Shown here in pieces: positions 1 through 64,000 of a stretch of 64,000 nucleotides of DNA (positions are counted from its first letter, which is position 1; every line of letters begins with the position of its first letter). This DNA comes from Candidatus Magnetocorallium paracelense (GTDB lineage: Bacteria > Nitrospirota > Thermodesulfovibrionia > Thermodesulfovibrionales > Magnetobacteriaceae): the NCBI GenBank assembly GCA_029001845.1, contig JAREWP010000077.1:62001-126000 (forward strand), in the 5' to 3' direction. Under the pieces are notes generated by a model. That model saw only the letters and a program-made list of their open reading frames with translations. It was not told the origin of the DNA and searched no databases. The position numbers and the translations under genes are program-made.

Positions 1-308
1 TTTATACTGTCAACTTTAGTTAAAATAATCCCTTTGTCGTCATCGTAAGGCAAAGGATTATGATTTGGTATAAAGACCAGTCTGTAATTTGAAATTAAAT
101 CTACAGCGAATTCATTCTTTCTTGAACCTGATAACTCGTGCCTTCTTTCAGGGGGGAGATGTGAAACATCGGCTAAAGTGGGTGCTGCTTTTAGTACCAT
201 CATGCGCCGCTTTATGGCGCATCCTCTTACCTTGCCGTATTCTTTTATTAGCTCCCTCTCCGAATTAAATGTTCTCTCTAATTTCTTTGTCTTAAAGGTT
301 ATATTCAT
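1..308 (-). CDS. higB: HigB/RelE-like toxin, 3' end cut by window edge
   Basis: Reading from an ATG at 308 towards the left edge gives an open frame of about 102 codons with no stop. It begins MNITFKTKKLERTF and contains HELSGSRKNEFAVDL and YRLVFIPNH, the pattern of the HigB / plasmid maintenance killer family of RelE-fold mRNA interferases. The family cleaves mRNA on the ribosome and is neutralised by an HTH antitoxin (HigA) usually encoded just downstream, which here would lie outside the window. An 18-bp perfect dyad at 416-433 upstream is a candidate autoregulatory operator. The family call is by motif recall; activity and the partner cannot be judged. Confidence 0.7.
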   Translation of the reverse strand, partial: MNITFKTKKLERTFNSERELIKEYGKVRGCAIKRRMMVLKAAPTLADVSHLPPERRHELSGSRKNEFAVDLISNYRLVFIPNHNPLPYDDDKGIILTKVDSI

Positions 309-415
309 AATTATAATTTATCTTTACCAATTTAGTAAAGAGTTTTTCGTCAGTCTAACATAATAGTTTCATGAATGTAAACAATCAATACAATAAGAAA
401 GATGATATTGTTTAA

Positions 416-433
416 ATAATATCGTGATATTAT
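416..433. promoter_or_regulatory. Perfect dyad, candidate toxin-antitoxin operator
   Basis: ATAATATC-GT-GATATTAT is a perfect 8-bp inverted repeat with a 2-bp centre, about 110 bp upstream of the HigB-like start codon on the minus strand. Toxin-antitoxin operons are commonly autorepressed through such dyads. The assignment rests only on symmetry and position. Confidence 0.35.
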
Positions 434-469
434 CAGCGGGATGCAGAGGTTTTATTAGTTCAAATTTCA

Positions 470-601
470 TTAGGACTTTAATCTGACAAATGATGATTGA
501 TCTGTGTACCCTAAGACTCCTGCTATGTCTGTCATAAGTCCATACACTTTATCAAAGATTTTCAATGTCTTAAATCCACACTCTTCACCTGCCCTGATCA
601 T
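470..601 (-). pseudogene. AraC-type HTH fragment (43 codons)
   Basis: The minus-strand frame from ATG at 601 to the stop at 470 ends in DIAGVLGYTDQSSFVRLKS. This resembles the second helix-turn-helix of AraC/XylS regulators (consensus IA..LGY.DQS.F.R). Only the C-terminal part is present, with an in-frame stop just upstream and no full-length AraC domain nearby, so it is most likely a decayed remnant. Confidence 0.35.
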
Positions 602-689
602 CTCTTATTGGATGTTTTAAGGTCAATTTCACTGATATAATCAGTTACAATTGTTTTGTCCTCAAGCAGAATTCCCTCTTGTAAATACG

Positions 690-869
690 TTAAGTTTTTC
701 ATTTTACCTCCAAGATAAGGAAGCCGCAGAAATGCTTAAAGTATCTGAGCCTACTATCTGGAGGCTTTTAAAAGAAGGTAAACTACGCATTCCATCATGC
801 TGCCGAATATATCTATTGTGTTGTGTTTATGACCATGTGCAATATATAATAAAGTCATGGCAGTTATAA
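690..869 (+). pseudogene. Excisionase-family HTH fragment
   Basis: The frame contains DKEAAEMLKVSEPTIWRLL followed by KEGKLR, the MerR-like winged helix of the excisionase/HTH_17 family (usual form: tv.EvAelL.vs..tiyrlik.GkLpa.kig). After the helix pair the sequence turns into unrelated residues, so the wing and C-terminus are lost. No clear RBS is present. Such genes accompany integrases or toxin systems; no integrase is visible here. A second broken copy lies at 1580-1725. Confidence 0.45.
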
Positions 870-1195
870 CCATACCAAGGGCATTAAGTGACAAGCTCGG
901 CGAAGAGGCAACAGACGCCCTTGTTGATGTAATTAATAAGATTGAGCCTGATAACGGGAAAATAAAGGCCGAACTTACCAAAGAGCTTGTAACCAGGGAT
1001 ATATTCGATGAAAGAATGAAATCCCTTGAGAGTAAAATAGAGTCCTTTGTTACCAAAGCCGAGTTCTTGGAAGAGAGTGGTAAAACGAATGAAAGAATAA
1101 CCAGAGTTGAAGGAGAACTCAAGCTCATGCGCTGGATGATGGGCATTATAATTGCCGGAGTTGTCTCTCTTATTATGAAAGCATTCTTCATGTAA
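857..1195 (+). CDS. Small coiled-coil membrane protein, CCDC90/DUF1640-like
   Basis: A 112-aa protein with an N-terminal head (MAVITIPRALSDKLGEEATDAL), a long charged heptad-like stalk (about residues 35-88) and one C-terminal hydrophobic segment (about 92-110). This head-stalk-anchor layout is that of the bacterial CCDC90/DUF1640-like family, thought to form membrane-anchored trimeric coiled coils. No enzymatic motif is seen. A second protein of the same design lies on the opposite strand at 2062-2352. Confidence 0.6.
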   Translation: MAVITIPRALSDKLGEEATDALVDVINKIEPDNGKIKAELTKELVTRDIFDERMKSLESKIESFVTKAEFLEESGKTNERITRVEGELKLMRWMMGIIIAGVVSLIMKAFFM

Positions 1196-1243
1196 TATTC
1201 CTCAATAAAGTCCTTTTTTTTAACCTTTGCTAAATCTGCTGCA

Positions 1244-1432
1244 ATGTCACAGATAGAAATCTTTCAGAAGATACTTAAAGGCAAAACAAAATTAATCAAT
1301 CTCAAGGTTAGTCCTGTTTTATTACAAATGATCGATGAGACTATAAGTAGTGATGATGAGGTGTCCAGCAGAACTGAGCTCATAGAAAGATGCTTGTTAA
1401 AATACTTAGAAGGAAAGGTAAATTATAAATAG
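1244..1432 (+). CDS. Ribbon-helix-helix-like small protein
   Basis: 62 aa. The segment KLINLKVSPVLLQMIDE followed by SSRTELIERCLLKYLEG fits a CopG/Arc-type ribbon-helix-helix fold (short beta strand, helix, turn, helix). Such proteins are usually antitoxins or small repressors. No toxin partner is adjacent. The repeat C1 begins six bases after its stop codon. No strong RBS is visible upstream. Confidence 0.5.
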   Translation: MSQIEIFQKILKGKTKLINLKVSPVLLQMIDETISSDDEVSSRTELIERCLLKYLEGKVNYK

Positions 1433-1437
1433 ATAAT

Positions 1438-1572
1438 CAATGTCATTAACTTAAGGAGCAAAGCACCTTTCGCCTTCAGCGGCTAAACTCGAAGGCTCCG
1501 CTTCGCTGCGCCTTCTCAGACATGACCCGCTTCCGTCGGAAGGTGCTTCACCCCTTAAGTTAATGGTATTGA
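1438..1572 (+). repeat. Repeat C, copy 1 (about 135 bp, inverted ends)
   Basis: Begins CAATGTCATTAACTTAAGG and ends CCTTAAGTTAATGGTATTGA, so the two ends pair over about 30 bp. Inner arms include a hairpin around GAAGGCTCCGCTTCGCTGCG and one around CTTCCGTCGGAAG. Other copies: 10891-11024 (inverted), 16261-16394 and a left-end fragment at 32151-32186. MITE/REP-like; no transposase is in the window. Confidence 0.85.
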
Positions 1573-1579
1573 ATAGATA

Positions 1580-1725
1580 ATGGAAAAATTCTATACTGTC
1601 AAGGAAGTGGCAGAAATATTAAGAGCTGCCAGATCAACAATTTATACTCATATGAAAAGAGGAGAATTAACACCTTACTCGAAAAGGCTATAGAAGACTT
1701 GCTAAAGAAATACGAAAAGAAATAA
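1580..1725 (+). pseudogene. Frameshifted excisionase-family HTH gene
   Basis: ATG at 1580 opens a frame reading MEKFYTVKEVAEILRAA, then RSTIYTHMKRGELTPY, which is the excisionase/HTH_17 helix-turn-helix. It stops at 1693. A different frame over 1681-1725 reads EKAIEDLLKKYEKK and stop, the expected C-terminal tail of such proteins. The residues normally joining them are missing, consistent with a small deletion that shifted the frame. Confidence 0.5.
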
Positions 1726-1766
1726 CCACACCATTAATTATAAAGGGGGCCATTGAGGAGCCAAGA

Positions 1767-2054
1767 ATGAAACTTTTTCTATTACTTATAACAATCCTGT
1801 TCATATCCTGCACACAGAGCGAAGAACCCGGAACACCTCCGGCAAATACTCTAACGGAACCGATAATGAAAGTCAGGGAGATCGGCGCACGTGAGAACCT
1901 GAGATCGATCAATAAAGCGATAAAAACATTTCACGCAGGCAATGGGAGATACCCGGAGAGCTTAGAGGAGCTGGCTGAAAAGATGATGTTAGATATAGAT
2001 GCTTCTCTGTATGATTACGATCAGGAAAGCGGGGTAGTCAGCGCGGTTGAATAG
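1767..2054 (+). CDS. Lipoprotein with pseudopilin-like (GspG-type) domain
   Basis: 95 aa. Residues 1-15 form a lipoprotein signal with lipobox FISC (Cys15). The mature part contains ARENLRSINKAIKTFH followed by NGRYPESLEELAEK, the alpha-spine and loop pattern of type II secretion major pseudopilins (GspG/PilE fold), here with a lipid anchor in place of the N-methylated pilin helix. No prepilin peptidase site is seen. Function unknown; a soluble pilin-like lipoprotein is the structural guess. Confidence 0.55.
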   Translation: MKLFLLLITILFISCTQSEEPGTPPANTLTEPIMKVREIGARENLRSINKAIKTFHAGNGRYPESLEELAEKMMLDIDASLYDYDQESGVVSAVE

Positions 2055-2061
2055 ATGAGGA

Positions 2062-2352
2062 TTAAAGGAGTTTGACCAAGGTGGCAACTATAGCGGCCTG
2101 GGCTACCAACATACCCGCTATCCATTTAAGGATATCGGCTTTTGTGTTGGTCATTTCCAACTTGAGGGATGTTTCAAGTTCTTTCATTTCATGTTTAAGC
2201 TCTCTAACATCTCCCTTGGTAGCTAAATCCTGTATAGAGCTGTTTTGTGCTTCTTTAAATGCCTCGGACAAGCCTTTGGCCTGCTCTTCAGTGAAGTCAT
2301 GCTCTTTTAAACACTCTACAAATTTAAGTGTATCGAAAGTAACCGTAGCCAT
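2062..2352 (-). CDS. Small coiled-coil membrane protein, CCDC90/DUF1640 family
   Basis: 96 aa from the ATG at 2352 (MATVTFDTLKFVECLKE). The frame stays open upstream, but this start matches the family's N-terminus. HDFTEEQAKGLSEAFKEA is a typical CCDC90/DUF1640 head, followed by a charged coiled coil (TKGDVRELKHEMKELET) and a C-terminal membrane helix (IAGMLVAQAAIVATLVKLL). Bacterial members form trimeric head-neck-stalk structures tethered to the membrane. Role unknown; it is 3' to 3' with the lipoprotein gene ending at 2054. Confidence 0.65.
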   Translation of the reverse strand: MATVTFDTLKFVECLKEHDFTEEQAKGLSEAFKEAQNSSIQDLATKGDVRELKHEMKELETSLKLEMTNTKADILKWIAGMLVAQAAIVATLVKLL

Positions 2353-2436
2353 GCTCTTATTATACATATCTCTCTGCTTGAAAGACAAGATTGATTCAGG
2401 TGAGGACGAAGGGTATAGAGTAAAAGTCCACACCCC

Positions 2437-2583
2437 TGACTAACCCAAATACCATCAGTCAAACTTACGGAAGTAGATGATGACGTCATTCTGAGTGACA
2501 CCATAAGAAAGCTGTCCCGAACAGGACGTGGAGAGTTGTTTAATGAGGCTGTGCAGGATTTACTGAGGGTTTATCAGGAGTAG
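2437..2583 (+). pseudogene. Remnant resembling a ribbon-helix-helix protein
   Basis: An open frame without a start codon reads SVKLTEVDDDVILSDTI then RKLSRTGRGELFNEAVQDLL before a stop at 2583. The helix-turn-helix layout resembles small RHH DNA-binding proteins, but no ATG, GTG or TTG lies in frame after the upstream stop. Probably a fragment; the family is uncertain. Confidence 0.25.
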
Positions 2584-2674
2584 AGGCCGTGCGGATCAGC
2601 GAGAGTGCATAACCTTTCACATTGCTCCGGAGCAGAAGAACTACAGGCAGCTCTGTGTCAGGCGTGATTAAGGC

Positions 2675-2930
2675 TTATTCTCTGTGAAAGCCGATCTTGC
2701 TTTTAGTTTTACTCTTCGGTTCCATTAACTGCCTTATGGCATCAAAGACTATTTTAAACTGCTTTTTCCATACTGTCTTCTTTCATTTACAGCTCTTTAT
2801 AGCTTTATAGCTTAAAGCCATTTCTCTGAGCTTTACAAATGCCCTCATGATTTGGATATTTACCTGTATTGCTCTTTCACTGTTAAGGACGCTTGAGAGC
2901 ATAGCTATAAAGTGGCGGTTATTGGAGTTT
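2675..2930 (-). pseudogene. C-terminal remnant of an ORF6N-domain (phage-type) protein
   Basis: Two minus-strand frames together give the characteristic C-terminal half of ORF6N-domain proteins: [20 protein letters not shown] then RAFVKLREM in one frame and, after a shift near 2750, KIVFDAIRQLMEP with a basic end IGFHRE before the stop at 2675. ORF6N proteins are phage or plasmid-associated DNA-binding proteins of about 150-200 aa. The N-terminal domain is absent and the frame is broken, so this is a pseudogene. It fills most of the otherwise gene-free stretch 2584-2957. Confidence 0.6.
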
Positions 2931-2957
2931 TTTATGGTTGTGAAAGGATAGGAAGAA

Positions 2958-3290
2958 TTAACACTTGAAACCTCTTTTTTTACATATCATTTTGTAGGCA
3001 TGGTTAATTCCCTGTGTGATCTGATGGGCGATTTTTTCTTTTTCGCGATCATTGCCGTGGAGGTCGGGGTGATACTTTTTTAATAGTTTTTTCCACGCAC
3101 TTTTTACTGTTTCTATATCGGAATTATAGGAAATTTCAAGATTGGCATAATACCCGGCCAGCTCGGAATCGTAGTCGTTGTCCTGAACGCTATTGGACCC
3201 CGCCGGTTCTTCGCTGTAAACCGGAGAGCTTTTTTCACTCTTTGGAATAGAGGCTCTCAAAATAGTAATAAGTCTCTTAGCAATGCTCAT
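2958..3290 (-). CDS. J-domain (DnaJ-like) protein
   Basis: 110 aa. The C-terminal two thirds match a J domain: [20 protein letters not shown], then [13 protein letters not shown] with the invariant HPD tripeptide, then helix [17 protein letters not shown] domains stimulate Hsp70 ATPase activity. There is no Gly/Phe-rich or zinc-finger region, so this is a small class C co-chaperone, not canonical DnaJ. It lies in the accessory zone, far from dnaK at 54850. The N-terminal 40 residues are basic and low in complexity. Confidence 0.75.
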
Positions 3291-3452
3291 GTCGTAATCT
3301 CTTCATAGTTTAACATGCATAGTAACTCAAGGAAAAGAGGGGAAATTGGAGTTGGTATGACAATTTTGTATCTTCTCGCTGACTGCTCTTTTTTTAGGCT
3401 GATTTATTCCGGTTTGTCATACAGATTTGATTTGTAAGTCAGTAAAAATCTC

Positions 3453-3641
3453 TTAAATTTTTATCTTGTCAGCATATGTTGTTATATTAGGCTCATCTTC
3501 ATAGGAGAAAAGCTTATCTATTTCACGGTTTAATTCATCTGAAATCTTTACCTGTGATTTGAAGCAATTGTGTTTTTTTTCGTTTTCTGTAAAGAGTATA
3601 TTGAAAACGGCTTCCAGTTTTTCAGTATTTGCTTTTTTCAT
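3453..3641 (-). CDS. Hypothetical protein, 62 aa
   Basis: Begins MKKANTEKLEAVFNILFTEN and is charged and mostly helical in character, without signal peptide or membrane segment. It precedes the J-domain gene on the same strand with a gap of 162 bp. No family recognised. Its size and codon use are compatible with a real small gene, but a chance frame cannot be excluded. Confidence 0.35.
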   Translation of the reverse strand: MKKANTEKLEAVFNILFTENEKKHNCFKSQVKISDELNREIDKLFSYEDEPNITTYADKIKI

Positions 3642-3662
3642 ATCTATCAGTCTATTTAACTT

Positions 3663-3790
3663 AAAAACAGCAGTCCGCTATCAGCCTTCAGCCTGGGAAA
3701 GAATTGATGTTATGCCAATAATAAGCTTCACCTTATGGGTGAAGGTGTTTTGAACCATAAAATGTTGCAATTTAAAAGCTGATAGCTGAC
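3663..3790 (+). repeat. Repeat A, copy 1
   Basis: Carries CAGTCCGCTATCAGCCTTCA near its left end and GCTGATAGCTGAC at its right end, with an inner TTCACCTTATGGGTGAA hairpin. It matches the reverse complement of 22715-22868 over nearly its whole length. Partial copies: 9503-9587, 15560-15620, 28074-28126, 48504-48602 and 54541-54642. Confidence 0.8.
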
Positions 3791-3820
3791 TCGTTATATA
3801 TAATATCCTATATAAATTGA

Positions 3821-3876
3821 AAAAGTATGTCGGTAAAATGCTGATTTTTTTGTAGGTAAAACACCTACATACTTCA
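3821..3876 (+). repeat. Repeat B, copy 1 (nested hairpin)
   Basis: Shares TATGTCGGTAAAATGCTGAT and the following T-run and GTAGGT...ACCTAC hairpin with 16114-16170. In this copy an outer stem AAGTATGT/ACATACTT encloses the whole unit. It abuts the 3' end of the histidine kinase gene and may end transcription from either side. Confidence 0.7.
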
Positions 3877-3878
3877 GT

Positions 3879-6407
3879 CTATTCACCTGAACGGAAGGCA
3901 GCCCCTTTTTCAATCGTTTTTACCACTACATGGCTTAACTGCTCAATGGTAAAAGGCTTGTGTAAAACTCCTTTAAATCCGTACTCTCCATAATTCGACA
4001 GAATACCGACATTGGAATATCCGCTCATTACCAAAGCATTTGCATTCACATCGGTTTCAAGTATTTGTCTCAAAGCCTCTTCTCCGCCCATCCCTCCGGG
4101 AACCGTGAGATCCAATATAATGATATCGAAAGGCCTGGCCTCCTCTATGGCTTGTTTGTATAACTCAACTGCCTTTTCTCCATCTTCCGCGACTTCTGTT
4201 TCATAACCCAGCTCTGTCAGAAAATTCCAACAGGCTTCTCTAATGATTTCTTCATCGTCCATTACAAGTATTTTTCCGCTGCCTTTTGCTATTTCCGTCT
4301 GCTCTATATAGGTTTCCGACAATTCTTTTTCAACAGCAGGAAGACAGATCGTACACACAGTACCGACTCCGGGTTCTGATTCAATGTTAATGTATCCCTG
4401 ATGCTTCCTGATTATAAAGTAAGATGTTGACAATCCCAGACCTTTGCCTTTCCGCTTTGTCGTAAAAAAAGGATCGAATACTTTTGCTATATTTTCCTCT
4501 GATATTCCGGTTCCGTAATCTTTAATCAATATCCTGATATAAGGGCCTGCATTAACTGAAAAAAGATTATCCCGATCAAGCTCGACGGGCTCTGCAACTA
4601 TATCCGTTACACCGCCTACGGGCATTGCCTGTACCGAATTCATGAGAACATTGCCAAATACCTGTCTGATCTGATTCTCGTCCACTTCGGCAATCAGACG
4701 ATCGTGAATTTCAAGCCGGCTCCTGACGCTTGTTCCCGTTAATACAAAGGATGCGACTTCCCTGAGCATTAAACCAATATCCTTTACTTTTTTAACAGGA
4801 CTGCCGCCTTTTGAAAAGGTAATCAATTGATCTGTAAGGAAATTCGCCTGCTTTATTGCAAGTTCTATTATTTCAAATATTGAATTAATCTTTTCAGAGG
4901 CGGTGATTTTTTTCCTAACAAATTGTATATTCAGTAAGATACCGACTAAAATATTATTGAAATCATGGGCAATACCTCCTGCAAGCGTACCGACCGATTC
5001 GAGCCTTTGTGATTCTATAAGTCTTTCTTCCATTTTCTTACGTTCCGTTATATCTTTTGCATTTACCACAATGCCCGTCACAGCTCCGGCGGAATCGACG
5101 ATCGGGTAGTACCAGACATCCATATATATTCTTCCCAAACCTTTGAAATTAAACCATGCCTGATAGTTGACCTGTTCTCCGCTCAGGCATGTGTCAAGAT
5201 TTTTCTTTACAGACTGCTCAAAGATATCTTCTCCAAGAATTTCACGAACGGAACGTCCCTCTATACTCTCTCGTTCCGTCATATGGGCTCTCAGGTATGC
5301 GTCGTTTACAGTGATATAAATATAATCTCTGTTTATTATGGACATATGTTCTCTCGATGTCGATACGATACGCTCGTAATTTCTCAATTGCTCCTCTATC
5401 TTTAGTCGTTCACTGATATCTTCCACCATTTCTATGGCAGCCCTTACATTGCCTTCATGATCGGTCAGCGGTGTCGATATAATTCTGTAGTTTCTTACTT
5501 CCCCTCCGGAAGGAGTTTCGGTAACGGAAGTGCAGGTTTTACCTTCCAGGAGAGTTTTGATTGTAGGACAATAAGAACAGATTTCTTCTTTGGGAGGATT
5601 GTTAAAACTTTTATAGCATATCTCTTTTTTTTCCGTATCGATCTTGGGAAACCATTCTTTCATTTTGTTATTCAGCGCCAGTATCTCCATTTTTGAACTT
5701 ATAAGAGAAATACCGACTCCAATATTATCGACGACGCTCCTGTATTTCTCCTCAGACTCCCTGAGCTCCGATGTACGTTTCTTTACGGTTTCCTCAAGCT
5801 CTTCGGTAAATCTTGCAATTCTGCAGAATGATTGCTTTATATACCACCAGACAGGGATTAAAAATACCACGGACAGAAAGATCATAATATACAGCTTCTT
5901 CCTGACCCTGTCTCTCAGTTTTACAAAAAACTCTTCGTTGTTATAGAATGTCGCCTCACCGAGGAGCTCTTTTGTCTGCCCGGTATATAAAGGAATCCTG
6001 GCAATAAAACATTTGCTGCAATAGGTATCCCCCATCGATACTTTTATAAACTTGTCAATTTCATCTCCTGTATGTAATGCACTTGTATCTACCTCAAGCG
6101 TAACCCCTTTAAGCAAGGGGGTTTTACTGGCCGGTTCGTTAAACAAAAGCATTCGATCCAGTCTGCCAAGGAGGTTGGCATAATCGGTATCATCTTCCAT
6201 TGTCTCCAATATCTCGACAATGTTCTCCGAGTATGCCTGAGACAGAGCTGTGGACTCCGCCATGGCAAATGCCCTGAATTGAGGCTCTACCGTTGTCAGC
6301 CAGTATATGCCTGCAAATACCGGTATTGCTATTACCACTGTTATAAAGAGCAGGCTTATTTTAGCCTGTCTTTCTGTTTTTGCGTCTTTATGTTGATCAC
6401 TCTTCAT
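3879..6407 (-). CDS. Hybrid sensor histidine kinase (two PAS, HisKA, HATPase, receiver)
   Basis: 842 aa membrane sensor. TM helices at about 19-38 and 172-190 enclose a periplasmic sensor with a CSKC motif (130-133). A first PAS (about 220-335) has a Cys-rich segment (C264, C277, C280), a second PAS spans about 345-455. HisKA phospho-acceptor is H481 in GGIAHDFNN. HATPase has FGNVLMNSV (N box), DYGTGI and the GKGLGLS lid, and a C-terminal receiver has D766 in IIILDLTVP. It should autophosphorylate and relay phosphate intramolecularly. No response regulator or output gene is adjacent, so the target is unknown. Confidence 0.93.
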   Translation of the reverse strand: MKSDQHKDAKTERQAKISLLFITVVIAIPVFAGIYWLTTVEPQFRAFAMAESTALSQAYSENIVEILETMEDDTDYANLLGRLDRMLLFNEPASKTPLLKGVTLEVDTSALHTGDEIDKFIKVSMGDTYCSKCFIARIPLYTGQTKELLGEATFYNNEEFFVKLRDRVRKKLYIMIFLSVVFLIPVWWYIKQSFCRIARFTEELEETVKKRTSELRESEEKYRSVVDNIGVGISLISSKMEILALNNKMKEWFPKIDTEKKEICYKSFNNPPKEEICSYCPTIKTLLEGKTCTSVTETPSGGEVRNYRIISTPLTDHEGNVRAAIEMVEDISERLKIEEQLRNYERIVSTSREHMSIINRDYIYITVNDAYLRAHMTERESIEGRSVREILGEDIFEQSVKKNLDTCLSGEQVNYQAWFNFKGLGRIYMDVWYYPIVDSAGAVTGIVVNAKDITERKKMEERLIESQRLESVGTLAGGIAHDFNNILVGILLNIQFVRKKITASEKINSIFEIIELAIKQANFLTDQLITFSKGGSPVKKVKDIGLMLREVASFVLTGTSVRSRLEIHDRLIAEVDENQIRQVFGNVLMNSVQAMPVGGVTDIVAEPVELDRDNLFSVNAGPYIRILIKDYGTGISEENIAKVFDPFFTTKRKGKGLGLSTSYFIIRKHQGYINIESEPGVGTVCTICLPAVEKELSETYIEQTEIAKGSGKILVMDDEEIIREACWNFLTELGYETEVAEDGEKAVELYKQAIEEARPFDIIILDLTVPGGMGGEEALRQILETDVNANALVMSGYSNVGILSNYGEYGFKGVLHKPFTIEQLSHVVVKTIEKGAAFRSGE

Positions 6408-6472
6408 ATATCGCCGCTACTTTTTTATATATTTTCATGCTTTGTGGCAGCCCGGAGGGGCATCAATGTCTA

Positions 6473-8326
6473 TTATAGTCTTTTTACAAGTTTATATAAT
6501 TCAGGATAATCGGATTTTACTTCGTTAATCTCTTGTGTAAGCATATTCAGGGCTGACGGTACATGTTTCAGAAAGTATCTTTTACCCTTTTCAAGGGAAA
6601 GGAAGGCATAAGCGCCGAGAGCCTGCATATGCCTTTGGAGCCTACAGGGAATGAGAGTATTTAAAAATTCTTTATCATCAAAGCGACTGCCATTTTTTTC
6701 CCTCATTGCCTTTATATAATAATTAAGCAGAAAATCTCTCTGCCTGTTGTCTATATATATATAGGGGTCCCATAAAAACGAGGCAATATCGTATGCCGGC
6801 GGACCTGCTCTTGCACCCTGATAGTCAATGATTTTTATGCTGTCAGGAGATGGAATCATAATATTTTGAGACTGAAAGTCGCGATGTATAATTGTTTTTG
6901 TAAAATTATCCGCTTTCACGGCAAGGTTATGGAAATCTCTTTCAAGTTTTTCTTTAGTAAACTCGACGCTCTTTAAGCTTTTGACAAATTTTTCGAAAAA
7001 ATATTCGGTTTCCCAACGGAGGTGATCATAATCGAATACTCTCTCTTTCAGGGCGGGACAGTCATCTATATCCGACAATGGTATGGAGTGGAGCATAACG
7101 GTTACATCTAATACTCTTTTGCAAATACCCCTTGTCTCTGCGATACTTCGAGGGATTTTAAAAAAGTTGTATATCGACAGATCGCCAAGGTCTTCGAATA
7201 TAGCGGTTTTAGTGGAATTGTCGTGAGAGTATAACTCAGGAACAGGTATGGAACAGGTTCGGAAGAATTTCGTAAATTCAATGTGCCTTTCAAAGTCAGG
7301 GTCTTTATCTCCGGATGTCATGAGTATAACACTCTTTTGTTGCTCGTTACGCCTGTAATATCTCCTGTCCGACCCCCCGGCGCCTACGAGAAATCCCCGG
7401 TTTTCCTCGGAGTATTCTCTTATATCCGATTCCTTTAAATGTATTAGATAATCGGGACCAATAATTGCGTTTTCATATTTGTGACCGCTCTCGGTAAGGC
7501 ATCGGGGAAGAAGAATGCAGTCTCTCAGATATATATCTTTTCTAACCTTCGCTCCCTCCTCGATAACTACATATCCGTTGGCATGTACATCTTTACCGTC
7601 ACATATGTCGCGAGCCGCGTACACCATCTCTCCCTCTCTTCTCAACAGCTCAAAAACCGTCCGGGCAAAAGATGAAGGTGTGCCGGTGTCGCTCCAAAAA
7701 CAGCCGCTCACATCGAAGGTTCCGATTTTGTATCCTTCCTTAACAGCTCTTTCCCAGATATTGACTACGCTTGATATTCCTTTAGGCAGAAGGTCGAGAA
7801 ATTTATCGTTATAAACGGCGACGCCGGTAAAGGCCATGTTGTGGAAATTGTCGGATTTGCCGGTTCCGATTCCGACGAAGCAGCCCTTTTTATTCAGTAT
7901 AACGTTGTTAAAGGGTTCGCAGTCGTGTGTGGCCAGGGTTACAAGATTATCAGAGCTAAGATGGTATTTCAAAAGCTCTTTCATGTCGATATCGGAGACA
8001 ATATCGGAGTTGTGGACTAAAAATGTTCCTCCCTTTAAAAAGGCTTCGGCATTTTTCAGAGCCCCTCCGGTACCAAGAATATTTTTTTCGTGAAACAGGA
8101 AGATATCGTTTTTATAATCGGAGTTTTTGACCCACTTTTCTATTTTATCGCTCATGTAGTGAGTATTCACTGCGATTCCCTGTAGAGGCAGTTCGTGCAG
8201 TCTGTCCACTATGGTTTGAATAACAGGTTTACCAAGCAGAGGGAGAAGAGGCTTTGGAAGGGATGAAGTGATTGGTCTGAGTCTCTTGCCGTATCCGGCG
8301 GCAGGAATAAAGACTTTAATAGCCAT
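6473..8326 (-). CDS. Fused MurU-type nucleotidyltransferase and AmgK-type sugar kinase
   Basis: 617 aa. Residues 1 to about 230 form a sugar-1-phosphate nucleotidyltransferase (PAAGYGKRLRPI, then LPKPLLPLLGKP; D of HNSDIVSDID). Residues of about 330-600 form an aminoglycoside-phosphotransferase-like kinase with HRDFQSQN (catalytic loop) and KIIDYQGARAGP (metal-binding Asp). In Pseudomonas, AmgK phosphorylates MurNAc/GlcNAc at C1 and MurU makes UDP-MurNAc, bypassing de novo synthesis; here both are in one chain. The start overlaps the end of the upstream NamZ-like gene by 11 bp, strongly suggesting one cell-wall salvage operon. Substrate is inferred, not proven. Confidence 0.8.
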   Translation of the reverse strand: MAIKVFIPAAGYGKRLRPITSSLPKPLLPLLGKPVIQTIVDRLHELPLQGIAVNTHYMSDKIEKWVKNSDYKNDIFLFHEKNILGTGGALKNAEAFLKGGTFLVHNSDIVSDIDMKELLKYHLSSDNLVTLATHDCEPFNNVILNKKGCFVGIGTGKSDNFHNMAFTGVAVYNDKFLDLLPKGISSVVNIWERAVKEGYKIGTFDVSGCFWSDTGTPSSFARTVFELLRREGEMVYAARDICDGKDVHANGYVVIEEGAKVRKDIYLRDCILLPRCLTESGHKYENAIIGPDYLIHLKESDIREYSEENRGFLVGAGGSDRRYYRRNEQQKSVILMTSGDKDPDFERHIEFTKFFRTCSIPVPELYSHDNSTKTAIFEDLGDLSIYNFFKIPRSIAETRGICKRVLDVTVMLHSIPLSDIDDCPALKERVFDYDHLRWETEYFFEKFVKSLKSVEFTKEKLERDFHNLAVKADNFTKTIIHRDFQSQNIMIPSPDSIKIIDYQGARAGPPAYDIASFLWDPYIYIDNRQRDFLLNYYIKAMREKNGSRFDDKEFLNTLIPCRLQRHMQALGAYAFLSLEKGKRYFLKHVPSALNMLTQEINEVKSDYPELYKLVKRL

Positions 8327-9491
8327 AGAGCAGAGAGGTTTTTCTTGTGTCCCCTGAAAAGGCGGCGCACTCTTTTTGCCACCATGACTCCATATGCTCT
8401 ATGGACTTGCCATTTTCAATATCCAATCGCAGTCTTTGAGATCCGGAAAGAATGTCTATGGGGAGTTTTTCTTCTTCATACTCATAGGGCGGCTGATTCC
8501 ATGAAAATTCGCCGGTATAAATATCATGAATGCTCTTTAGTATTGCTACGCCCGTTTTAAAGGGTTTGAATTTTTCCCTGTCCGTTATATGTATCTGTGC
8601 GCCACCGCAGAGTTCACCGGCATGTTTCTGAAAAGTAGGCTGAAAATAGAGAGGTCTGAACACAACACCAGGGAGATTGTGTTCTTTTAATACATTGATT
8701 AAGGGGTCAGGGTCAATAAAAGGCGCACCAAAAATCTCAAAGGGACGTGTCGTGCCTCGTCCTTCGCTGATGTTTGTGGCTTCAAGCAGACACATTCCGG
8801 GGTATACAGTGGCAGTGTCCGGGGTTGGCATGTTCGGAGAGGGCAGAACCCAGGGCAGTGATGTTTCATCGAACCACATGCTTCTCTTCCAGCCCTCCAT
8901 GTGAATCACATGAAGGTCCAGGTTATTGTAAAAGCGATTTTGAAACCAAAGCGCCAACTCTCCCATTGTCATTCCGTGGCGAACAGGCAGAGGACGGAGC
9001 CCGACAAAAGAGGAGTAGTCTCTTTGCAGTAAGGGCCCTTCCGTGAGATTGCCTCCCAATGGGTTTGGCCTGTCTGCGATGACAACCGATTTGCCCGTTT
9101 CACTGCACCCCTCCATGCAGAGGGCCATTGTCCATACAAAGGTGTAATATCTTGACCCGATGTCCTGGAGGTCTATAACCATTGCATCTATATCTTTTAG
9201 CATTTCCCTGGTGGGTTTCCTGTTTTCGCCATAGAGACTGTGTACTTGCAGGCCGGTCGTTTTGTCTCGAAATCCTTCCCACTCTATCATATTGTCCTGT
9301 GTCTCTCCGCGAATACCGTGCTGTGGGCCGAAGAGGGTCTTTATTTTACATTTATTCGAATTGAAGAGCAGGTGAATGGCATGTTCATAATTTCGGTTTA
9401 CCGATGCGGGGTGAACAAGGAGCCCGATCTCAGCTCCGTCTAAACGCCTTGGCCAGGCCTCTTCTATTCTCTCTATTCCGATATGGACCAT
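8316..9491 (-). CDS. namZ: DUF1343 family, NamZ-like exo-beta-N-acetylmuramidase
   Basis: 391 aa matching the DUF1343 family throughout: GLLVHPASVN, LFGPQHGIRGETQD, VIDLQDIGSRYYTF, DRPNPLGG, LPSPNMPTPDTA and NISEGRGTTRPFE. The founding characterised member, NamZ of Bacillus subtilis, releases terminal MurNAc from peptidoglycan chains. No signal peptide is evident in this protein, so it may act in the cytoplasm on imported fragments or use another export route. It is the first gene of a two-gene overlapping unit with the MurU-AmgK fusion, which could phosphorylate and activate the released sugar. Confidence 0.85.
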   Translation of the reverse strand: MVHIGIERIEEAWPRRLDGAEIGLLVHPASVNRNYEHAIHLLFNSNKCKIKTLFGPQHGIRGETQDNMIEWEGFRDKTTGLQVHSLYGENRKPTREMLKDIDAMVIDLQDIGSRYYTFVWTMALCMEGCSETGKSVVIADRPNPLGGNLTEGPLLQRDYSSFVGLRPLPVRHGMTMGELALWFQNRFYNNLDLHVIHMEGWKRSMWFDETSLPWVLPSPNMPTPDTATVYPGMCLLEATNISEGRGTTRPFEIFGAPFIDPDPLINVLKEHNLPGVVFRPLYFQPTFQKHAGELCGGAQIHITDREKFKPFKTGVAILKSIHDIYTGEFSWNQPPYEYEEEKLPIDILSGSQRLRLDIENGKSIEHMESWWQKECAAFSGDTRKTSLLYGY

Positions 9492-9502
9492 ATAGTAAAC
9501 TT

Positions 9503-9587
9503 TAAAAAACAGTATTCAGCTGTCAGTCCTCTGTTTTCAACGTAAAGCTTTGATTTTTCTTAGCTGACTGCTGACCGCTTTTTTTAG
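9503..9587. repeat. Repeat A, diverged copy 2
   Basis: Contains TATTCAGCTGTCAGTCC and TAGCTGACTGCTGACCGC, the two ends of family A in inverted arrangement, between the HD-domain gene and namZ. The inner part differs from copy 1. Confidence 0.6.
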
Positions 9588-9589
9588 GA

Positions 9590-10720
9590 TTAATTGTTTA
9601 TAAAATGAAGAAATCCGTCGACAGATTGCTCCTCCGGCCTGTTTTGCGCCAGGAATCCCTGATTAAGGGCATACTCTCTTATTTTCTCTTTATTATCGTC
9701 TGTTTCAATAAATAGATCGCCTTTTGCGTTCAACACTCGTTTTGCTTCTTCTATGGAATCTACGTCTATTTCACCTCTCAGGTATAATTCGTCACAGGAT
9801 TTATCGGGAAGAGAGATTACCAAATGACTGCCGGGGATGAAAAACACCGGGGAATTATGTGTCGTCTCATTTTGCACTTTCTTACTTTGTTCCAGATATT
9901 TTTTCAGCTCTTCAGCCTTTCCTATGCCAATATAAAACTCCTCTTTTTTGATTCCCCGTTGTGTAATAACAGTCTCTTCATGCTCCAGCACCTCAGCGAT
10001 TACTCTTATCGTCCCGGAATTGTTTTCCACAGTCTCCCTGTAAATTCGAAGGACATTGCCCATGGCGTCCTGATGCCATTTGGAACGGAAGTTCTCCATT
10101 GCCATTGGCGACACTTTCAGCATAAACCTGAAAAATTCAGGTAAAATCCTGAAAGACATTCTTATGTGTTCCTCAAGACTTATTTTCTCGCCTGTCACTT
10201 TCTGACGCTCCAGATAGAGTCGCCTTGTCTGGTTTTGAAATGTTTTGTAATCGCCGGCAATACCATAGAGGTCCGCTGCTCTCATAAGCACTTCTTCGAT
10301 ACCTTCCGGCTCTACAAGATAATTTGTGGCGTTTACGATGCCTTCCACCTTTCTGGCATGCTCTTCAGGCGCACCCAGGCTTCTGAGGAGATTGTAAGTA
10401 TAGTGGGCGGCAAGCTCCTCTTTATTTTGGTATCCAAACAGTTGAGCCTCAACTGCGAAAAGGAGATCATGGCAGATAATACCGTGGTGCAAAGCCGTTT
10501 CGTCGACCTTTATACCATGTTTTTTACAACGATCAAGCAGAGAGTTTACTGCCTTGAGAATATCCTGTACGTGGTTCCAGTTGTGGTAGGGATACTCCTT
10601 TTGAGAGGCATAAAGGACTCGAACCTTTCTAATAAGGACTTCGTCGATCTCGTTGGGATTTATTTCGTTGGCAGGTTCTGCGTACAGTATTGCACGCTTT
10701 GGTTTGTAGATGTTTTTCAT
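9590..10720 (-). CDS. HD-domain metal-dependent phosphohydrolase-like protein
   Basis: 376 aa. The first 210 residues resemble predicted HD phosphohydrolases: YPYHNWNHVQDIL, then HHGIICHDLLFAVEAQLFG (the HD pair), then AAHYTYNLLRSLGA and RAADLYGIAGDY. The family usually hydrolyses nucleotide phosphoesters but this subgroup has no known substrate to my knowledge. The remaining 160 residues are charged and unrecognised. Stand-alone gene between repeat A and repeat C copies. Confidence 0.7.
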   Translation of the reverse strand: MKNIYKPKRAILYAEPANEINPNEIDEVLIRKVRVLYASQKEYPYHNWNHVQDILKAVNSLLDRCKKHGIKVDETALHHGIICHDLLFAVEAQLFGYQNKEELAAHYTYNLLRSLGAPEEHARKVEGIVNATNYLVEPEGIEEVLMRAADLYGIAGDYKTFQNQTRRLYLERQKVTGEKISLEEHIRMSFRILPEFFRFMLKVSPMAMENFRSKWHQDAMGNVLRIYRETVENNSGTIRVIAEVLEHEETVITQRGIKKEEFYIGIGKAEELKKYLEQSKKVQNETTHNSPVFFIPGSHLVISLPDKSCDELYLRGEIDVDSIEEAKRVLNAKGDLFIETDDNKEKIREYALNQGFLAQNRPEEQSVDGFLHFINN

Positions 10721-10890
10721 TAAGTATCCTTCGGGCTGTCAGTTTTCATGGTTATAACGGGCGACACCGAATTTTTATTAAGTCTAATAATATCAGAAAA
10801 ATAAAAAAAACTCAATAAATAATGTATTATTTTCAAAAATCGCACGTGAATGTTTCATATTTTGCACCTCTATATTTATAATCTTACAGA

Positions 10891-11024
10891 CAATACCATT
10901 CACTTAAGGGGTGAAGCACCTTCCGACGGAAGCGGGTCATGTTTGAGAAGGCGCAGAGAAGCGGCGCCTTCGAGTTTAGCCGGTGAAGGCGGATGGTGCT
11001 TCACCCCTTAAGTGAATGACATTG
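10891..11024 (-). repeat. Repeat C, copy 2 (inverted orientation)
   Basis: Reverse complement of copies 1 and 3. At both ends AACTTAAG is replaced by CACTTAAG and its partner CTTAAGTG, so pairing is kept despite the change. The rest of 10721-11085 is AT-rich with no recognised gene. Confidence 0.85.
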
Positions 11025-11085
11025 ATCTTACAGTGGTTATCCGATTTTACAGGGTTGAACCTAAAAATTACAGTGAGAATATTTT

Positions 11086-12783
11086 GTGAAAAATAGCATA
11101 AAACAATTCATCCCCTTTGTCCAGATTTTTCTGTTGTGCTTTATCACTTTTATGCTTTATCTGCAAACTCTGGATTATGAATTCGTTAATTCAGATGACT
11201 CCGTATATGTCACGGAAAATCCGTTTGTGAAAGAGGGATTAAGTCCGGATAATGTATACCGGGCCTTTACTACGACTTATGCAAATTTTTGGCATCCCCT
11301 TACCTGGCTTTCACATATGCTTGACTGTGAGCTTTACGGCTTAAACCCCGGGGGCCACCACATGACAAATTTGATCCTCCATATAGCAAATATAATAATG
11401 TTGTTTTTTCTCTTATTGAAAATGACAGGGGACAGATTCACCGCCTTTTTTGTGGCCGCTCTTTTCGCTCTGCACCCTCTGCATGTTGAGTCTGTCGCCT
11501 GGGTGGCGGAGAGAAAGGATGTGTTGAGCACATTGTTCTGGTTCCTGACGATATATGCTTATCTCTTTTATATAGAAGCCCCCGGGATCGACAGATATGT
11601 ACTTATCTTTCTGTTTTTTATAATGGGGCTGATGTCCAAACCGATGGTGGTGACTTTACCTTTTGTGCTCCTTTTACTTGACTACTGGCCCCTTGGACGT
11701 TTACAAAAAGGAATCCCCTATGTTGTAATGGAAAAGATTCCGCTGGTTGTCTTGTCCGTTATATTCAGTATAATCGCCTATGCTGCTCAGTACAAGGGGG
11801 GCGCCGTCGGATCCAATGATTCCTTTCCTCTTTGGACAAGGATAGCAAATGCCCTGGTTTCCAGTGTACTATATATATGGAAGACCCTCTTTCCCTATGA
11901 CCTGGCTGTGTTTTATCCCCATCGCGGAGGCGGTCTCTCTCTTGCGGAAAGCGCGGGAGCAGGCGCATTCTTGTTGTGTATAACTTTCTGCGCCGTGTTT
12001 ATGGCTAAGAGACAACCTTCAATTATAACCGGATGGCTCTGGTACATCGGCACATTGATGCCCGTTTCAGGGCTGGTTCAGATCGGTTCACACTCGATGG
12101 CGGATCGCTATACATATATTCCCCTGACAGGTATATTCATCGCTCTTGTCTGCCCTGTATCGACTGCCATGGAAAAGAGGCGTCTGCCTGTGGGACGAAC
12201 ATACACGGTCGGATTGATTGTACTAACGATTTTGTGTATACTTACCTGGTCTCAAATAAAGGTGTGGCGCAACAGTATAACGCTTTTCGGACATGCCGCC
12301 GAGGTAACGAGGAATAATTATATGGCCTATGAGAATCTTGCCAATGCATTTGTGGAAAAAGGCCGTATCGTCGAGGCGTTGAATCTCTACCACAGGGCGC
12401 TTGAGATCAGACCGAAAGATGAGTATATTCATTATAATATCGCAGTTGCATATGAGAGGTACGGCAACCTGATTAAGGCGGAACACCATTACAAAAGGGC
12501 GCTGGAGATAAAACCGTCTTATGTGGAAGCCCATAATAATCTTGGAGTCATATTGGCGGGACAGGGAAAGACAGCCCTGGCTGTAGGCCATTTTTCGGAA
12601 GCATTGCGTCTTGATCCCGACTTTACGGAGGTATTGAACAACATGGGTGTTGCAGTTGCCGGACTTGGCAGGGCCGAAGAGGCAATCAGGTATTTTTCAA
12701 GGGCCCTTGAAATAAATCCCGCATATCATGAGGCGCGTAAAAATTTGGAGGCCCTGTCCGGGGGGGGTGAGGAGAATCGATGA
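11086..12783 (+). CDS. Multi-spanning membrane protein with C-terminal TPRs (TMTC-like)
   Basis: 565 aa, GTG start. Roughly ten hydrophobic segments fill residues 1-395; the first luminal loop has FVNSDDSVYVTENP, and FWHPLTWLSHMLDC and ALHPLHVESVAWVAERKDVL are hallmarks of the TMTC / DUF1736-type protein family with a GT-C-like fold. Residues of about 405-560 hold four TPR units (AYENLANAFVEKGRIVEALN; HYNIAVAYERYGNLIKAEHH; and two more). Eukaryotic TMTCs are O-mannosyltransferases; bacterial members are assumed to transfer lipid-linked sugars in the periplasm. First gene of a three-gene overlapping operon. Confidence 0.8.
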   Translation: MKNSIKQFIPFVQIFLLCFITFMLYLQTLDYEFVNSDDSVYVTENPFVKEGLSPDNVYRAFTTTYANFWHPLTWLSHMLDCELYGLNPGGHHMTNLILHIANIIMLFFLLLKMTGDRFTAFFVAALFALHPLHVESVAWVAERKDVLSTLFWFLTIYAYLFYIEAPGIDRYVLIFLFFIMGLMSKPMVVTLPFVLLLLDYWPLGRLQKGIPYVVMEKIPLVVLSVIFSIIAYAAQYKGGAVGSNDSFPLWTRIANALVSSVLYIWKTLFPYDLAVFYPHRGGGLSLAESAGAGAFLLCITFCAVFMAKRQPSIITGWLWYIGTLMPVSGLVQIGSHSMADRYTYIPLTGIFIALVCPVSTAMEKRRLPVGRTYTVGLIVLTILCILTWSQIKVWRNSITLFGHAAEVTRNNYMAYENLANAFVEKGRIVEALNLYHRALEIRPKDEYIHYNIAVAYERYGNLIKAEHHYKRALEIKPSYVEAHNNLGVILAGQGKTALAVGHFSEALRLDPDFTEVLNNMGVAVAGLGRAEEAIRYFSRALEINPAYHEARKNLEALSGGGEENR

Positions 12784-13172
12784 CAGGAGTCAGATTTTTT
12801 AAATTTCTCGTAGTCGGGTTAGGCGGTGTCTTTGTTAATTATCTTGTAATGATAGTACTTGTCGAAGTATGTGGTTTTCAGTCCCATATATTGAAAAATA
12901 TAGCCAACCTGACGGCCCTTGAGGTCAGCATGTTTAATAATTTTATCTTTAATCGTATGTGGACCTGGGTGGATGCTCCGAAAAAGCATCTGGTAATGCA
13001 GTTTATCTCCTTTAACCTGGCCTCCTATCCCGGCATCTTGTTAAGAATGGCGATATTCGCGATTCTTGACATGATAGGAATTCATTATACTATAAATGTA
13101 GCCGTGGGTATCATTATATCTACGATCCTGAATTTCGTTATGTATGATAAATTTGTATTTAAAAGGGTGTGA
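12780..13172 (+). CDS. GtrA-like membrane protein
   Basis: 130 aa with four membrane helices. RFFKFLVVGLGGVFVNYLV and the conserved FNNFIFNRMWTW segment identify the GtrA/DPMS3 family, which moves or retains polyprenyl-phosphate-linked sugars at the membrane for surface glycosylation. Overlaps the TMTC-like gene by ATGA and the YfhO-like gene by GTGA, so the three are translationally coupled. Confidence 0.9.
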   Translation: MTGVRFFKFLVVGLGGVFVNYLVMIVLVEVCGFQSHILKNIANLTALEVSMFNNFIFNRMWTWVDAPKKHLVMQFISFNLASYPGILLRMAIFAILDMIGIHYTINVAVGIIISTILNFVMYDKFVFKRV

Positions 13173-15538
13173 CAGAGATGCATCTCCTTAAAGACCCGCT
13201 TAAGTCAAAACACCTGCCTTTGTGGATTGTTTTACTGATACTTTTTTCTCTTCCTGTTCTGATGTTCCGTGATGTTTTGTTTACCGATGAAGGACTTTTT
13301 ATTTCCAGTAAAGGTACGGATATAGCCTCGCAGTTTATTTACTGGCGCGAATTCGGTTTCAATCAACTCAGGCAGGGCAATCTGGCTTTGTGGAATCCTC
13401 ATCTTTTTTCAGGCATGCCTTTTATGGGCGGATTTCAATCGGCCCTGCTCTATCCTCCAAATTATCTCTATCTCCTTTTACCGCTTCCCGAGGCAATTAA
13501 TACGGGAATCGTAATACATATGTTTCTCCTCGGTCTTTTTATGTACTTGTGGATTTCCAATAAAGGGATACACCCATTGGCCTCTTTGTTCTCATCGATA
13601 GTAATGATTTTTTGCGGCCCTCACTTTATGCATATTTATGCAGGACACCTTCCTAATCTCTGTACAATGGTATGGGCGCCTCTTGTTTTATTTTCCATTG
13701 ACAGATTAAGGGACAGACCTTCCGGAGGGCCGGTTTTATTGGGTTTATTTGCAGTTACGATGCAGATACTTGCCGGCCATCCCCAGTATGTCTTCTACAC
13801 CGGCTGTACTGCCCTAATATATATGCTGTTGTTGTTGTATAAGGCCTCGGACCGGTTAAAATTTGCGGCAGGCTTTACCTGCATCTACGGCGGGGCCGTT
13901 TTATTAAGCGCCGTACAGCTCCTTACAGGTATCGAAGCGGCAGAGGAAAGTATCAGGACCGGCGGACTCTCTTACGATTTTGCATCGATGTTCTCCTTTC
14001 CGCCGGAGAATTTTCTTACTCTCCTTGCGCCGGGATTTTTCGGTAATTTAACGGAGCTCTCATATTGGGGGCGATGCTATCTTTGGGAGGTCAACCTTTT
14101 TTTGGGCGTTACAGGACTGATATTGTTCCTCTATGGCAGTGTTAAAGGGAGAGGCGATATACGCAATGTTTCCATAATAATGTCTGCAATTCTGGTTATA
14201 CTGGCTCTGGGCGCACATACTCCTCTGTTTAAAATTCTATTTAATTATGTGCCGGGATTCGATAAATTCCGGGGGAGCTCAAAATTTATGTTTTTTGCCA
14301 CTATGTTTTTTCTGATGCTTGCAGGCGCCGGTTTTGACAATATCATCGAGAGAGGAGAAATCAGAGAGAGAGGAGAAATCAGAGAGAGAGGAGAAATCAG
14401 AAGTTCGGCGCCTCTTTTGGTGCTTACCGGGGGAGTGATCCTGGGGGCGGTCTCTCTGTTTGTAAGGTTTAATGAAAAGGGGGTCATTATTTGGGGAGAT
14501 ATAATGAAACGGATATACGCCACCCAAGAGAGCTATTTTCCCCTTCAAATGTATCTGGACAAGGGATTTATCGAAAAGGCGACAATGTTTTCTTCCACTG
14601 CCCTGTTATTTGCCTCAATGACCTGTATCGCAGCATCTGTCATCCTCTTTCTTACCAGATTTTCAGTGAGATGGTTATATGTTCTAATGCTTTTGGCCAT
14701 TTGTGAGGTTTTATTGTTTTCAGGCTCTATGAAAGAGACATTCGACAGGTCCATTACCAGGGCTCCGGAGATAGAGGCGTTCCTTTCCGCAAGACCGGGG
14801 AATTACCGTGTCATGAACCGGATAAAACCGAATATCGCCATGTCCGATGAGATGTACGATATATGGGGTTACGACCCCGGCGTGTTACGCAGATATTCCG
14901 AGTTTGTGACCTTTTCTCAGGGCGGAGATCCCGATCGGGCCACTCAATATATACGATTCTCTCAGCCATCTCCCCTTTTAAGGATATTGAGATGCCGTTT
15001 TATCTTTGACTTTGGTGGAAGTAATCTGCATGTAATGGAGATAAAAAATACATTACCTAGAATGCTCTTGATTCATGATTGGGTCGTTCTAAAAGACAGA
15101 GACGAAATACTGAATAGACTTTCGGAACGTAATTTCGATCCTTTAAAGACAGTGATACTGGAAGAGCCGCCTGTTCCGGAGCCGGTTATATCCGGAGTAG
15201 ATGGAGAGATAAAGATACTTGACTCTTCCACAGACCACATGACACTTGAGGTTGATCTTTCAAATCCGGCCATTCTCTTTATAACCGATAATTACAGCAC
15301 GGGATGGAGAGTGGAACCATTAAAGGGAAGTGTGTCGGAAGAGTATAAAATAATGCCCGCTGACTATACTCTGACAGCCATTCCTCTTTCCGGAGGGTTT
15401 CATCGCTTTCGTATCAACTATTCCCCGCCGGGATTCAGGCTGGGCTTAGGGATTTCCCTCTTTTCTTTATTCGTTTATCTTAGCTGTTGTGGGCTACACT
15501 TCAAAACTGTTTTTAAAAAAGCAGAGATATCCGGCTAA
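13169..15538 (+). CDS. YfhO-like multi-spanning membrane protein
   Basis: 789 aa, GTG start overlapping the gtrA-like stop. About twelve membrane helices; the motifs SKGTDIASQFIYWREFGFNQ, GNLALWNPHLFSGMPFMGGF and YAGHLPNLCTMVWAPLVLFS match the YfhO (bacterial membrane protein) family, a GT-C-like group linked to glycosylation of wall or surface polymers. The last 230 residues form a periplasmic domain before a final helix. Residues of about 394-411 are three perfect copies of ERGEIR, from an 18-bp DNA repeat at 14348-14401. Confidence 0.85.
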   Translation: MTEMHLLKDPLKSKHLPLWIVLLILFSLPVLMFRDVLFTDEGLFISSKGTDIASQFIYWREFGFNQLRQGNLALWNPHLFSGMPFMGGFQSALLYPPNYLYLLLPLPEAINTGIVIHMFLLGLFMYLWISNKGIHPLASLFSSIVMIFCGPHFMHIYAGHLPNLCTMVWAPLVLFSIDRLRDRPSGGPVLLGLFAVTMQILAGHPQYVFYTGCTALIYMLLLLYKASDRLKFAAGFTCIYGGAVLLSAVQLLTGIEAAEESIRTGGLSYDFASMFSFPPENFLTLLAPGFFGNLTELSYWGRCYLWEVNLFLGVTGLILFLYGSVKGRGDIRNVSIIMSAILVILALGAHTPLFKILFNYVPGFDKFRGSSKFMFFATMFFLMLAGAGFDNIIERGEIRERGEIRERGEIRSSAPLLVLTGGVILGAVSLFVRFNEKGVIIWGDIMKRIYATQESYFPLQMYLDKGFIEKATMFSSTALLFASMTCIAASVILFLTRFSVRWLYVLMLLAICEVLLFSGSMKETFDRSITRAPEIEAFLSARPGNYRVMNRIKPNIAMSDEMYDIWGYDPGVLRRYSEFVTFSQGGDPDRATQYIRFSQPSPLLRILRCRFIFDFGGSNLHVMEIKNTLPRMLLIHDWVVLKDRDEILNRLSERNFDPLKTVILEEPPVPEPVISGVDGEIKILDSSTDHMTLEVDLSNPAILFITDNYSTGWRVEPLKGSVSEEYKIMPADYTLTAIPLSGGFHRFRINYSPPGFRLGLGISLFSLFVYLSCCGLHFKTVFKKAEISG
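14348..14401 (+). repeat. Three perfect 18-bp tandem repeats inside the YfhO-like gene
   Basis: The unit GAGAGAGGAGAAATCAGA occurs three times without mismatch and keeps frame (ERGEIR x3). It lies in a predicted cytoplasmic loop between membrane helices. Copy-number change would be in frame and so tolerated. Confidence 0.95.
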
Positions 15539-15559
15539 CGTCCTTCGGCGGATGTTTTT

Positions 15560-15620
15560 TAATGTAGCGCAATGATTTTTCTTTGCTGAATGCTGATAGC
15601 TGACAGCTAAATGCTTTTCC
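15560..15620. repeat. Repeat A, partial copy 3
   Basis: Carries TTGCTGAATGCTGATAGCTG and ACAGCTAAATGC, the ends of family A without most of the interior. Confidence 0.6.
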
Positions 15621-15639
15621 TTATGATTAAAGAGAAGTG

Positions 15640-15767
15640 TAACTGTTCACTGTGATCAGAGGTCAGTTGAAAGTAAAAAGGACTTTTTTTATTGAATTTC
15701 ATGAGCATGAAAAATCAGACAAATTTCTTTAAACAGATCACCGATCTCTGAACTCTGTGAACAGTTA
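15640..15767 (+). repeat. Repeat D, copy 1 (TAACTGTTCAC ends)
   Basis: Starts TAACTGTTCAC and ends GTGAACAGTTA. Shares GAGGTCAGTT, AAAGGACTTTTTTTATT, TTTCTTTAAACAGA and CACCGATC with the reverse complement of 32197-32367. No coding capacity. Confidence 0.8.
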
Positions 15768-15778
15768 CAGAGAAGTTA

Positions 15779-16020
15779 CAAATCCAACGGAATGGATTTG
15801 ACACAAAGGACGCCTCTTTAAACAGGCATCCTTTGTGTCAAAGTAATGGAAGGAGGCGGACGAATAAATGGAACAAGAACCGGATCTTGGAAATTTCTTA
15901 TCCATTTATCTTTATAATAAGCTCCCCTAATAAGAATGTTCCGTAATTAACGAACATTCTTATTCCTTTAAAAAAGTTAAAACTCCGTGAAATAGAGTTT
16001 TTTTATAATGCCTCCTTCCA
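15779..16020 (+). other. Nested-hairpin region, candidate structured RNA or MITE
   Basis: Successive perfect stems: AAATCC/GGATTT (15779-15798), GACACAAAGGA/TCCTTTGTGTC (15800-15839), and TGGAAGGAGGC (15847-15857) pairing with GCCTCCTTCCA (16010-16020). The last pair encloses a 13-bp stem AATAAGAATGTTC/GAACATTCTTATT (15929-15964) and AAAACTC/GAGTTTT followed by T's near 15981-16003. The stretch has no convincing gene; a 20-codon frame from 15868 is too short to call. Only one copy in the window. Confidence 0.5.
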
Positions 16021-16113
16021 AAGTCAATATTTCATGATCCTTACTTCTTGTTTGAAAGCTTTCACCCTTCGGCTTGCACACCTGAATCTTTTTCATTATA
16101 CATATTCGTTAAT

Positions 16114-16170
16114 AAAAAAATATGTCGGTAAAATGCTGATTTTTTTGTAGGTCTTTTACCTACAAAAAGA
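16114..16170 (+). repeat. Repeat B, copy 2
   Basis: Same TATGTCGGTAAAATGCTGAT core as 3821-3876, with GTAGGTCTTTTACCTAC as the hairpin. The outer stem of copy 1 is not conserved. Confidence 0.7.
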
Positions 16171-16260
16171 GTTGCGCCTCAATAAACCGAGACGATTTGT
16201 GGTAATTAGTTTAACAGGTAAGATATAATGTAGCGTTTCCCTTTTTAAAAGGGATATTTT

Positions 16261-16394
16261 AATGTCATTAACTTAAGGAGCAAAGCACCTTCCGCCTTCA
16301 TCGGCTAAACTCGAAGGCTCCGCTTCGCTGCGCCTTCTCAAACATGACCCGCTTCTGTCGGAAGGTGCTCCACCCCTTAAGTTAATGGTATTGA
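16261..16394 (+). repeat. Repeat C, copy 3
   Basis: Nearly identical to copy 1 (1438-1572). Its right end TTAATGGTATTGA runs into the gspD leader and contains an in-frame ATG at 16385 for that gene. Confidence 0.85.
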
Positions 16395-16438
16395 GGGATA
16401 TTTGTAGAAAGTATAATTGTTGCCCTATACTATTGATT

Positions 16439-18439
16439 ATGAACATACGACTTCCGAACATGAGGCTGCCGGTAATCATATTTTTTATTTTCTCCGCTTT
16501 GTCCTTTACAAACGCTGCTTCGGCGACAGATTCCGCAGAAGAAATCAGTCTCAATTTCGATGACGCCGACATCTTCGTTGTCTCTCATATAATATTTAGC
16601 GAGAAACTAAAGGTAAATTACTTTATAGATCCGAATATAAACGGCAGAATAACCTTTAAAACTTCCAAACCAATAAAAAAAGGAGATCTGTTGCCTGTAA
16701 TTTCCACGATTTTCAGGCTCAACGGAGTCGGGATTGTCGAGAGAGAGGGATTTTACAGAATTTTACCGTTAACTAAAGTAGAAAAAGAGGCAGGAAGGGT
16801 GAAGTTCGGTAAAGTGTCCGGTAATGTAAGGGTAAAAGGCTTGTCTCATACCCATATTGTTCCTTTAAGCTTTGTCACTTCCGCTGATATGCTGACCATA
16901 CTGAAGCCTTTTATTTCAGAAGGCGCCGGGATTAATGAGGTGCCCGGTAAAAACTGTCTGATAATAACCGATACGGACGAAAATATAAAAAGAGTGCTAC
17001 AGATAGTAGAGACATTTGACGACGAAATGTTCAGAGATGTGACGGTGGAGATGTTCGTATTCGACAATCTGAGCGTTAAGGATGTTGTGGAGGAGCTTAA
17101 GGGCTCCTTCCCTGTGTTCGGTCTGACGGATAGAGAGAGCCTGAAACTTCGATATGTCCCAATAGAGCGTCTTAACGCGCTATTGGTAGTTACTCCGTCT
17201 GAGAAGCATCTCGATCAGATAAGGAAATGGATTCGCATACTGGACAGCGCCTTTGAGGGGGCGAAACCAAGAGTCTATGTATATCCTCTGCAAAACAGTG
17301 ACGCCGATTATGTGGCGGAAATTCTGAATAAGATCATTTACTCCGACTCGAAAAGCACATCGTCAAAAAGAACCAGGTCGAGTTCTAAAAGCAGTAAAAA
17401 AACAAGTTCTTCCAACCCCTTTTCGACAAAGAGCAAAAAAAGCTCGACCTCATCCAGGTCTAAAACGACGGGCAATCTTTCAACAGCCTCCTTTGTATCG
17501 TCGGAGACAAAGATTATTCATGACGAATACAATAATTCTCTGATTATTCTCGCCCTTCCGAAAGATTACAAGTTTATTGAGGACCTGATCAAAAAAATAG
17601 ACATTGTTCCCAGGCAGGTTATGATTGAGGTTCTCATTGCAGAGGTAAGGCTTACCGATGAACTTCAATTTGGTATCCAGTGGTATTTAGGTTCTCATTT
17701 TTCAGCTGGGAGCAACGATCTTTCGGGTGTGTCGATTTTTGGAGACTCTTCGTCGTCGCTTTTTGATTGGGCAGGCAGCGACAGTACGGTAAACCTGTCA
17801 TCTCCGGGGTTTACCTTTGCCGCCTCAGACTCCGATGACGGGCTTGTGCGGGCTCTGATTCAGGCTCTTGCCGCAGAGTCGATGGTTACGATTCTCTCTT
17901 CTCCCGTTATAATGGTGTCCGATAACAGAGAGGCGAGGATACAGGTCGGGGATCAGGTGCCGGTGGAGACGGGAACCACTTACAGCGACAGCTCGACAAC
18001 GACTACGGTACAGTACAGGGATACCGGTTCCGTACTCAGCGTTAAACCTAAAATTAATGACGGCGGTCTCATATCTCTTGAGATTAAACAGGAGGTTTCC
18101 ACGGTATCGGATGCATCGGGTGTCCAGGGAAATCCGATTTTTTCCAATAAACTGGCCGAGACGGAAGTTGTCGTACAAAACGGCAGAACACTCATAATAG
18201 GCGGGTTGATATCTTCACAAAATACAACGTCCGAAAGCGGTATCCCCTTGCTTAAGGATCTCCCCTGGATTGGCTCGTTGTTTAAATCGACAAGCGATTC
18301 CAATGACAGGAGCGAACTGATTATTTTGATTACTCCCCACACGGTTGAAAGCGTGGACGACGCCGAAAAGGCAAAAAACGATTTTGTAGAAAAGCTCCAA
18401 AATATTAAAAAAGCGAAGATTCCGCTTGAAGGGCAGTAA
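16439..18439 (+). CDS. gspD: Type II secretion system secretin GspD
   Basis: About 666 aa from the ATG at 16439; an in-frame ATG at 16385 exists but lies in repeat C3, and neither has a clear RBS. A signal peptide precedes N0-N3 ring domains (ISLNFDDADIFVVSHIIFSE; GKNCLIITDTDENIKRVLQI), a Ser/Lys-rich low-complexity linker (about residues 300-350, common inside GspD N3), and the secretin barrel with VTILSSPVIMVSDNREARIQ, GRTLIIGGLIS and PLLKDLPWIGSLFKS. It forms the outer-membrane channel. The other Gsp genes except gspE are not in this window, so the system is scattered. Confidence 0.93.
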   Translation: MNIRLPNMRLPVIIFFIFSALSFTNAASATDSAEEISLNFDDADIFVVSHIIFSEKLKVNYFIDPNINGRITFKTSKPIKKGDLLPVISTIFRLNGVGIVEREGFYRILPLTKVEKEAGRVKFGKVSGNVRVKGLSHTHIVPLSFVTSADMLTILKPFISEGAGINEVPGKNCLIITDTDENIKRVLQIVETFDDEMFRDVTVEMFVFDNLSVKDVVEELKGSFPVFGLTDRESLKLRYVPIERLNALLVVTPSEKHLDQIRKWIRILDSAFEGAKPRVYVYPLQNSDADYVAEILNKIIYSDSKSTSSKRTRSSSKSSKKTSSSNPFSTKSKKSSTSSRSKTTGNLSTASFVSSETKIIHDEYNNSLIILALPKDYKFIEDLIKKIDIVPRQVMIEVLIAEVRLTDELQFGIQWYLGSHFSAGSNDLSGVSIFGDSSSSLFDWAGSDSTVNLSSPGFTFAASDSDDGLVRALIQALAAESMVTILSSPVIMVSDNREARIQVGDQVPVETGTTYSDSSTTTTVQYRDTGSVLSVKPKINDGGLISLEIKQEVSTVSDASGVQGNPIFSNKLAETEVVVQNGRTLIIGGLISSQNTTSESGIPLLKDLPWIGSLFKSTSDSNDRSELIILITPHTVESVDDAEKAKNDFVEKLQNIKKAKIPLEGQ

Positions 18440-18934
18440 ACAGGTGTTGTCATGACTGAGGTATTCGGATTGAAGACGAAAGACTGAAGCTAAATCACAT
18501 GACCATGCGTCGTCAGCCGATAAAAACCTGAAATTTCATTGCTCTCGTACCTTTCATCTAAAAGTTTTCAGTATATGCAGTTGAGGAATTACCAAATTCT
18601 GAGTCGCTTATAAATTAAATTGTGCTCAAAGGGGCCGCTATTTTATGTTAACTTATGCCATGTTGTATACCCGGTTCCAGCTTGCCGAGTTAGGAATTAT
18701 AGGGATTTTAGGGCTGGTTAGTGTGTGAAAAATACAACACCTCTGTATTGAAAAAGACAAAAAAATGCACATGATTCTTTATAAAGACTGATTCTTCGTG
18801 CTGGTACTTTTTTTGCATACATTTATATGCTGTTTTATATGGCAGTCGAAAAGCTCAAAAAATGTTGAATCCCTGAAAGGGTAAATACTTTATATCCTTG
18901 ACAAAATAAGCTTTTTTTATTAATATTTTCTGAA
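18440..18934 (+). other. Gene-free leader region upstream of the lipoprotein gene
   Basis: No credible gene; the longest frames (for example 27 codons from about 18646) lack family resemblance. The stretch holds a sigma-54-like site at 18802-18817 and leads into a terminator-like hairpin at 18935-18966. Confidence 0.5.
18802..18817 (+). promoter_or_regulatory. Candidate sigma-54 promoter
   Basis: TGGTACTTTTTTTGCA has GG and GC separated by exactly 10 bases and a TTGCA -12 box, close to the consensus TGGCAC-N5-TTGCW. A start near 18828 would give a leader of about 140 nt before the lipoprotein start codon. Confidence 0.45.
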
Positions 18935-18966
18935 TTTGGCCACTGAAGGGCCAAAGAGTTTTTTTT
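18935..18966 (+). terminator. Intrinsic terminator-like hairpin abutting a start codon
   Basis: TTTGGCC (18935-18941), 7-nt loop, GGCCAAA (18949-18955), then GAG and eight T's up to 18966. The GTG start of the lipoprotein gene follows at once. This is either an attenuator in its leader or the end of an upstream transcript. Confidence 0.6.
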
Positions 18967-19383
18967 GTGAGAAGAAAAGGTGTTTTATTATATCTGATTT
19001 TGTATTTTTTTGTTTTTTCCTGCGCCGGAGTCAGTGAAAAGAAAAAGACAGATGAAGATGCGTTGAAAGAGAGGATAATCGCCTATTGGAACTATAAAAT
19101 AAAGAAAAAGCTTGACAAAACTTACGATTTTGAGTATCCTTTATATAAAAAAAAGAGAAATCTGGTCAGTTATATTACTTTTTACAATAGAAACTCCGGA
19201 CTCTTCTCGACAAAGAAATACGAAATCGGGAACATATTAATAGAAGGAGAAAATGCAACGGTTACTTTAAAATTAAGAGTAGGGGTCAGAGTGAGGGGTG
19301 GCAAGATATTCGAATATGACAGAGAGTATACCGATAAATGGATGAAGATAGAAGATATTTGGTATCATGTTCCACCAAAATAA
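18967..19383 (+). CDS. Hypothetical lipoprotein, 138 aa
   Basis: GTG start; MRRKGVLLYLILYFFVFSC is a lipoprotein signal with lipobox VFSC-AG, so the mature protein should be anchored by Cys19. The rest is very basic and ends in KWMKIEDIWYHVPPK, a layout seen in NTF2-like or Lumazine-binding-like small lipoproteins, but I cannot name a family. It sits behind a terminator-like hairpin and ahead of the abundant exported protein gene at 19533. Confidence 0.6.
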   Translation: MRRKGVLLYLILYFFVFSCAGVSEKKKTDEDALKERIIAYWNYKIKKKLDKTYDFEYPLYKKKRNLVSYITFYNRNSGLFSTKKYEIGNILIEGENATVTLKLRVGVRVRGGKIFEYDREYTDKWMKIEDIWYHVPPK

Positions 19384-19412
19384 TAATTAATCTTCAAAAA
19401 AAAATGATGACC

Positions 19413-19424
19413 GAAGGAGGTGAT
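19413..19424 (+). promoter_or_regulatory. Full-length Shine-Dalgarno match without a start codon
   Basis: GAAGGAGGTGAT matches the complement of the 16S 3' end over its whole length, yet no usable start codon follows within 15 bases. It lies about 110 nt upstream of the 19533 start. A standby or mRNA-stabilising ribosome site is one reading. Confidence 0.35.
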
Positions 19425-19532
19425 AGGTTAAGAAGCAATTCTAATTATAAACGTTGATAAAGAGTCTGAGAGAACAAATAAACTGGACTTTGTTCGGTAA
19501 AAAACACTCTACAGTTAGGAGGAATGAAATTA

Positions 19533-20885
19533 ATGAAAAAGTTTTCAATTGGCTTACTTAGTGTATTCATATGTCTCATGTCGTTTACCGCCGCACATGC
19601 ATTAACGGACGGTATGATCTCATGGGGCGACCTCGAAGCGGATCTTTCCGGTATCGGTCTGGCTCAGGAGACACCTTCCGTGCATGTAAATCCCGCCGGA
19701 TTGGGTGATGCCCTCATATATGGCTACTATAACGTAAGAAGCGGAGAGATTAATGCATTTAATGTTGTTAACACGGCGACTTCCTACGGTGTAAGGGCAA
19801 GAATCAGATTTATCGAGGCGAAAGACAGCTTTGAAGTACTTGACTTCGATATCTGCTTAAGCGCAGGCGACGAATGGAACGGTATCATAATGAACAACGG
19901 CGGCGTAGGCACGCTGCATTCACTTGATGACGATACCTATGTAGACGTAGTAGATCCTCGCGGCGACACAAGTTTTATCTTTTATGACAAGTATACCGGA
20001 AACGGCAGCGGCGTAGGCTTTAAGTACGGTTCAGAAAATCCCAATGACGTTGATGCAGACGACACACTGGAAGGTTACTTTTTAATTATAGCAGAGAACT
20101 GGATCGACGAAGTATCTTCCGGCGGTAACTGCGGAGATCATGACGATGACCTGAGCCTCGGTTCCGTAGGCAACGTACTTATGGGAACGGCGTCTCAGCT
20201 CGATTCGGCGACTCTCGCCAACTACAGCTATAATGCAACTGCTCTTGCCGATTTCTACAGCAGCGTTTACACAACCGATCCGACAACGGCGGCTCCAAAC
20301 CTGGCAAACGGCGATGACGGCATAGAGGGTCTCAACTATGTATTAACAAAGGCTTCTCTCTACACAACCTACGACCTGCTCGCCACCGCCGATGCAGTAA
20401 CCGCTTTAGTAGTAAACTTCCCCACAAGGAGCCTCACTGAAGTAGACGGTTCGGACAACGACATATTTGACGACGACAGAGTGCTTATCAATATTTGGGA
20501 TGACGAAGAGAATTCTCCGGAAACAGTTTGCGAATTTTCGCCCTGTCCGACAGGCACCGATACAGAACTTGAGTATGAAGTTAATGTAATCGACCTGAAC
20601 AACAGCAACCTCTTTGATTCAGAAGTTGAGACTGAGCTCACAATTCCTTACGAATACGGTTGGATTGAGATCGATATGGTAAATGCTTCGGTTTCGGTAA
20701 TCGATCCTGCCCACCAGACCACGAATCCTTATGCAGCCGCTTCCAGCGGTCTTCTTGACCTCGGTTCGGTTTCACACGGTCTGCCGGCTATCGGTTATCA
20801 GATGCACATACTCTATGACGACACAAATCCTGATTTTCCTTACAGCGCACTCGTACCGATGCAGTATATGCATAATATAGAGTAA
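19533..20885 (+). CDS. Acidic exported protein, probably abundant
   Basis: About 450 aa. The AGGAGG at 19517-19522 favours ATG 19533 (10-nt spacing) over the in-frame ATG at 19524. The signal peptide MKKFSIGLLSVFICLMSFTA ends near AHA. The mature chain is rich in Asp, Gly, Asn and Thr with few Lys/Arg, resembling secreted or surface-layer proteins of related bacteria; no catalytic motif seen. Codon choice is strongly skewed to GAC, AAC, GGC and TAC, unlike its neighbours, which suggests high expression. It follows gspD and could be a type II secretion substrate (inference only). Confidence 0.7.
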   Translation: MKKFSIGLLSVFICLMSFTAAHALTDGMISWGDLEADLSGIGLAQETPSVHVNPAGLGDALIYGYYNVRSGEINAFNVVNTATSYGVRARIRFIEAKDSFEVLDFDICLSAGDEWNGIIMNNGGVGTLHSLDDDTYVDVVDPRGDTSFIFYDKYTGNGSGVGFKYGSENPNDVDADDTLEGYFLIIAENWIDEVSSGGNCGDHDDDLSLGSVGNVLMGTASQLDSATLANYSYNATALADFYSSVYTTDPTTAAPNLANGDDGIEGLNYVLTKASLYTTYDLLATADAVTALVVNFPTRSLTEVDGSDNDIFDDDRVLINIWDDEENSPETVCEFSPCPTGTDTELEYEVNVIDLNNSNLFDSEVETELTIPYEYGWIEIDMVNASVSVIDPAHQTTNPYAAASSGLLDLGSVSHGLPAIGYQMHILYDDTNPDFPYSALVPMQYMHNIE

Positions 20886-20932
20886 AAGTTTAGCATCAAG
20901 CAATTACAAACATTCAAATAATACTAAAGAAT

Positions 20933-20968
20933 AAGGGGAAGTGGCTGCCATTTCCCCTTTATTCTTTA
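20933..20968 (+). terminator. Rho-independent terminator after the acidic exported protein
   Basis: AAGGGGAAGTGG pairs with CCATTTCCCCTT over 12 positions (one G-U) around a CTG loop, followed by TATTCTTTATA. Confidence 0.7.
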
Positions 20969-20980
20969 TAGAGGTGTATT

Positions 20981-21697
20981 ATGAAAAAGTCAATTGCCAT
21001 GATATTGACTCTGATTGTTATTAGCATGTTTTCTCCCGCTTTGCTGAGTGCCGAGGATGTTGACGCGAATACGGTGAACAAGGCCTCTTTTAACGGTGTC
21101 ACCTGTACCGGGGGAAGTTCATCGAATAAGGTAATGATGTATGGTGTTGAGCATAACGGTGTGACTTACTGGCTTGAGCTGACTTATAACGGGGGGTTGT
21201 CCATGGATATTTCCAGTTATGGAATCCAGGAAGACACTGCGGCGTCTCCCTGTGTTGATAACGGTGCTCCGGTATATGATACGTTGAATTTGCAGAACTT
21301 CAATGATTGCGGAAGCGGATGCAGAGTTTCTGAAGAAGCTTTTTACGGTTTCCCCATGTTTTATGAATTTACGACCATTGAGGGTTGTAGTACGATTCAG
21401 TTGACATTGGCAGGCACCAACGGAATAAATCCTGATATGATTGTAAAATATCCCGCCGCCGGCGACGGGCAGGATTTGACATGTTCCGACTATGACAATA
21501 TAATGGCAAACTATCCATACGGCTCCAAATCCAAGGGGACTAACGGCTTTTGGTTTGATCTTTCAGCGTCCTATGAAAGCGAGATCATAGATATTAGTGA
21601 TTCCGTTGCAGGCCACACTTACCAGATAGTCGTAGTTCACGGAGACTCCGATACCAAAAACAGTGCTAATTACAGACTTGAGTACAAGTGTTTTTAA
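20981..21697 (+). CDS. Cys-containing exported protein, 238 aa
   Basis: Signal peptide MKKSIAMILTLIVISMFSPA with cleavage near LLSAE. The mature protein has seven cysteines (in GVTCTGG, SPCVDNG, DCGSGC, EGCST, LTCSDY and the C-terminal YKCF), suggesting disulfides, and a beta-rich feel (YQIVVVHGDSDTKNSANYRL) like bacterial pre-peptidase C-terminal or CUB-type folds. No enzyme motif. One base separates it from the PpiC-type foldase gene, so the two are likely co-expressed and the foldase may serve it. Confidence 0.6.
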   Translation: MKKSIAMILTLIVISMFSPALLSAEDVDANTVNKASFNGVTCTGGSSSNKVMMYGVEHNGVTYWLELTYNGGLSMDISSYGIQEDTAASPCVDNGAPVYDTLNLQNFNDCGSGCRVSEEAFYGFPMFYEFTTIEGCSTIQLTLAGTNGINPDMIVKYPAAGDGQDLTCSDYDNIMANYPYGSKSKGTNGFWFDLSASYESEIIDISDSVAGHTYQIVVVHGDSDTKNSANYRLEYKCF

Positions 21698-21698
21698 C

Positions 21699-22580
21699 AT
21701 GAAAAACCCTTTAAAGATTTTTTTAATTCTCATAATTTCCCCCTTTCTTTCCATTCCCAATACTTTGTCGGCTGATTCTGTACTGGCTAAAATAGACGAC
21801 AAAGTTATTACTCTTTCAGAGTTCGAGAGGATTATTAACTCCTACCCTGAAAGTAAAAAGAGATCTATCAGGGAAAATCCTTCACTTAAGGCGCCTATAC
21901 TCAATAGAATGGTGCAGACTACTGTGATTTCCGATATTGCAAGAGAGGAAGGTTTTGATAAGAACCCTGTCATTAAAAAGAGGCTGGAGTTTCTTATCAA
22001 TGACCTTCTTTCGACAGAGTATTTAAAATATAAGACAACAGGAGATATAACGGTTACAGATGAGGATGTTAGGCAGTATTATCTGGCTCATAAGGAGATA
22101 TTTATAAGGCCTGAGAAAGTCAAGGCCCGACATATCCTTATCGCAATATCCGATAAAACCGATAACAGACAAAAAGAGGAGGCTGCAAGCAAGGCGAAGG
22201 ATATCATAAGCAGACTCCGTGAGAATGAAAATTTTGAGAACCTGGCAAAGCAGTTTTCAGACGATTGCGGAACCAGAAATAAAGGCGGTGATCTGGGTTT
22301 TCTGGCCAGAGGTAAAACTGTCAAGAGTTTTGAAGAAGCGGCTTTTTCTCTTAATCCGGGTGAAATCAGCGATATCGTTCAAACAAAATTCGGTTTTCAT
22401 ATAATCAAAGTAGAGGGGAAAGCGCCGGAAGAGCTGATTCCCATAGAGAAGGTGAAAGATAAAATTATTGAGAAAATTAAGAAGGATATTGCAGAAGTAA
22501 GGAGAAGAGATTTGATTGAAAGCGCTTTGAAGAATTCTAAAATTGAGGTGAATGGAGAAAAGCTGTTTAAGCAACCTTGA
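21699..22580 (+). CDS. PpiC-type periplasmic peptidyl-prolyl isomerase
   Basis: 293 aa from ATG 21699; the open frame continues upstream into the previous gene, but this ATG begins a clean signal peptide (MKNPLKIFLILIISPFLSIP). A SurA-N-like segment (ARIDDKVITLSEF-like) precedes a complete parvulin domain at about 125-235: KVKARHILIAI, FSDDCGTRNKGGDLGFLARG and FGFHIIKVEGK. Assists folding of exported proteins. Follows the Cys-containing exported protein with a 1-bp gap. Confidence 0.9.
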   Translation: MKNPLKIFLILIISPFLSIPNTLSADSVLAKIDDKVITLSEFERIINSYPESKKRSIRENPSLKAPILNRMVQTTVISDIAREEGFDKNPVIKKRLEFLINDLLSTEYLKYKTTGDITVTDEDVRQYYLAHKEIFIRPEKVKARHILIAISDKTDNRQKEEAASKAKDIISRLRENENFENLAKQFSDDCGTRNKGGDLGFLARGKTVKSFEEAAFSLNPGEISDIVQTKFGFHIIKVEGKAPEELIPIEKVKDKIIEKIKKDIAEVRRRDLIESALKNSKIEVNGEKLFKQP

Positions 22581-22714
22581 AAATTCATAATAGTTTGCCC
22601 GGGAAGTCTAATAATTCTCACACTAAAACACTAAGCCTGTAATTCAAATAATTATTCTTTAAGCATTTTTGATATCCTTTCACCGGTCGTTGACTAACTA
22701 ACTTTTACCTTTAA

Positions 22715-22868
22715 ACTAAAAAAGGCATTTAGCTGTCAGCCATCAGCTTTTTAATCGCAATACTTTACAATTCAAAACACTTTCACCCATAAGGTGAAGC
22801 TTATTATTGGCATGACATCAATACTTTCCTTGGCTGAAGGCTGACCGTTGATAGCTGACTGCTTTTTT
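22715..22868 (-). repeat. Repeat A, copy 4 (full length, inverted)
   Basis: On the minus strand it reads AGTCAGCTATCAACGGTCAG, then GGAAAGTATTGATGTCATGCC, TTCACCTTATGGGTGAA and GCTGATGGCTGACAGC, matching copy 1. It occupies most of the gene-free stretch 22581-22951. Confidence 0.8.
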
Positions 22869-22951
22869 ACTAAAATATTCTTAGTGACTTCGTGTCTGGT
22901 TTAATTGAAACCCCGGCTGATTTTCTATAAAAACTTTAGGAGGACAGTTTA

Positions 22952-23224
22952 ATGAGCGAGACAAAACCTGTTGGTTCGGAGAAAAAAATACCTGCCGGAA
23001 TACTTGGTATTTTACTTGGCGGGCTGGGAATTCATAAATTCGTTTTAGGCTATTATATACCGGGGCTGATAATGCTGTTTGTAACGGTTTTTGGTTCGCA
23101 CTTTATCCATTTCGGGCCCATTGTAATGGGAATCATAGGATTAATCGAAGGAATTACATATTTGACTAAGACAGATGAAGATTTTTCGTATATATATATT
23201 GTAAATAAGAAAAACTGGTTTTGA
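22952..23224 (+). CDS. TM2-domain membrane protein
   Basis: 90 aa. AGILGILLGGLGIHKFVLGY then YIPGLIMLF and GIIGLIEGITYL form the two-helix TM2 domain. AGGAGG precedes the ATG by about 8 bases. The family is widespread and of unknown function. Confidence 0.85.
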   Translation: MSETKPVGSEKKIPAGILGILLGGLGIHKFVLGYYIPGLIMLFVTVFGSHFIHFGPIVMGIIGLIEGITYLTKTDEDFSYIYIVNKKNWF

Positions 23225-23322
23225 TTAATTTTTCAGCCGCTGAATAACAGAGAAGTTCAGGAAAGTTTTACTTATGTCTCTGCTCATTTTCTCCACTACT
23301 CTATGATACCTCTCTTTTTACT

Positions 23323-24249
23323 ATGCCTTTAGTTAATAACCTGAACAGCGATAAACTCATTCTTGCCATTGTCGGCCCAAAGGGCGGTGTGGGTAAGAGT
23401 ACGATAAGCGCTAATATTGCAATATCTCTTGCCAATATCGGTAAAAAGATAGTTGCTGCAGATCTCGATCTGGGAGCTGCAAATCTTCATGCGATTTTAG
23501 GAGTCAGAGATTATAGATATTCCCTCGACGATTTTCTTTTAAAGAAGGTTAAAAACCTGGAAGATATTGTTATTGACTCCGGTGTAAAGAATCTGAGGAT
23601 TATTTGCGGAGGTTCCCAGATTCCCGATATCGCAAATATGCCTTTTCAACAGAAGGCGAAGCTCATTCAGCATCTTACCAGATTCGATGGCGATGTACTC
23701 ATCTTAGACCTTGCCGCAGGCTCCTCTTTTAATGTCGTTGATTTTCTTTTTATCGCCCATAAAAGCGTTATTGTAACGACACCTGAAATAACTTCTTTGA
23801 TGAATGTTTACAGCTTCATTAAATCCTCTGTATTCAGAAGGTTAAAATTTCACTATAAATCCGCAAAATCTTTTGATGTTCTCAAATTACTTGACCAAGC
23901 CAGAGACGTAAGCGAAAACCCCCACCTCAGTACTGTGGAAAGTTTTTTCACCGAGGCCGAGAAACTGGATTACAAGTCAACCGAATCAGCCAGAAGAGTT
24001 TTGAATGAATTTTGCCCATTTATCGTTATTAACAGATCAGTTAAACAGGGAGATTCCAAGGTAGGCAAGGCGATACAGGGATTGATGGAGCAGTATGTCA
24101 GCATAAAAAGTTTCGTACTTACAGATATCCCTGAAGATGAGGCTGTTCCCAAGTCTATTATGAAAATGAAACCAACTGTGCTTGAATCGCCGCAATCCGG
24201 TTTTTCCAGGGCCATTCATGCTTTGGCTCTGAGTTTAATTGCGAATTAG
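23323..24249 (+). CDS. FlhG/MinD-like ParA ATPase
   Basis: 308 aa. Deviant Walker A GPKGGVGKST at about 18-27, DLDLGAANLH (the FlhG/MinD switch I signature) and LILDLAAGSS (Walker B). The C-terminal extension resembles FlhG/YlxH (FleN) proteins that control flagellar number or polar placement; stand-alone copies also occur in non-flagellar operons. No flagellar genes are nearby, so the cargo is open. Confidence 0.85.
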   Translation: MPLVNNLNSDKLILAIVGPKGGVGKSTISANIAISLANIGKKIVAADLDLGAANLHAILGVRDYRYSLDDFLLKKVKNLEDIVIDSGVKNLRIICGGSQIPDIANMPFQQKAKLIQHLTRFDGDVLILDLAAGSSFNVVDFLFIAHKSVIVTTPEITSLMNVYSFIKSSVFRRLKFHYKSAKSFDVLKLLDQARDVSENPHLSTVESFFTEAEKLDYKSTESARRVLNEFCPFIVINRSVKQGDSKVGKAIQGLMEQYVSIKSFVLTDIPEDEAVPKSIMKMKPTVLESPQSGFSRAIHALALSLIAN

Positions 24250-24483
24250 AGTCTTAAAAAAGAATCTAAGCTTTTTTTTCGTCTTCCTGTGTTAGTCGTT
24301 TTTTTTATTGTCGCCATACACCAAATGTTCACTAAAAGAGATTGACAAAATGGCTCCTGCAGGAATAAACTTACCTGTTCCATATAATACTACAACTACT
24401 TATTTAATGAAGATTATTATTATAAAATCATAATTATTTTTTGCTTTTTTGAATCGAGTAGTTAGAAATCCGGAGGCAGTTTA

Positions 24484-26481
24484 ATGACCAAACATAATAT
24501 CGACGAATTATGCATCAATACAATCAGATTCCTTTCCGCTGACGCGGTTCAAAAAGCCAATTCAGGTCACCCCGGCATGCCTATGGGTGATGCCGACATG
24601 GCTTATGTTCTTTGGACACGCTTTATGAAACACAACCCCAAGAATCCCAAATGGCACAACCGCGACAGATTTGTACTTTCAGCCGGCCACGGATCCATGC
24701 TTTTATATAGTCTCCTCTATCTCAGCGGTTACGATATATCACTGAACGATATTAAAAATTTCAGACAATTGGGAAGCAAGACACCGGGACATCCGGAGTA
24801 CTGCCTGGAAAACGGGATCGAGTTGTCCACAGGCCCCCTGGGACTGGGTTTTGGTGTGGGAGTGGGAATGGCCCTGGCCGAGAAATACCTTGCAGAGCTC
24901 TTTAACAGACCAGGTTTCAATATAGTGGATTACAATATCTACGGTATCGTAAGCGACGGAGATATCATGGAGGGCATCTCCAGTGAAGCGGCCTCCTTTG
25001 CAGGACATTTTAAACTTGGAAAGATCATATATCTGTATTCCGACAATAAGACAACGATAGACGGTTCTACGGACCTCACATTTTCCGACGATGTGGGAAA
25101 GAAATTCGAGGCCCATAACTGGCATGTTATTAATGTAGACGGTTATGACCTCGAAGGCATAGAAAACGCCATTAAAAGAGCAAAACAGGACAAAACCAGA
25201 CCATCTCTCATTATAGCGAGAACTCACCTGGGATATGGGAGTCCCAATAAACAGGATGTGCCTGATATACACGGTGCTCCTCTTGGCGAGGAGGAGCTGA
25301 AGCTAACGAAAGAGAATCTCGGCTGGCCGCCGCAAAAAAAGTTCTACGTCCCAAAAGAAGTTTTAAAGCATTACAGACAGGCATTGAATAACGGCAAAAA
25401 AGAGGAGACCTCCTGGAATCAAATGTTTAAGAAATACCGCGATAAACATCCCGACCTTGCCGAGATGTGGGACACCTTTTCAAATGGAGAACTGAAAAAG
25501 GGATGGCAGGAAAAACTCCCCCGCTTTAGAGTGGAAAGCGGAAACATCGCCACGCGAAGCGCTTCCGGCAACGTACTCAACGCAATCGCCGAGGACCTTC
25601 AGCAGCTTATCGGCGGATCGGCAGATCTTGCGCCTTCTAACTTAACCGGTCTTAAAAGGTACGACCGCTTCGGTCTGCCCGGCGGAAGAAATATACACTT
25701 TGGAATAAGAGAACATGCAATGGGAGCCATATTGAGCGGAATATCCTTAAGCAGAATGCTTGTGCCCTATGGAGGAACATACCTGGTTTTTTCGGAATTT
25801 ATGTATCCAATGGTCAGGATGGCCTCTTTGATGAAAAACCGAATTATATATATTCTCACACATGATTCAATAGGCGTGGGAGAAGACGGCCCCAGTCACC
25901 ACCCCATAGCGCACCTCACAGTACTGAGAGCGACTCCCAACCTTTTGGTTTTAAGACCGGCGGACGCCAACGAAACGGCTGTGGCCTGGGAAACGGCGCT
26001 GGAATATAAAGACGGTCCTGTGGCCCTTATTCTTACAAGACAGAGCGTACCAATAATCGACAGAAATGAATACGCTTCCGAAAGGGGACTTAAGAAAGGT
26101 GCCTACATAATAGCGGACTCCAAAGGCGAACCCGATCTGATTATCATTGCCACAGGCTCTGAGGTGCATCTTTCTCTGAAAGCGCATAAGACACTGACTA
26201 AAAAGGGTCATAATGTAAGAGTCGTTAATATGCCTTCTGTCGAACTTTTTGAACTACAGACGGATGAGTATAAAAAATCCATACTTCCGCCGACTGTGAA
26301 AAGGAGGTTATCCATCGAAGCCGGCTCAACCCTTACATGGTACAAATATGTGGGGTTGGAAGGCAGGGCCATTGGTATAGACAGATTTACGGAATCAGCC
26401 CCAGGGAAGGTTCTGTTCGAACATTATGGATTTACAGAAGAAAATGTAGTTAAAACCGCTGAAGAACTGTTGAAGAAATAG
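24484..26481 (+). CDS. tkt: Transketolase
   Basis: 665 aa, the usual length. [17 protein letters not shown], the thiamine-diphosphate motif GDGDIMEG as [14 protein letters not shown], and [18 protein letters not shown] and SVELFELQ are all present. Interconverts C5 and C3/C7/C4 sugar phosphates in the non-oxidative pentose phosphate pathway. GGAGGC lies ahead of the ATG. An inverted repeat at 26501-26534 follows the stop. Confidence 0.97.
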
Positions 26482-26500
26482 GAAGCCGTGGTCAGAGGCC

Positions 26501-26534
26501 GGTGGTCAGGGTCGGTTTTAGAAAACTGACCACC
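26501..26534 (+). terminator. Hairpin between tkt and gspE
   Basis: GGTGGTCAG pairs perfectly with CTGACCACC across a 16-nt loop. There is no T-run after it, so it may be a weak or Rho-assisted terminator or simply a small repeat. Confidence 0.35.
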
Positions 26535-26568
26535 CGTCCCTGACCTTTATGAACGACTACGACATGCG

Positions 26569-28068
26569 ATGCCTATAGATGAAGACGCCATAGACCTCTC
26601 TCTCCTTAAGGACATATCCTTCTCCTTTGCAAAGGGGAATATGATCCTTCTCCTTGAAAAAGACGAAAAAACATTAAAAGCCGCAGTTGCAGGCATACAG
26701 GGTAAATTTGCCTTAAACGAACTGGCCGGCGACAGAGGACTTGTTCCTGTTGCAGAACATTTAGAATCTGCAGAACTACTTGCAGCTATAAACAGAGCCT
26801 ATGGCAGGATTGGTTCAGCCGAAGAGGTAATGGACGATATCTCCGGCGAAGATCTCCGGTCCGTTGCAACAGAATTCGAATCTCCTAAAGACATTCTCGA
26901 TCTCACTGAAGACGCCCCTATTATAAGATTACTAAATGCTCTGCTCAGACAGGCTGTTAAGGAAAAGGCTTCCGATATCCATATCGAGCCATATGAAAAG
27001 GACCTGGAAGTGAGGCTTAGAATAGACGGCGTGCTCAGAAAGGTGCTGAAGCCTCCCAAAATCGTACAAGAGGCTCTTATAAGCAGAATAAAGATAATGG
27101 CCAATCTAGATATCGCAGAGAGGAGGCTTCCCCAGGACGGAAGAATAAGGCTTCTTGTAGCTGGACGGGATATAGATATAAGAGTGTCTATAATACCAAC
27201 GGTATTTGGTGAAAGAGCTGTATTAAGGCTACTTGACAGAGCATTTGGTTTAATTAGTCTTACGCACCTCGGTCTTAATGACGACGACGAAAAGAGACTG
27301 CAAGGACTTCTCTCCCTTACAAAGGGAATAATACTGGTTACAGGCCCAACCGGCAGCGGTAAAACCACTACCCTGTACTCCTCTCTGAATACGATCCATT
27401 CCGAAGAAAAGAACATTGTAACAGTAGAGGACCCGGTAGAATATCAAATAAACGGAATCGGCCAAATTCAGATAAATCCAAAAATCGGGCTTACCTTTGC
27501 TCACGGTCTCAGATCCATACTCAGACATGACCCCGATGTGATTATGGTAGGCGAAATAAGAGATTTCGAAACAGCGGAAATAGCCATCCAGGCTTCTCTT
27601 ACAGGACACCTCGTGTTGAGCACCCTCCATACGAACGATTCGGCCTCTGCTGTAACCAGACTCATAGATATGGAGATCGAGCCCTTTTTGATAGCATCTT
27701 CTCTTTCCGGTGTTGTGGCCCAAAGGCTTTTAAGGAGGATATGCGATTCATGCAGGGAGAGCTATACACCTGAAGAGCATGAGATGGAATATCTTGAATC
27801 TCTCTCTCCTTCTGTCTTTAACGGTAAAGCTTTCAGAGGCGCCGGATGCGATCTGTGTAACGGAACCGGTTATTCCGGAAGAACGGGGATATTCGAAATA
27901 TTAGTTATAGACAGCGATCTAATTGCCATGATAAACAGAAAAAACGACTCTTCCGCCATAAAGAGAACTTCCATTGAAAAAGGAATGTTTACCCTGAGGC
28001 AGGACGCCCTGGCAAAAGTCGCACTGGGCGTTACCACACTTGAAGAGGCGCTTAGAGTAACTCAGTAA
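26569..28068 (+). CDS. gspE: Type II secretion / type IV pilus assembly ATPase GspE
   Basis: 499 aa. N-terminal domain is short (about 110 aa); the ATPase core has Walker [12 protein letters not shown], Asp box [20 protein letters not shown], His box [13 protein letters not shown] and a C4 zinc element (CDSC...CDLC). PilB-type ATPases usually have a longer N-terminus, which favours GspE, fitting gspD at 16439. The start is decided by frame: the ATGs just upstream hit early stops. Confidence 0.92.
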
Positions 28069-28073
28069 ACTTT

Positions 28074-28126
28074 AAAACAGCAGTCAGCTATCAGCGGTCA
28101 GCCTTCAGCTAAGGAAAGAATTGATG
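28074..28126 (+). repeat. Repeat A end fragment supplying an RBS and start codon
   Basis: CAGTCAGCTATCAGCGGTCA, GCCTTCAGC and AAGGAAAGAATTGATG match the left part of repeat A. The AAGGAAAG and ATG of the repeat are the RBS and start codon of the following gene. Confidence 0.75.
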
Positions 28127-29038
28127 ATTGAAAAACCTCTTGTCTCTGTACTGACAAGAACAAAGAACCGCCCTGAACGACTGGAAAGGGCTCTTAAAAG
28201 TGTTACTTCTCAGACATACAGACCAATAGAAGTTGTAGTTGTAAATGACGGCGGCTGTGATATTGACGACAAAAAGCTCGAAAAAGTATTAAACTCAATT
28301 TCTTTTAAATATATACAACTAAAGGAAAGCAGGGGCAGAGCCGGCGCCGGTAATGTGTGTATTGACAACGGAGAGGGCGAATATTTCGGATTCCTTGATG
28401 ACGATGATATTTACTATCCAAATTGCTTATCCACTCTTGTGGAAGCCTCCCACTTACATAACAGGAGTTTTGTGTATGGACAGTGCGACTGTATAGAATA
28501 TTCAGACAACAGCAGGAAACATCTTTTTACGATGGGGCAGCCATTCGATATGAGAGAACTGTTTTACAGAAATTTTATTCCTATAAACTCCTTTATTTTT
28601 AAAAGAGAGTGTTTAACCGATGTTGGTGGAATGGACGGGAATTTTGAAATACTGGAAGACTGGGACTTCATTTTTCGAATGGCCCGGGGAATGGAGCCAT
28701 CAAAGGAACCGCTCTATGTGGATGTCCCGGTATCTGAGTATTCCATATTCGGCTCTGCCACAATAACAGCCAAGGGAGGGCAGGTGTATCACGATAACTA
28801 CAGAGATATATTTTATAAAAAACACGCCTCCTTTCTCCACGCCAATGCTTTTGACTATTGTTTCAACCTGGGAGTATTGCAGGGAAAGAACGATTTGCAA
28901 GGATACCTGCATACACTCGAAGAGGAGTTGAATACAATTAAAAATTCAAAAGCCTGGAAGGCGATTCTCTTTTACAGAAAGATTAAGAATGTGCTGGTTA
29001 ATAAAATGAAAAAAAGTCGAAATACGGGATTGGTTTAG
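28124..29038 (+). CDS. Family 2 glycosyltransferase
   Basis: 304 aa. GT-A fold: VSVLTRTKNRPERLERAL, VVVNDGG and the metal-binding FLDDDDIYYPN. A C-terminal LNTIKNSKAWKAILFYRKIK tail is common to polysaccharide-biosynthesis GT2 enzymes. ATG 28124 with AAGGAAAG eight bases upstream, both derived from repeat A. Followed after 12 bp by a second GT2, so the pair probably acts on one glycan. Confidence 0.9.
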   Translation: MIEKPLVSVLTRTKNRPERLERALKSVTSQTYRPIEVVVVNDGGCDIDDKKLEKVLNSISFKYIQLKESRGRAGAGNVCIDNGEGEYFGFLDDDDIYYPNCLSTLVEASHLHNRSFVYGQCDCIEYSDNSRKHLFTMGQPFDMRELFYRNFIPINSFIFKRECLTDVGGMDGNFEILEDWDFIFRMARGMEPSKEPLYVDVPVSEYSIFGSATITAKGGQVYHDNYRDIFYKKHASFLHANAFDYCFNLGVLQGKNDLQGYLHTLEEELNTIKNSKAWKAILFYRKIKNVLVNKMKKSRNTGLV

Positions 29039-29050
29039 GAAGGCTTACAA

Positions 29051-30742
29051 TTGAATGTGATGAGATTAAATAGAAAAAAACTCCGCGATATTCGTCTCTC
29101 TCTCTTTGACAGGGCGCCCTTTTTTTCCAAAGATGACGAAACTTTTCTGAAGCGGTATACGTTGTCCGAATGGAGCGAATATGAGTTGTGGCTTTACAGG
29201 AATCGCCTTTTTACAATTTCCGGACTAAAGACTCTCTACAACCAGATGGAGAGTTTTAAAATTAAGCCTAAAATATCCATCATCATGCCTGTTTACAATC
29301 CTGAACCGGTTGAATTTATGCAGGCTTTGGAGTCGGTATTGTGGCAGGTTTATCCCTATTGGGAACTGTGCATTGTAGACGATTGTTCGGATAACAGGGA
29401 GTATTTAAATTACCTGAAACAGGTAAAGGACAAGAGAGTAAAAATGTTTATCAGGGAGGTGCATACAGGAATAGCAGACACCTCTACATACGCCATAAAC
29501 AAGACCTGCGGCGATTATATTGCCGAACTCGATCAGGATGACGAATTGCATCCGGATTCTCTGTTCGCCTTTGTTCAGGCCCTTCAATTTGGTGAGATAG
29601 ACTTTTTTTACAGCGATAAGGACATTATTTCGCCTGAGGGAAAGAGATATATGCACTTTTTTAAGCCGGACTGGTCTCCGGAATATCTTCTGTCCTTTAA
29701 TTATATCAGTCATTTTGAGATATTCAGCAGAAGTATAATCTCCCTGGTTGGAGGATACAGGACCGATTACGAGGGGTCCCAGGATTACGATCTCATTCTC
29801 AGAGTGAGCGAAAAGACAGCAAAAATTCACCACTGCCCAATGATCCTCTATAGCTGGAGACAATCTAAAAACAGCATTGCAATCAGACCGGAACTCAAAG
29901 AGTATACATTCGAAGCAGGAGTAAAGACACTGAGAGACGCATTAAAAAGAAGGGGACTGCCGGTAAATGAGATAACAGAAGACACCAACCTGTGGAGAGG
30001 TCAGTACAGAATTGGCTGGGACTATGATATTCTTAAAGAGAGGAAAACTTTTTTTATTGCTATTGGCGAGAATAAAAGGGAGACTGACAGGATAACCGCA
30101 CTCTTTAAACATTTTACAGCCCCCTTTAATGTAAAATTTTTGACTTCCGATTTTATCATAGAAAACATTGATAATCTGTTGAAAGGCATGGAAGGAGAGG
30201 GATTTGTCTTTTTTTGTGACGACAGGATTACTGAAATCATCTCCTTTGGCTTGACCGATATGCTGGGATATCTCTCAATCGAAGATGTCTCAGTAACGGG
30301 TTGCAGATTTCTCGACAGGAGCGATAAGATATTCAACGCCGGCCTTTCCGTTACAGGCAATGGAAAGGTTTTGTTCTCCTACGAGGGAAGCCCGGCAGAT
30401 GTTCACGGCTATGGAGCGACAGCAGCGGCTGCGAGAAATGTCGCGGCTGTTTTTCCTGCTTTTTGGGGGTGTAAAATCAGCGAATTAAGGGAAAGAGGTT
30501 ACTTAAATAATTTGGGGGGGGGCTATTACCATGGGGTTCTGAATTTCTTTATAGACATTCTAAATATCGGAAAAAGGATAGCATATGTTCCTCATATGTC
30601 TTTGAGGATCGATAAAGAAAGACTCGATTACAACGATGCCTTACAAACATTTATCGACCGCTGGAAAAAGGAACATATGAGCGATCCGTACTACAACCCC
30701 AACCTTACGGATATCTATACAGACTTCGGCTTAAAGGTATAA
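29051..30742 (+). CDS. Family 2 glycosyltransferase, longer type
   Basis: 563 aa; TTG start at 29051 supported by AGGAAGG seven bases upstream (next ATG at 29060). ISIIMPVYNPEPVEFMQALE, CIVDDCSDN and AELDQDDELHPDSL give the GT-A core at about 75-190, with YEGSQDYDLILRV as the acceptor-side motif. The C-terminal half is the variable domain of O-antigen-type GT2 enzymes and has no clear second active site. Confidence 0.88.
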   Translation: MNVMRLNRKKLRDIRLSLFDRAPFFSKDDETFLKRYTLSEWSEYELWLYRNRLFTISGLKTLYNQMESFKIKPKISIIMPVYNPEPVEFMQALESVLWQVYPYWELCIVDDCSDNREYLNYLKQVKDKRVKMFIREVHTGIADTSTYAINKTCGDYIAELDQDDELHPDSLFAFVQALQFGEIDFFYSDKDIISPEGKRYMHFFKPDWSPEYLLSFNYISHFEIFSRSIISLVGGYRTDYEGSQDYDLILRVSEKTAKIHHCPMILYSWRQSKNSIAIRPELKEYTFEAGVKTLRDALKRRGLPVNEITEDTNLWRGQYRIGWDYDILKERKTFFIAIGENKRETDRITALFKHFTAPFNVKFLTSDFIIENIDNLLKGMEGEGFVFFCDDRITEIISFGLTDMLGYLSIEDVSVTGCRFLDRSDKIFNAGLSVTGNGKVLFSYEGSPADVHGYGATAAAARNVAAVFPAFWGCKISELRERGYLNNLGGGYYHGVLNFFIDILNIGKRIAYVPHMSLRIDKERLDYNDALQTFIDRWKKEHMSDPYYNPNLTDIYTDFGLKV

Positions 30743-30991
30743 TATCTTCACTTTAGTGCATTATATATTGTTTTGTTAATGAATGCTTTTCTCATACAAA
30801 CATACGTGAATCTCCAAGAAAAGACAATTAAAGCCTTATTGTTTTCCATTCTTCGCAGAACAGTAATAACATTTCAGAAAGTTAGATTGCCCCATAAGTC
30901 CGCCTTGTCTTTTAAACTTCCCGGAAGATATAATAAGGGTTGAAAGTATATTTTTGTTTTATCAGCTCATAAGCTATAAAAAATATTCTCT

Positions 30992-31597
30992 ATGTCAATA
31001 TTAACCAACACCCATAGTTTCAGACGTTACTTTATAAACGGAGATTTACCAAAGGATTTTCCAAAAAACTCTGAACCGGATATTGAGAGATATTCATTTA
31101 GGGAGTTAAGAAGCGATAGTCCTGAAGATATGTCTGTCGGATGGGTCTCTATCGATAATCCATTTTTAAATCCTATACAGGACTATAGTTATAATAGATA
31201 TACATACATTGCTATGACGATGAGAATAGATAAGAAGATTATTCCCCCTAAGACGCTTAAATCCTATATATTAAAGGAAGAAACAATGTATATGGAGGAA
31301 AAAGGAACAGATCGCCTCTCAAAGAGAGAGAAAAGCAATATTAAGGATGTCGTACTAAGTAAATTGTTTAAACAGGTTCTGCCAAAAATTTCCACCTATG
31401 ATTTCTTGTGGAATCTACAGGAATCACGGGTATATTTCTTTTCTGCAAGTGTGAAAGTCAATAGCATGTTTGTTGAGTTATTTGAAAATACATTCCACCT
31501 CTCTCTTATGAAAATGGCGCCATTTAATATCGCTTTACATAATGGTATAACTGAAGATATGCTTCTTGGCATTAAGAAAAGTAATATTTTCGATTAA
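30992..31597 (+). CDS. rdgC: RdgC-like protein, N-terminal part
   Basis: 201 aa. The order of motifs follows RdgC: SVGWVSIDNPF, a strand YTYIAMTMRIDKKIIPPKTL, the charged helix KREKSNIKDVVLSKLFKQVL and FFSASVKVNSMFVELFENTF. Canonical RdgC is about 300 aa and forms a ring around DNA that limits RecA. Here the frame ends after two thirds and the rest appears as the next gene, ten bases on. Assignment is by motif order and moderately sure. Confidence 0.6.
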   Translation: MSILTNTHSFRRYFINGDLPKDFPKNSEPDIERYSFRELRSDSPEDMSVGWVSIDNPFLNPIQDYSYNRYTYIAMTMRIDKKIIPPKTLKSYILKEETMYMEEKGTDRLSKREKSNIKDVVLSKLFKQVLPKISTYDFLWNLQESRVYFFSASVKVNSMFVELFENTFHLSLMKMAPFNIALHNGITEDMLLGIKKSNIFD

Positions 31598-31606
31598 AAG
31601 GAATTT

Positions 31607-32131
31607 ATGGGTTTATATGATAACATAGAAAAAACTGCTTTTATTGGCAGCGATTTTCTTGTTTGGCTATGGTATATGTCCGAGAAGAATTTGGGAGTTT
31701 TTGATGTAAAGGATATAGGAATGGTCGATCTGTTGTTTTATGACAATCTAAAGCTGGAAAAGACTTTAGAATCCGGAAATGAATCCATTGTTTGTAAAGG
31801 ATTCTCTTCGGAGCTTAAGGAAGCAAGGCTTGGATTAACAACCGGTAAAGAACTTAAAGAGGTTAAGATTAAATTAATAATGGATGATTACGAATGGTTT
31901 TTCACTTTGGATTCAACATTCCTGGATTTCAAGGGTCTTAAGACACCTAAAGTAGAAATAAATTCCACCGGTGATGAGGCTGATGAAGAAAATCGCTTCT
32001 TCGAGAAGATCGCGCTTATCGAAAAGGCTGTGAATGTGATAGATAATATTTTTTTGACCTTTATTGATCAGAGAATGAGTGAAAAATGGACAACAGATAT
32101 TTTACCTGCCATTAATGGATGGAGAACGTAA
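31607..32131 (+). CDS. RdgC-like protein, C-terminal part as a separate gene
   Basis: 174 aa. GSDFLVWLWYMSE, then a beta region with SIVCKGFSSELKEARLGL and WFFTLDSTFLDFKGLKTPKV, and a helical end NRFFEKIALIEKAVNVID fit the C-terminal third of RdgC-type proteins. Own start (ATG with AAAGGA upstream), no overlap with the preceding gene. Could be a true two-subunit form or an old split. Confidence 0.5.
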   Translation: MGLYDNIEKTAFIGSDFLVWLWYMSEKNLGVFDVKDIGMVDLLFYDNLKLEKTLESGNESIVCKGFSSELKEARLGLTTGKELKEVKIKLIMDDYEWFFTLDSTFLDFKGLKTPKVEINSTGDEADEENRFFEKIALIEKAVNVIDNIFLTFIDQRMSEKWTTDILPAINGWRT

Positions 32132-32150
32132 CGTTTTATATGGCTATATT

Positions 32151-32186
32151 CAATGTCATTAGCTTAAGGAGCAAAGCACCTTTCTT
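32151..32186 (+). repeat. Repeat C, left-end fragment (copy 4)
   Basis: CAATGTCATTAGCTTAAGG continues with GAGCAAAGCACCTTTC and then breaks off ten bases before repeat D2. The right end is absent. Confidence 0.75.
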
Positions 32187-32196
32187 TTAAATATTG

Positions 32197-32367
32197 CAAC
32201 TGTTCACAGAGTTCAGGGATCGGTGGTCTGTTTAAAGAGATTTTCCTTATTTTTCACGGTAAGAACTCCGAAAAGGGTGAAAACGTCAATTATGCTTTTG
32301 AAATTTAATAAAAAAAGTCCCTTTTACCTTAAACTGACCTCTGACCGCAGATTACTGTGAACAGTTA
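32197..32367 (-). repeat. Repeat D, copy 2
   Basis: Bounded by AACTGTTCAC and GTGAACAGTTA and matching copy 1 (15640-15767) in inverse orientation, with about 40 bp more interior. Its right end directly abuts the PBP1A stop codon. Confidence 0.8.
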
Positions 32368-34185
32368 CTAAATATTTTTCATAAACTCTATCCAGATCGG
32401 GAGGGCGGCGGAAGCACCTGTCTCTTTTTTTCCGATAGGGGTGTGATTGTCTCGTCCCACCCATACGCCAAGTATAATATTATCGTCAAAACCTATGAAC
32501 CAGGCGTCTGTGTAATCGTTTGTAGTACCTGTTTTACCATAAACCACTCTATTCAATGACTTGGCTTTTCTCCCGGTGCCTTCCAATATAACGGCTCTTA
32601 GAATATCCTTCATCTCTATTACAACGCCTGCATCAAGAATCTCTTTTTGATTGTATATCGTTTCCTCAAGAATAAGCCCGTCCCGGTTTGTAACTTTTTC
32701 ATAAAAAACAGGTGAAATGCTCTTACCGTGTGATAAAACGCCGTAGGCGTACACAAGATCCGGGAGAGTCATATCCGAAGCTCCCAGAGCAGAAGGCAGG
32801 TATGGCAGGACTTTACTTCTGATTCCAATTTCCCTTGCCGTTTTAATAACATTTTCGATCCCGACAATGTCGGCAAGGCAAACAGTGGCCGCATTGAGAG
32901 ACCTGGCAAGGGCGGTTATTAATTTTACCTCTCCGTTAAACTCCTTATTGTAATTCTGAGGAGTCCATAAATCTCTTTCGTTTTTTCCTGTGTAAGTCAC
33001 TTCATTATCTATTATCAAATCTTCCGAAATAAAACCCTGATTCAGGGCAGTCAGATAAACAATCGGTTTAAAAGCGGAGCCCGGTTGTCGTTTTGCCTGA
33101 AGAGCTCTGTTGAATTGTGTATCCCAGAAGTCGTTTCCGCCGACAAGGGCCTTGATTTTCCCCGACTTTCTTTCGACAGCCAAAAGAGCTGCCTGAATTC
33201 CGTCCCTTCTCCTCTTCTCGATCTCTTTTATTCCGTTTTCAACTGCATTTTCAGCGATCTCCTGCATCCTGTAGTCAAGAGATGTATAGATTTTGAGTCC
33301 TTCAGTATAAAGATTGTCTCCATATTTCTTTTCCAGGTCGTTTCTAATATGCTCCACAAAATAGGGGGCCCTATATTTTCTTCTGTGAATCGTCGTGGGA
33401 ATTGGTTCTGAGATAGCGGATCGATACTCTCTGCTATTGATAAATTTGTTGTGAAGCAGTCTGCCGATTGCGTAATTTCTTCTTTTCAGAGCTTTCTTGG
33501 GATTTTTATAAGGGGAATACTTTGAAGGCGCCTTCGGAAGGGCTGCGAGAAGTGCAGCCTCGGCAATAGAGATATGTTCCGCTGTTTTACCGAAATAAGT
33601 TTGAGACGCCGATTCAATACCGTAGGCTCTGGCCCCGAAATAGGCCTGATTGAGGTAGAGCGCCAGAATTTCGTCCTTAGTGTAGTGCTTTTCTATTTGT
33701 ATCGATAATGCCGCCTCTTTGATTTTTCTTTTTATGCTTCTTTCAGGCTTAAGAAAAAGCATCTTGGCAAGCTGTTGAGTAATTGTGCTGCCTCCCTGGA
33801 CAAAAGCTCCCGCCTTGATATCCTGTATAAGAGCACCGACTATTCTGATAAAATCGATTCCGTGGTGTTTATAAAAGCGGGCGTCTTCAACGGCAATAAA
33901 GGCTTCTTTTACATGATCCGGAATTCTGCTGCCTGGGATAAAAATGCGCCTCTCTACATAGAATTCGGCCAGAACGTCGCCTTTTGCGGAGTAGACCAAA
34001 GAGGATTCGGAGGGATAGTATTCTTCCAGAATCTCGATTTTAGGAAGATCCGATAGTGTCCAAAAGAAAAAACCGCCGGCAATACCTGTTGCAATCGCAA
34101 AAACAGCGACGGTGAAAAAGAGAATTACAATTGCAAAAGAGGATTTCTTCTCCGGTCGGTTTACTCCTTTCCGGACATTAGGCAT
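32368..34185 (-). CDS. mrcA: Class A penicillin-binding protein (PBP1A)
   Basis: 605 aa. One membrane helix (about 18-42), glycosyltransferase-51 domain with EDARFYKHHGID and STITQQLAKMLFL, and a transpeptidase domain with RQPGSAFKP (Ser nucleophile in SxxK), SLN and KTGTTNDYTDAWFIG. Polymerises and cross-links peptidoglycan. The chain stops at IWIEFMKNI, earlier than is usual for the family, exactly where repeat D2 begins; some C-terminal residues may be lost without touching the active sites. Eleven bases downstream of dapA. Confidence 0.93.
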   Translation of the reverse strand: MPNVRKGVNRPEKKSSFAIVILFFTVAVFAIATGIAGGFFFWTLSDLPKIEILEEYYPSESSLVYSAKGDVLAEFYVERRIFIPGSRIPDHVKEAFIAVEDARFYKHHGIDFIRIVGALIQDIKAGAFVQGGSTITQQLAKMLFLKPERSIKRKIKEAALSIQIEKHYTKDEILALYLNQAYFGARAYGIESASQTYFGKTAEHISIAEAALLAALPKAPSKYSPYKNPKKALKRRNYAIGRLLHNKFINSREYRSAISEPIPTTIHRRKYRAPYFVEHIRNDLEKKYGDNLYTEGLKIYTSLDYRMQEIAENAVENGIKEIEKRRRDGIQAALLAVERKSGKIKALVGGNDFWDTQFNRALQAKRQPGSAFKPIVYLTALNQGFISEDLIIDNEVTYTGKNERDLWTPQNYNKEFNGEVKLITALARSLNAATVCLADIVGIENVIKTAREIGIRSKVLPYLPSALGASDMTLPDLVYAYGVLSHGKSISPVFYEKVTNRDGLILEETIYNQKEILDAGVVIEMKDILRAVILEGTGRKAKSLNRVVYGKTGTTNDYTDAWFIGFDDNIILGVWVGRDNHTPIGKKETGASAALPIWIEFMKNI

Positions 34186-34196
34186 AATCTCTAAAT

Positions 34197-35069
34197 TTAT
34201 ATAAGACCGTAGGTCTTTAAGACATTCTTCAGTTTCTCTTTATTAGGTTCCGACATTTCGCACAAGGGAAGTCTGAACTCCTCTTCTATCCTCCCTGTCA
34301 TGGCAAGAGCAGTTTTAACAGGGATAGGATTTGTCTCGTAAAACAATGCGCCGTTAAGAAGCTCCATACTGTAATGGACATCTCTGGCTTCATTTACTTT
34401 TCCTTCGTTCATAAGCGCGCACATCTCGGAGACTCTCTTGGGTATTACATTGGCGGAAACCGAAATCGAGCCCTTGCCTCCCAAGGCCATCAACGTGAAT
34501 GTGGTGAAATCGTCTCCTGAAAGCAGTGTCATTTTGTCGCCGCAAAGTCTTATTATCTCGCTTGCCTGCTTCATGTCGCCGGTTGCCTCTTTAAGTGCTA
34601 CGATGTTTTCTATTTCAGCGAGTCTTGCAATGGTGGAAGGAAGTATATTCAGAGCTGTCCTGCCAGGTACATTATACAATACAATAGGTATGTCCACTGA
34701 TTTGGCGATCTTTTCATAGTGCCTGTACACACCCTCCTGAGTAGGTTTATTATAATAAGGGCAAACAAGAAGAGAACCGTCAGCTCCCAGCTTTTTGGCG
34801 GTTTTGGTCATTTCGATTGTTTCCTCAGTCGAATTGGCGCCTGTGCCTGCTATTACAGGTACTCTTTTGTTTACTACGGCGACAGCGGTTTCGATTACTC
34901 TGTAGTGCTCTTTGTATTCAAGAGTTGCAGATTCGCCTGTCGTACCGCAAGGTAAAATGGCGTTTGTGCCTTCCGATATATGCCATTCAATAAGCTTACC
35001 GTAAGCTTCTTCGTCGAACTTGCCGTTTTTAAATGGTGTGACTATCGCTACAATGGAACCTTTAAACAT
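34197..35069 (-). CDS. dapA: 4-hydroxy-tetrahydrodipicolinate synthase
   Basis: 290 aa. GSIVAIVTPFKNG, LPCGTTGESATL, LYNVPGRTA and the Schiff-base lysine in IVALKEATGD are diagnostic. Condenses pyruvate with aspartate semialdehyde, the first step to lysine and diaminopimelate. GGAGG precedes the ATG. Placed directly before the PBP1A gene on the same strand, linking precursor supply to wall synthesis. Confidence 0.96.
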   Translation of the reverse strand: MFKGSIVAIVTPFKNGKFDEEAYGKLIEWHISEGTNAILPCGTTGESATLEYKEHYRVIETAVAVVNKRVPVIAGTGANSTEETIEMTKTAKKLGADGSLLVCPYYNKPTQEGVYRHYEKIAKSVDIPIVLYNVPGRTALNILPSTIARLAEIENIVALKEATGDMKQASEIIRLCGDKMTLLSGDDFTTFTLMALGGKGSISVSANVIPKRVSEMCALMNEGKVNEARDVHYSMELLNGALFYETNPIPVKTALAMTGRIEEEFRLPLCEMSEPNKEKLKNVLKTYGLI

Positions 35070-35201
35070 CGAATCCTCCTAAAATAAAAGTAAGAAATTC
35101 TCAAGTATGGGGAGATCGGGACTCTATGGAGTCGCGTGAATTATAACATAGTTTTGGCGGAGAGGACAAAAGTAAAATCAGGAAACCGTTACTCCATGGA
35201 C

Positions 35202-35360
35202 TAGGCTTTTACTGTAATATAATAGGCGATAACCATAATCAACACGACAAATGCACTGACGCCGATCTCATATCGTTTTTCCACCATAAACGAGCTTCTG
35301 AGCCTCTATGAGCAGTATCCTCCTTATGGCGGCTATGATTCCGATGGCCGGAAAGAGACT
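35202..35360 (-). pseudogene. Frameshifted remnant of a PsiE-like membrane protein
   Basis: Two overlapping minus-strand frames read LFPAIGIIAAIRRILLIEAQ followed by KLVYGGKT, then EKRYEIGVSAFVVLIMV and AYYITVKA with a stop at 35202. Together they form the last two helices of the phosphate-starvation-inducible PsiE family. The N-terminal half is missing, so this is decayed. Confidence 0.45.
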
Positions 35361-35426
35361 TATTATAAATTTTCATGCATTGTGGCGACCTTAGTCGTCG
35401 GGCATAAATAAGTGTTTATTCAGTGG

Positions 35427-36110
35427 CTATCTTACGATTTTATAAAATTTTATAAGCCTTTCAGGCGAAACTTTGAATAGCGTATATAAAAGCGCCAGTA
35501 TCCAGTCCCTTACTGTTGTATATACAATACCTTCCTTTTCCCATCTCCTTGGTGAGGCCAGTATTTTTTTATTAATGAATGCAATTCTGCCGGCCTTCTT
35601 CAGTCTTCGTACTATATCTACATCCTCCATAAGCGGTAAGTCGCTGTATCCTCCTATTTTCTCATAGATTTCTTTTTTCAGAAAAAGGCCTTGGTCTCCA
35701 TAAGGCAGACTTGTTATTCTGTTACGCAAAAAAACTGCGAATTCTATAATTCTGTACCTTTTTTTTCTGGAATGAATACCCAGATTGAAAGCGCCTGCCG
35801 AGATATTCGCATCTTTTAGCAATGATCGGATATTTTCAAATGTATTTTCCGGAACGATGCAGTCAGCGTGAAGAAAGAAAAGAATGTCTCCTTTTGCGGT
35901 CTCGGCGCCCCTTTTCATCTGCTTTCCCCTGCCCCTTTCGGCGGTAATGAGTTTGCCCGTAAATCTTCGTGCAATTTCGGGTGTTAGATCGGTGCTTCCT
36001 CCGTCAACAATAATCAGTTCCTCATTCTCTGATATATTGAGCATCGGCAGAGTCACGGGAAGGAGATTGGATTCATTCAGAACCGGTATTATGACAGAAA
36101 TTTTTTCCAT
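35427..36110 (-). CDS. TIGR04283-type family 2 glycosyltransferase
   Basis: 227 aa. ISVIIPVLNESNLLPVTLPM, IIVDGGSTDLT, GRGKQMKRGAETAKGDILFF then LHADC, and LPYGDQGLFLKKEIYEKIGG match the small GT2 subgroup (TIGR04283) often found near radical SAM or selenoprotein-related genes. None of those partners is adjacent. Substrate unknown. Confidence 0.85.
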   Translation of the reverse strand: MEKISVIIPVLNESNLLPVTLPMLNISENEELIIVDGGSTDLTPEIARRFTGKLITAERGRGKQMKRGAETAKGDILFFLHADCIVPENTFENIRSLLKDANISAGAFNLGIHSRKKRYRIIEFAVFLRNRITSLPYGDQGLFLKKEIYEKIGGYSDLPLMEDVDIVRRLKKAGRIAFINKKILASPRRWEKEGIVYTTVRDWILALLYTLFKVSPERLIKFYKIVR

Positions 36111-36173
36111 TGAGTCTATTTTCGGAGTAAACGTCTATGATCCTCCTGTCCACCACAAAGCAGGGAATATTAA

Positions 36174-36259
36174 GAAGCAGCAGTGATGTCCTGCCAAAAC
36201 AAGGTGGTGTTTGAGTTTACGAGTTTCAGCTTGTTTTGGCAGGACATCACTGCTGCTTC
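36174..36259. repeat. Perfect 30-bp inverted repeat with 26-nt spacer
   Basis: The left arm 36174-36203 (GAAGCAGCAGTGATGTCCTG then CCAAAACAAG) is exactly the reverse complement of 36230-36259. The spacer is 36204-36229. No T-run flanks it and neither arm occurs elsewhere in the window. It lies between cobS and the glycosyltransferase gene. Confidence 0.95.
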
Positions 36260-36365
36260 CGGTTCGCATTTGTCTATTTTCGGGATAAAGAGTTATTAGA
36301 GTTCAATAGTAAGAATGTGTTGAAATTATTTTCATCGCAAAGACAAAATGGGCTAAACGATAATA

Positions 36366-37130
36366 TTAAATATAAATTGTAAAGAGGAGTAAGAAAAGAA
36401 CCTCTGTAATTTCACCTGTTGCGCCAATATTATCGCCTGTAAGACCGCCGAATTTTTTTTCGAAAAAAGATGTCGAAGCGATAGTACAGAGAGATAATAA
36501 AAACAATAGAGGTATTAATTTTACAATATAAAGAATATAAGACTCAATATAAAAGGTTAAAAAAACTGCAATTATGCTGAATATGGTCGTTTTGAGGAGT
36601 GCGATAGTATCGGTGTGCTCTATAAACATTTTCCCAAGTCCCTTGGAAGCCGCGCTCTTTGCTCTGCTCATGGCTGCAACCATTGCCCAACGACCGATAA
36701 GTCCGAACAATAAAAGCGGTGATATAATCGAAACGCTTAAAAGATTCTTTAGTGCAAGGTATTTCAGTGCGAGTATTGCGATAATTGCAGTAACACCTGC
36801 AGGGCCGGTTGTGCTGTCCTTCATGATCCGCAGCATTTCATCCCTCTCTTTACGGGAGGCCAGGGCGTCGAATGTATCGGCAAGTCCGTCCAGATGAAAT
36901 CCTCCGTTAATCGAAACAGAGAGTAGAATAATGGAGGCCGCCGTTATATCCGCCGGCAAGAGCATCGATAACAAAAGAAAGGAAGCATACAAAAAAAGAC
37001 CCTGAAACAAACCGATCACAGGGAAAAATTGAGCGCTTGCTGCAATATCTCTTTCTGTCGGAGTCTTGTTCTCTTTAAAAGGGAGTGGAATGATTGTTAA
37101 AAAGCGAAAGGCGATTAAAAGCCCGGTCAC
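36366..37130 (-). CDS. cobS: Adenosylcobinamide-GDP ribazoletransferase
   Basis: 254 aa, multi-spanning. FRFLTIIPLP, GGFHLDGLADTFDALASR and MKDSTTGPAGVTAI are the CobS/CobV hallmarks. Joins adenosylcobinamide-GDP with alpha-ribazole (phosphate) at the membrane, the last assembly step of cobalamin. Start overlaps the end of cobT by 4 bp. Confidence 0.95.
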   Translation of the reverse strand: MTGLLIAFRFLTIIPLPFKENKTPTERDIAASAQFFPVIGLFQGLFLYASFLLLSMLLPADITAASIILLSVSINGGFHLDGLADTFDALASRKERDEMLRIMKDSTTGPAGVTAIIAILALKYLALKNLLSVSIISPLLLFGLIGRWAMVAAMSRAKSAASKGLGKMFIEHTDTIALLKTTIFSIIAVFLTFYIESYILYIVKLIPLLFLLSLCTIASTSFFEKKFGGLTGDNIGATGEITEVLFLLLFTIYI

Positions 37131-38191
37131 CTGACACCATCCTTATCGGATACACCGGCTTCGTCGAATGTAGCCATTTCGCTATAAAGCTTTAAAGAGG
37201 CGTCCAGCAGTGTCATGGCAAGTACTGCTCCCGTCCCCTCGCCAAGCCTCAATCCAAGGTCCAGAAGAGGTGTCATCCCCATGTACTTTAAAGCCGCTCT
37301 ATGGCCTCTTTCTTCCGATATATGGGAGGCGAACATATAATCGATAAGTGCGGGGTTCATACAATAGGCAGTCAATGCACCGGCTGTGGATATGAAACCG
37401 TCAATAACAACGGGAAGACGCAGCGATGCCGCTCCAATACATAATCCGGCTATGCCGGCTATCTCAGCGCCTCCTGTTTTAGAAAGAATATCGATCGGAT
37501 CGTTACAGTCAGGGGCGTTTATTGTAATCGCTTCTTCTATTACAGCGATCTTCTTCTCAAGTGCATCCTTTCCGATTCCCGTTCCCCTGCCTGTTGCATC
37601 CCTGACAGAAATTCCGGTAATCAATGACGTAATAGCAGAAGCCGATGTCGTATTGGCGATTCCCATTTCGCCTGCTGCAAACATCTTATAACCGGCTTCA
37701 CCATATTTCTCTGCAAGCTCTATTCCGGCTGTTATGCACTGAACTGTCTCCTCAACAGTCATAGCAGGTTCTTTCTTCATGTTCCTTGTCCCTTTGATCA
37801 CTTTTCTATTCTCAAGACCGTCTATGTTGTGAAAATCATAATTCACTCCAATATCGACGACAATGACATCGACACCGGCATGTTTTGCCAATACGTTTAC
37901 GGCTGCCCCCCCTCTTAAAAAATTAAATACCATCTGAGGAGTCACTTCTCCGGGAAATGCGCTTACTCCCTCTTCAGCCACTCCGTGATCGCCGGCAAAG
38001 GTAATAACCGCTTTTTCTGGAATTTCAGGAATGTCTGATTCATATATTGTGACAAGTTTGGCAGCAAGTTCCTCGAGCATACCGAGACTTCCTCCGGGTT
38101 TGGTAAGAGTGTTCAGCCTGGCCTGAGCCACATCCCGCCACCTCTTGTCAGTTCCTTTAATACTTTTTAATTTTTGCTTTATAATATTCAT
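37127..38191 (-). CDS. cobT: Nicotinate-nucleotide--DMB phosphoribosyltransferase
   Basis: 354 aa. RLNTLTKPGGSLGMLEELA, FAGDHGVAEEGVSAFPGEVT, GEMGIANTTSASAI and the catalytic Glu in LGLRLGEGTGAVLAM are all present. Makes alpha-ribazole phosphate for the lower ligand of B12. Middle of the cobU-cobT-cobS unit, with 4-bp overlaps on both sides. Confidence 0.96.
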   Translation of the reverse strand: MNIIKQKLKSIKGTDKRWRDVAQARLNTLTKPGGSLGMLEELAAKLVTIYESDIPEIPEKAVITFAGDHGVAEEGVSAFPGEVTPQMVFNFLRGGAAVNVLAKHAGVDVIVVDIGVNYDFHNIDGLENRKVIKGTRNMKKEPAMTVEETVQCITAGIELAEKYGEAGYKMFAAGEMGIANTTSASAITSLITGISVRDATGRGTGIGKDALEKKIAVIEEAITINAPDCNDPIDILSKTGGAEIAGIAGLCIGAASLRLPVVIDGFISTAGALTAYCMNPALIDYMFASHISEERGHRAALKYMGMTPLLDLGLRLGEGTGAVLAMTLLDASLKLYSEMATFDEAGVSDKDGVR

Positions 38192-38691
38192 TTTATTCTC
38201 ATTGGGATTCCTGCGACAACCATATAGACCTCATCGGCAACAAAGGCCACTTTCTGATTCATGATCCCTGACATGTCTCTGAATTTTCTTGCCAGAGGGT
38301 TGTCCGGAACGATTCCCATACCTGTTTCGTTTGACACGATAAAGATGGGGGATTTGATATTTTCCAGGGTAGAAGTTAACTTCTCAATCTCCCCTTCAAT
38401 GTTCGCTTCGTTTTGAAACATGTTAGAGAGCCACAGCGTGAGACAGTCAAGAAGGATAACATCATATCGCCCTGACAACTCTTTTATTAAAGGAGCTATT
38501 TCAACAGGCTCTTCAAATGTATCCCACTTGCCGCTTCGCTCCTTTTTATGCTTATCTATGCGTTCTTTCATCTCGTCATCCAATGCCGTGGCAGTGGCGA
38601 TATAAGCCCTCTCTCCTTTAAAGCTCACAGCGTTCTTTTCAGCAAACCCGCTCTTCCCGCTCCTTGCGCCTCCTATAATAAATGTAATCAA
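38188..38691 (-). CDS. cobU: Adenosylcobinamide kinase / guanylyltransferase
   Basis: 167 aa. P-loop GGARSGKSGFAEK, the GMP-accepting His in DKHKKERSGKWDTFEEP, and VSNETGMGIVPDNPLARKFR. Phosphorylates cobinamide and forms its GDP derivative. First gene of cobUTS. I looked for a cobalamin riboswitch in 38692-39000 on this strand and found none. Confidence 0.95.
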   Translation of the reverse strand: MITFIIGGARSGKSGFAEKNAVSFKGERAYIATATALDDEMKERIDKHKKERSGKWDTFEEPVEIAPLIKELSGRYDVILLDCLTLWLSNMFQNEANIEGEIEKLTSTLENIKSPIFIVSNETGMGIVPDNPLARKFRDMSGIMNQKVAFVADEVYMVVAGIPMRIK

Positions 38692-39000
38692 TTACCCCTC
38701 CTGATTCAGTTTAAGCTGCTTATGCTGCGACTTTCAAGAAATAATACCATAGACCCGATGCATAATTCCAAGACTGGATCTGCAATTATGCAATTATCAC
38801 TTCAACTTTTGCCCTGTCCCCATGACTTCCTCAACAATCATATCTTATTTCAACTTCGCCATTTCGGCCATCCTGTAAATGGAGTTTCCGTTGAATCTAA
38901 AGTAAGTGAAAATACTCTTATTAAAATTTAATTATTAATTTTCTTAATTAATACATGATATGATATATAAATTTAATGAGTGACTCTTAATTAGGATGAA
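38692..39000. other. Divergent intergenic region without recognised elements
   Basis: Separates cobU (minus) and the amidohydrolase gene (plus). AT-rich near 38930-38990, where promoters for the amidohydrolase are likely. No gene, repeat or riboswitch recognised. Confidence 0.5.
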
Positions 39001-41112
39001 ATGAACAAAAAATTGACTTCAAATTCAATGAATTTACAGAAGTTCGATAGAGGAGATATTTTTATTAAAAAAGACAAGTATGATATGACGTTAACGATTT
39101 ATGCCGTACCCATAATATGGATTTCCCTGCTCTTCATCACTCTTATTGCCACTACCAATGTATTGGCAAATGATATTGTTATCAGAGATGTGACGATTAT
39201 CGATGTAAAGAATGAGGAGGACAATATCCTGAATAAACAACAGATCGTTATTAAAGATGGCAGAATATTCTCTGTCAGTCCTCAGGTATCACCTCCGGCT
39301 TCAGGAACTACCATGATCGACGGCTCCAAATTAATAGCCCTTCCGGGGTTTATTAATACTCATACCCATCTCTGGCAGCATGTGGCCAAAGGCTTCTATC
39401 CAAGTGGTAATCTCCAACAATGGGTAAGGATCTATCGCTATTCCCACTATTTTACGGATCACAATCTCTATCGGACAATATATGCAGCAGCAAGCCAGGC
39501 ATTGCTGTCCGGTATTACAACAGTATCGGACTTCGCTTCTGCAAATTTTAGTGACTTTTCCCTTGATGCGACCTGTAGGGCATTAAATGACACAGGTATG
39601 GGAGGTATTGTGGTCTGGTGGAATCCGGCTTCCTTTCTTCCTTACTCGATAAAATCCTCTGAGATTAAACGATTACAGAGCAAGTGCGGAAAGCTGGACA
39701 TTTGGATGGGGCAGGGGCCTTTATCCTTTTTCCCCATACCGGCGGTCTATGACGGAATATCACTGGCAAAGGAAAACAACCTCACTATTACGGAGCATAC
39801 CATGGAGAATGTTCAGGAACAGCGAGATTTTTACAAAAGCTTATCAAAATATCTAAGTAATTATAGTTCTCAACTAAGTATTTCAGATAAGAATAAGCTT
39901 CAGGAGATTTTAAATGCAGGCGCTCCTACGAAAGTGGATGGTGTTGCATGGATTGAGAGACTGGCCAAACAGATTGTGGATCATGACAATACAACAGCGC
40001 CAAAGTTAACACCGGTTGAAAGGGAAAGACTATCAAAATGGATAGACAGGAACAGCATATCGCCTGTACCTCTGCTGGATTATTTTGGAGCCATAACCAA
40101 TACCTATGTATCCATTCATAGTGTATGGCAAAGTGAGACCGATATAGAGCTTTATCAAAAGAAAGGAGTGCATGTATCCCATAATCCCGAATCCAATCAG
40201 TATCTGTCATCGGGAATCGCACCCATTCTTACCTATAAACAAAAAGGAATCAATGTTTCACTGGGAACGGACGGCGCCGCAAGCAATGACGGTATCAATT
40301 TCTTCTCAGCCATGCGCGCCTTATGGAATCTACAGAAAACAGGCGCTTTGAACACTGCCATATCAAAGGATATTGATCCCATATATGTTATTCGGGCCGC
40401 CACAATAAATGGAGCCAAAGCACTGGGAAGAGAAAAGCAAACAGGAAGTATTGAGCAGGGCAAAGAGGCTGATATCGTTCTGCTGTCAAAGGAGCGCTTA
40501 GGGATTTCTCCTTATGTAGGGGAGAAAACAAAAAATAATATTATTGCCTTAATCATATACAGCGGTAATCTCATGAGTATTGAAAGCGTCATATCCGATG
40601 GCAGAGTCGTTGTGGAGAAAGGACAATTGACGAAAGGTGATACAGTAGCAAAACTGGCTCACGATCTTACTTCTGTTTCCAATGAGCTGGTAAAAGAGGT
40701 TGAAGCAGGAAAGAACTGGACAGAGACATTCAATCTGACAGATACAATGATAGACCCCTATTGGTATAAATACAGGTCTGTCAGACAGAGAGATCGGATC
40801 GACCTTACAATAAAAAACAGGGGTTCAAAAAATATCACTGTAACACTGGCCATGTCAGGCGCCGTATTTGGAGGAGCAGCTTCTGAAATGTTAAGTGACA
40901 AAACGAGGAGAAGATTTCCACTTGATCCGACAAAAAACCTGTTTTTCAAAAAGAACGTCTTAGCTCCCGATCAGTCTATAACAATCGTCAAGAAGAGGAG
41001 GAGTACTATATATAATATAAAATATCCGAACCAACCACCAATCAGCAGAGACGGGAAGGACCAAGTGACTCATAGATTTGCTGAGCAAATACTCATTTTG
41101 GGAGAGAGATAA
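39001..41112 (+). CDS. Exported amidohydrolase (chlorohydrolase/deaminase-like)
   Basis: 703 aa. After a long N-terminus a hydrophobic segment at about 33-55 ends in NVLA, so the enzyme is anchored or exported. Metal-binding motifs of the amidohydrolase superfamily: GFINTHTHLWQH, TITEHTMEN, SIHSVWQSE and LGTDGAASNDG, followed by AATINGAKALGREKQTGSIE and GKEADIVLL. This order fits the SsnA/TrzN/S-adenosylhomocysteine-deaminase branch. Substrate unknown. The C-terminal 120 residues are extra. It ends just where a truncated PIN-domain frame begins. Confidence 0.85.
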   Translation: MNKKLTSNSMNLQKFDRGDIFIKKDKYDMTLTIYAVPIIWISLLFITLIATTNVLANDIVIRDVTIIDVKNEEDNILNKQQIVIKDGRIFSVSPQVSPPASGTTMIDGSKLIALPGFINTHTHLWQHVAKGFYPSGNLQQWVRIYRYSHYFTDHNLYRTIYAAASQALLSGITTVSDFASANFSDFSLDATCRALNDTGMGGIVVWWNPASFLPYSIKSSEIKRLQSKCGKLDIWMGQGPLSFFPIPAVYDGISLAKENNLTITEHTMENVQEQRDFYKSLSKYLSNYSSQLSISDKNKLQEILNAGAPTKVDGVAWIERLAKQIVDHDNTTAPKLTPVERERLSKWIDRNSISPVPLLDYFGAITNTYVSIHSVWQSETDIELYQKKGVHVSHNPESNQYLSSGIAPILTYKQKGINVSLGTDGAASNDGINFFSAMRALWNLQKTGALNTAISKDIDPIYVIRAATINGAKALGREKQTGSIEQGKEADIVLLSKERLGISPYVGEKTKNNIIALIIYSGNLMSIESVISDGRVVVEKGQLTKGDTVAKLAHDLTSVSNELVKEVEAGKNWTETFNLTDTMIDPYWYKYRSVRQRDRIDLTIKNRGSKNITVTLAMSGAVFGGAASEMLSDKTRRRFPLDPTKNLFFKKNVLAPDQSITIVKKRRSTIYNIKYPNQPPISRDGKDQVTHRFAEQILILGER

Positions 41113-41293
41113 GGTGTATAAGGGTTTTAATCTAAAAAACAGGGGAAAACCTGTTCCATCTAATGATATGTGGATAGCTGCCTTTGCAATGCAGCATGGA
41201 CTATCGCTTTTTACTTATGACGCACACTTCAAAAACATAAATGGTTTGCTTTTATATCCGGGAGGGAATAAATATGGCCGTAATGACAATTAG
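41112..41293 (+). pseudogene. C-terminal remnant of a VapC-type PIN-domain toxin
   Basis: The frame includes GKPVPSNDMWIAAFAMQHGL and SLFTYDAHFKNINGLLLY, the C-terminal third of PIN-domain ribonucleases with the conserved ND.WIAA and T.D.HF positions. The N-terminal catalytic aspartates are missing; the amidohydrolase gene occupies the space where they should be. It overlaps the start of the antitoxin-like frame at 41274. Confidence 0.6.
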
Positions 41294-41533
41294 AGGAATC
41301 GATAGTGAGACAACAAAGATATTAAAGAAGAAAGCTGTGGATGAAGGTCTAAGCGTAAACAGTCTCATAATAAAGATTATAAATGAATTGTTAGGACTTG
41401 CAAAAAAAAAAAGAGGAAAAAAATCTATAGCGATATTGATCATCTGGCCGGCTCATGGTCGGACAGTGATTATGAAAAGTTTATGGCGGGAATCTCCGAT
41501 TTTGACAGAATAGATGAAAACTTATGGAAGTAA
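41274..41533 (+). pseudogene. vapB: VapB/FitA-like antitoxin gene, frame shifted at an A-run
   Basis: ATG 41274 behind GGAGG. MAVMTIRGIDSETTKILKKK, AVDEGLSVNSLIIKIINELL is an RHH antitoxin of the FitA/VapB type. In the start frame it ends at 41513 with unrelated residues. A -1 shift at the run of 11 A's (41402-41412), or in the following seven A's, gives YSDIDHLAGSWSDSDYEKF, then MAGISDFDRIDENLWK and stop at 41533, the typical toxin-wrapping tail. Either a broken gene, a sequencing-length error, or -1 slippage. Confidence 0.6.
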
Positions 41534-41570
41534 GTCAATAAATTGTCCCTCATACCCCCTTTTTCATTTT

Positions 41571-42227
41571 TTAGCCGGATTTGCTTAGTTCTGAATATTT
41601 GCAATACTCGCGGATTGTACAATTGTCGCACTGTGGCGATATGGGTTTGCAAACTCCCTGACCAAAGGCGACCAGAATCCCGTTTATATCTTTCCAGTAT
41701 TTCTTTGGCAGCTTTTCCCTCAGAGCGGTTTCCGTCTTTTCCGGGGTTTTTGTATCTACATATCCCCATCTGTTTGTTATTCTGTGGACGTGGGTGTCAA
41801 CGCATATTCCATACTTATCAAACCCTCTGGTTAAAACAAGGTTCGCCGTCTTTCTTCCCACTCCCTTAAAACCCAGCAACTCATCGATCGTGTCAGGTAC
41901 GGCGCCATTATATTTTTTTACAAGAATGGTACATAAACTTTTGATCTGTTTTGCTTTCACTCTGTAAAACCCGACAGGATAAATGGCTTTTTCGATAACA
42001 TCAATCGAAAGGCCGGCCATCTTTTCGGCATTCGATGCAATGGCGAAGAGCCTCTCCGACGCAGCGGCCGTAGTTCTGTCCTGTGTACGAAGGCTCAGGA
42101 TGCAGGAGATAAGAACCTTAAAGGGGTCTCTCCCGACACCGGACATTGCATCGATATAAGGAACATCTAAGGTTGAAACCTGCTTTTTTAGCGTCTTCAG
42201 GACTTTATGTATGTTAAATAATTTCAT
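41571..42227 (-). CDS. nth: Endonuclease III
   Basis: 218 aa. Helix-hairpin-helix LLGFKGVGRKTANLVL with the catalytic Lys, VDTHVHRITNRWGYV with the catalytic Asp, and the [4Fe-4S] ligands C-x6-C-x2-C-x5-C in CKPISPQCDNCTIREYC. Bifunctional DNA glycosylase/AP lyase for oxidised pyrimidines. Confidence 0.96.
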   Translation of the reverse strand: MKLFNIHKVLKTLKKQVSTLDVPYIDAMSGVGRDPFKVLISCILSLRTQDRTTAAASERLFAIASNAEKMAGLSIDVIEKAIYPVGFYRVKAKQIKSLCTILVKKYNGAVPDTIDELLGFKGVGRKTANLVLTRGFDKYGICVDTHVHRITNRWGYVDTKTPEKTETALREKLPKKYWKDINGILVAFGQGVCKPISPQCDNCTIREYCKYSELSKSG

Positions 42228-42346
42228 GGATGTAGGTTTTCAGGATTACCGGTAAATCGGTTCCCTGCTTAATGAAAGACTCGCATAAAAAAAACTGCTG
42301 CCGGCAGCAGCTTGACTTAAATTAGTCAATCGTCAATAATCAATCG

Positions 42347-42856
42347 TTAATCACCATCGTATTCCCTCAGCTTCAAGATTAACGATAGTGACACCACGCC
42401 GTTTAATGCGCCTGTAAGAGTACCTGCGAGCAGAATTACAGGGGCGATAATCAGAATCGTTTCCATATTGTGTATAAAAAGGAAGTAGGCGACGAAAAGC
42501 TGTGTCAGATTATGGGAGAGCGCGCCTATGAGGCTGAGTCCGGCAGGGCCGAACAGGGAGGGGATCGTTTTATGAACCAGAGCCATCATAGAAGCGCTTA
42601 CAATGCCTGCAGAGAGGCTCAATATAAAAGCAGGCCCTAAAAATGTACCGATCAATACCGATGTGGCGAAGCATTTGACAACAGTAACTGCCATGGCGGT
42701 CCTGAATCCGTATAAAACCAGGGCAGTCAGAATGATAATATTGGCAAGGCCCAAACGCAACCATGGAAGAGGCGTGGGAATCAGTCTCTCCATTCCGTGG
42801 AGGGCCATGGCATAGGCAGCAAGCATTGCAATTCTGTATTTATCCCGTGACTGCAT
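42347..42856 (-). CDS. Gx transporter family (Hpre_diP_synt_I-type) membrane protein
   Basis: 169 aa, about five helices. RIAMLAAYAMALHGMERLIP, PWLRLGLANIIILTALVLYG and GLSLIGALSHNLTQLFVAYF match the family once called heptaprenyl diphosphate synthase component I, now regarded as an ECF/Gx-type small transporter. Overlaps the NusG-II gene by 17 bp and follows apbE, so it may move a flavin, quinone precursor or other cofactor. Confidence 0.85.
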   Translation of the reverse strand: MQSRDKYRIAMLAAYAMALHGMERLIPTPLPWLRLGLANIIILTALVLYGFRTAMAVTVVKCFATSVLIGTFLGPAFILSLSAGIVSASMMALVHKTIPSLFGPAGLSLIGALSHNLTQLFVAYFLFIHNMETILIIAPVILLAGTLTGALNGVVSLSLILKLREYDGD

Positions 42857-43256
42857 CTACATCCCGATATTTACCTTCCGATCCTGTTATTGTTACAACG
42901 ACCCTGTTTGGCAGGCATATAAGAGCTCCCCTGTCGATCCACCCCTGCGCCATACAGAGTTTATTCGGGCAGTCGGCGTTCCTGATCCCGACTCTGTTGT
43001 TCCTTATCTCCACGATTACACCCTCTGTTTCGACTGTTCTGTCTATGCTAAGGGAAAGCTTGTATTGAGGCTCGTTATTGACTGAAATGATAACGTCCGT
43101 ACCGCCTGAATAGAGATTGTCTGTAAAAAAGATACCTGCTACGGATATAAAGAGCAGAGCAAAAAAGAGAATGTAGTCAAAGGGTGAAACAGATTGTAAT
43201 ACCTTCTTTTTAAAGTCTTTATGTTGAGGTTCGGTTATATGAAACTCAGATTGCAT
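42840..43256 (-). CDS. NusG domain II-like membrane-anchored protein
   Basis: 138 aa. One membrane helix (about 26-46), then an extracytoplasmic domain with VEIRNNRVGIRNADCPNKLC and MAQGWIDRGALICLPNRVVV, the NusG_II fold with its conserved CPNKLC and C pair. In Firmicutes and others it is encoded next to Gx transporters and ApbE; here the same trio is kept. Function not established. Confidence 0.85.
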   Translation of the reverse strand: MQSEFHITEPQHKDFKKKVLQSVSPFDYILFFALLFISVAGIFFTDNLYSGGTDVIISVNNEPQYKLSLSIDRTVETEGVIVEIRNNRVGIRNADCPNKLCMAQGWIDRGALICLPNRVVVTITGSEGKYRDVDAVTG

Positions 43257-43292
43257 GTAAGTAACACCTTAGGCTGACTTCATAATGTAACC

Positions 43293-43355
43293 GCAGGCTT
43301 CAGCCTGCACAGGGGGGCGGTTAACCAACGGTTTACTCAGGCTAAAGCCTGTGGC
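43293..43355. repeat. Inverted repeat pair around CAGGCT..AGCCTG
   Basis: GCAGGCTTCAGCCTGC (43293-43308) and CAGGCTAAAGCCTGTGGC (43338-43355) are each palindromic and related to each other. It lies between apbE and the NusG-II gene. It resembles common short interspersed repeats and has no coding role. Confidence 0.7.
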
Positions 43356-43415
43356 AACTTTTTTTGCTTATAGCTCGCAAACCTGCATAAAAAAAGAAAA
43401 TTCCTTGCGATCAAG

Positions 43416-44459
43416 CTACAGCTTCCGGCCCCGATTGTTATCGATCATTTTCAGCGAATCCTTTAAATTGTCGGTGTGAAAGCTTTGCCCGTTGCTGTAT
43501 ACTATAAAAGTCTTTACCTTGAATTTTTCGATCAGCTTCATTCTCTTTTTCCCGCCTGCAATAAACAGGGCAGTCGATAAAGCGTCTGATAATACGCCTT
43601 TGTCACTTATAACGGATACACTTCGTAACCCGGTTGCAGGATATCCTGTTGCCGGATCGAGAAGGTGATGATATCTGATATTGTCTTTTAAAAAGAACCT
43701 CTCATAGTCGCCCGATGTGGATATGGCGCCTTTTTCCATTGTAATAACGGCAGAGAGGTCTTCCGGTCCTCCGCGAGGAGCTCTGATGCCGATACGCCAT
43801 TCGCCATTGCCCGGTTTCCTGCCAAAGGTCCGAATATCTCCGGCAACGGCAACGATTCCTGCTGCAATACCTCTCTTTTTTAACACTTCCACTCCTCTGT
43901 CCGCTGCATATCCCTTTGCTATGCCTCCAAGATCGAGAAGCATTCCCTTTTCCACAAGCATAACAGATGACTCGGCTTCATTTAGAATGACTTTTTTATA
44001 ATTTACAAACTCGAGACGCTCTTTCACCTCTTCATCTACAGGCATTATTTCTTTATGAAAATCCCATAAAGTCATTACAGGACCGATCGTAGGATCGTAT
44101 GCGCCTTCCGTTTCTTTTGAAAGCCGAAGCGCTTCTTTTACAAGCTCGAAGGTGTCAGTCGATACAGACGCAGCTTCTGTTCCGGCGAGCCTGTTAATAA
44201 GGGATATTTCACTTTCATCAGAAAAAAAATTAAAAAGACCTTCCAACCTTTCGAATTCTGTAAACAGGGCGTCCATTGCCTTGTCAGCTTCGCTTTTTGA
44301 CGGGGAAATCGCTGTTACTATTACAACGGTATCCATTACGATCATCGATTTCCTGTGCATTTGAGAATCGCCGGATTTGCATCCGGCGAGTGTTATCAGA
44401 GAGGCAAAAAGAAAGGATAACAGAAATTGTATGGGAGGAGTGAAAGGGAATGTTATCAT
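43416..44459 (-). CDS. apbE: FAD:protein FMN transferase (ApbE family lipoprotein)
   Basis: 347 aa. Lipoprotein signal with lipobox LAGC. MDTVVIVTAI, DPTIGPVMTLWDF, DLGGIAKGYAADRG, WRIGIRAPRG, ISTSGDYERFF and HHLLDPATGYPA are the ApbE hallmarks. Covalently attaches FMN to Thr/Ser of exported flavoproteins such as Rnf/Nqr subunits. First of apbE, NusG-II, Gx transporter on the minus strand; no flavoprotein substrate is encoded here. Confidence 0.95.
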   Translation of the reverse strand: MITFPFTPPIQFLLSFLFASLITLAGCKSGDSQMHRKSMIVMDTVVIVTAISPSKSEADKAMDALFTEFERLEGLFNFFSDESEISLINRLAGTEAASVSTDTFELVKEALRLSKETEGAYDPTIGPVMTLWDFHKEIMPVDEEVKERLEFVNYKKVILNEAESSVMLVEKGMLLDLGGIAKGYAADRGVEVLKKRGIAAGIVAVAGDIRTFGRKPGNGEWRIGIRAPRGGPEDLSAVITMEKGAISTSGDYERFFLKDNIRYHHLLDPATGYPATGLRSVSVISDKGVLSDALSTALFIAGGKKRMKLIEKFKVKTFIVYSNGQSFHTDNLKDSLKMIDNNRGRKL

Positions 44460-44471
44460 CCGGTCGCTCTG

Positions 44472-46943
44472 TTATTGGTCCGAAAAAACGATTTTTCGTA
44501 CTTCATCGAAGTGATCGACCAGATGGAAGGTGATTCCTTTTTTAAGGTAATCCTTTAATTCCTCGAAATCGCTGCTGTTTTGTTTGGGTATGACGATGGT
44601 ATCGATTTTATTTCGTCTTGCTGCAATCACTTTTTCTTTTAAGCCTCCAATGGGAAGGACATTGCCGGTAAGTGTAAGTTCGCCTGTCATTGCCAGTCCC
44701 TTTTTTACCTTTACGCCGAGAGCGACCGACAACAGCGCCGTAGCCATTGTAATGCCGGCAGAGGGGCCGTCTTTGGGAGTGGCTCCTTCAGGGACATGGA
44801 GGTGTAAATAATTATTTTCAAAGTATTCCTTATCACCGCCATACTTTTCTACATAGGCATTTATAAAGCTGTAGGCAATATTCGACGATTCAACCATCAC
44901 ATCACCCAGTTGCCCGGTTTGCTTAAATCCCTTCTTACTGCCCGTGGAGATCGCTTCTATTCTCAGAACGGCGCCTCCCATGGACGTCCAGGCCAGCCCA
45001 GTGGAAACGCCGGGCGGGTAATCCATATCAAGAGGATTTTCTTTAAATTTTGGTTTCCCCAGAAACTTACTCAGATTTATTACATTGATATTTACTTTTT
45101 TGTTGTCTCCCCTGGCAATAATGGCGGCCATCTTTCTGCAGATCGTGGCGATCTGTTTTTCCATGTTCCGTACGCCTGCCTCACGTGCATAGTCCTGTGT
45201 GATTTTAGCGAAGGCGTTTTTATTGATATCGAGATTGTCCTTTGTAAGTCCGTGGGCTTCCAGCTGTTTTGGAAGAAGAAAGCGCCTGCCTATCTCGATT
45301 TTTTCTCTCTCCACGTATCCGCTCAGTCTCATGACCTCCATTCTGTCCAGTAAGGGGCCGGGAATAGTATCCAGTGTATTCGCCGTTGTAATAAACAGAA
45401 CCCTCGACAGATCGAAGGGAACATCAAGGTAGTGGTCTATAAATGAGGAGTTCTGCTCGGGATCGAGTACTTCGAGGAGCGCCGACGAGGGATCGCCGGC
45501 GTAACTGTGGCTGAGTTTGTCTATTTCATCGAGCATAATGATGGGATTGGAAGTGCCGCAGTATTTCATTGCGTTTATAAGTTTACCGGGCATTGCGCCG
45601 ATATAGGTTCTTCTGTGACCTTTGATTTCGGCCTCATCTCTCATGCCGCCAAGGGAGAATCTGTAAAATTTCCTGTTCAGGGCTCTTGCAATGGATTTTC
45701 CCACAGAGGTCTTGCCCACTCCCGGAGGCCCTACAAGACAGATAATACTGCCTTGAACGTCGTGCTTAATTTTCATTATGGCGATAAACTCGATGATTCT
45801 GTCTTTAATGTCTTCAAGGCCGTAGTGATCCTGATTCAATATTCTTCTGGCCCTTGTAAGATCGGTTTTGTCGCGGGAATATTTGCCCCAGGGCAGGGAC
45901 GTGATAATATCCAAATAGTTCCTCACAACTCCGAACTCAGGTGAGTTCGGTTCTGTTAATTTGAGTTTTTGTATGTCATTGTCTATCTTTTCTTTCACTT
46001 CATCGGAGAGTTTCAAAGATGCAAGCCTTTCTTCTATCTTTTTAATCTCAATGGTTTTATCGTCCATCTCGATGCCCAGTTCTTTTTTAATGACCTTTAA
46101 CTGCTCTCTCAGGAAATACTCTTTCTGCTGCTTACTGATCTTCTCCTGTATTTCTTCCGAAATCCTTGCCTGCAATTTAAGCAGATCGACCTCTTTCTTT
46201 AACAGATAAAGAACTTTTCTCATTCTCTCCTTTACATCTATGGTCTCGATTATATCCTGAAGCTCTTCCGAGTTCGACGAAGTCAGAGAGGCCGCTACAT
46301 CGGCGACAGGGCCGGGGGTGGAAGTGTCGATATTTTGGAGAGAATTTTTCATTTCGCTCGACATCAACTGATTTTCCTTTATTACGCTTTGCATATCCGT
46401 GATCAGGCTCATATGCAGGGCCTTACTTTCCATTGAGTCGTCAGGCAGTATTTCATCGGGATATTTCACGAGGGCGATAATATTGGGTTCGAGGCTGTGT
46501 ATTTTTTGCACCTTAAATCTCTTTACCGTTCTCACAAGCACCTGCACGGTATCTTCCGCAGTCTTGTGTATCCCGAATATCCTTGCCGCTACGCCCCATT
46601 TATAAAGATCGGTGTTGCTTTTGACATCTTCGCTTTTTTCTTTCAGAAGAAGTAAGCCAAGAGTTTTGTTATCACCCTCTACAAAGTTCACGGAATTGAT
46701 ATATCTTCCTGAAACAAGAATGGGCATGACCATGTTAGGGAAAAGGGGTCTGCTTTTAATAGGGATGATGACAATATTATCGGGCAGTACGTCGGCGGCG
46801 AGAACGAGACCTTGTTCCTGGCTTTCTGTTTTCTTCAGGTCCGATTCCGGCTCTGCTTTCTTATTTTTATCGTTTCCGTCCAGGGAAGGATCGATTATCT
46901 CTACTTTATTTTTATCATTTTTATTGTTATCCTGTTGCGACAT
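44472..46943 (-). CDS. lon: ATP-dependent protease Lon
   Basis: 823 aa. N-terminal substrate-binding domain (NIVIIPIKSRPLFPNMVMPI), central coiled coil, AAA module with GPPGVGKTSVGKSIARALNR and IIMLDEIDKL, and protease domain with PKDGPSAGITMA (catalytic Ser) and GGLKEKVIAARR (catalytic Lys). The first 45 residues are charged and low in complexity, an extension beyond E. coli Lon. AAGGAG precedes the ATG. Degrades damaged and regulatory proteins. Confidence 0.97.
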   Translation of the reverse strand: MSQQDNNKNDKNKVEIIDPSLDGNDKNKKAEPESDLKKTESQEQGLVLAADVLPDNIVIIPIKSRPLFPNMVMPILVSGRYINSVNFVEGDNKTLGLLLLKEKSEDVKSNTDLYKWGVAARIFGIHKTAEDTVQVLVRTVKRFKVQKIHSLEPNIIALVKYPDEILPDDSMESKALHMSLITDMQSVIKENQLMSSEMKNSLQNIDTSTPGPVADVAASLTSSNSEELQDIIETIDVKERMRKVLYLLKKEVDLLKLQARISEEIQEKISKQQKEYFLREQLKVIKKELGIEMDDKTIEIKKIEERLASLKLSDEVKEKIDNDIQKLKLTEPNSPEFGVVRNYLDIITSLPWGKYSRDKTDLTRARRILNQDHYGLEDIKDRIIEFIAIMKIKHDVQGSIICLVGPPGVGKTSVGKSIARALNRKFYRFSLGGMRDEAEIKGHRRTYIGAMPGKLINAMKYCGTSNPIIMLDEIDKLSHSYAGDPSSALLEVLDPEQNSSFIDHYLDVPFDLSRVLFITTANTLDTIPGPLLDRMEVMRLSGYVEREKIEIGRRFLLPKQLEAHGLTKDNLDINKNAFAKITQDYAREAGVRNMEKQIATICRKMAAIIARGDNKKVNINVINLSKFLGKPKFKENPLDMDYPPGVSTGLAWTSMGGAVLRIEAISTGSKKGFKQTGQLGDVMVESSNIAYSFINAYVEKYGGDKEYFENNYLHLHVPEGATPKDGPSAGITMATALLSVALGVKVKKGLAMTGELTLTGNVLPIGGLKEKVIAARRNKIDTIVIPKQNSSDFEELKDYLKKGITFHLVDHFDEVRKIVFSDQ

Positions 46944-47114
46944 TTTGGAACTCCTTATAGAGTGAAACTACCCGTCCGCAGGACGAGCTTCGCTCAATTC
47001 ATGGCATTCACTAGTTTACTCAAAAAGGCAAGGCTATGTCACGCGGAAAATCTCGGAATCCGTAAATCGGCACACCTGAGTCAATGCAAGCGGCGGCAAT
47101 CTGCAAAGGGGGGA

Positions 47115-48368
47115 TCATGAATTCTCTCTCACAATATCTACGCAAATTATATATTTGAAATTATCTGTATCGTTAAACCGGGTGGATATGGTTATGCAGA
47201 GATTGCCTGAAGCCATTGAAATGTATTCGGAAGAGACGTATTTGTCTCCGTGGCTGTTGAGGAATAAATAATAATCCTTTAACGAATGATCGGAGCCGTT
47301 ATCTGCAGGATGAAACAATAATCTTTTTTGCTTTTTAATTTTTTTATTGTTTATAATGGTGCGACCTGACTGAATACCCCTTTCATCGAGAATGTAGGCG
47401 CATTCGATCTCCTCGCGCCCTTTCATTACTGATTTGATCGTGGTCTCAAAATCATTTAAGCACGATAAAGAGAGCGCATCGATAAATTCTTTAATTAAAT
47501 TGCCATACCTGTCGTATTGTTTCCTGCGCAGATGGATTCTCTCCTTTTTATAGCTTTTAAACTTTAAGGCGAGAAAGTCGATCTTTTCCTTTATCGCTTT
47601 TATATTTAAACGGGCCGCTTCGACCGGTTTTGAAAAATAAAATCCCTGAAGCAGATTGCCTCCCAGTTCCAATGACAATAAAACATCTTTTTCGCTCTCA
47701 ACGCCTTCTGATACGACAAGAGCTCCGATATTTCTGGACAATTGGACCAATGCTCTGAAAATCTCCTGCTTGTGATATCGGTTTTCCATATCTTCGACAA
47801 TATATTTATCAATCTTGATTAAGTCCGGTTTGGCAAGAGCGATTCTGTTGAGGTTGGAACTTCCGGCTCCAACGTCATCAAGGGCTATAATAAATCCGTG
47901 CTCTTTATGAAAATCTATAAATTTTTTCAGAGCCTCCACATTGTGAGATTCGGATTCCAGGATTTCTATAACGATGTTGTTGGGATTTAATCCTAATCGT
48001 AATACCTGGTTAAATAAATATCCCGATCCCACAACCTCTTCATCGAGGATAGAGGTTTCGATATTGAGAAATAGCAGATAATTATTGTTGCTCACATACA
48101 AATCCCTGAAGTTCTCCAGAGCCTTTTCCCGACAGAGTCTGTCCATTTCAATTGATACACCGTCATCCTTCGCTATACTGAACAAGGCAAAGGGAGAGAT
48201 ATCCTTTCCAGTATAGGGACATATTCCCCGACTTAATGCCTCGAAGCCTGTAATCGTTTTTTCCGGAATAGAGACAACAGGCAAAAAGCATGTTTTGACC
48301 AACTGCTTTTCCAGAATTTCGTCGGCTTTTATATCGAAACTATCTGATTTGGAGTTTATCGCTGTCAT
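47115..48368 (-). CDS. EAL-domain c-di-GMP phosphodiesterase with YkuI-like C-terminus
   Basis: 417 aa from ATG 48368; the frame can also start at TTG 48401. EAL motifs are intact: GFEALSRG, FLNIETSI, EILESESHN, LDDVGAGSSN, KPDLIKIDKYI, SEGVE and LQGFYFSKP, so hydrolysis of c-di-GMP is plausible. Residues of about 270-417 form a separate alpha/beta domain (ECAYILDERGIQSGRTII; YISMASGNLCITISTRF) like the PAS/Cache-like C-terminus of YkuI. No membrane segment. Confidence 0.85.
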   Translation of the reverse strand: MTAINSKSDSFDIKADEILEKQLVKTCFLPVVSIPEKTITGFEALSRGICPYTGKDISPFALFSIAKDDGVSIEMDRLCREKALENFRDLYVSNNNYLLFLNIETSILDEEVVGSGYLFNQVLRLGLNPNNIVIEILESESHNVEALKKFIDFHKEHGFIIALDDVGAGSSNLNRIALAKPDLIKIDKYIVEDMENRYHKQEIFRALVQLSRNIGALVVSEGVESEKDVLLSLELGGNLLQGFYFSKPVEAARLNIKAIKEKIDFLALKFKSYKKERIHLRRKQYDRYGNLIKEFIDALSLSCLNDFETTIKSVMKGREEIECAYILDERGIQSGRTIINNKKIKKQKRLLFHPADNGSDHSLKDYYLFLNSHGDKYVSSEYISMASGNLCITISTRFNDTDNFKYIICVDIVRENS

Positions 48369-48401
48369 ATCTGCAAATTCAATCGTTTTATGAAGTAGCA
48401 A

Positions 48402-49062
48402 GCTTGGTGAAATCTAATCCGAATATAGCAAAAAGCATGCTCACAGGCAGTATTGTTTTTCATACCTGCTGCGGTCAGGTTCCGAGGCAGGCATAAATGA
48501 TCCTAAAAAAGCATTTAGCTGTCAGCCATCATCTGTCAGCTTTTTAATTGCAATACTTTCCATGGCTGAAGGCTGACCGCTGATAGCTGACAGCTGTTTT
48601 TAAATGATTATAAAGAGCATTAATTTCAGCACAAAATTGTAGTAATGTACAAAAATGTATCGATAATTTTGTATCTCACGCCTCCGGCAGACTCCAAACA
48701 CGATTTAATTAAGGAAAAATCTAAATCCATGCGCCAAAGGGAGTGTTGGTATAAAAATTGAAATGTTTTAACTACGCTTTGCTTTTGCATAATCTTTTTA
48801 ATTAAAATATAATTTTTATTAAGGAAGCTTTTTGTTGTTACATAGAAATAACATCGTCTATCCTATTCCGGTGATTCCCTTTCAAAGCCAGATTCCACAG
48901 GCAATACGAAACATGCAATGAATAAAAATGATTTGATTTTCCCGACATGCAACTTTTCTCAGCTTCTAAAGGCTGTCTTCATGTTATTATTCTTGGTGAA
49001 TGCTCACATTTGTGGTGACATAAAGTGTTTTTTAATTCAATCATAAAAACCAGGAGGAAGCT
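48402..49062. other. Gene-free stretch between EAL protein and MCP
   Basis: Apart from repeat A copy 6 (48504-48602), it is AT-rich with no open frame I would call. It must hold the divergent promoters; no sigma-54 or sigma-28 consensus was recognised upstream of the MCP gene. Confidence 0.5.
48504..48602 (-). repeat. Repeat A, copy 6
   Basis: AGCATTTAGCTGTCAGCCAT at one end and GGCTGACCGCTGATAGCTGA at the other, with GCAATACTTTCCATGGCTGA between, matching copy 4 minus the inner hairpin. Confidence 0.75.
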
Positions 49063-51207
49063 TTGTCTTTAAAAAACATCAAAATTGGTAAAAAACTGAT
49101 ATCCGCTTTTATTATGGTGACCCTGTTATTTGTAGTAATCGCTGTATTATCTCATGAAAAAACAGTGGAAATAACGGAAACCTCGACATTAACCGATGCT
49201 GCAATGGAGATGAAAATTGCTGTAGCCAGAGACATGCAGATGATTATGGAACTGCTTGCAGCAGGCAACCAGGAAGACCTGGATGCCGTCTGGAAGGAGC
49301 ATGAGGGCTTTGTCAATGAGTTCGATACCTTTGCAGATGCCATCCTGCAGGGCGCCATGACCGAGGAAGGTATGATATATGCCGCAAAGGACGAAAAGCT
49401 TAAAAAAATAGTAAATGAGGCGGACGGATTTCATAATAATGAGTTTCAACCCAGAGTAAAGAAGGTCTATGAACTGATGGGAGAGGAGTTTAAACTCAGG
49501 GAAGAGATGGCTGTGACTATGGATGAGTTTGAAGCGGATTTCGAAAAAGTGCTCTCCCTAGCGGAAGATTTTGAAGGCTTGGTTAAGGAGAGAATAAAGG
49601 GGCTGATTGCAGCAGGGGCAAATACGGAGAATATTATTACAAAGGACAACACCTGGACGGACATGGCCATGGAGATCAAGACTACTATCGCCATAAGCAG
49701 AATCGCCATTGAGGAGTACGCTCAAAGTCTGGAGGCGGAGGCCCTTCCTGAAATAGAAAAAGAGTATAAGGAGACACTGAAAGAATTCGATATCTGGATT
49801 CAGGCGCTTTTAAACGGCGCCGAAACCGACGAGGGCAGGATTGCGCCCGTAACGGCGCCGGCTTTAAAGGAGATGGTTCTTGAACTTGATAAGGTTCATG
49901 ATCAGAGATTTCAGGCAAGCGCCGGAAAATTTATGGATATTCAGAAGAAAATTGCAACCCTTACGGCAGAGAGATCCCTCTATGACGAGGAGGCGGACGC
50001 AATTGGTGAAAAAATGCTTGTTATGCTTGGCGGCATCGAAGAGGGAGCAAAGGATGCCGTAGCCAAAGCCAATACCGCAGCGACAACGATGTCCATATCG
50101 GGAATAATTATTGGTGCTGTCCTTGCCATGTTTCTTGCATTTCTTATTACTCGCTCCATAACAAGACCTTTAAATGAAGCCTTAAACGCAGCGAATCATC
50201 TGGCTCAGGGCGACCTCACCTTGGATGTGAAAGCCGAAAGCACTGACGAGACCGGTCAACTGCTGTCCGCCATGCACAATATGATCGAAAAGCTTCGCTC
50301 CGTTGTGGGAGACGTTAAGTCTGCTGCAGATAATGTTGCCTCCGGAAGCGGCGAGATAAATTCGAGTGCTCAATCTCTATCGGAAGGTGCGACTGAGCAG
50401 GCGGCTTCTGCAGAAGAAGCGTCGTCGTCAATGGAGCAGATGGCTTCCAATATCAATCAGAATGCAGACAACTCCTACCAGACAGAGACAATTGCTTCCA
50501 AGGCGTCACAGGACGCGGGAGAAGGCGGAAAAGCCGTTGCCGAGGCAGTAACAGCAATGAAGCAGATTGCAGATAAAATATCGATTATCGAAGAAATTGC
50601 CAGACAGACCAATCTACTGGCCCTGAACGCAGCCATTGAAGCGGCGCGAGCCGGCGAAGCCGGCAAAGGCTTTGCCGTTGTTGCCTCGGAAGTAAGAAAG
50701 CTGGCCGAACGCAGTCAACTGGCAGCCGCTGAAATCACTCAACTGTCGGCGTCGAGTATGGGAGTTGCCGAGAGAGCGGGAGAAATGCTGACAACGCTTG
50801 TTCCCAATATACAAAAAACAGCGGAACTTATTCAGGAGATCAGTGCTGCAAGCAATGAGCAAAAAACAGGCGCCGATCAAATCAACAAAGCCCTTCAGCA
50901 GTTGGATCAGGTCATACAACAGAATGCTTCCGCATCCGAAGAGATGGCCTCGACGTCCGAAGAGCTTTCCTCTCAGGCGGACATGTTGAAGAACTCGATT
51001 TCCTTTTTTAATATTGCGGAAAGTACAGTGGGAAAGATAATGCAGCCTCAACCGAAAAAAGCATCGGGCAGCGCGAAGAAAATAGCAGCAACTCCCAAAC
51101 CTCCGCCTAAGGCTATTTCACATACACCTGTCCTGAACGAAGGTATCGATATTATCATGGACAAAGGCGAAGCCGATTCCGATGACGATCAGTTTGAAAA
51201 GTACTGA
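49063..51207 (+). CDS. Methyl-accepting chemotaxis protein with duplicated helical sensor
   Basis: 714 aa; TTG start supported by CAGGAGG seven to ten bases upstream. TM helices at about 12-30 and 344-364 flank a 310-aa helical sensor made of two homologous modules (about 42-190 and 197-340), like helical bimodular sensors. HAMP follows ([20 protein letters not shown]), then the signalling domain with hairpin tip [20 protein letters not shown]. The end QFEKY is not a CheR-binding pentapeptide. Neighbour of a second MCP; no che genes in the window. Confidence 0.93.
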
Positions 51208-51358
51208 CTCAATTGTGGGCCGGATGACATAAGAGGCTTGCATTGTAGATTTGATTTTGTGTAAATTACATGTAAATAATAAACTGCGCGCTCATTATAG
51301 TTTTTGATGATAGCGAGGGGTAATGGCTATAAAACCCGAGAATGGAGGAGGTTTATTT

Positions 51359-53968
51359 ATGACATTTTTAGAGAAACTCAAATTTAGAAACAAATTGCTT
51401 TTAATGCTTCTCGTTCCTATTGCAGGACTGCTCTATTTCTCAATAGGCGGGATAATGGAGAAAACGAGGCTCTCCAGCGAGATGAGTTCAATTACGCCGC
51501 TGGCGGAGCTTGCCGTAAAAATCAGTGCGCTCGTTCATGAGACTCAAAAAGAGAGGGGAGCGACAGCCGGATTTTTAGGCAGTAAGGGCGCTAAGTTTTC
51601 TTCGGAGCTAAAAACACAAAGAAGCAATACCGATGGCAGGGTAAAAGAGTTAAATGTTTTTCTAAAAGGCTTTGAGGCGGATATTTACGGAGGAAATTTT
51701 AAACGTAATTTAAACGCTTCCATGCAGATGCTGACCGGTATAGATGACAAGAGGGCCGGTGTGAGCGCTTTTAAGCTTACCACCAAAGAAGCGATCGGAT
51801 ACTACACTAACATGAATGCCTCCTTTCTCGATGTAATTAACAATATAACGAAATTGAGCACAAACGCAGAAATCACGACACTCGCCACGGCCTATGTCAA
51901 TTTTCTGCAAGGCAAAGAGAGAGCCGGGATTGAGAGAGCCGTATTAAGCAATACATTTGCCTTAAATAAGTTCGCACCCGGAATGTTCAATAAATTCAGT
52001 TTTTTGGTGGCTGCTCAAAAGATATATAACAGCGTTTATACTTCCCTTGCCAATGATGAGCAAAGGGAGTTCTTTAACAGAAAGATGGCTGATCCCTCGG
52101 TAAAAGAAGTAACCAAAATGGAAGACATCGCCTTTGATAAAGGAGCAGCAAGCGAGAGATTTTTACTCACCGCCATACTCTATGAAAATATGGGTTATGG
52201 AGGCGCCATTCATCAGTTTAAGAACTATGTACTGCGCTATCAATCAAAATACGTCGACAGGTTTAATAAGAGATATGACACAATCATCGAGACCATAGAA
52301 AAATATAAGTCTCTAAGCGGAGTCGACGAGAACAGTAAAAAAAATCTCTCCACCATCAGGGAGACCATAGACAAGTATAAAAATGCCATAACAACAGCTA
52401 CCAATATGATAAATAAGAATCATACGATCAGGGAAATTGACGGAGTCATAAAAATCGATGACTCTCCGGCTATTAAGGCTCTAAACGAACTGGCTTCTTC
52501 AAGCGTGGGCAATTTCGGAGTGGATGCAACATACTGGTTTTCTACAATAACAAAAAAGATTAACCTTCTTAAGGAAGTGGAGGACAAATTGTCGGCGGAT
52601 TTGGTGAACAGCGCCAATGAGCTGAAAAGGCAAGCCGACGGTGCGAAAATTTTGTATATTGCTTTGACGTGCATCATTATATTGATGTCCGCCTTTTTGT
52701 CTTTTCTAATCGGTATGGGCATATTAAGACAAATGGGTGGCGAGCCCGCCGTAATTGTCGATTTGGCGGAGAAGGTAGCCGGAGGCGACCTGACAGTGAA
52801 GATTGAAGACAGCGGAATGAAGATTACGGGATTGTATGCTGCGATGAAAGATATGCTCGACAGGTTGAGTGATGTTGTGACAAATATCAATTTCGCATCA
52901 GAGAATGTGACTTCCGGAAGCAGCGAGATCAGCTCGAGCGCCCAGACGCTGTCGGAAGGCGCCACTGAGCAGGCTGCCGCCGCTGAGGAAGCATCATCGT
53001 CCATGGAGCAAATGACTTCCAATATAAGGCAAAATGCAGATAACGCCAAGCAGACTGAGCAGATCGCATCGAAGTCGGCCAGTGATGCAAAAGAAGGCGG
53101 AGAGGCTGTGTCAGAGGCCGTTAATGCCATGAAACAGATAGCAGAGAAGATTTCCATTATCGAGGAGATTGCCAGACAGACCAATCTCCTTGCCCTAAAT
53201 GCAGCCATCGAAGCGGCCCGCGCCGGTGAGCATGGAAAAGGGTTCGCCGTTGTGGCCTCTGAAGTAAGAAAGCTTGCAGAGCGGAGCCAGCAGGCCGCCG
53301 GAGAGATCAGCGGTCTTTCGACGTCGAGCGTAGAGGTGGCTGAAAAAGCCGGAACGATGCTGTCCAAGCTTGTACCGGACATTCAGAAAACAGCAGAACT
53401 TGTGCAGGAGATATCTGCTGCCAGTGAAGAGCAGAATTCCGGCGCCGAGCAGATCAATAAGGCGATCCAGCAATTGGATATGGTTATCCAGCGGAATGCG
53501 TCATCTTCCGAGGAACTGGCCTCTACGTCGGAGGAGCTCTCCTCACAGGCGCGACAACTGGAGGATACGATTGGATTTTTTAAAATAGATCACAATCTCA
53601 TAGGGCATCAGGGCGGCGGAGCAGGAATCAATTTCTCTACAATCCGGTTTAAGCATCTTCAGTGGAAATCCAAATTGAGGGATTTTCTTGACGGCAAAGA
53701 GGCTCTGACAGAGGCTGAAGCCGTATCTCATCAGGACTGCGCTCTTGGTAAGTGGTATTACGGCGAAGGTCTTGAAAGGTTTGGTGATATTGCGGAAATG
53801 AAGAAAATGGAAAAACCTCATGCCGAACTCCATACGGCTGTTAAAGAGATTGTAAACCTCAAAAACGCCGGTAATATTCAGGCTGCGGAAAAGGAGTTTA
53901 AAAAGATCGAACCTCTGTCTCATAAAATTGTCGATCTTCTGAATGTAATCGAGAAAAAAGTCGCGTAA
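51359..53968 (+). CDS. MCP with NIT sensor and C-terminal CZB domain
   Basis: 869 aa. ATG 51359 with GGAGGAGG upstream is preferred over the in-frame ATG at 51323. TM1 at about 11-31, then a NIT (nitrate/nitrite sensing) domain with the family motif [19 protein letters not shown]2 at about 432-454, a signalling domain with [20 protein letters not shown], and a CZB zinc-binding domain ([35 protein letters not shown]) known to sense zinc or oxidants. An anion-and-redox sensing chemoreceptor is a reasonable inference. Confidence 0.93.
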
Positions 53969-54078
53969 CGTCGTTGAAACTTTCAATCCCGCCAGGGTGA
54001 TTCCTCATGAAGCGGGATAGCGAAATACTTATAAATAAACGTTAACGTATAAGAATTTCAAAGAAATTCCTTTTAAGT

Positions 54079-54104
54079 CTCCTCTCCCCTCAAGGGGAGA
54101 GGGA
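54079..54104. repeat. Short palindrome CTCTCCCCT/AGGGGAGAG
   Basis: A 9-bp perfect stem around CA, 110 bases after the MCP stop. A related palindrome CCCTCTCCCCCTTTGAAGGG with GGAGAGGG lies at 54488-54515. Likely interspersed repeats; no T-run follows. Confidence 0.5.
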
Positions 54105-54153
54105 GTAAAAGAAAAGTTACTGCTTTAGCAGCTTAACGTGATTGTTCTGTTAA

Positions 54154-54350
54154 CGGACGGATCTGTGGAAGAGGGGTGAAAAAACCCCGCTGCCCCGCAG
54201 CCGTAATGGGAACGAAAGCCCGATAAGCCACTGGAAGAGTAGACTTACGATTGTTAATCATGTTTTTATAACTAACAATCGTAGATCACAGCTCTCCGGG
54301 AAGGCGGGTAAGTAGGCTGCCCTGAGCCTGAATACCAATCTGTCCGATAA
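54154..54350 (+). promoter_or_regulatory. Cobalamin riboswitch (orphan)
   Basis: P1 pairs CGGACGGAT with ATCTGTCCG. Conserved core: GAAGAGGGGTGAAAAAACCC, GCTGCCCCGCAGCCGTAA, GCCACTGG, a long P7-like arm (ACGATTGTTA/TAACAATCGT), GGGAAGGCG and GAGCCTGAATACC. These match the adenosylcobalamin/cobalamin aptamer in order and spacing. The next gene is only a 16-codon frame, and the next real gene (dnaK) is 500 bp away, so the original target seems to be lost. Confidence 0.88.
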
Positions 54351-54351
54351 A

Positions 54352-54373
54352 TCCTCGAGAGAGGTGAAAACAT
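54352..54373 (+). promoter_or_regulatory. RBS-sequestering hairpin of the cobalamin riboswitch
   Basis: CCTC-GAGA-GAGG is a 4-bp stem with a GNRA-type loop; its 3' arm is the Shine-Dalgarno GAGGTG of the ATG at 54372. This is a plausible translational expression platform just after P1. Confidence 0.5.
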
Positions 54374-54422
54374 GAAGATTGCAATATTCCTGCTAAAATT
54401 CTTCAAATTGTTTCCCACTTAA
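54372..54422 (+). pseudogene. 16-codon frame behind the riboswitch, possible gene remnant
   Basis: MKIAIFLLKFFKLFPT then stop, with a good RBS. The hydrophobic start looks like the first residues of a signal peptide or membrane protein, the usual class under such riboswitches, cut short by a stop. It could also be a leader peptide. Confidence 0.35.
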
Positions 54423-54540
54423 AGAATCCTGATTTTCTAAACGCCAGAGCAAGTCCAAGTGAAACCGCTAAAACATATTTTCCCCTTACTCCCTCTCCCC
54501 CTTTGAAGGGGGAGAGGGTTGGGTTGAGGGGGTGCGTAGC

Positions 54541-54642
54541 TGTTCAAAACACTTTCACCCTTTAGGTGATGCTCGTTTTTAGCTTGATATCAGTCTTTTC
54601 CTATGCTGAAGGCTGACCGCTGATAGCTGACTGCTGTTTTTA
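54541..54642 (-). repeat. Repeat A, copy 7
   Basis: TTCAAAACACTTTCACCC, AGGTGATGCTC and GGCTGACCGCTGATAGCTGA match copies 1 and 4, with small differences in the inner hairpin. Confidence 0.75.
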
Positions 54643-54671
54643 GTTAAAATACTTAATGTGTTTCCTGATTA

Positions 54672-54715
54672 GGCCATTATGGCCGGACAGTTACATGAAT
54701 TGGGTCGAAATGACC
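54672..54715. promoter_or_regulatory. Two dyads, candidate enhancer-binding sites upstream of dnaK
   Basis: GGCCATTATGGCC (54672-54684) and GGTC-N5-GACC (54703-54715) lie about 70-110 bp upstream of the sigma-54-like promoter at 54781, the usual place for activator sites. Assigned by symmetry and position only. Confidence 0.35.
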
Positions 54716-54780
54716 ATAATCAATACAATTCGTTTTGCCTATACCAGAGAAAAGCCTTGAAAATAAAGGGTCTGTATGTC

Positions 54781-54796
54781 TGGCACAATCTTTGCT
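54781..54796 (+). promoter_or_regulatory. Near-consensus sigma-54 promoter of dnaK
   Basis: TGGCACAATCTTTGCT fits TGGCAC-N5-TTGCW exactly, with GG and GC 10 bases apart. Predicted start near 54807, 43 nt before the dnaK ATG. Confidence 0.65.
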
Positions 54797-54849
54797 ATTA
54801 CTGTAGATTAAAATTTTGAAATAACAAGTACATAATCAGGAGGAATAAA

Positions 54850-56763
54850 ATGGGAAAGGCAATAGGAATAGATCTTGGCACTACAAATTCCGTAGTCGCC
54901 GTAATTCAGGGTAAGGAACAGGTTATCATCCCCAATCAAGAGGGAAATCGGACAACACCGTCCGTTATAGCGATTACGGATAAAGGCGAGAGGTTGGTTG
55001 GTCAGATAGCAAAAAGACAGGCCGTTACAAACCCGGAAAGCACCATATTTTCCGTTAAAAGGCTGATGGGCAGGAAATTTGATTCCGATGAGGTAAAAGA
55101 CGCCATACAAAAACTTCCTTATAAGATCGTTAAAGCTGCAAACGGCGACGCCCATGTGGAGATCAGAGGAAAAACCTACTCACCGCCTGAAATATCGGCA
55201 ATGATATTGCAAAAGCTGAAGCAGTCGGCAGAGGACTATCTCGGTGAACCTGTGGAAGATGCGGTTATAACCGTTCCCGCCTATTTTGATGACAGTCAGA
55301 GACAGGCCACTAAGGACGCCGGTAAGATAGCAGGTCTCAATGTATTAAGGATCATAAACGAACCGACAGCCGCCTCTTTGGCCTATGGAACGGATAAAAA
55401 GAGAGATGAAAAGATAGCTGTCTACGACCTTGGCGGAGGAACCTTTGATATCTCTATTTTAGAGATAGGAGAAGGAATCGTCGAAGTTAAATCCACAAAT
55501 GGAGATACATACCTCGGCGGAGACGACCTTGATTTAAAAATAATGGATTGGCTTGTAGATGAGTTTAAAAGGGACAACGGCGTTGATTTAAAGGGCGATA
55601 AAATGGCTCTTCAACGATTGAAAGAAGCTTCCGAAAAGGCTAAGATAGAGGTTTCAAGCTCAACGGAAACAGAGATTAATCTGCCCTTTATAACAGCAGA
55701 CGCCTCCGGGCCAAAACATCTTCTTGTAAAATTAAGCAGAGCAAAATTCGAGCAACTGGTTGATGATCTGATAAAGGGTTCCGTGAAGCCCTGCGGACTT
55801 GCACTTAAAGACGCCGGAATGTCTCAATCGGATATAAACGAAGTGCTTCTTGTAGGAGGATCGACAAGGAGCCCTCTTGTACAGAATACAGTGAAAGAGT
55901 TCTTTAACAAAGAACCGAATCGTTCTGTAAATCCCGATGAAGTCGTTGCAATGGGTGCGGCTATTCAGGCAGCCGTGATTAAGGGCGATGTCGATGACGT
56001 ATTGCTTCTTGATGTTACGCCTTTGTCACTGGGCATCGAAACACTTGGCGGCGTGTTTACGAAACTGATCGAAAGAAACACTACCATACCGGCCAAAAAG
56101 AGTCAGGTCTTCTCTACTGCTTCTGACAACCAACCGGCGGTTGGCATAATGGTGTTTCAGGGAGAGAGGGAGATGGCCTCGGACAATAAGCTTTTGGGGA
56201 GATTCGAGCTTGTAGGCATACCGCCTGCCCCAAGAGGAATGCCTCAAATAGAAGTGACCTTTGATATAGACGCTAACGGAATACTCCATGTATCGGCCAA
56301 GGACCTGGGAACCGGGAAAGAACAGTCCATAAAGATTACTGCATCGAGTGGTTTGTCTGAAGAGGAAATTGAAAAAATGGTTAATGAGGCGGAGTCTCAT
56401 TCCGAAGAGGATAAAAAGAGAAAGCGTATGGCTGAGGTGAAAAACGAGGCCGACAGTCTTGTGTATACAGTGGAGAAGTCTCTGAAAGAGCATGGAGATA
56501 AGATATCTGAAAGCGAAAAACAAGAGATAGAAACAGCCCTTGAGAGATGTAAAAAACTCAAAGACAGCACAACCGATCCTGAAGAGCTCAATAAAGCCAA
56601 CCAGGCATTGGCGACGGCATCTTACAAATTTGCAGAACATATGTATAAAGAAGCAGGTCAACACCAGACTCCCGGAGGGAGCGAGAATCCTTCCGGTAAC
56701 GACAGTCATCAAGGCGACACTGACGAGGATGTCGTGGAAGCGGAGTTTGAGGATGTGAAATAG
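54850..56763 (+). CDS. dnaK: Chaperone DnaK (Hsp70)
   Basis: 637 aa, full length. [52 protein letters not shown] and [13 protein letters not shown] of the ATPase; [14 protein letters not shown] at the linker; the substrate domain and a C-terminal lid ending in [17 protein letters not shown] precedes the ATG. Neither grpE nor dnaJ is adjacent, unlike many genomes, and the promoter looks sigma-54-dependent. The small J-domain protein at 2958-3290 is the only J protein in the window. Confidence 0.98.
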
Positions 56764-56898
56764 CAGTTATGAGGTTAGGGTAACGATAAAAAAGGATATG
56801 TTTTTAATTAACAGGGAAAGAGGAAAATTAATTGCATTTTTTTTCCCTAATGGTTAAACTATCCGCCTGTTTCCGATAAGGACGTTAACTTTAGCCGG

Positions 56899-56923
56899 TT
56901 CCCCGGAATTCTTTTCCGGGGAA
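56899..56923 (+). terminator. Perfect hairpin between dnaK and moxR
   Basis: TTCCCCGGAA pairs with TTCCGGGGAA around TTCTT (10-bp stem). No T-run follows, so terminator function is uncertain; it may instead be a processing or regulatory site in the moxR leader. Confidence 0.4.
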
Positions 56924-56971
56924 ATGGATTAAAGTGTATCCTGGTATTTTTTTTAAAGGAGGAATAGATTT

Positions 56972-57967
56972 ATGAGCTATGGCGGCATAACTGCCATTAA
57001 TGACAAGGTAAAAGAGGAAGGCGCTTTTGTAAATGCATTGATTACGGAAATGCGGAGAGTGATTGTCGGCCAGGATTATATGGTGCAGAGGCTTCTGGTC
57101 GGTCTCCTCGCCAACGGTCATGTTTTGGTCGAAGGCGTTCCCGGGTTGGCTAAAACTCTATCGATCAAGACCCTATCGGAAGCGATAAAGACGAAATTTC
57201 AGAGGATTCAATTTACTCCCGATTTGTTACCTGCCGATCTTATCGGTACTTTAATATATAATCCCAAGGAGGGAACTTTCGCTGTTAAAAAAGGGCCTGT
57301 CTTTGCCAACATCATCCTTGCAGACGAAATCAACAGAGCGCCGGCCAAGGTGCAAAGCGCCCTTTTAGAGGCAATGCAGGAGAGGCAGGTGACGATAGGT
57401 GACAGCACATATAAAATGGATGATCCTTTTTTGGTGATGGCCACACAGAATCCATTGGACCAGGAGGGAACCTATCCCTTGCCGGAAGCCCAGTTAGACA
57501 GGTTTATGCTTAAACTAAATCTGGACTATCCAGGGAAAGATGAGGAGTTGACAATTCTCAGAGAGATGGGTTTCACAGATAAAGAGATTCATGTGTCAGC
57601 CGTTGTAAAGCCTGAGGATATTGTACGTGCGAGAAAAACGGTTAATGAGATATACATGGATGAAAAGATAGAAAAGTATATCATTGATATCGTCTTTGCC
57701 ACAAGAAATCCGGAAGAGTATAAACTGAACGACATGAAGGATCTCATTCAATGCGGCGCTTCTCCAAGGGCGACTATAAATCTTGCTATCGCTTCAAAGG
57801 CCTATGCCTTTATAAACAGCAGAGGATATGTCACGCCTCAGGACGTTAAGAGTATTGGAATGGACGTGCTCCGTCACAGAGTGATTGTTAGTTATGAAGC
57901 AGAAGCGGAAGAGATGAGTTCAGAGGATGTAGTAAAAAGGATATTCGACGAGGTGGAAGTACCGTAA
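56972..57967 (+). CDS. MoxR family AAA ATPase
   Basis: 331 aa. GVPGLAKTLSIKTLSEAI (Walker A), VFANIILADEINRAPAKVQS (Walker B) then ALLEAMQERQVTIG, and TQNPLDQEGTYPLPEAQLDR. MoxR ATPases act as chaperones that insert cofactors or assemble complexes together with VWA proteins. AAGGAGG precedes the ATG. First gene of a seven-gene operon with DUF58 and Bat genes. Confidence 0.95.
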   Translation: MSYGGITAINDKVKEEGAFVNALITEMRRVIVGQDYMVQRLLVGLLANGHVLVEGVPGLAKTLSIKTLSEAIKTKFQRIQFTPDLLPADLIGTLIYNPKEGTFAVKKGPVFANIILADEINRAPAKVQSALLEAMQERQVTIGDSTYKMDDPFLVMATQNPLDQEGTYPLPEAQLDRFMLKLNLDYPGKDEELTILREMGFTDKEIHVSAVVKPEDIVRARKTVNEIYMDEKIEKYIIDIVFATRNPEEYKLNDMKDLIQCGASPRATINLAIASKAYAFINSRGYVTPQDVKSIGMDVLRHRVIVSYEAEAEEMSSEDVVKRIFDEVEVP

Positions 57968-58032
57968 CACATCTTCGATGGATTTTTTTATTTAATTGAA
58001 AGTAATATTTCCGGTTTATTTTTCACTGTATT

Positions 58033-58911
58033 ATGATACCGAAAGATATATTAAAGCAAATCAGACAGATTCAGATTAAGACTTCCAGGATGGTGACAGA
58101 TGTCTTTTCAGGACAGTATCACAGTATTTTTAAAGGCCGTGGTATGGAGTTCGATGAAGTGCGACAGTATCAGCCCGGCGATGAGATCCGGTCCATAGAT
58201 TGGAATGTAACGGCAAGGACCGGAGAGCCCTATGTGAAGAAGTATGTCGAAGAGAGAGAGCTTACTGTTATGCTTCTCCTGGATATGTCTAAATCGTCCT
58301 ACTTTGGAACCGTAAACAAACTAAAAAGACAAATAGCCGCGGAGATATGTTCTCTTCTTGCCTTTTCTGCAATACAAAATAACGATAAAGTAGGCCTGAT
58401 ACTCTTTACAGATAAAATCGAAAAATATGTTCCCCCGAGAAAGGGTGTGCGTCACGTTCTAAGAATTGTAAGAGAAGCCCTCTACTATACTCCCCAAAGG
58501 AGATGGACCGACATTTCGGGAGCTCTTGAGTATCTGAACAGAGTCACCCGCAGAAGTACGGTTTCCTTTATTATTTCGGACTTTTATGATAGTGGTTTTG
58601 TTAAACCCCTCTCTGTGGCCAACAAAAGGCATGATATTACTGCTGTAACGATAACCGATCCAAAGGAGATATCCATGCCCAATATCGGAATTGTTCAGTT
58701 CGAGGACGCAGAAAGTGGTAAGAAATATTTAGTCGATACATCAAACAACCATTTAAGAGATGAATTCAATAAGAGTTCGTTAAAAATATTGGAAGAGCGA
58801 TCGAAAACATTCGCTAAAATAAATGTAGACACCGTCGATGTGCGCACTGACCTTCCCTATGGTCAGGCCCTGTTTAAATTTTTCAGAATGAGAGAAAGGA
58901 GGCTCAGGTGA
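58033..58911 (+). CDS. DUF58 / VWA-like protein
   Basis: 292 aa. GQYHSIFKGRGMEFDEVRQY, DEIRSIDWNVTARTGEPYVK then KYVEERELTVMLLLDMSKS, the standard DUF58 core with a degenerate von Willebrand A fold after it. It regularly follows moxR and is thought to be its partner. Ends 4 bp into the next gene. Confidence 0.93.
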   Translation: MIPKDILKQIRQIQIKTSRMVTDVFSGQYHSIFKGRGMEFDEVRQYQPGDEIRSIDWNVTARTGEPYVKKYVEERELTVMLLLDMSKSSYFGTVNKLKRQIAAEICSLLAFSAIQNNDKVGLILFTDKIEKYVPPRKGVRHVLRIVREALYYTPQRRWTDISGALEYLNRVTRRSTVSFIISDFYDSGFVKPLSVANKRHDITAVTITDPKEISMPNIGIVQFEDAESGKKYLVDTSNNHLRDEFNKSSLKILEERSKTFAKINVDTVDVRTDLPYGQALFKFFRMRERRLR

Positions 58912-60131
58912 AGAGTAACCTGTTTATTTCGATAGTAGTCGTCGCAATACTGGGAGTATCGGCATATATAGCTGTAAACATGGAGAATCGGGTGTTGGAT
59001 GCAAAAGAATCTTACAGTCCGTGGGGCGATAAAGAGAGGCTCGATTATGCAAACACACTTTTGGCGAAGGGTCTTACCAGGGAAGCGGGAGAAGCCTTTG
59101 AGGAATATATATCATTTGCAAAATCCGATAAAAAAGAGCTGGCAAAAGCTTGTTATCGCCTGGGAAGTATTTATATGGATCTCTTTGAGTATGAAAGGGC
59201 TCTTAAGAATTTTTATAAAGCCGAAATGATGGACAAAGAGGGTGAGTTTCATGATGAGATGAACAGAAAGATCGTGGAAGCCCTAGAAAGAATCGGCATG
59301 ACAAGCCAGGCCAAATATGAGCTCGGTTCCAGAGCTTCGCTGGGCGGTTCCCTCAAGAAAGAGGGAAGAGTGCTCGCCCGTATAGGTAATAAGGAGATCA
59401 CTGAAAACCAGATCGATCGAGCTCTTGCAATGCTGCCTCAATGGATGAGAATGAGATATGAAAAGGACGAGGAACGGCGGAATTTTATAAGAGAGTATGT
59501 TGCAAAGGAGGCGCTCCTGGAAAAGGCGTTACGCCTTGGCATCGATAAGACCCCTGAGACCAGAGAGTCCGTGGAAGAGCTGAAAAAGCAGGTGGTGATA
59601 GAGCAGTTTCTAAAAAAAGAAATGGAAGAAAAACTGAAGATAGATCCTTCCGATCGGGAACTCTACTTCAAAGCGAATATTGATAAATACAGCGAACCGG
59701 CGGGAATAAGAATCAGTTTTGTTACCTTTGAAAATGAGCAGGAAGAAGATAGCGCCTATGAAGCGTTGGAAAAAGGAGAGGGAGAAAGGATAAAAGAGTG
59801 GATTAGAGAGAATCAAAGTTATTTAACGGGAGTGGGTGAGGCAAAGGATGTAATCTCTGCGTTGTTTTTAAAAGACAAGGGAGAAACGGCAGGGCCTTTC
59901 AAAATTGGAGAGAGCTTTTATCTCTTCTCTGTTAACGAGAAAAAGAGAGAGAAGAAGAAGAGTTACGATGAGGTTAAAAAACAGGTCGAGTATGAATATG
60001 CCGCCATGAAACAGCAGGAGATTACGAATGCTCTGCTAAAAGAGGTATTGGAATCTCAGGAGGTGGAGATTTATTATGAACCAAAGAAAGGGGCGCCGGA
60101 GACACCATCGGAAAACACCGGTGAAAAGTAA
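58908..60131 (+). CDS. Membrane-anchored TPR / SurA-like protein in the Bat operon
   Basis: 407 aa. An N-terminal membrane anchor (NLFISIVVVAILGVSAYIAV), TPR-like helices at about 45-125 (AKACYRLGSIYMDLFEYERA), then a SurA-N-like helical segment (RVLARIGNKEITENQIDRAL) and a diverged parvulin-like region (LYFKANIDKYSEPAGIRISF ... GPFKIGESFYLFSVNEKK). Parvulin catalytic positions look lost, so a non-catalytic periplasmic chaperone is likely. Overlaps DUF58 by 4 bp. I know of no standard Bat operon member of this design. Confidence 0.65.
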   Translation: MKSNLFISIVVVAILGVSAYIAVNMENRVLDAKESYSPWGDKERLDYANTLLAKGLTREAGEAFEEYISFAKSDKKELAKACYRLGSIYMDLFEYERALKNFYKAEMMDKEGEFHDEMNRKIVEALERIGMTSQAKYELGSRASLGGSLKKEGRVLARIGNKEITENQIDRALAMLPQWMRMRYEKDEERRNFIREYVAKEALLEKALRLGIDKTPETRESVEELKKQVVIEQFLKKEMEEKLKIDPSDRELYFKANIDKYSEPAGIRISFVTFENEQEEDSAYEALEKGEGERIKEWIRENQSYLTGVGEAKDVISALFLKDKGETAGPFKIGESFYLFSVNEKKREKKKSYDEVKKQVEYEYAAMKQQEITNALLKEVLESQEVEIYYEPKKGAPETPSENTGEK

Positions 60132-60150
60132 ACCTCAGAAGGTATAGCGC

Positions 60151-61101
60151 TTGAGACTTACTTGCTTTACATATACAGTAATCCTGCTGACGGGGATTCT
60201 GTCGATATGCATATATTCTGCTCCGATATTCGCCGAGGATAAAGAGGAGAAGACACCGATAACCGTTACGGCTGAAGTCGACTCGACTTCCATCGAAGTA
60301 GGGGACAGGATTACATATACAATCACAGTCGATGCAGATAAAGACATCGAGACGAAGTTCCCGGAGTTTGCGGAAAGCCTCGGGGAATTTGCGGTAAGGG
60401 ACTTTGGCTCTGAAGATAAATGGCGTCCCGGGGGCAGAAGGTTTATTCAATGGTATGAGCTGGATACTTATATAAGCGGCAGTTATACAATCCCTGAAGC
60501 AATTATTAAGTATAAACACAAGAACGAAGAAGAGTGGGATGAATTGTTGACTGACGAGGTTGTTGTGGAGGTTAAGAGCCTGCTTCTCGAATCCGGTCAG
60601 GAGGGAGAAATAAAAGATATATCCGGGCCTGTAGATTTTCCCGTCAATAAATGGGTGTATATCACCATTGGCGGAGTATTGCTGTTATTGGTCCTTTCCG
60701 TTTTTACTTTTGTACTGTTTAAAAGAAAAAAGAAGAGAGCCACTGTCGCTCCGCCGCGACCTGCCCATGAAATTGCCCGTGAGGCGTTAAAGGCGCTTAA
60801 GAGGAAAGATTATATTAAACAGGAAAAGATCGAACCCTACTATGTGGAACTCTCCGATGTTGTGAGACACTATTTGGAAAACAGGTTTCATCTGAAGGCG
60901 CCTGAAATGACTACAGAAGAATTTTTAAATACAGTTAAAGACGACAAAACACTCTCCTATGAACATAAGAGCCTTTTAAAGGATTTTCTCTCTCAATGCG
61001 ATCTTGTTAAATTCGCCAGATACCGACCTGCCGAAAATGAGACAGATATGGTTTATGAATCTGCAGAAAGATTGATAGAACAGACAAAGGAGGCGTCGTG
61101 A
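60151..61101 (+). CDS. BatD-like membrane protein
   Basis: 316 aa, TTG start. Signal peptide, a beta-rich periplasmic domain (ITVTAEVDSTSIEVGDRITY then TITVDADKDI) typical of BatD N-terminal modules, one membrane helix at about 168-190, and a cytoplasmic helical part (YYVELSDVVRHYLENRF, PEMTTEEFL) like DUF4381. Stop overlaps the batA-like start by 4 bp. Probably the membrane scaffold of the MoxR-VWA system. Confidence 0.75.
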   Translation: MRLTCFTYTVILLTGILSICIYSAPIFAEDKEEKTPITVTAEVDSTSIEVGDRITYTITVDADKDIETKFPEFAESLGEFAVRDFGSEDKWRPGGRRFIQWYELDTYISGSYTIPEAIIKYKHKNEEEWDELLTDEVVVEVKSLLLESGQEGEIKDISGPVDFPVNKWVYITIGGVLLLLVLSVFTFVLFKRKKKRATVAPPRPAHEIAREALKALKRKDYIKQEKIEPYYVELSDVVRHYLENRFHLKAPEMTTEEFLNTVKDDKTLSYEHKSLLKDFLSQCDLVKFARYRPAENETDMVYESAERLIEQTKEAS

Positions 61102-62093
61102 CATTTCAAAACCCGGTTTTGTTTCTCCTGATTCCTCTTGTCATAACAGCCGCTTTTATTGCAAAAAAAAGAGAAAGATTGCCCTCTGTGCGGTTTTCAT
61201 CAGGGAGATTTCTGACAGTTTTTAAACCGACTCTGAAAACGATTGTAAGTAAAAACATGATTATCCTTCGTGTCGTCGCTATTGTTTTGATGATATTTGC
61301 CCTTGCCAGACCACAATCGCCAATAGAGGAGTCGAGAGTGGAGACCGAAGGGGTGGACATTATCCTTGCCATCGACACTTCGACAAGTATGCTGGCCGAG
61401 GATTTTAAAATAGACAGAGAGAGAACGAACAGACTGGAAGCCGTAAAAGATGTGGTCAAGGAATTTATCGATGGAAGAGCGAATGACAGGATAGGAATTA
61501 TCGCTTTTGCAGCCAGGGCCTATATGGTAAGTCCCCTGACTCTGGACTATGACTGGCTGCTGCAAAATCTTGAAAGAGTGGAGATAGGGATGATCGAAGA
61601 TGGTACGGCAATCGGTTCGGGCATATCGTCGGCTGTTAATCGTTTACGGGAGACAAAAGCGAAAAGTAAGCTCGTTATCCTCCTGACGGACGGAAGAAAT
61701 AATGCAGGCAGAATCTCTCCTTCTTTGTCAGCAGAAACGGCAAAGGCCCTTGGTATCAAGGTCTATACGATAGGCGCCGGAACAAAGGGACTTGCTCCTT
61801 ATCCGGCTAAAGATTTTTTCGGTAACCTTGTATATAAACCTGTCAAAGTAGAGATCGACGAAGATACACTGATAAAAGTCGCCTCCGAGACCGGTGGGAG
61901 ATACTTCAGAGCCACTGATACAAAATCGTTGAGAGAGATATATAAAGAGATAGACGAGATGGAAACGACAACAATAGAGGAACAGGGATATATGGAATAT
62001 AAAGAACTCTTTCATCTCTTTTTGTACCCGGGACTTTTTCTACTGTTGTCAGAGATCGTATTGAGTAATACGCTGTTAAGGAGAATACCTTAG
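61098..62093 (+). CDS. batA: BatA-like von Willebrand A membrane protein
   Basis: 331 aa, GTG start with AAGGAGG. Membrane helices near residues 8-22, 55-75 and 310-325. The VWA domain has an intact MIDAS: DIILAIDTSTSM (DxSxS), a T in DGTAIGSGI and ILLTDGRNNAG. Typical of BatA/BatB pairs linked to oxidative stress tolerance in Bacteroides and Francisella. Confidence 0.88.
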   Translation: MTFQNPVLFLLIPLVITAAFIAKKRERLPSVRFSSGRFLTVFKPTLKTIVSKNMIILRVVAIVLMIFALARPQSPIEESRVETEGVDIILAIDTSTSMLAEDFKIDRERTNRLEAVKDVVKEFIDGRANDRIGIIAFAARAYMVSPLTLDYDWLLQNLERVEIGMIEDGTAIGSGISSAVNRLRETKAKSKLVILLTDGRNNAGRISPSLSAETAKALGIKVYTIGAGTKGLAPYPAKDFFGNLVYKPVKVEIDEDTLIKVASETGGRYFRATDTKSLREIYKEIDEMETTTIEEQGYMEYKELFHLFLYPGLFLLLSEIVLSNTLLRRIP

Positions 62094-62195
62094 TAAAGGA
62101 ACTAACTGCTTTTTATGTGAGTTTGTGAGGCATAAGCAAAAATTGACTAATAACATAATCCGAGTTATCTGTGGTTATTTATATGAGAGTGTATA

Positions 62196-63197
62196 ATGAA
62201 ATTTGCTAATATAGGCGCTTTACATCTTTTATGGCCGGTAATGGGAGTGGTTGTCTTCTATTATCTGGCAGGAAAAAAGCGTCGGAAAAGGATGGAGGAT
62301 TTCGCAGATAAGGGATTGCTCTCAGAATTGGCCTCTTCCCTGGATTCCGGAAGACAGAGGCTCAAATTTTATATCATTCTGACAGCCCTTATTTTCGCCG
62401 TATTCTCCTTAACAAGACCTCAATGGGGTTTTCACTGGCAGGAAATAAAGCGTAAAGGACTGGATATTGTAATAGCAATCGATACATCGAAAAGCATGCT
62501 TGCCGAAGATGTGAAACCAAACAGGCTGGAAAGATCGAAACTGGCTGTTCAGGATTTTGTAAAAAACCTCAAAGGCGACCGAACGGGACTCATTGCTTTT
62601 TCAGGCAACGCCTTTTTGCAATGTCCTCTTACAGTTGATTATAAAGGATTTCTCCTTTCCGTAAACGCTCTCTCCACCAATACCATTCCCAAAGGCGGGA
62701 CTTCCATTTCAGGGGCCATAAAGGAGGCAATGAGGAGTTTTGAAGGAGGTTTGAAAAAGTATAAAGTACTAATACTCATAACCGATGGAGAAGATCATAA
62801 AGGTAATCCCGAAAAAATTGCGGAACAGGCGAAAAAGGAGGGAGTAAAGATTTTTTCTATCGGAATAGGCACAGGCGAGGGTGAACTTATTCCTGTTACC
62901 GACGAAGAGGGAAACAGAATGTATTTAAAAGACAGACAGGGGAATGTGGTAAAAAGTCGTCTTGATGAAACAACGCTTCAAAAGATAGCGCTTGCCACAG
63001 GCGGCAGTTATGTAAAAGCAAGCAGTACGGAGTTTGGATTGGAACTGATTTATAAAGAAAAATTATCAAAAATGGAAAAGAGAGAGCTTAAGAGTAAGAT
63101 GGCCAAACAATATGAAGAACGATTTCAGCTCTTTTTGCTTGCTGCTGTGTTATTGCTGATTACAGAGCTCTTTATCTCTGAAAGAAGAAAAGAGTAG
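62196..63197 (+). CDS. batB: BatB-like von Willebrand A membrane protein
   Basis: 333 aa. Same plan as the preceding gene: N-terminal helices, VWA with DIVIAIDTSKSMLAED, GGTSISGAIKEAM and LILITDGEDHKGN, and a C-terminal helix (LFLLAAVLLLITELFI). The ITDGEDH motif is typical of BatB. Separated from batA by 102 bp that hold no other gene. Confidence 0.88.
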   Translation: MKFANIGALHLLWPVMGVVVFYYLAGKKRRKRMEDFADKGLLSELASSLDSGRQRLKFYIILTALIFAVFSLTRPQWGFHWQEIKRKGLDIVIAIDTSKSMLAEDVKPNRLERSKLAVQDFVKNLKGDRTGLIAFSGNAFLQCPLTVDYKGFLLSVNALSTNTIPKGGTSISGAIKEAMRSFEGGLKKYKVLILITDGEDHKGNPEKIAEQAKKEGVKIFSIGIGTGEGELIPVTDEEGNRMYLKDRQGNVVKSRLDETTLQKIALATGGSYVKASSTEFGLELIYKEKLSKMEKRELKSKMAKQYEERFQLFLLAAVLLLITELFISERRKE

Positions 63198-63221
63198 ATT
63201 AGGTTTATCAAGGAGAACGAC

Positions 63222-64000
63222 ATGTTATTGAGAATAGTTATTTTTCTGGTGATCGCCTTTTTTTCTACCTGCACCCTTAGCATGGCGGATACTGCTGTTG
63301 CAACGGTAAAAGAAGGGAACAGATTATTTAATGATGAAAACTATGACGAAGCGCTGAAGAATTATAATGAAGCCAAAGTGAGCCTGCCCGATTCTCCAAT
63401 CATTAGCTTTAATATGGGCAGTGCTTATTATAAAAAAGAAGAGTTCCAAAAGGCCGAGGAAGCCTTTACCAGAGCGCTGACAACAGAAGATCCGAAACTG
63501 GAGGCCCAGGCAACCTACAATATAGGCAACAGCAAGTATAAACAGGGAAAACTCAAAGAAAATACAAATTTATCGGAAGCGATTGCCTATTACAGAGCGT
63601 CTTTGGATTATTACAAGCGAGCCGTAGATATTGATAAAGGACACAGAAAGGCCAGATATAATCATGAACTTGTGGAAAAGCAACTGAAAATATTACTTGA
63701 CAGAAAGAAGAACGAGCCTCCTCCGGAAAATCAACAGAAAGAACAAAATCAACAAAATAAACAGTGCCCCCTTCCTCCAAAGCCGGGCGAGGGAGGAGAA
63801 AAGCAGGAAGAAGAGGCGGAAAAGGAGCAACAACCTGCTGAGCAGAAACAGGAGCAAAATCAGTCGCAAGGGGAGTCGGAAGAGAATCGTCAGGAAGAGA
63901 GCAAAGGTGGAGAAGAAAATCGGCAAGAGGGAAGCGCCATGGCTGAAGAGCAGGAAGGAATGTCCGAAGAGGAAGCAAAAATGATTCTTGACAGCCATAA
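63222..64000 (+). CDS. batC: BatC-like TPR protein, 3' end cut by window edge
   Basis: 259 codons to the right edge, no stop. ATG 63222 behind AAGGAGA. Signal peptide (MLLRIVIFLVIAFFSTCTLS), two to three TPRs (KEGNRLFNDENYDEALKNYN; SFNMGSAYYKKEEFQKAEEA; TYNIGNSKYKQGKLKEN), then a long Glu/Gln/Lys low-complexity tail and SEEEAKMILDS, the segment that precedes the end of BatC-type proteins. Periplasmic adaptor of the Bat system. Confidence 0.85.
   Translation, partial: MLLRIVIFLVIAFFSTCTLSMADTAVATVKEGNRLFNDENYDEALKNYNEAKVSLPDSPIISFNMGSAYYKKEEFQKAEEAFTRALTTEDPKLEAQATYNIGNSKYKQGKLKENTNLSEAIAYYRASLDYYKRAVDIDKGHRKARYNHELVEKQLKILLDRKKNEPPPENQQKEQNQQNKQCPLPPKPGEGGEKQEEEAEKEQQPAEQKQEQNQSQGESEENRQEESKGGEENRQEGSAMAEEQEGMSEEEAKMILDSH

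Follow-up and report, generated by a model that had tools for sequence, protein, structure and literature searches.

The Shine-Dalgarno-masking type of cobalamin riboswitch (RF00174), represented by E. coli btuB, combines an aptamer, a B12 box and a hairpin over the Shine-Dalgarno sequence (SD), and it was demonstrated for btuB that AdoCbl triggers Rho-dependent termination (PMC11162775). In M. tuberculosis, the B12 riboswitch of ppe2 masks the SD of an upstream ORF (uPPE2), whose translation the downstream gene requires, by way of reinitiation at an AUGA overlap (PMC11260477). The pe20 Mbox of the same species involves a conserved small uORF and Rho-dependent termination, and a paralogue of this uORF is found elsewhere (PMC12810186). 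Additionally, the Listeria B12 riboswitches of Rli55 and AspocR act on RNAs (PMC8079631).

The riboswitch considered here lies in a 64-kb stretch of DNA (the window, i.e. the whole stretch analysed) from a genome of 6.0 Mb in 103 contigs, and its features are collected in Table 1. It shares the aptamer, the B12 box and the hairpin over the SD with the btuB type; however, the masked SD is that of a 16-codon leader ORF, and no regulated gene follows. The masking of the SD of a short ORF upstream of a gene is also the layout of ppe2, although ppe2 has a stop/start overlap (AUGA), whereas in the type described here a separate SD, about 30-115 nt beyond the short ORF, serves the genes. By this analogy, the leader ORF most likely relays the riboswitch signal as in ppe2. 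The ATGA overlap of uPPE2-PPE2 recurs in genus g6 of the window's family, where the leader stop overlaps the cbiK start at four loci (L024, L025, L027 and L029). The pe20 Mbox is alike in having a translational platform that covers a small, conserved ORF, with a paralogue of this ORF elsewhere in the genome; in contrast, its aptamer senses magnesium and its paralogue has no riboswitch, while the paralogue found here has one. On balance, the window unit is probably a duplicated B12-responsive leader of a cbiK operon that was cut off from its genes by rearrangement at repeats, the leader relaying the signal in the intact loci.

Table 1. Features of the riboswitch locus and of the neighbouring genes in the window
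Feature	Position	Strand	Remarks
cobS, cobT, cobU	36366..38691	-	Pfam CobS, DBI_PRT, CobU
Chemoreceptor gene NIT-MCP-CZB, upstream	51323..53968	+	ends 173 nt before the riboswitch
Dispersed repeat R1	54053..54140	+	abuts the riboswitch 5' end; several other genome copies, right edge ...GCAGCTTAACNTGA
Cobalamin riboswitch aptamer (RF00174)	54142..54357	+	cmscan 56.7 bits, gathering 31.5
P1 5' strand CGGACGGAT	54154..54162	+	9/9 pairs with 54338-54346
B12 box AGCCTGAATACC	54325..54336	+	kept, one unusual base at 54329
P1 3' strand ATCTGTCCG	54338..54346	+	9/9 pairs with 54154-54162
SD-masking hairpin CCTC-GAGA-GAGG	54353..54364	+	CCTC 54353-54356, GAGG 54361-54364
SD GAGGTG of the leader ORF	54361..54366	+	
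16-codon leader ORF MKIAIFLLKFFKLFPT, then stop	54372..54422	+	ATG 54372, TAA 54420-54422
Inverted partial R1 copy	54453..54536	-	downstream of the leader
Dispersed repeat R2	54542..54655	+	about 30 or more genome copies
Second dnaK paralogue, next gene downstream	54850..56763	+	HSP70; 427 nt after the leader stop

The window aptamer is a member of a known family: RF00174 was the sole Rfam match in the window, with an E-value of 2.1e-11 and the full model (1-189) covered in the covariance search. The score stood well above the gathering threshold and all P1 pairs were present, which bears out the original prediction of a well-kept aptamer; that prediction placed the start at 54154, where P1 begins, and the Rfam match sets in 12 nt earlier. 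The riboswitch region folds far more strongly than shuffled sequences (z -4.4), and both the binding of cobalamin and the direction of control are predicted from the sequence. P1 is fully paired in the window though several pairs differ on both sides in comparison with the two other copies of this genome, C15 and C28; the strands are CGGACGGAU/AUCUGUCCG in the window versus CAGAUGGAU/AUUUAUCUG in C15, where the covariance model misplaced P1 and the stem was paired by hand. By the author's count, the window aptamer has 9 non-standard pairs versus 9-12 in the other copies examined, which indicates that it is not decayed.

These observations bear on the possibility that the unit, with the same origin as in the preferred reading, is a fully dead relic, untranscribed and drifting. 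This would be in line with the base at 54329 of the B12 box, which is T (U) in the window and G or A in the other copies examined, with the position of R1, which occupies the site where C15 has TATAAT, and with the fact that no sigma-70-like site was found upstream of the window riboswitch. However, we hold such a relic to be rather unlikely, given the compensatory P1 differences relative to C15 and C28, a number of mismatches no higher than in other copies, the intact leader frame and SD, and possible read-through from the chemoreceptor gene. An intact P1 together with an open leader could mean that the window copy still serves something.

As originally proposed, the hairpin hides the SD of the ATG at 54372, and relatives carry the same masking element, CCTCGAGNGAGGTG. 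The SD of a short ORF sits inside the expression platform in the window (54361-54422) and at 17 loci overall. No U-run hairpin was found right after the window aptamer, and terminator-type control was rejected on this ground, unlike what applies to the other riboswitch type of the family. This second type, with a GC hairpin and a T-run (L009-L012, L014, L017-L020, L026 and L032), precedes a gene of ~433 aa resembling a ThiC/BzaF relative (by reading only). The suggestion that the RNA acts in trans or by transcript ending was not borne out, as nothing was found that points to a trans role or a terminator. A trans-acting RNA or a B12-dependent 3' UTR of the chemoreceptor mRNA would have a precedent in B12 riboswitches controlling RNAs, such as Listeria Rli55 or AspocR (PMC8079631), and the chemoreceptor gene ends shortly upstream on the same strand; nevertheless, with a platform of the SD-masking type, no antisense gene at the locus and no terminator directly after the aptamer, such a role is very improbable.

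Three RF00174 matches were found in the genome, namely the window, C15 and C28. The C15 aptamer shares 89% identity with that of the window over aligned positions, and it is followed, in this order, by a 16-codon frame (MKIPTFPLRLFTLFPT, then stop) at the same distance as in the window, an 87-aa frame without a Pfam match and cbiK; hence, this copy does precede a cobalamin-related gene (cobaltochelatase). The two leader ORFs agree at 37/51 nt and 10/16 aa (pS 0.60, pN 0.22) and both end in Pro-Thr. The existence of this homologue identifies the window frame as a homologous leader and not as the stump of a gene. Therefore, the designation of the riboswitch as an orphan stands insofar as no cobalamin-related gene follows, but the short frame is not the anomaly it had been taken for, since it represents the normal arrangement at the C15 cbiK locus and in relatives. 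The start region of the leader can pair with its own end (AUGAAGA/UCUUCA) in the window and C15 copies, and part of the sequence conservation between them may thus lie at the RNA level. The BLAST similarity of the two copies covers 54145-54422 and does not extend past the leader stop. Copying-in via RNA was considered, as the similar stretch corresponds approximately to a transcript from its expected start up to the leader stop; it was set aside, because unconstrained flanks could be lost anyway at the divergence of the two copies. The third riboswitch, C28 (L001), keeps the SD-masking hairpin, has ATA at the site of the leader ATG, and is followed by R1 and a PepSY-type gene. The exact window peptide pattern, scanned in 200 class genomes, matched only at the genome's own two loci, which indicates that the peptide sequence as such is not widespread.

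The arrangement itself was found well beyond this genome. A scan of genome_contigs (84,980 species) with a pattern composed of the B12 box, CCTCGAGNGAGGTG and ATG returned 12 loci, 10 in records named Nitrospirae, Thermodesulfovibrio or Bacterium BMS3Bbin09 and the other 2 in records named Syntrophobacterales or Deltaproteobacteria. At 2 of the 10 Nitrospirae-type loci the riboswitch leads straight into a TonB-receptor-like gene, and a short ORF comes first at the other 8 and at both Syntrophobacterales/Deltaproteobacteria loci; these ORFs include MLLSDFRIFSFYPP, MLLPVFNVFSFFPP, MLPFFSLFYFIPP, MLLSVFSLFSIIPP, MKFLPYIFYPLIHF, MVFLSLFPANFVFP and MYCIPCSSHLLIPL, plus longer ones. By a second route, through CbiK relatives in 229 class genomes, riboswitch loci with the same arrangement were recovered, and five related genomes have 16-codon leaders, all PP-ended (MKMVLSAFGVFPHNPP to MKTALSSSGILPYDPP). 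Within the same order and class, hydrophobic frames of 13-16 codons occupy the leader site before cbiK or a porin-like gene, which has its own SD ~30-115 nt further on. The recurrence of the riboswitch-SD-short ORF unit in relatives indicates that the direct output of the riboswitch is the leader ORF, and relatives thus present the short frame together with a gene. The rule is not absolute, since in L099, a genome of the family, the frame at the leader site is just six codons long. One further riboswitch, at a contig end (L124, genome G152), precedes a 23-codon leader, and the ~450 nt remaining on the contig contain no long frame; it is possibly a second orphan, in a different family.

The leader frames evolve like coding sequence. 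Over six independent pairs, pooled pS was 0.37 and pooled pN 0.16 (Fisher p 0.0019), and pN remained below pS when the window pair was left out (p 0.013). In total nucleotide identity, the leader does not exceed the spacer that follows it, so that the signal lies in the pattern of changes. With ten leader groups without obvious mutual similarity, defined by eye, as the basis of both statistics, a length of 13-16 codons was found in 7/10 groups (1.1 expected from shuffled sequence, P 1.5e-5) and a proline within the last two codons in 8/10 (2.6 expected from codon permutation, P 3e-4). In leaders that retain PP, the proline codons vary (CCC/CCT/CCG, then CCA/CCG). The length, proline and pN/pS results speak for selection acting either on the peptide or on its length, and stalling is not implied by them. 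C exceeds G in 16/17 leaders, an excess that is compatible with Rho loading and proves nothing.

Leader sequences differ widely between groups, having in common only the length, the hydrophobicity and the proline end. This matters for the proposal that the 16-residue peptide is itself a useful product, a small hydrophobic protein made at low B12, to which we assign little probability. Two diverged copies retain the frame and the leaders evolve in a coding-like manner, as such a product would predict; on the other hand, the restriction of the common features to length, hydrophobicity and proline end is more in keeping with a ribosome relay than with a product that folds or binds, and the C28 copy has no ATG. 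As for the earlier idea that the short peptide is the product, the frame is a conserved leader and not a chance product.

Leader peptides of the TnaC type stall the ribosome at a proline before the stop codon. The leaders described here are likewise short and hydrophobic, with a proline near the stop in many members, although the likeness is by resemblance only and stalling, like any ligand for it, is putative in this case. No description of proline-ending leaders with a separate downstream SD was found in the open-licence papers searched, and the new part is this family of proline-ending leader ORFs, set apart by the separate downstream SD and the proline-rich ends. A broader and speculative proposal, to which we lend limited credence, is that in Thermodesulfovibrio-related Nitrospirota B12 riboswitches gate hydrophobic leaders of 13-16 codons that would stall or slow ribosomes at a proline-rich stop and thereby shield the mRNA from Rho, giving a two-step control, first by cobalamin and then by termination speed, of an operon for cobalt chelatase and cobalamin uptake, with the window unit perhaps acting as a stand-alone peptide source.

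The separation of the leader from its genes can be followed by comparison with JdFR-85 (L062), in which the riboswitch, the leader, cbiK, PepSY, an ABC ATPase, an ABC permease, btuC-/btuD-/btuF-like genes and cob genes form one run (gene names beyond cbiK being from sequence reading only). In the window's genome, a run of this type is distributed over at least three places, with cbiK in C15, PepSY in C28 and the ABC and BtuC-like genes in C99. The C15 cbiK and the C28 PepSY each have a riboswitch, with R1 between the C28 riboswitch and PepSY, and the C99 ABC genes, whose ATPase showed 66% identity in the JdFR-85 comparison, have no RF00174 match. A 183-nt repeat, 93% identical, stands where the PepSY locus ends (L001 reverse complement 2796-2977) and again just before the ABC genes (L157 1233-1414); with the same repeat on both sides, it is taken to mark an operon break point. 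An integrase-like frame (2-925 of L157, in C99) and a likely tRNA gene (~1040-1125) adjoin the ABC/BtuC-like genes, suggesting, by sequence reading only, an integration site beside them. Copies of a repeat also present upstream of the C28 riboswitch, ~90% identical, were observed in the window at 1422-1590, 10874-11032 and 16263-16402.

No coding remnant was found between 54423 and the dnaK start at 54850. A decayed gene after the leader was rejected by tblastn, in which 165 translated frames taken from riboswitch loci were compared with 53961-54900 and the matches were confined to repeats and to the aptamer in antisense. Among the three options offered originally, loss of the target has the best support, given the split operon and the repeats at its breaks. 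According to the preferred reading of a detached cbiK-operon leader, in the intact loci the hairpin would hide the SD of the short leader ORF when cobalamin is bound, whereas without cobalamin the leader ORF would be translated and the downstream genes, with their own SD, expressed. Leader translation probably avoids Rho-dependent termination or mRNA decay, possibly aided by slow termination at the proline-rich leader end. The window locus retains both sensor and relay ORF, while the genes would have been separated at dispersed repeats, leaving the 16-residue peptide as the sole translated output. The relay step, as well as the order and mechanism of the duplication and break-up events, we infer from these comparisons.

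With regard to the neighbouring genes, cobS, cobT and cobU have no riboswitch by Rfam, as had been stated. The second dnaK is ~79% identical to the dnaK of C23, which has grpE-like and dnaJ-like neighbours, and two dnaK copies were found in only one other family genome (G006). Control of this second dnaK, and perhaps of the moxR-type genes behind it, by read-through from the riboswitch and leader would be favored by its being the next gene, on the same strand and with its own SD as in the relay loci, and removal of the inverted R1 and of R2 would shorten the leader-dnaK gap from 427 to ~230 nt. Nevertheless, the actual gap is longer than in intact loci (about 30-115 nt) and contains two repeat hairpins, no riboswitch precedes dnaK in family genomes among the matches read, and we know of no link between dnaK and cobalamin, making such control improbable. 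Synteny with relatives was also considered and rejected, as dnaK does not lie in front of the moxR-type gene in family genomes.

Taken as a whole, this genome illustrates how a vitamin operon was split, with dispersed repeats where it broke, and the orphan becomes readable from its paralogue. When the first frame is too short to be annotated, riboswitches may be called orphan or be mis-assigned, although such a frame can itself be what the riboswitch targets first and, as in this case, be shared across genera. The proline-ending leaders provide a cheap, testable model of riboswitch control that would operate via the behaviour of the ribosome instead of the SD of the gene itself.
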